A stretch of 24,695 bases of DNA from a virus. The notes beneath the pieces were generated by a model, which was given only the letters and a program-made list of their open reading frames with translations, was not told where the DNA came from and made no database searches. The position numbers and the translations under genes were made by a program. Each line of letters opens with the position of its first letter. The first letter of the stretch is position 1. Positions 1 through 24,695 of the stretch are shown piece after piece. The stretch covers positions 1 to 24,695 of the IMG/VR virus record IMGVR_UViG_3300025112_000179. One strand, given 5' to 3'.

Positions 1-98
1 ATAATGTCAGCTAATAGTTCTCCTGCCCCATTCACAAGAAGGTTACTTTCCTTGTGAAGAAGTTTGTCTCCGTCCCAAATTTCTACTTCTCCTCTCAT
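1..98 (-). CDS. Start of an unidentified virion gene (cut by window edge)
   Basis: The first 32 codons of a minus-strand gene are present and the rest lies beyond the left edge. The product begins MRGEVEIWDGDKLL and continues with a short segment ending near GAGELLADI. Its ATG overlaps the TAA of the preceding 1980-aa gene by one base (TAATG), so translation is probably coupled. A GGAG lies about 11 nt before the ATG. Its position at the end of the baseplate/adhesin series suggests another tail or adsorption protein. That is inference from context; the visible part shows no diagnostic motif. Confidence 0.6.
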   Translation of the reverse strand, partial: MRGEVEIWDGDKLLHKESNLLVNGAGELLADI

Positions 99-3000
99 TA
101 GTTGTCTAGCTCCACACTTGTAAAGTTATTATAGTTTGCTTGAGTATTGCGAACATTCGTAGCACCCCAAGACGGACTTATTCTGTAATTCAATCTACTA
201 CCACCACTTACTTCCATAGTGCCTGAGGTAATTGTAGCATCTCTAGAAGCAAGAGTAGTGGCATACATTCCCGCACCTTGTCCCGCTAACCCATTATAGA
301 ACTTTAAAACATTCCTAAGTTGATCTTTATCTAGGTAAAGTTTGTCTTCTTGAACAAAAGGTCTCAGAGGAATACCACTAGTAGCTACCCCGTGACCTGT
401 TCCGATACCAGTATTCTCTCTCTGGGTCACATCCTGAAGTTCAATAGAGTCTATCAAGAGGTACTTGTCTGGATTATTGTTAGGAACAAAGAAGACTTCC
501 ACAATATAATTCGTGTTATCCATATTAACTTGTGGAGTTACTTGATAAACATCATCCTCTATTGGAATAATATCAAGATATTCATAGTTATTATGAATCG
601 TAAAGTTTCTAGTATCAAATTCTATTTCAAAGTTTTCAAAATATTTATCTTTAATATTTTTAAGCGTAGCATTGTTTATACTTTCAGAAGACTCAGAAAT
701 ATTACCTAAACAGAATTCCTCCTCAGAAGGATCAGGCATCTTGGTTGGGAAATCATATATATGAGCTAAGTTATTTCTAACTAATGGGATGGAGAGGTCC
801 GATTCTTTCGAAACTTCCCACTTTCCGTTTGGAGTCCAGGACCACATATATCCTGGTGGGTTTTCTGGTTCTACAATCTTAGGAACAAACTTAAACGGGG
901 TTGGACCCATTTTGGTTCCTTGTTTATATTGTTCAAGCTGTGGCCCATAGAATCTCATTTTCTTTCCTTGGATGTTTGTGTGGTAGAATTTTTTATCTAT
1001 ATACCAAATAAACCCCATTTGATCTCCCGCCAAAGTGTATGTGGGATGCACATCAGAAGATTTCAGTCTACCCCACAGTCTCCACCACCCATCTCCTGCA
1101 TACTGTTCCCCTGATTCTATCGCTCTATTTTGTCCAGGCAGGTTATAGTCATCGTTACTGCCATTGCCATATCTTTGAGGAACCCCATTAGAATCAAAAT
1201 ACCACCCCCAATAGTTAGTGGCTGCGGTAGGATCAGCATCTTCGTCATAAAAAGAAAAAGTTACCCCACTCGTCCCATTCGTCATATCCCGCTTAATATA
1301 CATGGATGCTACCCACTCAGTAGTTTTGTCAGGATCGACTGCTGCGCTGAGATTTTTTCCTCCTAAGTAAGTGTGTGTACCCTCAGTAATTGTTATGAAT
1401 TCCATCTCTACCCCAGATGTACCAGAAGCATAATTCCAATATTTAGTAGCAAACTCAGGGGGACGATCATCTACTTGAACCCCAGTTCCTCCACCATTTA
1501 TATTAACACCGTCACTATAAAGTCTACCTAATCCGTCATTTCCTGGCTCTCCACTCCTTCTCCCATCACGATAGTAACTAGTCCACATAAACTTGTTTTG
1601 GGAGTATGGAGCCTTAGTATGAATCCATACACCTAGCTTGCCCCCTCCCAATATAGGAGAGTTTTCTTCAGCAACTAAAGACTTTACATTAAGTTTAAAC
1701 TTGTGATCTTTAATAAATTGGTTGGGCCTATCCCCATACGAGGATAGATCAAATCTTAGTCTAGGCAATCCTCCAAGAGACTTACACTTAATGACACTGT
1801 TGTTAATTAAGAAATTCTCCATCCCAGGCACCGCATTAGAAGAATCTAATTTAAATACAGTAAACTGGTTAGCGTTAGGTGCCCCCGAAGTTTGGACAAA
1901 CTCAATACCACTTAAAATATTTGCATTTCTAAACTCTGCATTGTAAGGAGCCCCCTCATAATAAATACAAGTACTTAAAGATGTGTCCCTGGAACTATTA
2001 GCAGAAACCGAAGTGTAAGTACCTGATAACGGAACCACTCCTTGACCTGGATATTCAGCGATATAAGTACCAGAGGCAGGGAGGTCAGCAGTCTCGTCAC
2101 TATATGCTGCTACAGCACAAGTACTGAATACTCCTGATCCGTTAGTATTGGAGATTGGGACAACATTTGTACTAACACTAGAAGCCACATAATTACCTGC
2201 AATAGTAGAAGCAGCATACCCAGTTAGATCAAAATCACAGTTGTAAAGACCTTTACCAAATACTTGTGCAAAGATATTGCCTCCAGTCTTATCTAAATCA
2301 TTTAATCCTAATAAATGCTTTGCAAAATATTTACAATAGTCTCGATGAGCTTTCTGTAATCCAGTACCGAAGCTAAAGTTCTCGTAGTCTGCAAAAGAGT
2401 TTAGAACAAAGCCACTAGCGATAGCTTCATTAGCAAAGCTTTGTCTATTGTTCTTCCAATAAGCATCAGCAGCATAAGAACTAGAAGTTAAATTAATCTG
2501 TTCGTTAGCGTAATCATAAGCCTTAGATTCAAGAAGCTCATGCATGGTGTTATATACCTCAGGAACCTGACCTCTATCTACATACCTGTCTGTAGTAGAA
2601 CTCACTTCTGGCATCTTGTTATTTGATCCAAGAGAACTTAATCCCCTATAAGGATAAGTTGCGCTAGTATAAACTCCAGAGAATTGACGAGAAGAATCAA
2701 GCTTCTCACACTCATGCCATACCCCTGAAGGATTAATAGGATCAACTATAGGATAGAACTCTCCTGCTGATGGGACATAACCTAAGGTAAGTTCTCCTCT
2801 ATCATTATTGTTTGTTGGTATACCTCCCGCTACTGCCTGATAAGGGCTAGGAAGGGAATCTCCTCCTCCAATAAGTTTCTGCTCTAGTTGAGGAGAAGAA
2901 ATATATAAGTGTACTGGATCTAATGCGACACTAATGATATAGAAGTAAGGCATTACACTATCTCCTTCGACAGTATCTCCTCCCCCTCCCAACCCTTCTG

Positions 3001-6000
3001 AAGTTATACTACATCTATACCAATCATTTCCAACACTCTCCACATAACCTGTGGTTTCTGCCTCATGCTCGGTTTTTACAACTGGTGCATTCCCATCCCA
3101 TTCAAAGGTAACTGAATTAGAGTCCGTAGGGGCTGTATAATCGTAATTATTTATTTTAAAAGTAGTGGGTGGGTTTGTTGAGGGTTTTTTAACATACCAA
3201 CTTTGTATCGTATAGGAATTTTCCTTCCATGTGGGGTTCCTTTGGTTGGAAAGTCCTCCCTCATAAATTGCTGCTTGACCTCCAGCAGTATATTGTGTGG
3301 CACTCATATCTGTAGAAGATGGTCCACCAAAGGGATTTGTTTCTAAGGTAGATGAAAAAGTACCCAGCTTTGATTTATTTCCCTGCCAATATGTCCCTAT
3401 GATATCTATGGAACTTCCATTTGTAGGAGCAACACCCATGTCTAGCCCAGGGCTGCCCCCAAGATCCTCAGTGTAAGAAAGAAGATTTGGATTCTGAGCT
3501 TCTAAATCCCAATTCACAGGAGAATTAAATCCAGTCCTATCGTAGTACCCTTCATGGGGAAGGAGATACTTGAGGTTACGCCTTCTAAGGGCTCGTCTAG
3601 ACACGCTCCCTAAGTCAGCAACTCCAGTAGTACTAGAAAGAAGGGTATCGGTTATTTTATCTGTAGCATCACGCCAAAAAGTATTTAAACCACCCCTACC
3701 TGCGTTATCTCCTGGGGAAACAGTTCCCATAGAAACACCACTATGTTCATAATTTCCTAATATAGAAGCCGAAGTATACCCTGCTCTTGTATCATCTTTA
3801 TCAAAGCCCAAGTATTCCCACTTAGCACTTGAAGTAGAAAAGGCATCCTCCGCACTTGCGGTTAGGTTTACTCTAGTGATCGCATGAGCAGGAGAGAACT
3901 CTCTTGCTACTCTAGCTGCTTCATATAGAGCATACTTTCCATCCCCCTCTAAAGTAGTTTTAGAAAAATCAAAATCAGTATCTTTAAAATTAATAAAGAG
4001 ATGAGAAGATTTACCATTCCATAAATTCAATAAGTTTTTCTCATAATCAGAGATACTCATCAACACATCATTAAAGTTTGATGGAACCTGAACGGAACTA
4101 AACAACATAAGGAACTCATTTAAAGCTCCTAAATCTGAATCATCTGTAACAGCACCACTAAGAATAAAATTCCCCACCTCATCAGCAAAACTATCTTTTA
4201 CTCTAAAGCACTTTAATCTTTCTACTAGTAAAGCAACAAAATTAGCATCAACTGTAGAATCTCTATAGTATTTTACCTCTTCAAAAGGTGGGAGGGGAAA
4301 ATTTTGTCTTCCTCTATAGTTGAATAAGAAATTAATATCCCCCTCTGGCTTAAGATAAGTAGGACGCTCTCCAGTAGTAGGATGTTCGGCCCCTGCCATA
4401 TACACCCCAGAACCTAAAGCACCAAATCCTGTAGCAGCTTCAAAAACAGTACTCTCTCCAAACAACTTAGCATCTTGTTTAAATGCTTGATATCCTGGAC
4501 TATCAAGAGTATGAATATGAAAGGGTTTCATCCGAGGCTCACCTACGAGAGTATATCTCTTAGTTTTACATCCGTCGTTATCTAGTTCCCAAAATTCGGG
4601 AACACTAAATCGTTCCCCATGAAATATGAAATTATCAGGAAATGCTTTATATAAATCCAGTAAGATAGAATCTACTACCATCTTAAGATTTTCTTCTAAG
4701 CTACTACTACTATAAGTAAGGACTCCTGCTTCATCAGCTAATCCAGGAGTCCAAGTATTTAAATTCTTAAAGAGGGGAGACTCCGTTCCTAAAGCATACC
4801 AAACTAAAAAGGGAATATAAGATTCCCAAAGATTTTGAACTTTAGCTGAAACATCAAAAACAGAATCAACAATCAAAGTATTTATGGCTGTTTGGATAGC
4901 TCCTAAAGTTCCTGATTGTTTATATAAATCTAAAGCTAATCGGAGCTGCTGTCTCCACTTTGAGGGAGAAGCGCCACGAAGTTTAAAACCAATCAAATCT
5001 GCTATGTATTGTAAGTGTTCATTCCTAACATTTTCTATATCATAAATTAAACTAATATTATCAATTTGATCGCTAATATCAGCAAACTCATATCCCATAA
5101 GAGCATTAAATTTTCGATAAGGACCTTTAGCTGTTCTATCCTCTAATAATAAAGAAGCATCAATGTAACTATCAAAAGCATCTTTAACTGTATAATCCTG
5201 TTCATCAATATATAAAGGAGAATAAACTATATCTATTAAAGTTTGAAGAGCCTCTAACTTCTGAGTCCCGCTGGTATAAGTGGGAAGAATTCCTGCACTA
5301 GATTCTGTTATACCATCTGCGGTTCCAGATATAAAATCAGTCGGAATGTAGCCCCCAAAGGAACAGGTCTCACAGTTCCTCCATAAATATTCTGTTAGTC
5401 CTTTTACTCCAGCAATATTCCCAATAGTTTTTCCCATATAAAGACTATTCAGAGAATTAAGAACATAACTAGATGGAGAGTAAGTTAACCCCCCATCAGC
5501 AGAAGTATTTAAGAAGTACATCCACCCCAAGTTATCCACTAAATAGTTGTGAACACTACTAGCATCTGTACTTCCCGTCAATGACGAGAGGGTAGTCATA
5601 TTAGCTTGAAGAGGGTTTACTTGAGTAAGAGAGGGAGGAATAATGATAGGAAGTAAAGTACCCGAAAGGTAATCATTAAACTCACTACTCGTATCATAAT
5701 TAGCTAAAGTAGTACTTAAAGGTAACAAAATCCTACTCTCAAACAAGTAAGGATTAATATTTGTTAGTTTGTTCTGTTTTACAAAATACTGGGATATACC
5801 AGAAATATTACCCAAAGCAGAAGTTTGCGAATTTGCTACACCAGAGAGGGGGATAACGGTAGAAATATTTGAGGCAACCTTTAAATGAGTATTTATTACC
5901 TGCGATACGGGGTTTACTTCGGTTCCACTTAATGTAAGATCTTCCGTCTTATACACTTCAGGAGTGATAAGTTCAATCAGATCTACAAAATTAGTCTTGT

Positions 6001-6040
6001 AGTATTTTCTAGGATTAGATGTAAACTTGTTATCACCCAT
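98..6040 (-). CDS. Giant baseplate wedge protein, gpI/gp7-like, with two carbohydrate-binding-like modules
   Basis: A 1980-aa virion protein, probably the outer baseplate wedge component that links the gp6-like ring to host-contact domains. Residues about 278-395 resemble the P2 gpI tail-protein family, with NVRNEHLQYIADLIGF followed by LALDLYKQSGTLGAIQ. That family is structurally equivalent to part of T4 gp7 (1032 aa). Further on there are two separate modules built like beta-sandwich carbohydrate-binding or fibre domains. Module one (about 848-1052) opens with NLLSYTEDL, has a central WYVKKPS strand and a DWYRCS strand, and closes with SPQLEQ. Module two (about 1525-1715) has a central MYIKRD strand and a WWRLWGR strand, and closes with YGPQLEQ. 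No protease or hydrolase motif was seen. It directly follows the gp6-like gene with a TAATG overlap and no strong Shine-Dalgarno. The gpI assignment is fairly sure, the sugar-binding role is inferred, and the N-terminal 230 residues are unrecognised. Confidence 0.75.
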   Translation of the reverse strand: MGDNKFTSNPRKYYKTNFVDLIELITPEVYKTEDLTLSGTEVNPVSQVINTHLKVASNISTVIPLSGVANSQTSALGNISGISQYFVKQNKLTNINPYLFESRILLPLSTTLANYDTSSEFNDYLSGTLLPIIIPPSLTQVNPLQANMTTLSSLTGSTDASSVHNYLVDNLGWMYFLNTSADGGLTYSPSSYVLNSLNSLYMGKTIGNIAGVKGLTEYLWRNCETCSFGGYIPTDFISGTADGITESSAGILPTYTSGTQKLEALQTLIDIVYSPLYIDEQDYTVKDAFDSYIDASLLLEDRTAKGPYRKFNALMGYEFADISDQIDNISLIYDIENVRNEHLQYIADLIGFKLRGASPSKWRQQLRLALDLYKQSGTLGAIQTAINTLIVDSVFDVSAKVQNLWESYIPFLVWYALGTESPLFKNLNTWTPGLADEAGVLTYSSSSLEENLKMVVDSILLDLYKAFPDNFIFHGERFSVPEFWELDNDGCKTKRYTLVGEPRMKPFHIHTLDSPGYQAFKQDAKLFGESTVFEAATGFGALGSGVYMAGAEHPTTGERPTYLKPEGDINFLFNYRGRQNFPLPPFEEVKYYRDSTVDANFVALLVERLKCFRVKDSFADEVGNFILSGAVTDDSDLGALNEFLMLFSSVQVPSNFNDVLMSISDYEKNLLNLWNGKSSHLFINFKDTDFDFSKTTLEGDGKYALYEAARVAREFSPAHAITRVNLTASAEDAFSTSSAKWEYLGFDKDDTRAGYTSASILGNYEHSGVSMGTVSPGDNAGRGGLNTFWRDATDKITDTLLSSTTGVADLGSVSRRALRRRNLKYLLPHEGYYDRTGFNSPVNWDLEAQNPNLLSYTEDLGGSPGLDMGVAPTNGSSIDIIGTYWQGNKSKLGTFSSTLETNPFGGPSSTDMSATQYTAGGQAAIYEGGLSNQRNPTWKENSYTIQSWYVKKPSTNPPTTFKINNYDYTAPTDSNSVTFEWDGNAPVVKTEHEAETTGYVESVGNDWYRCSITSEGLGGGGDTVEGDSVMPYFYIISVALDPVHLYISSPQLEQKLIGGGDSLPSPYQAVAGGIPTNNNDRGELTLGYVPSAGEFYPIVDPINPSGVWHECEKLDSSRQFSGVYTSATYPYRGLSSLGSNNKMPEVSSTTDRYVDRGQVPEVYNTMHELLESKAYDYANEQINLTSSSYAADAYWKNNRQSFANEAIASGFVLNSFADYENFSFGTGLQKAHRDYCKYFAKHLLGLNDLDKTGGNIFAQVFGKGLYNCDFDLTGYAASTIAGNYVASSVSTNVVPISNTNGSGVFSTCAVAAYSDETADLPASGTYIAEYPGQGVVPLSGTYTSVSANSSRDTSLSTCIYYEGAPYNAEFRNANILSGIEFVQTSGAPNANQFTVFKLDSSNAVPGMENFLINNSVIKCKSLGGLPRLRFDLSSYGDRPNQFIKDHKFKLNVKSLVAEENSPILGGGKLGVWIHTKAPYSQNKFMWTSYYRDGRRSGEPGNDGLGRLYSDGVNINGGGTGVQVDDRPPEFATKYWNYASGTSGVEMEFITITEGTHTYLGGKNLSAAVDPDKTTEWVASMYIKRDMTNGTSGVTFSFYDEDADPTAATNYWGWYFDSNGVPQRYGNGSNDDYNLPGQNRAIESGEQYAGDGWWRLWGRLKSSDVHPTYTLAGDQMGFIWYIDKKFYHTNIQGKKMRFYGPQLEQYKQGTKMGPTPFKFVPKIVEPENPPGYMWSWTPNGKWEVSKESDLSIPLVRNNLAHIYDFPTKMPDPSEEEFCLGNISESSESINNATLKNIKDKYFENFEIEFDTRNFTIHNNYEYLDIIPIEDDVYQVTPQVNMDNTNYIVEVFFVPNNNPDKYLLIDSIELQDVTQRENTGIGTGHGVATSGIPLRPFVQEDKLYLDKDQLRNVLKFYNGLAGQGAGMYATTLASRDATITSGTMEVSGGSRLNYRISPSWGATNVRNTQANYNNFTSVELDN

Positions 6041-7641
6041 TAATCTAATAGTTCTATATTAATAGTTAAATTATTTAATTGAATAATTTCGTTAAAATCA
6101 ATCGCAATGTCTTGATCAACATTATCTATGGTAGAATACCGCACCTCGTCCACCTCAAAGATTTGCCTGTTTATTTCAGCCACGCTAAAATCTTCTCCAA
6201 ACTCACGATTATCTACATTCATGTAGGTTAAAAGTTTATCTCTTACTTTTGCTTTAATTTGATCCTGATTCTCTTCCTCTTCTCTATCAATTCTAATAGT
6301 AGTAATAAGATCTAAAGTTCTAATTAATCCATCTACTATAACGACATCATCAGTTGCCATCTTCTTAGGGGTTATAGCATCTAGTAGTTGAGTTTTAAAA
6401 TTAGTAGTCGCTCGTTGCAACTGTAGGTCCGATGCTTTCTCTAAGACATAAATATCAATCACATTAGCTGACGAATAGGCTTGCCTGGTTGCAGCCGTAG
6501 CTTTTCCCACAGTCCCAAAAGTACTAATAAAAGTATTAGCAAATACAGAATAATCTTCTAAAGTTACTAAGCGATCTTGCCTTCTAAAAGTTAGCGGAGC
6601 GTATCGTTTAGCGTGATCAATAGTTTCAGCATTAGATCCCCCCGTACCTTTAGAAGTATTTGTTATATCTACTGTCTCTGCCTTTGTATCGACTCTAACA
6701 GATAAAGTAGTATTTATAGAATTTTTAGCTATATTTCCTCTAGTGCCACCCCCCACTCTATAAAATACTACATAATTAGAAGTATCATCAGGAGAAACCC
6801 CTACACTCCCATCCCCAAAAACTACAGTAGCATTAAAATCATCATCATAAACCACTTCAAAAATTTTATCTGAAGAACCTGAAGCAAAATAAATATTAGG
6901 AACTTCAACAAAGGCACCGTTCTTGGTTGAATCTGGTCCGTCAGTGTATACCTGAACACTTCCTTCCACTACAGGACCCTTATTTAGTTTAATAGTTTTA
7001 ATTCCTTCTGTAGCAGCAAACTCCCCAGAGTCTTTAACCAAAGCACCCTCCTGTAAAACTACATTTTCAAATACTGTTACAGGGCTTCCTTGTCCTTCTG
7101 GAGCAAGTAAAGTTATAAGACCAGTACTATTAACTGTGTCCACTAACCCATTAACAACTTTATATAAAGTAAAGGTTAACACTCCTCCATCTTCAGGAGA
7201 TGTAGCTTCAATTGTTCTAGATGTAGCAGGGATTAACAACCCCCTTGGATAGCTATCACCTGCTACACCTACTGGAGAAGTAATTTTAGCGTCAGCAGCC
7301 GAAGACAAAGGACCCCTCATCCTAACCCCGATTAATTCTAAAAGTTTTTTAACACTAGTTCTTTGATTAGCCGTAGCCAAAAAGTTTTCATTAGCAAGCA
7401 TATCAGCCTTCATCGACATGACTGAACCCATATAAGCTACAAGTTCTAAGAACATCATCCCCAAATCAGACTCAACAAAGTACTTATAGTCTCTAGGGTA
7501 AACTACTTTAGCGTAGTCAATTAATGAATTTCTTAAAGTAAGAAAGTCTGTAGCTGCAAAATTGATTAGCGAAGGTCTCTTGGTGATTGGGACCTTCGCT
7601 AATTTCATAAAGTCCGATGCTATTGTTCCTGAAAAATTCAT
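6040..7641 (-). CDS. Baseplate wedge protein, gp6/J-like
   Basis: A 533-aa homologue of the T4 gp6 / P2-Mu gpJ baseplate family, which forms the dimeric ring of the wedge around the hub. The family signature is at the N-terminus: ESDLGMMFLELVAYMGS at about residues 57-73, then ANENFLATANQRTSVKKLL at about 83-101, matching the helical core seen in gp6. Later the protein has beta-rich segments, such as a DDDFNATVVFGDGSVG stretch, typical of J-like proteins. It is shorter than T4 gp6 (660 aa). The ATG at 7641 overlaps the gp25-like stop as ATGA and is preceded by GAGGT at about 9 nt. The end overlaps the next start as TAATG. Flanking gp25-like and gpI-like genes reproduce the usual W-J-I order of contractile tails. 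Confidence 0.9.
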   Translation of the reverse strand: MNFSGTIASDFMKLAKVPITKRPSLINFAATDFLTLRNSLIDYAKVVYPRDYKYFVESDLGMMFLELVAYMGSVMSMKADMLANENFLATANQRTSVKKLLELIGVRMRGPLSSAADAKITSPVGVAGDSYPRGLLIPATSRTIEATSPEDGGVLTFTLYKVVNGLVDTVNSTGLITLLAPEGQGSPVTVFENVVLQEGALVKDSGEFAATEGIKTIKLNKGPVVEGSVQVYTDGPDSTKNGAFVEVPNIYFASGSSDKIFEVVYDDDFNATVVFGDGSVGVSPDDTSNYVVFYRVGGGTRGNIAKNSINTTLSVRVDTKAETVDITNTSKGTGGSNAETIDHAKRYAPLTFRRQDRLVTLEDYSVFANTFISTFGTVGKATAATRQAYSSANVIDIYVLEKASDLQLQRATTNFKTQLLDAITPKKMATDDVVIVDGLIRTLDLITTIRIDREEEENQDQIKAKVRDKLLTYMNVDNREFGEDFSVAEINRQIFEVDEVRYSTIDNVDQDIAIDFNEIIQLNNLTINIELLD

Positions 7642-8102
7642 AGTATATCTACCTCGACATCAAATATCTCTAAATCAGCAGTATCTAATTTTAACGACAA
7701 AACTACCTTAAGAGAATTTCCTCCCGCTGGTCCTGTATCTCCCAAAGGGAACACTGCAAGTTTTGCAATTTGGGCTCCTACAATATAATTAGTAAATGAA
7801 TATTGAATTTCTCTCTTTATGCTTTCAAAAGTATTTTCATCTAAAGGCTGAAAAAGATAGCGTCTTAGATTACAACCAAAGTTTGGTAGCATTACACGCT
7901 CCCCTTTTTCTGTTAAAAGAAGTTGTTGGACAGCATTTCTAATCATTTCAATCCCAGATTTTTTAGCAAAAAAATCACCCCCGCTTGCTGACCCTAAAGG
8001 GAAATCTAACCCGTAAATTTCCTGCCTTTGACCAACAACAGGCTGTTTCATATACCTAGGAGGTATTTTTCCATAAACTGAAACTGTTTGATTAGCTGCC
8101 AT
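7638..8102 (-). CDS. Baseplate protein gp25/gpW-like (sheath initiator)
   Basis: A 154-aa member of the gp25/W lysozyme-fold family. In contractile tails this protein joins the wedge to the first sheath ring and nucleates sheath polymerisation. The conserved core is visible at residues 64-77 (TEKGERVMLPNFGC), followed by LRRYLFQPLDE. This is the GER...P.FG signature of the family, after a helix with IEMIRNAVQQLL. The first 40 residues form a longer N-terminal extension than in compact members. The start overlaps the preceding stop as TAATG with no clear Shine-Dalgarno, so coupled translation is likely. The end overlaps the gp6-like start as ATGA. Adjacent J-like and I-like genes support the assignment. 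Confidence 0.9.
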   Translation of the reverse strand: MAANQTVSVYGKIPPRYMKQPVVGQRQEIYGLDFPLGSASGGDFFAKKSGIEMIRNAVQQLLLTEKGERVMLPNFGCNLRRYLFQPLDENTFESIKREIQYSFTNYIVGAQIAKLAVFPLGDTGPAGGNSLKVVLSLKLDTADLEIFDVEVDIL

Positions 8103-10822
8103 TACATTTTTATATTCTTGAAGAAGCCCTGTTGGGCTTTATAATTTTTAGAAACTTCTGAACTATCTAGGGCTCTAGAATAAAATTTTAAGCTTCCTAG
8201 ATATCCACGCAACCCGCTAGTAATTCCCCCCCTATCCCCTCCCAGGAAATTACCATACTGATACATTCCATCCGTATAACCACCCCCCACAATCCACGGA
8301 GTATAGAAAGTATTAAGGAGTGGGCCTTGCTTTAAAACTGAAGGACCATCAACTGTTGTGGAAGAATATTGGAAACTATTATTTTTCTTAAAAGAGGGTA
8401 AACTTGGACTCACTCCAGGAGCCACACCAAAAACATTTGATATAGAGGAGGTAGCCACCAACGATCCATCAGCAAACATCTTTATAGTATTTGTTCTAGG
8501 ATCAACAGTTACATCAATCAACACAAACTGAGAAGAAACACTTCCAAAAGTAGTGGCGGAAAGATCTACTTTCATTTTATAAAAAGTTTCTATTGTAGCG
8601 CACTCGTCGATATTAATCCAAGAAGCAGAAGATAAGTCTCTAGATTGGGTTGGTGCTATAAAGAAACTTAACGAAGATGTTGGATCATTATCAAAATTAT
8701 TGTTACTATAACCTGATAATCCTAATCCAGAACCTGCTTCAGTAATTCTTCTATCCCTACTAAACCCACAAACCATCCCCCGCACAAAGTCTTCTCCTCG
8801 TTTATTTTCTAAGAAATCTAGATCACGCTCCGCTCCTACATGATCAACAGCGGAAACCCCCGATGCAGTCCCAACATTCTCACTTGCCAGAATAACCTTT
8901 GTTAGAGAAGACACTGTGGAACTCAGCCACCCAGCCGCCCCATCCATAATATTTGGAACATGAGCCCAGCACTCCATAGTAAATCCAGTTGACGAATAAG
9001 TTAGATCTCTGAACTCCTTGGTATCAGGAAGTTTGGCGTATGAACCTAGTGCTGATGCAGCAGCAGTATCACTTGATTTATTTTTAACAATTCCTTCAAA
9101 ATATGGAATAGCTAATCCAGAAACAAAGACACTTCTCTTAGAGGGTCCCACCAACTGAGCATTATTGTACATATCTTCTGTAGCGCAGTTAGTTGTGGGG
9201 AAAGCAAGAGAAGAAGGCAACTCCAAAGTAGTTTCTAAGAAATTATAAATTGCAAACAAGTCTTTATCTACAATCTCATCAGTAAGAGACAACACAGTTC
9301 CTGCCTGGGCTGAAGAGGGGGAATAAAGAATACTTCCCCTCCCAACAGTGGGAACCTTTAAATGGTCGAAGAAAATAGATGGGGGTTTTGGGCTAGTCCT
9401 AGTATACTTAGCATTAATAGGAAGAACAATCCCAACCACATCAGCTTGATTAAAAATTAAAGCATTTTGCTTTTCTAAATCAACTTCTAAATTATAATCC
9501 GCTAAGAAGGAGAAATCATTGATTGGAATCTCCCCAGGAGGGTAAATAGGCCCCCTAGCATCCCCATAAATTTGAGGTGCCTTTACAGCAATCTCAATCT
9601 GCTTCTTGCGTCTATTAATCTTATTGTTATGATTAGCAATATCAGAGATAATCAAATTTCGCTGATTAGTTACAATAGAAGAATCTACCCCATAGTCAGC
9701 CAGATAGGTTTGTAAATCAGCAGATAAATCATAAGTTTGTTTATCCCGCTGTTGCTTCAAAACGGAAAGGAAATGATCCTCATCATAATACATTTGTAGC
9801 CCGATACTATCATCAATCCTATTAGGATCAAACAAATTATCAGTATACTTATTAAGAGATTTGATAGAGATAGCTTGCCCCTTCCCGCCAAGGTTAGGAT
9901 CATAATCATAAGTCCATTGATCCCCAACAGGAATAATTCCTGAAATAGCTAGAAATACGGGATCTAAACCGCCCCTCTGAGAATCATAATACAAGCCATC
10001 AGAGGTTAATACATAGTGCCCACCAACCGAGAGGGGAGGACCATATGTAAGTCTAAATATTTCTTTCTCATCAATTCCAACCTCAGGATCCTCCAAAGAA
10101 CACCTTTTATAAGTGGTTGAATCAAGAAAAGGATCAAGTTCAGAAGAGTCTAAGAAACACGGCTCAAGTGAAGGATCAACAGCCCTAGCCTCTAAAATAG
10201 TGTTAATAGCATCTATCGTAGTATTACAACTAGCCTGAAAAGAAATAGCCTGTGCAAGATTAGCCTTATCACCAGCATACATAGAATTAAATAATTCTTC
10301 ACTAGCTGAGGCATCTAAAGTGGTTCTTGCATCAGCCGAGTTTCCTGATTGAAAAGATTGTAAATCTTTAAATTTATTTAAACAATCTTCTACACCACCC
10401 GCCAAAGCTTGTATATCCTGATAGTTTTGATAAAGTCCTGCGCCAACATCCGCTGCGTAATCGAGAGCCCCCAAAAGGCCACCCAAATTATCACCTTCTT
10501 GTTTCTCGTCATTATCTATCCCCATCCACGAAGTATCGGAAATCCAAGTCCATACCCCTCCCTCAGTAATAACTTCAAATACCCCTGTACTCATTCCCAG
10601 CTTATTAAAAACTGCTGCAACATTTTCTTTAGCTTTAGACTTTCCTATATTTAATTTAGATGAAATACTACTTAGCACCCCCGAAGGTAATAAACTTAAT
10701 GCATTTCCTGCTAAATTTAACATACAACTAGGAACACCGAAAGACATACCCATAGCTTGTAGGGTTCCAGTCCCCGTTGTTCCTTTAACCTTTAAAAATG
10801 TTTCTAAATCAAATGTTGACAT
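8102..10822 (-). CDS. Virion protein with C-terminal LamG/concanavalin-like domain
   Basis: A 906-aa protein inserted between the spike and gp25-like genes. Residues about 610-900 look like a LamG_3/concanavalin A-like jelly-roll. The domain opens with STGFTMECWAHVP, contains a FADGSLVATS strand and closes with GYLGSLKFYSRALDSSEVS, the usual final strand of such domains. Residues about 346-412 (LSVLKQQRDKQ to KKQIEIAV) look helical or coiled. The N-terminal 60 residues are hydrophobic and Gly/Ser-rich and are unrecognised. The ATG at 10822 has an AGAGGT 5-6 nt upstream and follows the spike stop by 9 nt. The position suggests a baseplate-associated fibre or host-binding protein, with the lectin-like domain contacting surface glycans. 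That role is inference; an enzymatic or purely structural role is possible. Confidence 0.65.
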   Translation of the reverse strand: MSTFDLETFLKVKGTTGTGTLQAMGMSFGVPSCMLNLAGNALSLLPSGVLSSISSKLNIGKSKAKENVAAVFNKLGMSTGVFEVITEGGVWTWISDTSWMGIDNDEKQEGDNLGGLLGALDYAADVGAGLYQNYQDIQALAGGVEDCLNKFKDLQSFQSGNSADARTTLDASASEELFNSMYAGDKANLAQAISFQASCNTTIDAINTILEARAVDPSLEPCFLDSSELDPFLDSTTYKRCSLEDPEVGIDEKEIFRLTYGPPLSVGGHYVLTSDGLYYDSQRGGLDPVFLAISGIIPVGDQWTYDYDPNLGGKGQAISIKSLNKYTDNLFDPNRIDDSIGLQMYYDEDHFLSVLKQQRDKQTYDLSADLQTYLADYGVDSSIVTNQRNLIISDIANHNNKINRRKKQIEIAVKAPQIYGDARGPIYPPGEIPINDFSFLADYNLEVDLEKQNALIFNQADVVGIVLPINAKYTRTSPKPPSIFFDHLKVPTVGRGSILYSPSSAQAGTVLSLTDEIVDKDLFAIYNFLETTLELPSSLAFPTTNCATEDMYNNAQLVGPSKRSVFVSGLAIPYFEGIVKNKSSDTAAASALGSYAKLPDTKEFRDLTYSSTGFTMECWAHVPNIMDGAAGWLSSTVSSLTKVILASENVGTASGVSAVDHVGAERDLDFLENKRGEDFVRGMVCGFSRDRRITEAGSGLGLSGYSNNNFDNDPTSSLSFFIAPTQSRDLSSASWINIDECATIETFYKMKVDLSATTFGSVSSQFVLIDVTVDPRTNTIKMFADGSLVATSSISNVFGVAPGVSPSLPSFKKNNSFQYSSTTVDGPSVLKQGPLLNTFYTPWIVGGGYTDGMYQYGNFLGGDRGGITSGLRGYLGSLKFYSRALDSSEVSKNYKAQQGFFKNIKM

Positions 10823-10831
10823 AATTACCTC

Positions 10832-11959
10832 TTAAGGATATTTAGTTATCCCATTGTTCCCATAAGAACTTTGTTGTCCTTGAGTATTTGGGGAGGAGGG
10901 GGACGCTCCATCGGCTAAGTTAATCGTAGGGGCATCTATATTGGCAGTGTTTTCTGATTGAACCTCCAAAGAACCTCCGCTCCTAATACTAATAGAGGAC
11001 GCACTTTGCATTCGTATTTGTCCACCCGCTTTCATATCTATATTTCCACTAGCGTCTAAACGAATATCTCCCCCCGTTTTAATAACAATAGCACCATCCT
11101 CTCCATTTGTTTCTATTTGAATTAATTGATTATTGCCATCTTTTTTCAAACACTCAATAAAGATACGACCTTGTTTGGCTTGAGTAAAAACATTTACATC
11201 TTTCCATTTACTCTGAATATTTACATTTCCACATATTAAGGACTCCCCATACTCAGCTCCATTAGCTTGATTTAACAGCTGTAGTTCTCGTCCTCCCCCA
11301 CCTATTACAATATCTGTTTCAGATTCATGATTAATTATTCTTTGAGGTCCTGCTGTGTCTATCAATAAAGCTCTATCAGGAACTTTATCATCTTCAGGAG
11401 AACTTGTAAGAATCATCCTACTACAATTTCCAGAATCTAAAATGACAGAATCAATAGAAGGACTATCATTTAAACTAAGAACTTTATTTGTAGTTGAGTG
11501 TAGTTCCGTTTTTTTATTAAAAAAATCAGGATTATATTCCTCAGATATAGTAAGACCAGCACCTTCGGGGCTTTGTAGAACCGTCTTCATAGGCTCTCCT
11601 CGCGCTCTGTATATGTCCTCATCCACTCTTTCGAGTGGCGGAATATTAGAGTCCTCAAGAGCATCTCCATCTACTTCTAACGGCTCTGGACTAAAGGTAG
11701 ACCCCAGATAGTACCAAGTAGAGGATCCAGGTAGTTGGCACACCAAAATTTGAGTTCCGTAACTAGGAATAGCAATAAATGCGCCCTTTGAATTTGTCGC
11801 ATAAGGACTTACATAACAAACATCTCTCTCAGCGTTGTCCAAAGCAACTATTCTTGCTAAAATTGTTCCGTTTCTATTTGAATCAGTGCGCTTTCTAACC
11901 TCAGCTAAAGAAATTATTGGTATTAGAGACTGAGGCAAACTTGGATTTGTATCAGGCAT
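10832..11959 (-). CDS. Baseplate central spike, gp5/gpV-like, no lysozyme domain
   Basis: A 375-aa spike protein forming the membrane-piercing needle below the hub. Residues about 15-90 look like the OB-fold collar of gp5/gpV/VgrG proteins (GTILARIVALDN, then AIPSYGTQILVCQLPG). Residues about 280-352 are a run of alternating short beta strands with Gly/Ala/Ser turns (TGGDIRLDASGNIDMKAGG and onward). This is the pattern of the trimeric beta-helix tip. Unlike T4 gp5 there is no glycoside hydrolase segment between the two. The frame is open upstream to a TTG at 11974, but that lies inside the hub gene and has poor Shine-Dalgarno spacing. The ATG at 11959, 4 nt after the hub stop and 8 nt after GAGGG, is the better start. 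The C-terminal 20 residues are Ser/Gln/Asn-rich and do not resemble a PAAR tip. Confidence 0.8.
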   Translation of the reverse strand: MPDTNPSLPQSLIPIISLAEVRKRTDSNRNGTILARIVALDNAERDVCYVSPYATNSKGAFIAIPSYGTQILVCQLPGSSTWYYLGSTFSPEPLEVDGDALEDSNIPPLERVDEDIYRARGEPMKTVLQSPEGAGLTISEEYNPDFFNKKTELHSTTNKVLSLNDSPSIDSVILDSGNCSRMILTSSPEDDKVPDRALLIDTAGPQRIINHESETDIVIGGGGRELQLLNQANGAEYGESLICGNVNIQSKWKDVNVFTQAKQGRIFIECLKKDGNNQLIQIETNGEDGAIVIKTGGDIRLDASGNIDMKAGGQIRMQSASSISIRSGGSLEVQSENTANIDAPTINLADGASPSSPNTQGQQSSYGNNGITKYP

Positions 11960-11963
11960 ATTC

Positions 11964-14570
11964 CTATCCCTCAATTCCTTTTTCTACTATCTTCTTGCGT
12001 ATATCAAGTACATCTTCGGAGCCCATATTCAGACTATTTTTAGTCAACCTAAACTCTGAGTGTACATTTCCTCCCTTAATTGTATGTCTAAATCCCATTA
12101 TTTTATAAAGTCCACTAAAAAAAGTATTCATTAGTGTTCTTGTGTTCTTTTGGCTTTTTTTTATGGGTGCATCTTGAGCAAAAACTATACATGGACTACT
12201 TATAGTAGCTGCATGAGATAAATGGAAGGTAGGAAGAGTCTTAATAGTCATTTGCAAAGCTTTTCTATATAACTGTTCCATCATATCTACTGTTATACTA
12301 AAAGGATTTCCAGGAAGTTCTTGATCAATCGCTACATAGCCCTTTAAATCGTTTTTTGCTACATCTTCTATTATAGTTTCAATTACACTAGCAGCCTCTT
12401 GGGCATTACCCACATTCAATGTTTTCACCAAGGTATTAGAAATCCTGGCTGCTAAATTAGTAAGAATCTTTTCTCTCTGTTTAGAAGTCCCCTCAATAAA
12501 TCTCTTTTGTTTTAGATAACCTAGAGCGGCTCCCTTACTCCTAATAGGAAAAGACCCTATCCCAACAGGAAGGATTCCTTCCGCTACGGCAGCGGCCCTG
12601 CGTGTAATTTCCTTTTGGAATCCCTCTTTTAAGAGACTCATATAAATAGGTCCAAATTTAAATTTCATATCTAAAATATTAGGATTTTGAGTATTATATC
12701 TAAAAACAGAAATCCCTTTTTCTTTTATATACTTTTTTTGTTCATCGCTAAAAGCAACATCCGAATAAGCAAACTCATCAGGAATATAAGAAACATCCCC
12801 AAAAGAACCAACTTGCCTTTCGAGAGGAGGAAAAACTATGTCTCTTATAATTTTATTATACTGAGTTTGACCCAAAATAACTTTATCTAATGGATGAAGA
12901 GGAATTTCTTTTACAGCTTGAAGCGCAGCATCCTCTTCATTAACAAAATCTAAACTCGATGCCGCGCCGAATAGGATTGGGACCAAACGCAATTTTACAT
13001 TTTTTTCCTCATCTTTGGTCATAAGTTTAGACCCTTTATCTTTTATCTCTTTTATAGTCTTATATTTCTCATTTATATTTTGTCCACCATACAAATATTC
13101 CTTAATAAGAGCCATGTCTCCTACAATAATAGCCTCTCGTTTTTCATCAAATTTATGATACCCCCCGAAAGTGTAATGTATAGAGGGATTCAATTTATTA
13201 TTATCTCCATGAGACCAAAAATTTAAAATTTTTATATCTGATTCACTTAAATATTCCAGCTTTGTTTGATATTCTCCTTTAGAGTGTTCTCTTATCTTGT
13301 CAATTACTTCTTTTATAATTTTTGCATGATCAGGAATTCCTGTTCGACTACCCTTCGTAAGCATAGAAGTAAATTCCCTATCCGAAAAATAATCCGAAAA
13401 CGCTTCTGAAGCTGATTTTGCTTTTTCTGTAGATTTAAATCTACCCGGTGTGCCTGTTGAGATTGCTTTTGTGTCTTTTCCAATATCTTTTTTATTTGAA
13501 CACAACTCTAATCCAAAAGAGTTTAATACTACTTTAACAAATGCCTCTTTTCTACCTAATTTTGTCCATTTCCTTCTAAAAAAAAGACCTGTAGGAATGT
13601 TAGCAAGCCTAACATTCTGAGAAACACTTTCTAAAAATTGTCTACAAATAATATTAATATTAGGAAGTAAAACAATAACATTGGGGTTGCCTGTAGCCTT
13701 TTGTATATAACTTCTAAGAGTATCCACCACCAAAGAATGAATATCAAGATCCTTTAACATTTCAACCGTGTTATGGAGATTGGTCCCTGCAAGCGCCTCC
13801 ACATTTTCAGCTCTTGCATCACTCACATTCCTTGTGTGTGACCAACGCAGCGAATCTAACCAATTTAGAGGATTATACATATACCGATCTCCACTACCGA
13901 TAAAATTAATAGGTCGAGATTCCCCAGAATATCTCATTAAAAGTCCAGCTAAGTTTATATTTACCTTTTCATTATACGCACCACGCCGATTTCCTATTTG
14001 TATGGCATTTTCTGTTGGGGTGAAGTCTAATGTAATTTTTTTAGGCCCTTTTACTGAAATATCTGCTGCTGTAAGAATCACTCTATGCGGTCCCGACCAC
14101 AAATCAAGATTATTCCCTATTCCATAAGCAATAAAAATTTCTTTATTTCCATAATGTTTTTGATATTCTTGAGCTAATTGTGAATAAAATTTATTTTCTT
14201 TAATTTTAGAAAGACTATGTATAGTATCTTCATTCATTTTTTTAGCTAACGCACTACTATGTGGATTATCCACTCGTTGATGCGACCACCCTGCCACATT
14301 TCTTACAACATTATCAGTAAAAAAACGAGTTTCGAAGTCGTTAGTAGGATCAATAAGAACTAACCTCATTCTCATAGAAGCCCCAATAGCAAAAGAATGC
14401 TCAAAAGAAATGAAATTTGGGTTAGATTCACTATCAAAAAGTAAGACATTATCAGTACCACTTACGGTTAAGCCTTGTATTAAATTTTTATAAGTGGCTC
14501 CCTGAGTAAAGAGTCTATCCATCATCTCTCTACTGAATCCAACTACTACATTTGCTGTGGGAATTTGCAT
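11964..14570 (-). CDS. Baseplate hub protein, gp27/gpD-like
   Basis: An 868-aa protein directly upstream of the spike gene, the standard place for the hub that joins tail tube and spike. The N-terminal 100 residues are beta-rich (SFEHSFAIGASMRMRLVLID). The C-terminus has a hub-type closing strand pattern, SGLYKIMGFRHTIKGGNVHSEF (interrupted here only as quoted), like the 'G.Y.V..V.H.I..G' end of gpD/gp44/gp27-type proteins. It is more than twice the length of T4 gp27 (391 aa). The middle, roughly residues 380-520, is rich in Lys/Glu and likely an insertion. It starts in a TAATG overlap with the gp53-like gene and ends 4 nt before the spike ATG. Similarity of N- and C-termini plus position give moderate confidence. 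No lysozyme or peptidase motif was seen. Confidence 0.6.
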   Translation of the reverse strand: MQIPTANVVVGFSREMMDRLFTQGATYKNLIQGLTVSGTDNVLLFDSESNPNFISFEHSFAIGASMRMRLVLIDPTNDFETRFFTDNVVRNVAGWSHQRVDNPHSSALAKKMNEDTIHSLSKIKENKFYSQLAQEYQKHYGNKEIFIAYGIGNNLDLWSGPHRVILTAADISVKGPKKITLDFTPTENAIQIGNRRGAYNEKVNINLAGLLMRYSGESRPINFIGSGDRYMYNPLNWLDSLRWSHTRNVSDARAENVEALAGTNLHNTVEMLKDLDIHSLVVDTLRSYIQKATGNPNVIVLLPNINIICRQFLESVSQNVRLANIPTGLFFRRKWTKLGRKEAFVKVVLNSFGLELCSNKKDIGKDTKAISTGTPGRFKSTEKAKSASEAFSDYFSDREFTSMLTKGSRTGIPDHAKIIKEVIDKIREHSKGEYQTKLEYLSESDIKILNFWSHGDNNKLNPSIHYTFGGYHKFDEKREAIIVGDMALIKEYLYGGQNINEKYKTIKEIKDKGSKLMTKDEEKNVKLRLVPILFGAASSLDFVNEEDAALQAVKEIPLHPLDKVILGQTQYNKIIRDIVFPPLERQVGSFGDVSYIPDEFAYSDVAFSDEQKKYIKEKGISVFRYNTQNPNILDMKFKFGPIYMSLLKEGFQKEITRRAAAVAEGILPVGIGSFPIRSKGAALGYLKQKRFIEGTSKQREKILTNLAARISNTLVKTLNVGNAQEAASVIETIIEDVAKNDLKGYVAIDQELPGNPFSITVDMMEQLYRKALQMTIKTLPTFHLSHAATISSPCIVFAQDAPIKKSQKNTRTLMNTFFSGLYKIMGFRHTIKGGNVHSEFRLTKNSLNMGSEDVLDIRKKIVEKGIEG

Positions 14571-14875
14571 TAAAACTTAGGAATAAGAATTTTCTGATTA
14601 ACCCTAAAACCCTCTCCTGGATCAACAATACCATTAACAAGCATTAAAAGCCACCAATTCTTAGGACTTCCGTAAAATACATTAGAAATCAAATCAGGAC
14701 GATGTTCATAACCCGCAGGAACATACCCAACATCATACTTATATGCTGATCCTAGGTCTCCCAAAATGGAATCAAACTTTGGAGTATTAATTATTGTAGT
14801 AGTCGTAACATTCCTATGCTGTACTTGATTACAATCTAAACTATAAGGTCCTTTATTTTTTCCTAATGATGCCAT
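14570..14875 (-). CDS. Baseplate wedge protein, gp53-like with LysM-like fold
   Basis: A 101-aa protein resembling the C-terminal part of the T4 gp53 wedge family. Its distinctive segment is RPDLISNVFYGSPKNWWLLM (residues 59-78), followed by NGIVDPGEGF and a terminal KILIPKF. This is the 'YGS..WWWL...NGI.DP......G..L.IP' pattern shared by gp53 and LysM-like baseplate proteins. It is about half the length of T4 gp53 (196 aa). Its ATG overlaps the upstream TAA as TAATG. Its Shine-Dalgarno is a run of AGG repeats (14883-14896) that also codes for the Gly-rich C-terminus of the upstream gene. In T4, gp53 acts in wedge assembly, binding gp25 and the inner wedge. Confidence 0.8.
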   Translation of the reverse strand: MASLGKNKGPYSLDCNQVQHRNVTTTTIINTPKFDSILGDLGSAYKYDVGYVPAGYEHRPDLISNVFYGSPKNWWLLMLVNGIVDPGEGFRVNQKILIPKF

Positions 14876-15933
14876 TAAAATACTCCTCCTCCTCCTGGAT
14901 CCATACTATGAGAGTCTCCCAAAACAACTGCCTCCCATCCCGCTAAATTATCACGCTTAACTACATCATTAACATTTGTAGAAAATACTCCAAAATCTCC
15001 TGTTCTAATCTCTTCTAATTTCATACTAACCTGTAATTGACGAGGAAGTAAGGTATCCATATCATACCCCGCTGCCTCATTGTAATTAATTGAATAATTT
15101 GTACAAATACAAGGAATATCTTGATATAAAATACCGTGATTCAACCTTATAATAGGAGGACCATAAATTGGATTTTGAGCATTATTAGCCACACTAGCCC
15201 TAATAATATTAGTCCAATAAATAATAATATCAATTATCCTATATCTTACTTGCAAATCTTGGTTATTTTCAATATTAAGCTTGGCCTCGGCCTGGGCTGC
15301 CTCTGCTGCATTTAGAGCAACAGAATACATAGCCCCAGGATTAAACATGTTCGTAGGGTTAGTATTTTTAGCTATATTACCCATAGTGTTTACAGAATTC
15401 ATCTCCCCCTCACTAATTCCATAGCGACTTTGAAGAAAGTGCTTATCTTGTAAGTTTAAAGAATTACTTACAGTGGCATTCATCAGAACAGTTTTTGCAG
15501 TAGCTTTAGCTAAATCTTTAGTATACTTAGTTCCTAAGTTAAAAGCCATTCCCCCAGGCTTCTTATCGTCAACCTTATAAGGCTCTTTAAACATTTTCTT
15601 TTCAGCCTCTAAATTATCTTTATCATTAGTATAAAAATCAATATAATCCTCTAATTTTAGTCCTGGATGCTCCTCAAGAATGTGAGGCATTGTCATATTG
15701 AAAGACAAACTAAGCTGCCTAGAGTCGGCTCCCAAGTAACTGTACAAATTACTAGATCTTGATATTAAAGAATATTTTTGATATCGAGCTTTTTTGGTCT
15801 CTTTAATAATTATATTCTCAAAGAAAGGCAATCTAACTATGTAATACTCTTCTCCTTGGGTTGGTTTCGGGAAATAGAAAGAGAGGTTTGTTCTTTCAGG
15901 AACTTGTCGATCAACTATAAATTTGTTTGTCAT
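14875..15933 (-). CDS. Baseplate/tail-tube adaptor protein, XkdP-like
   Basis: A 352-aa protein between the tape measure and gp53-like genes, where contractile tails encode the tube-adaptor/LysM-type protein (XkdP of PBSX, T4 gp48/gp54 by position). The N-terminal part contains FFENIIIKETKKARYQKYSL and SYLGADSRQLSLSFNMTMP, beta-rich as in tube-fold proteins. The C-terminal part has GPPIIRLNHGILYQDIPCIC and ends with a RQLQVSMKLEEIRTGDF strand. That resembles the 'yGPP.....f......v......n......LPr...v.l.l.E' ending of these adaptors. The central residues, about 110-225, look helical and Ala/Asn-rich. It starts 8 nt after the tape measure stop. Assignment rests on pattern and position, so the exact T4 counterpart is uncertain. 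Confidence 0.55.
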   Translation of the reverse strand: MTNKFIVDRQVPERTNLSFYFPKPTQGEEYYIVRLPFFENIIIKETKKARYQKYSLISRSSNLYSYLGADSRQLSLSFNMTMPHILEEHPGLKLEDYIDFYTNDKDNLEAEKKMFKEPYKVDDKKPGGMAFNLGTKYTKDLAKATAKTVLMNATVSNSLNLQDKHFLQSRYGISEGEMNSVNTMGNIAKNTNPTNMFNPGAMYSVALNAAEAAQAEAKLNIENNQDLQVRYRIIDIIIYWTNIIRASVANNAQNPIYGPPIIRLNHGILYQDIPCICTNYSINYNEAAGYDMDTLLPRQLQVSMKLEEIRTGDFGVFSTNVNDVVKRDNLAGWEAVVLGDSHSMDPGGGGVF

Positions 15934-15941
15934 TTTAAATT

Positions 15942-17813
15942 CTAAGCTTCCTCAGGAATAGGTGATGAAGCTTTCTCCTCGGCTGCATCTGCGGCTCGAT
16001 CTGCGGCTTCTCTATTCATTCTCATTTCTTCCAACATTTCCCCTGCTATAGTATCCTCACCTACTCCCAGGATACCTTCAATGCTCCTTCCAAGCATATT
16101 AGCTGTTTCATTTAAAAAATCAGGGGTTGTTTTAACTTCTAATTCCTTAGTTTTTTTATCAATACTTCCTGTATGGTCAGAAGTTTTTTTATTAAAACCC
16201 AAATTTTCTCTAGCCGCTTCGCCCATCTTTGAAACTTTAGCCAGAAGATCAGCCCTCTTTTTAGCTTTTTCTCTTTCTTCTTGGGCTTTCGTTTTTGCGT
16301 CCCTCGCAGCATCATCAACATCCCCTGCAACCGCAGAAGAGGGATCAGTAATAACTGCTGTACTTTCTTGTAAGCTTTTTCCCCATTCTGTAAGTGTATC
16401 TCCAATAAAAGGAAGTTTATTTCCTAGCATTTCTAATAAAGACCCAACAAAGTTTTTCCATTTAACAAATAACCACTTAATCCCATCAAATACCTTTCCC
16501 ATAATACCAGTTTTAACTAACAAAAATCCAAACGCCGCAACTATAGCTGTTGCTACAGCTGCTATAGCAACAAAAGGCCAAGTTACAGGTAACATCGCAG
16601 CTACTAAAGATATAAAAGAAAATATAACTTTAACTATAGTTATTGTTGCCATGTATGTCATTTTAGCAGCCCACAACCCTAACGCAATAAGTAAAGTAGT
16701 TTCAATATATCCACTTACTTTTACTATTAAATCCTTAAATTCTGTCCACTTTGTTTTTACTTTTTCTATAATACCCTCTAATCCACCCAACTCGATCCAT
16801 AGATCAAGAACTTTTATAACAAGCGTTTCAATGACTCCTTTTAAAAATCCTCCAAAAAGAATAGCAACATCTTTTATAGTAGGGTAAAGTGCTAAAAATG
16901 CTTCTTGTAATGGAAGAAGAACTTCACCTTTAATTACGGAAAGCTGGGCACCAAAATCAGCCACATCGTCGCTCTCTTTTTTTATTCTTTCTCCAAAAGC
17001 ATCACTAACCATCATCATATCCATAGAGGCTTGTCCAAAAGTTTCAGTTGTAACACCTACCATTCTAAAGAATTTATCAGAACCCCCTGCAAAATCTTTA
17101 GTGGTCTTCCCCGCTGTTTTAATAGCATCTTTTAGAATTATTGTAGCTTCTTCTGTACTTCTAGCAGCAGCTAACTGCTCTCTTACTCTTCCAATTCCTA
17201 ACATAGTCAGCTTTTCAAAACCCTGCTGGCTAGTATCCATAATTGCCTTCATAACATTTTCCATAGGCCCCTTCATGGAAGGTCCTAATTCAGCAGTTAA
17301 TGTGGCAACGGCTTGAGCAACTTCTGCCCCCATACCCGCTAACTTTTGAGCAGGAAAGCTCTTTTCTAAGGCACTCATAGCGTCAACTAAATGATCTGTA
17401 CTAACCGTCCACTCATCACCAACTTTTATAAAGGTTTTAGATAAATGATCAGTTGCGTCCCTAGAAAGACCTAATTGCGACTCCATTTTAGCAAAGATCA
17501 TCGCTGTGTTCTTAGATTGTGTTGCTGTTAATTTTTGTTGGTTAACTAATTTAGCAAGACCTTCAGTATTCCCCTGCATACCGACTTCTAAACCAGCAAT
17601 AGCAGCACCAAATCTTTGAGTTAGATCCCCTCTAAGGCCCTGCATAGTTGGGGTCAATGTTTGGTTAGTATGGTCTAGGGATAATCCCAAAGCTAAAGAA
17701 GCTTTGTCAGCATTTTCACCAAACTGTATGCTATTTCTAATAGTATCCCGTAGTGCATCTACAGCCATAATTACTCCACCAAGAGCCAGTTCTAATCCTG
17801 CGCCTACTACCAT
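15942..17813 (-). CDS. Tail tape measure protein
   Basis: A 623-aa protein with tape-measure features. The N-terminal 300 residues are long and mostly helical with low aromatic content. A hydrophobic segment at about 368-440 (for example TLLIALGLWAAKM and AIAAVATAIVAAFGFLL) could span membrane during DNA ejection. A highly charged helix of about 498-535 (AQEEREKAKKRADLLAK) and an Ala/Glu-rich C-terminus follow. T4 gp29 is 590 aa for a tail of about 100 nm, so this length predicts a similar tail, assuming the usual ruler relation. The ATG at 17813 is 2 nt after the upstream stop, with AAGGAA about 9 nt ahead. It precedes the adaptor, gp53-like and hub genes. An antisense frame of 268 codons at 16081-16887 is a shadow of this gene. 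Confidence 0.8.
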   Translation of the reverse strand: MVVGAGLELALGGVIMAVDALRDTIRNSIQFGENADKASLALGLSLDHTNQTLTPTMQGLRGDLTQRFGAAIAGLEVGMQGNTEGLAKLVNQQKLTATQSKNTAMIFAKMESQLGLSRDATDHLSKTFIKVGDEWTVSTDHLVDAMSALEKSFPAQKLAGMGAEVAQAVATLTAELGPSMKGPMENVMKAIMDTSQQGFEKLTMLGIGRVREQLAAARSTEEATIILKDAIKTAGKTTKDFAGGSDKFFRMVGVTTETFGQASMDMMMVSDAFGERIKKESDDVADFGAQLSVIKGEVLLPLQEAFLALYPTIKDVAILFGGFLKGVIETLVIKVLDLWIELGGLEGIIEKVKTKWTEFKDLIVKVSGYIETTLLIALGLWAAKMTYMATITIVKVIFSFISLVAAMLPVTWPFVAIAAVATAIVAAFGFLLVKTGIMGKVFDGIKWLFVKWKNFVGSLLEMLGNKLPFIGDTLTEWGKSLQESTAVITDPSSAVAGDVDDAARDAKTKAQEEREKAKKRADLLAKVSKMGEAARENLGFNKKTSDHTGSIDKKTKELEVKTTPDFLNETANMLGRSIEGILGVGEDTIAGEMLEEMRMNREAADRAADAAEEKASSPIPEEA

Positions 17814-17815
17814 AA

Positions 17816-18184
17816 TTAAAGTTTCCTTATTCTTCTAAGAGGTCCATAAATATTACCCAAGATGTAAGTTCGATAATTATCTTTTGGTAATTCCCTATTT
17901 TTATATAGAGTTTCCAGAGAATCTGGGGCATAAGTCCTGTTTGTGGGGACTTTAAATCCTGTAAGAAGAATATTCCCCGTAGCAGCATCTCTAGTTACTG
18001 GTTCTGTTATAAGAAAAATTCTATAACTCCTACTTCCCTTGCCTATGCCTAGTTTATATCTAAAAAAAACCACATCCCCAGGAACCGCACAAGAATCCGA
18101 CTTTGGAACAATACTTACATTCGTTCTAGAGTGTGCATCTACTTGTTTTAAAAAACTTTGAATTTCTGGTGAAAATCTGGTCAT
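17816..18184 (-). CDS. Unknown protein upstream of the tape measure gene
   Basis: A 122-aa basic protein I do not recognise. It begins MTRFSPEIQSFLKQVD and has a beta-rich middle (PGDVVFFRYK, then YRIFLITEPV) that looks like a small SH3-like barrel. It ends with a very basic GPLRRIRKL. The PGDVV...YR..LIT pattern recalls small barrels such as PemK/MazF-type proteins, but nothing shows toxin activity. Its stop lies 2 nt before the tape measure ATG, so it probably belongs to the tail operon and may be a minor tail or assembly protein. The ATG has AAGGA only one to two bases upstream, which is tight for a Shine-Dalgarno. Only 33 nt separate it from the divergent plus-strand gene. Confidence 0.7.
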   Translation of the reverse strand: MTRFSPEIQSFLKQVDAHSRTNVSIVPKSDSCAVPGDVVFFRYKLGIGKGSRSYRIFLITEPVTRDAATGNILLTGFKVPTNRTYAPDSLETLYKNRELPKDNYRTYILGNIYGPLRRIRKL

Positions 18185-18198
18185 GTCCTTATATTATA

Positions 18199-18206
18199 TA
18201 TAAATA
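18199..18206 (+). promoter_or_regulatory. TATAAATA octamer, possible late-promoter-like element
   Basis: An exact TATAAATA, the T4 late-promoter consensus, lies 12 nt before the ATG of the plus-strand 100-aa gene, in a 33-nt gap between divergent genes. The same AT-rich gap reads TATAAT on the minus strand. Three further exact copies were seen inside genes (12641 and 22835 on plus, 6711 on minus). That is about what chance gives in DNA this AT-rich, so only the position supports this one. Confidence 0.25.
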
Positions 18207-18217
18207 CCAACTTAAAT

Positions 18218-18520
18218 ATGAATAATAATCTCGATATAGAAATAATTGATTTTCTTGATTTAATAAATGAAACACTTAGTTATTCCTTTGTAGAAAAATG
18301 GAGACATAAATATTCTGAGAAATTTGTAAAGCACTTCCAACTAAAAGTTTTGGATGCTATGAACAAGCAAAAGCCTATCAAGCTGGAGATGCTTTATAAT
18401 TATCTAACCAAGAAGTGTAAATACTCACCAGAACAAGTAAATAGCTTCTTTATATCTATAGATATAGATATATATCGACCCTTTATACATGGGACTTGGC
18501 CTAAGATTTCTTCTTCTTAG
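18218..18520 (+). CDS. Unknown 100-aa protein on the plus strand
   Basis: A small plus-strand gene of unknown function. The product begins MNNNLDIEIIDFLDLINE, is mostly helical and rich in Lys/Ile/Tyr, and ends HGTWPKISSS. No Shine-Dalgarno is obvious and the ATG is 12 nt after a TATAAATA, so a transcript from there would be nearly leaderless. Its 3' end overlaps the tail of the convergent nuclease gene by 20 nt. Near that end the DNA contains back-to-back AT palindromes that encode an Ile/Asp repeat (SIDIDIY). AT-rich codons match the neighbouring phage genes. Coding status is likely but not certain. Confidence 0.6.
   Translation: MNNNLDIEIIDFLDLINETLSYSFVEKWRHKYSEKFVKHFQLKVLDAMNKQKPIKLEMLYNYLTKKCKYSPEQVNSFFISIDIDIYRPFIHGTWPKISSS
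18451..18476. repeat. Two adjacent AT-rich perfect palindromes
   Basis: TATATCTATAGATATA (18451-18466) is a perfect 16-nt palindrome. It is followed at once by the 10-nt palindrome GATATATATC (18467-18476). Both fall within the 3' part of the plus-strand 100-aa gene, just before its convergent overlap with the nuclease gene. With no loop and only A-T-rich pairs, neither makes a convincing intrinsic terminator. Confidence 0.7.
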
Positions 18521-19274
18521 CCTTTAAATCTTCTATCTTTTTGCTTACCTCATGCATAGTGCAGAACTCAGGGCAAGCAGTCTTGTAAGCACACCAGTTA
18601 CAAAATTCATTTCTACTAGGGTTCATCTCGTCTTTTTTCCTTTTACGGATCTTCCAGACCTCATCAACTATCTTTCTTAGATGTGCATTGATTTGAGGGA
18701 CAGAGTACTGGACATGAACAAAGTTATTAGTTAGTGGATAATAGTGTGCAGCTACTATTTGGGAAAAAGGAATCTCATAAAGCTTACTGATAGCATAAAC
18801 ATACCCTTTTAGTTGAGTATCTTGATAAAGCTCTACTTTACTTTTTTCCCTTTTTGAGGTCTTGTAGTCAATTACTAAGTATCCCCCGTCTTTACCCTTT
18901 ATTACACGGTCAATAACGCCGTTAAGTGTAATATCATCTTTTACAGGAACTTCAAAGACTAACTCAGCAGCCACCGTTTCTTCAAGTTTTGAGTTGAACT
19001 GAAGAAAATTGTCAATACATTTTAAATCCTTACCCTCATACTTCTTTGATACCTTGTATGAACCCCTCACCCCTTCAGCGATCAACAGCATCTCATCTTG
19101 AGAATTTGCATTCACACCATCTTCAAGGATCTTGTGAATATAAGATCCAAAGTGTAGCGCCTCCGTGTTGGTTTCTTCAGGCTCAGGAAGCCGCTCAACA
19201 TAGCGGTAACGATATTTTAACTGACATTGTTTATAGGTTTGAAATTTAGATTCAGATATTGTTTTTATGTACAT
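18501..19274 (-). CDS. PD-(D/E)XK exonuclease, RecB/Cas4-like, with Fe-S cysteines
   Basis: A 257-aa nuclease of the RecB/Cas4 branch of the PD-(D/E)XK superfamily, acting on DNA ends or flaps. Motifs seen: H47 in FGSYIH, D122 in NGVIDRV, D136-x-K138 in YLVIDYKTSK, and Q154/Y158 in QLKGY. An apparent Fe-S set pairs C17 in the N-terminal YKQCQLKYRYRY with C225-x2-C228-x5-C234 near the C-terminus (CNWCAYKTAC), the arrangement of Cas4 and AddB-type nucleases. All catalytic residues appear intact. The ATG has GAGGTG about 6-7 nt upstream, so this start is well supported. It overlaps the divergent primase start inside ATGTACAT, and its tail overlaps the plus-strand 100-aa gene by 20 nt. A replication, recombination or host-DNA-degradation role is inferred. 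No CRISPR genes are present. Confidence 0.88.
   Translation of the reverse strand: MYIKTISESKFQTYKQCQLKYRYRYVERLPEPEETNTEALHFGSYIHKILEDGVNANSQDEMLLIAEGVRGSYKVSKKYEGKDLKCIDNFLQFNSKLEETVAAELVFEVPVKDDITLNGVIDRVIKGKDGGYLVIDYKTSKREKSKVELYQDTQLKGYVYAISKLYEIPFSQIVAAHYYPLTNNFVHVQYSVPQINAHLRKIVDEVWKIRKRKKDEMNPSRNEFCNWCAYKTACPEFCTMHEVSKKIEDLKAKKKKS
19267..19274. other. Shared start-codon palindrome of divergent genes
   Basis: ATGTACAT is self-complementary, so both strands read ATG TAC AT. The plus-strand primase starts at 19267 and the minus-strand nuclease at 19274. Each gene therefore begins Met-Tyr-Ile, and each must use control signals lying in the coding sequence of the other. Confidence 0.75.
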
Positions 19275-20259
19275 AATAGCACCTCAGTTTATTAGAGAGT
19301 ACCTCGTCCAAAACTTCAAGAATAATGGGAAACTCTCGGCCAATGGACGCGAGTTTATTATGGAGTCGTTATTCATTAATAATGATTGGAAGAAACACAT
19401 GAGCGTTAATATAGATAGTGGTCTATGGCAATGCTTTAAAACGGGACGATCAGGTAACTTCACCAGACTATACGCAGAGATAAAAGGTATTCCATATTTT
19501 AGGGCTCAAAGGGATCTCATCATCAAGAATTTTGAATTCCTTGGTGAGGAGGTTCCCGAATTAGATAGACCTGAAAATCAACTAGAGCTAGACACAAGCA
19601 AACTAGTTCCCATTAATTTAGAGTCTGGAAACTCGGATGACAAAAAAGAATTAGATGCTTGGAGCTTTTTGTTTGGTAGAGCCTTGTTTAGTCTTAACGA
19701 AGAAGAAGCTGCTCCCTTTTATCTTTGTACAGAAGGTAGGTTCGCAGATAGAATTATTATTCCCTTTAAATCTGAAGAAGTGGTTTATTACTTTCAAGCT
19801 CGTACCCTTCACGATGCTCGGCCCAAGTACTTAAACCCCTCCACGGAAATAGCTCCAAAACCCTCTGATATCCTATACCCTTATGACGAGGAGCGGGATC
19901 ACCTCGTTATTTGTGAGGGTCCATTAGACGCTCGCTCACTCCAACTCCAGGGAATAAATGCAACTGCTACCATAGGAAGTTCTGTTAGTCCTAGACAGGC
20001 CGAGATCTTGTCTACTTTCAAAGGCAAAATTATTCTAGGATACGACAATGATGAAGCAGGACAAAGAGGTATTAAGAAATTTGATAAGATTAGGAAAGAG
20101 AGGATGATGGACAAATTTGAAATATGTCCTCCCCCCGCAAGGTTCAAAGATTGGAATGAAGCTCATGTAGCTAATGAAAACTTATTCCAATGGATTATGG
20201 AAAAAACTATTACTTATGATTTTGAATATCAGATTAGTAAACAACTAAATTTTGATTAA
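19267..20259 (+). CDS. DNA primase, Toprim type (T4 gp61/DnaG-like), lacking zinc ligands
   Basis: A 330-aa primase that would make RNA primers for lagging-strand synthesis with a replicative helicase encoded elsewhere. The core shows RIIIPFKSEEVVYYFQAR then KYLNP (about 163-191). The Toprim motifs are VICEGPLDA (E217, D221) and GYDNDEAGQRG (D260, D262), with a KDWNEAH motif at 294-300. Its size matches T4 gp61 (342 aa), and no fused helicase is present. The N-terminal segment WQCFKTGRSGNF aligns with the primase zinc ribbon but keeps one cysteine where C-x2-C is normal. The first ligand pair (around 34-40, SLFINND) is absent. No Shine-Dalgarno precedes the ATG at 19267; the next in-frame Met (residue 32) would remove conserved sequence. 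The end overlaps the convergent 188-aa gene by 26 nt. Confidence 0.87.
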   Translation: MYIIAPQFIREYLVQNFKNNGKLSANGREFIMESLFINNDWKKHMSVNIDSGLWQCFKTGRSGNFTRLYAEIKGIPYFRAQRDLIIKNFEFLGEEVPELDRPENQLELDTSKLVPINLESGNSDDKKELDAWSFLFGRALFSLNEEEAAPFYLCTEGRFADRIIIPFKSEEVVYYFQARTLHDARPKYLNPSTEIAPKPSDILYPYDEERDHLVICEGPLDARSLQLQGINATATIGSSVSPRQAEILSTFKGKIILGYDNDEAGQRGIKKFDKIRKERMMDKFEICPPPARFKDWNEAHVANENLFQWIMEKTITYDFEYQISKQLNFD

Positions 20260-20800
20260 AAGTAGCACACTGTTGTTCACAATTCATAAGAAGTTCTGCA
20301 ATATGGGATCCTATATTAGCTGAAGTATCGTAGGTAGGGTTATATTCTCCTGGTAACTTTCCTAAAGTAGAATTGGAGCTTTTATTACAAAGAGACTCTT
20401 TATCAGTCCCAACCACCCACTTTCTACGGGCATACCCGACAGCACTTGTAGTAAAAGTTCCAGAAAGACCTAACCCCCCAGTAGTGCTATCACTAAAGAT
20501 TGATAATCCTTGTGTTTGGTAGAGCCCACTACAATAGGAAGCTTTTTCTTTTTCTTCTGCAACTTGAATAGAATAATTACAGTCAATATAACTGTAAGAT
20601 ACCTCTGGGGCTCCTGATACTACTCCCCCTGTTGATGGAACAGGTTGTGTATCGTAAACGAATACCCTTTTATACATACCGTTGATAACTTGGTTATGGG
20701 TATGCCAATCATCAAATTCACAGGCACTTGTATCACCAGATGCGTTAAGGTTGGTCGTTATAGATCCGCCAATAGGGACAGGGATTAATTCTCCAGGCAT
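20234..20800 (-). CDS. Unknown, probably structural, 188-aa protein
   Basis: A 188-aa protein of unknown function, rich in Ser/Thr/Gly/Asn with six cysteines, including a CEQQC near the end. It begins MPGELIPVPIGGSITTN. The composition and predicted beta content suit a virion protein, and it lies between the chaperone-like genes and the tape measure region. The ATG at 20800 has a strong GGAGG (20811-20815) 10 nt upstream, so the start is secure. Its last 26 nt overlap the convergent primase gene. No hydrolase motif was seen; the DDWHTHN segment near residue 30 is not enough to propose an enzyme. Confidence 0.7.
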   Translation of the reverse strand: MPGELIPVPIGGSITTNLNASGDTSACEFDDWHTHNQVINGMYKRVFVYDTQPVPSTGGVVSGAPEVSYSYIDCNYSIQVAEEKEKASYCSGLYQTQGLSIFSDSTTGGLGLSGTFTTSAVGYARRKWVVGTDKESLCNKSSNSTLGKLPGEYNPTYDTSANIGSHIAELLMNCEQQCATFNQNLVVY

Positions 20801-20865
20801 ATTATTTTTTCCTCCATCATATCTAGGTTATACCGTAGATATTTTTTATAAAATATTACCTAAAT

Positions 20866-21882
20866 TCAAGTAATCGTAAAATAGAACGGGGGAGTTACGA
20901 AGTTTTGAGTTAAATAAGAGTATTTAGCCGTTATAAAATAGGTCCCTGCACTAGCTGCTTTGGACTCTGTATCAAAATTATAAAGAATAGTGTTATCAGA
21001 TGTTATAGTAGCATTGGGGGGGCTCGTATCATAATCAACTACGGAAGACCAAGCAGGTTGATTTACAGAATCTTGATTAACTCTTTGTATTTGAATATTA
21101 GCCCCACTTATTTGATAATCTTTTAAGATATTCTTAGTTTCTTCGGGAAGAGTTTTATTTTGAACAGTAATATCAGTAGTAATCTTCATATCAACTTTTT
21201 CACCAACCCGAAGCTTTTTGTTTACCAATCTATTACGAGTAGTAAGCAACAGCGGCTCCGTGATGGTAGTAAAATTATCATTATACAGACTAAAACTATT
21301 AATAAAGAGTTGGTACTCTGAAGTTTTATAAAGTTTTACAGTCCAAACATCAATGTAGTCCTGGACGGAAGAGGCGCTATTAGCCACAGCACCTCCTGCA
21401 TTATACGCATAATGCATATTATAACCACCCGATAAATCGACTGCCCCATCTAAAACAGCAACATAATCCCCTACTCCAACTCTAAAAATTCCACTAGCTT
21501 GGCTTTCAGCCTTATAATCAGGCCACCAAGCGGTGTCCAGTGGCTTATTAAGACGCTCACTGGTAACTCGTGAAGTACCGTCGCCGTCAGGATCAATAGC
21601 ACCATCATGAGGATCCTCTGGCCCCTCAGCAGGATATGGATTCCCAGAAATTCCAAAGTTCATTAAAACTACTGAAGACGATTCGCTTTTAATTAGCCCA
21701 TTATCACCATCAATAATAGAAGCAGGAGATGCATTTGCTAACTTCGTAAAGATAGTGCAAGCACTAACATCATAAGGATCAATAAACTGTCCATTATTAA
21801 TGAACAATGTTCGAATAGCTACTTTTCCACCCACACTAGGGCGATTAAATCTATCAGTTAGGGTTACTCCGTTTAATTGCAT
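20866..21882 (-). CDS. Unknown beta-rich protein, probable virion component
   Basis: A 338-aa acidic, beta-rich protein I cannot name. It begins MQLNGVTLTDRFNRPSVGG. It contains a DPDGDG loop near residue 97 that could bind calcium but is not a full EF-hand. It closes with an Ig-like strand pattern (SAGTYFITAKYSYL to PPFYFTIT). The start overlaps the end of the -1 frame of the chaperone pair by 29 nt, with a purine-rich GAGAGAG just upstream, so it is probably co-expressed. A 65-nt gap follows, holding an AT-only dyad around 20840-20858 and the Shine-Dalgarno of the next gene. A tail or neck structural role is inferred from the neighbours. Confidence 0.7.
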   Translation of the reverse strand: MQLNGVTLTDRFNRPSVGGKVAIRTLFINNGQFIDPYDVSACTIFTKLANASPASIIDGDNGLIKSESSSVVLMNFGISGNPYPAEGPEDPHDGAIDPDGDGTSRVTSERLNKPLDTAWWPDYKAESQASGIFRVGVGDYVAVLDGAVDLSGGYNMHYAYNAGGAVANSASSVQDYIDVWTVKLYKTSEYQLFINSFSLYNDNFTTITEPLLLTTRNRLVNKKLRVGEKVDMKITTDITVQNKTLPEETKNILKDYQISGANIQIQRVNQDSVNQPAWSSVVDYDTSPPNATITSDNTILYNFDTESKAASAGTYFITAKYSYLTQNFVTPPFYFTIT

Positions 21883-22779
21883 CTTGTTCTCTCTCTAAGT
21901 CTTCTCTTAACAATTTAAGAAAAATTGTCCTTTCAGTACGAGACATTGTTTTTACATCAGAATAACTGAAGTTTGCTCGCTTTACAAGTATATAGGCTTC
22001 TAGAAGAAGAGAATCAACATCAATTACTTCATCTAGTTCACATCGAAAAAATTTGCATCTATTGGTAAGTCTACGACTGATACCCCTCCGCAGTCCCCAC
22101 ACGCAAATTTAATCTTAGTATCAACACCATAATCGGACTTTATAGCATTTAAAAGGGTTCTAACATCCTTAAGGGGTAATTTATCAATAACGGCAGCAAT
22201 AATGGATTTATCTGTATGCCCTTCAATTTCTACCACAAATCTCCAAAGCTGATCTAAAGCAGTCGTAGTATCTGCAAAAACTTTTTCATCTCTTACTCGG
22301 GGTTGTCTAACTTTGATATCTTTTGCTAATTGAGGAAGAGAGATAGTTATAGGATCTTTAAAATCATCAGGAACAGGGTTCACATTAAGTTCAGAAAGCT
22401 TAACTGTGGTGGGGTTTTCAGCCCTACATTCTTGACAAATTAAGAGAGTATTATAATCATCCCCATATGAGATTTCTCTTAATTTCATGATAAGATAAAG
22501 CTTGTCCATCGGAAGAAGCTCAAAAATTTTTACATTTGTTACACATCTTTGAAGAACGAGATTTACTGGATCTTCTTCTTTCTTAGCACTAACAATATTC
22601 TTTTCATCTTCAAAGGTCATGGGCCTAATGGTCACAGGCATCTCAGGATCCTCTAATTCATAAACCTTACACTCTGAGGGAAGGTCAACCTCTACCGCAT
22701 TATCGGTAGGAAGCTCTTTTAAAAGGTCATTGATAATTTCTTGCTTTGCTGGATCAACAACGGGGCGGTTTTCTAACAT
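21854..22779 (-). CDS. Predicted -1 frameshift product, tape-measure chaperone long form (gpGT-like)
   Basis: Reading the 248-codon gene to codon 244, slipping back one base, then following the -1 frame gives a 308-aa protein ending at 21854. The added 64 residues (FRCELDEVIDVDSLLLEAYI onward to EQDAIKRSNPN) are helical and charged. The extension frame has no ATG before MSRTERT deep inside it, only a GTG at 22102, and no Shine-Dalgarno at a useful place. It is open across the whole overlap and is therefore best explained as a frameshifted C-terminus. A two-form chaperone pair ahead of the tape measure gene is common in long-tailed phages (lambda G/GT, P2 E/E'). Function and efficiency are inferred. 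Confidence 0.65.
22033..22779 (-). CDS. T4_baseplate-family protein (gp26/gp51-like), probable tail assembly chaperone
   Basis: A 248-aa protein resembling the T4_baseplate family (T4 gp26/gp51, hub-assembly proteins). The signature region is at about 70-118: EEDPVNLVLQRCV, then LPMDKLYLIMKLREISYG, then LLICQECRA. Two C-x2-C pairs, C115/C118 and C227/C230 (FACGDCGG), could form a zinc ribbon. The 3' end carries the slippery site for the long form. The ATG at 22779 has AGGAG 8 nt upstream. It diverges from the UvsW-type helicase across a 41-nt gap. In T4 the uvsW-uvsY cluster likewise lies next to genes 25, 26 and 51, so the neighbourhood is partly conserved. It probably assists assembly of the hub or tape measure. 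Confidence 0.75.
   Translation of the reverse strand: MLENRPVVDPAKQEIINDLLKELPTDNAVEVDLPSECKVYELEDPEMPVTIRPMTFEDEKNIVSAKKEEDPVNLVLQRCVTNVKIFELLPMDKLYLIMKLREISYGDDYNTLLICQECRAENPTTVKLSELNVNPVPDDFKDPITISLPQLAKDIKVRQPRVRDEKVFADTTTALDQLWRFVVEIEGHTDKSIIAAVIDKLPLKDVRTLLNAIKSDYGVDTKIKFACGDCGGVSVVDLPIDANFFDVN
22045..22056 (-). other. -1 ribosomal frameshift slippery site
   Basis: On the minus strand the frame reads GCA AAT TTT TTC (codons 242-245 of the T4_baseplate-family gene). A_AAT_TTT (22054-22048) is a canonical X_XXY_YYZ heptamer, and the next one along, T_TTT_TTC, also fits. Four codons later the zero frame stops at TAG. The -1 frame runs on for 64 codons. No clear stem-loop or nearby Shine-Dalgarno-like stimulator was seen. 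Confidence 0.75.
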
Positions 22780-22791
22780 AATTGAATCTCC

Positions 22792-22815
22792 TATAGTTAA
22801 GATTTCTAAACTATA
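22792..22815. promoter_or_regulatory. Inverted repeat and -10-like boxes between divergent genes
   Basis: TATAGTT (22792-22798) and AACTATA (22809-22815) form a perfect 7-bp inverted repeat around a 10-nt spacer, in the 41-nt gap between the chaperone-like gene and the helicase. The right arm overlaps a TATAAT (22812-22817) pointing to the helicase, which would start transcription almost at its ATG. It may be a divergent promoter or operator; no matching -35 box at normal spacing was found. Confidence 0.3.
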
Positions 22816-22820
22816 ATAGT

Positions 22821-24200
22821 ATGATGAAAATTCATATAAATAACTTAAATTCTAAGATTGAGACAGATAATCCTAATCTTTTAAAAGCCTTATACGATTT
22901 ATACACTTTTAGGGTTCCAGGAGGTGAATACTCCCCTGCCTACAAACGAAGACAGTGGGATGGGAAAATTCATTTTATTTCATCTACTGGAACTTTTAAA
23001 ACAGGATTATTATCTAGACTCCTTGCAGATTTGAAGAAGATTGACTGTGAGCCAGAGATTAAATATCCCAAATCAATGACCTCTGAATGGTATCATCATC
23101 AAATTATAACGATTAACGGGTTTACATATTATGACTACCAAAAGGAACTTATTGAGCAGGGGTTAGATAAAAAGAGGGGCATTATTAAGTCCCCCACAGG
23201 TTCAGGGAAAACTTTAATCATGGCGGGGCTAATCAAAGCCTTAACAGGAAGAAAGATGGTTATTCTTTTCAACGCAAAACAACTACTAACACAAACTTAT
23301 GATTTTCTTACTAAAGAGTGTGGCATGGACAATATTGGCCTTTGTTATGGTGAGGGTTATATTTACGGTGACATTATGCTTTGTACTGTCCAGAGCATTG
23401 AAAAAATCCTCGACACACACTTGGAGGAAACCGAAGTCCTTATGATAGATGAGTGCCATGAGTTCGCTAATGGCAAGACCACCCTAGCAGCCATCAGGAG
23501 CTTCCCTAAGGCTGCGTATCGCTTCGGATTCACCGCAACACCTCCCAATGACTCCGTGCCTCTCTACAACCTTGAGGGGGCTCTGGGAGGGGTCATACAG
23601 GTTGTGGACACAGCCACCCTTATAGACTCAGGCAAGCTAACAAAACCAGTAATTCAATTAATCGCTAGATCCTACAATGCTAGTGGGTCGGACGAAGATT
23701 TGGCATATTTAGATATTTATGAAAAATTTATCGTAAATAACGATGAACGAAATAACATTATCAAGGAGATTGTAAATGATATCAAAAAACAAAACGAAAG
23801 AGCCCGTATCCTTATTCTTACCAAATCACTTAATCATGGGAGAACCTTGGAAAACTTATGTGGAAGCAGCTGCCAATTCTTGGAGGGGGCTAATTCGGTT
23901 GGAGAACGGTATAACGCTATATCTAGATTCCGAAGATGTAGAGATTCTTCTGTCCTCATTGGCACTAAAATACTCCAAACAGGGATTAACATTGAAGAAA
24001 TAACCCACTTCATCAATGCAAGAGGAATGAAATCTGAAATTGCTACTTTGCAAGCATTGGGAAGAGCCTTAAGACGGCATGAATCCAAAGATAAAGTTTA
24101 TATCTACGATTTTCTTGACAAGGAAAATTATCTCAGAGAGCATTCAATATCGAGAAAGCGTCATTATGAAAGGGAAGGACATACCGTAACGATATGTTAA
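22821..24200 (+). CDS. uvsW: UvsW-type SF2 DNA helicase
   Basis: A 459-aa superfamily 2 helicase like T4 UvsW (503 aa), which unwinds branched DNA and R-loops in recombination-dependent replication. The small N-terminal domain has the UvsW pattern YSPAYKRRQWDGKIHF (about 38-53). The motor motifs are SPTGSGKT (124-131, Walker A), MIDECHEF (D210-E211-C212-H213), GFTATPPN (motif III), ILTKSLNHGR, TKILQTGINI and QALGRALRR (411-419, motif VI). ATG occurs twice in a row (22821 and 22824) without a clear Shine-Dalgarno. Between about 23420 and 23640 the DNA becomes markedly GC-rich while the protein stays in frame, suggesting an exchanged segment. It diverges from the T4_baseplate-family gene and precedes a 75-aa gene, as uvsW precedes uvsW.1 in T4. 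Confidence 0.92.
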   Translation: MMKIHINNLNSKIETDNPNLLKALYDLYTFRVPGGEYSPAYKRRQWDGKIHFISSTGTFKTGLLSRLLADLKKIDCEPEIKYPKSMTSEWYHHQIITINGFTYYDYQKELIEQGLDKKRGIIKSPTGSGKTLIMAGLIKALTGRKMVILFNAKQLLTQTYDFLTKECGMDNIGLCYGEGYIYGDIMLCTVQSIEKILDTHLEETEVLMIDECHEFANGKTTLAAIRSFPKAAYRFGFTATPPNDSVPLYNLEGALGGVIQVVDTATLIDSGKLTKPVIQLIARSYNASGSDEDLAYLDIYEKFIVNNDERNNIIKEIVNDIKKQNERARILILTKSLNHGRTLENLCGSSCQFLEGANSVGERYNAISRFRRCRDSSVLIGTKILQTGINIEEITHFINARGMKSEIATLQALGRALRRHESKDKVYIYDFLDKENYLREHSISRKRHYEREGHTVTIC

Positions 24201-24209
24201 ATATAAAAA

Positions 24210-24437
24210 ATGAAAACCAGACAATCCATAGAAAAGCAAGTATTCTCATTATCAGAAGAAGATAAAAAAAATCTTCAAGCATTAGTTGAAGATATTAACA
24301 TGGTTGTTAATAAAAAAACAATCAGCGAAGATACTCTCACTAAACTAACAAATATTATAACAGTTCTAACATCTCTAAAAGATAACTATATGTGGAGATT
24401 ATTGAGGGCTGCTAAACAAAACCATATGTTAGATTAA
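24210..24437 (+). CDS. Small helical protein downstream of the helicase
   Basis: A 75-aa protein, probably all helical, beginning MKTRQSIEKQVFSLSEEDKK and ending KDNYMWRLLRAAKQNHMLD. It starts 9 nt after the helicase stop, so it is likely co-transcribed. T4 encodes a 76-aa UvsW.1 at the same place; the size and position agree, but I cannot show sequence homology by eye. The Shine-Dalgarno is poor (AAATATAAAAA). Its TAA shares a TTAA with the TAA of the convergent membrane-protein gene. Confidence 0.7.
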   Translation: MKTRQSIEKQVFSLSEEDKKNLQALVEDINMVVNKKTISEDTLTKLTNIITVLTSLKDNYMWRLLRAAKQNHMLD

Positions 24438-24670
24438 CGAGGCTCTGGTAAAGATAGTTCTGGGTTTGCCATTTTTAGCCTCAAAGTCCAATTTTCCATA
24501 TCTAGAGTAGTCCAACGATCCTCTGCCAACCGTTCAATGTTTTCTAGGCGGTTATCAATGTTGCCCAGCTTATCATTCATCCAGACTACTCCCCCACAAA
24601 TCAACATAACAAAACTCAAAGGAATGAGGGTATCCTTTGAGAGATGAGTCTTTTTTCCATTTTCAGTCAT
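24434..24670 (-). CDS. Small single-pass membrane protein, holin-like candidate
   Basis: A 78-aa protein with a charged N-terminus (MTENGKKTHLSKD), one transmembrane helix at about 15-31 (LIPLSFVMLICGGVVWM) and a soluble helical tail. The tail includes LGNIDNRLENIERLAEDRW and ends in Pro-rich PELSLPEPR. The ATG has AGGA about 7 nt upstream. Size and topology would fit a single-span holin or another small membrane protein such as a lysis or superinfection factor. No endolysin lies in the window, so this is only a suggestion. Its stop overlaps that of the convergent 75-aa gene. Confidence 0.75.
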   Translation of the reverse strand: MTENGKKTHLSKDTLIPLSFVMLICGGVVWMNDKLGNIDNRLENIERLAEDRWTTLDMENWTLRLKMANPELSLPEPR

Positions 24671-24695
24671 AATAAATCCTAGCTTACTCTTTTGA

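Follow-up and report, generated by a model that had tools for sequence, protein, structure and literature searches.

The gene on the minus strand at 22033-22779 of the window (the whole stretch of DNA analysed here, a fragment of 24,695 nucleotides, or 24.7 kb, from an uncultured virus) very probably encodes a tail assembly chaperone pair, TAC-N and TAC-NC, of a T4-like contractile-tailed phage, the longer protein arising from a -1 slip on U_UUU_UUC. The fragment also contains gp25-, gp6- and gp53-like wedge genes. Most ribosomes would end at the TAG at 22033 to give a 248-aa TAC-N, whilst a minority, carrying two tRNA-Phe on U_UUU_UUC, would move back by one base, perhaps with the aid of a hairpin that follows, and would translate 63 more codons to give a 308-aa TAC-NC. 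We infer the slippage, its minority rate and the roles of the two forms. By analogy with the lambda G/GT system, TAC-N may coat the tape measure protein, and the helical tail (TAC-C) of the rare long form may recruit parts of the tail tube or the hub. The central features of this proposal are as follows.

22033-22779, minus strand: short form TAC-N, 248 aa, T4_baseplate or gp26-gp51 family
21854-22045, minus strand: -1 frame tail TAC-C, 63 codons and a stop, with a 29-base overlap with the next gene
22045-22051, minus strand: T_TTT_TTC, the conserved slippery heptamer and most likely -1 shift site, with an invariant T run
22048-22054, minus strand: A_AAT_TTT, the heptamer named first, non-conserved, at codons 242-244, four before the stop

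The gene ends with GCA AAT TTT TTC GAT GTG AAC TAG, and the 64 further codons and the 308-aa read-through product that an earlier note on this DNA had ascribed to the -1 frame can be read directly from the letters. A scan of viral contigs returned 41 relatives, at 43-90% identity, and in every one of them the -1 frame is open past the 0-frame stop and encodes the same tail. As it is always open over this range of identity, the frame represents more than chance. Over the 53 codons that follow the 0-frame stop, none of the 33 distinct sequences has a stop in the -1 frame, whereas the remaining two frames average 6.9 and 4.7 stops. The pN/pS ratio is 0.37 in the -1 frame, with 0.78 and 1.53 in the others, and judged by these comparisons the tail is under purifying selection. 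An error of sequencing or assembly, or decay of the gene, would explain the frame break, although the break itself is all that speaks for such an origin; it is already refuted, since the same frame relation recurs in cultured phages as well as in 41 further contigs, and its probability is virtually nil.

The -1 frame could also be thought of as a separate small protein, translated from its own start or by reinitiation, much like the small 'gp51' proteins annotated in cyanophages. Indeed, one of the predicted viral models nearest to the tail is a 53-aa 'Gp51' from Prochlorococcus phage P-HM1 (E3SMJ9), and there is a GTG at 22100-22102. This GTG is, however, the sole nominal -1 frame start in the window, it has no obvious Shine-Dalgarno and it is not conserved, in agreement with the earlier statement that the frame lacks a usable start. 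No ATG, GTG or TTG is conserved for this frame among the relatives, many of which have none at all before the conserved core, and in T4 gp51 the tail is fused to the whole family domain. A separate protein is thus extremely improbable, and the small separate cyanophage 'gp51' entries, such as E3SMJ9, probably each correspond to the latter half of a single frameshifted gene, which suggests that split annotations of the chaperone gene of this kind should be joined.

If the tail is reached by a -1 slip, the position of the slip can be located by comparison. The first proposal was A_AAT_TTT, described as a canonical site; the heptamer is indeed present in frame in the window, but it is not the conserved site, as it is missing from 11 of 36 distinct genes. 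The codons AAT TTT TTC occur in 25 of the 36, and their replacements are TCT TTT TTC (n=2), AGT TTT TTC (n=2) and GAT TTT TTT (n=7). T_TTT_TTC/T, which sits three bases downstream and overlaps it, is kept as T_TTT_TTY in 41 of 41 relatives, where the run of six or seven T is invariant. Of the two things to be sought at homologous loci, therefore, the -1 frame proved to be conserved and A_AAT_TTT did not, and no relative was found in which the slippery heptamer is lost and the second frame has gained a conserved start.

A shift on A_AAU_UUU instead of U_UUU_UUC would yield the same product, since the fusion peptide NFF/RCE is identical for the two overlapping heptamers. The former is present in the window and in most distinct relatives, and it fits the X_XXY_YYZ pattern, but contigs L005, L006, L008 and L017 and the whole of L034-L042 lack it and still require a shift. 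A -1 frame TGA stands immediately before TTTTTT in L034-L039, so that the slip in these relatives must take place on the T run. Moreover, T_TTT_TTY lets both tRNA-Phe re-pair fully, and it is the only one that the members beyond the window's group have in common. A shift on A_AAU_UUU is accordingly considered quite unlikely.

The association of T_TTT_TTY with the -1 tail was followed across PF12322 by sorting the genes according to the location of the tail and not according to the heptamer. It is found in 40 of 40 distinct family genes with a -1 tail and in none of 16 controls, which comprise six genes with a +1 tail and ten gp26 genes that need no shift. The -1 members from outside the window's group are S-SM1, Cr30, Kaldavass, XacN1, RAS14 and LR756511. 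Two TTT codons are retained in SP-15 and LIS04 despite the missing T_TTT_TTY. A GGAGG that lies some 30 nt before the site was weighed as a stimulatory Shine-Dalgarno and rejected, both for its distance and because it encodes a conserved CGG motif.

Slippage on U_UUU_UUC may be assisted by an RNA structure, for which the following candidate is present.

22000-22036, minus strand: likely stimulatory hairpin, 8 nt after the slippery site, with the 0-frame TAG in its 5' arm

Folding of 50-nt segments from 29 relatives gives a mean z of -2.1. One example is in L040 (L040:3711-3770), where 15 perfect pairs with an energy of -20.2 kcal/mol and a z of -7.3 begin 8 nt past the slippery run. This is far stronger than the hairpin of the window itself, which is weak or ordinary (-9.6 kcal/mol, z -0.83), and L030 and L034 barely fold at this position. 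The number of paired cells, the number of cells changed on both sides and the covariation score all lie above 500 of 500 shuffles, although a slide of one column nearly equals the true register on the covariation measures. RNAalifold gave no consensus structure over the relatives, and Rfam gave no match around the shift site. The structure prediction called for in the earlier note thus supports a hairpin in most relatives and gives little for the window, and a hairpin 8 nt downstream is likely but unproven in most relatives.

The same T run might act at the level of transcription, with RNA polymerase slipping on the six or seven T to produce mRNAs of altered length that encode the long form with no need for a ribosomal slip. 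The invariance of the run is compatible with this. However, the exact codon phase of T_TTT_TTY is kept by selection, a hairpin at ribosomal spacing is a better fit to ribosomal slippage, and six T is short for efficient transcriptional slippage. Polymerase slippage is therefore regarded as highly improbable, and ribosomal slippage on U_UUU_UUC remains the preferred explanation.

The tail that such a slip would add is charged and is predicted to form three helices over its 63 residues (pLDDT 87), which is in keeping with the charged helix expected at the outset. The model has no informative match among solved structures. By sequence profile the tail matches the C-terminus of gp51 from the Straboviridae (hhalign probability 95, E 1.9e-8), and against full-length gp51 it scores 44.6, compared with 21.2 for the best of 100 column-shuffled controls. 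Profile comparison of the tail with gp26 gives no match; aligned to the long form, gp26 reaches only as far as the FF motif at the shift point. With the fused form, the score of the PHROG baseplate hub profile rises by 15 bits and the match extends to the last column of the profile. The gp26 of T4, like the short form of the window, ends at the FF motif, and the C-terminus of gp51 matches the -1 tail. As the tail matches gp51 only and gp26 stops at the FF motif, the short form appears to have its counterpart in gp26 and the long form in gp51. Vladimirov, Gautam and Davidson are said to have named 26 and 51 as the TAC genes of T4 in 2022. Unlike the window, T4 has two separate and divergent genes, and there is no shift site in its gp26. 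Both have long been listed as factors in hub assembly whose function is unclear (PMC3004832), and the present comparison adds sequence-level support for their being the short and long chaperone forms.

The short form itself scores 63.5 bits against PF12322 (T4_baseplate), well above the curated cut-off of 24.5, and it also belongs to phrog_150 (PHROG 150), annotated as baseplate hub. Together with the -1 frame that is open in all of the relatives, this supports the earlier view of a T4_baseplate-family gene with a -1 shift. The protein contains two pairs of cysteines.

22426-22437, minus strand: first CxxC pair of a putative zinc ribbon, C115 and C118
22090-22101, minus strand: second CxxC pair of a putative zinc ribbon, C227 and C230

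All four cysteines, which the earlier note had picked out, are invariant in 33 sequences, and a zinc ribbon is a putative assignment. The short form and the -1 tail were modelled as separate parts, and AlphaFold2 produced a good model of the short form, with a pLDDT of 84.7. The viral models closest to it are baseplate hub or T4-like hub assembly proteins, with SP-15 first. A Foldseek search of the PDB with the short-form model gave no significant match, and the family profile found only a chance match among PDB sequences. With a second-look structural aligner, three solved entries alone reach a Z of at least 2, all of them over residues 142-216 of the short form: YqbN (3klu; Z 4.8, which is modest, rmsd 3.2, 72 aligned), the HK97 tail assembly chaperone (2ob9; Z 4.7, likewise modest, rmsd 3.1, 69 aligned) and, third, a PICI-like element protein (5ir0; Z 3.9). 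Both 3klu and 2ob9 are described as tail assembly chaperones (PMC9603447). The match to the HK97 chaperone fold is weak and a modest Z can reflect a common arrangement, so that these predicted structures provide support rather than proof for a TAC-like fold.

Two-form chaperones of this type have precedents. In lambda G/GT, the tape measure protein carries a coat of the short form, and tube or hub components are recruited by the tail of the long form (PMC5009743). In both lambda gpG/gpGT and P2 E/E', the chaperone acquires a C-terminal domain through a minority -1 shift close to the 3' end of its gene, as is proposed here by analogy, whereas the family of the window has two invariant CxxC pairs. 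Parallels also lie in the T4-like phages. Passages of PMC10885494 and PMC12846349 cite Vladimirov, Gautam and Davidson 2022 (doi 10.1016/j.virol.2021.11.003) for T4-like TAC genes; those of PMC12846349 mention poly-T shift signals in the TAC-N genes of T4-like phages, and those of PMC10885494 mention separate short and long TAC genes in some of them. Chaperones of this frameshifted kind, with a short and a long form as proposed for the window, have thus been known from T4-like phages since 2022, and the gene of the window adds to a known kind. The known recoding mechanism is hereby extended to an uncultured phage group, with its shift site fixed; a close cultured relative of this group was not found. 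A similar arrangement is present in the cyanophage S-SM1, where the 'gp26' gene (L066:1471-2372) has TCT TTT TTC GCA TAG, with a tail resembling that of gp51 encoded in the -1 frame. It is annotated as a baseplate hub subunit only and is followed by a large ORF, probably the tape measure gene.

The direction of the shift is not the same throughout the family. The members with -1 slippage on T_TTT_TTY are the window, the cyanophage S-SM1, Cr30 and several jumbo phages. In SP-15, LIS04, GXN1, LR756508 and the Streptomyces phages LuckySocke and BRock the tail is in the +1 frame, and with these six phages a single chaperone family includes both directions of shift. The +1 tails are placed as follows.

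L044 from 2998, L045 from 2935, L047 from 2980 and L049 from 3001: +1 tails past the 0-frame stop
L078 near 2160; L079 near 2148 (reverse strand): +1 tails

SP-15, LIS04 and GXN1 have in common a CC-CGA-TTY just before the stop, and in the Streptomyces phages the gene ends with CTC-TGA or CTC-TAA. A scan of viral contigs for relatives of SP-15 returned SP-15 itself only. It is tentatively suggested, as a possibility somewhat short of probable, that the same kind of helical tail has been attached in three ways, namely by -1 slippage, by a +1 shift and, in T4, through a separate long gene. The +1 tails of the relatives in Thornevirus, GXN1, LR756508 and Streptomyces phages may be less known. Should neither these lineages nor the change of direction have been reported, the family would constitute a natural record of the evolution of recoding and of its replacement by gene duplication.

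The surroundings of the gene differ from the usual order of tail genes.

20866-21882, minus strand: next same-strand gene, 338 aa, no family match, its start overlapping the -1 tail by 29 bases
15942-17813, minus strand: probable tape measure gene, 623 aa, judged by length, composition and position among baseplate genes

The earlier note had compared the gene with two-form chaperones that stand before a tape measure gene. The two forms are supported but such a position is not, as the gene for the 338-aa protein directly follows the chaperone gene, and does so in 41 of 41 relatives. The probable tape measure gene is found about 4 kb downstream of the chaperone gene, past a primase-like gene on the opposite strand, an arrangement unlike that of lambda and P2. 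Its product has no family match and no match in cultured phages, and we infer that this 623-aa protein is the client of the chaperone. In the relatives SP-15 and LIS04, unlike in the window, the chaperone gene does have its position by the tape measure gene. One copy of PF12322 is present in each of ten contigs, all of which are incomplete; the close relatives of the window are all metagenomic fragments, and a second paralogue may lie elsewhere in the genome. At 18501-20259, within the block of tail genes, the primase-like gene (plus strand) is accompanied by a Cas4/RecB-like exonuclease gene (minus strand), and both are kept in most relatives between the chaperone gene and the probable tape measure gene.
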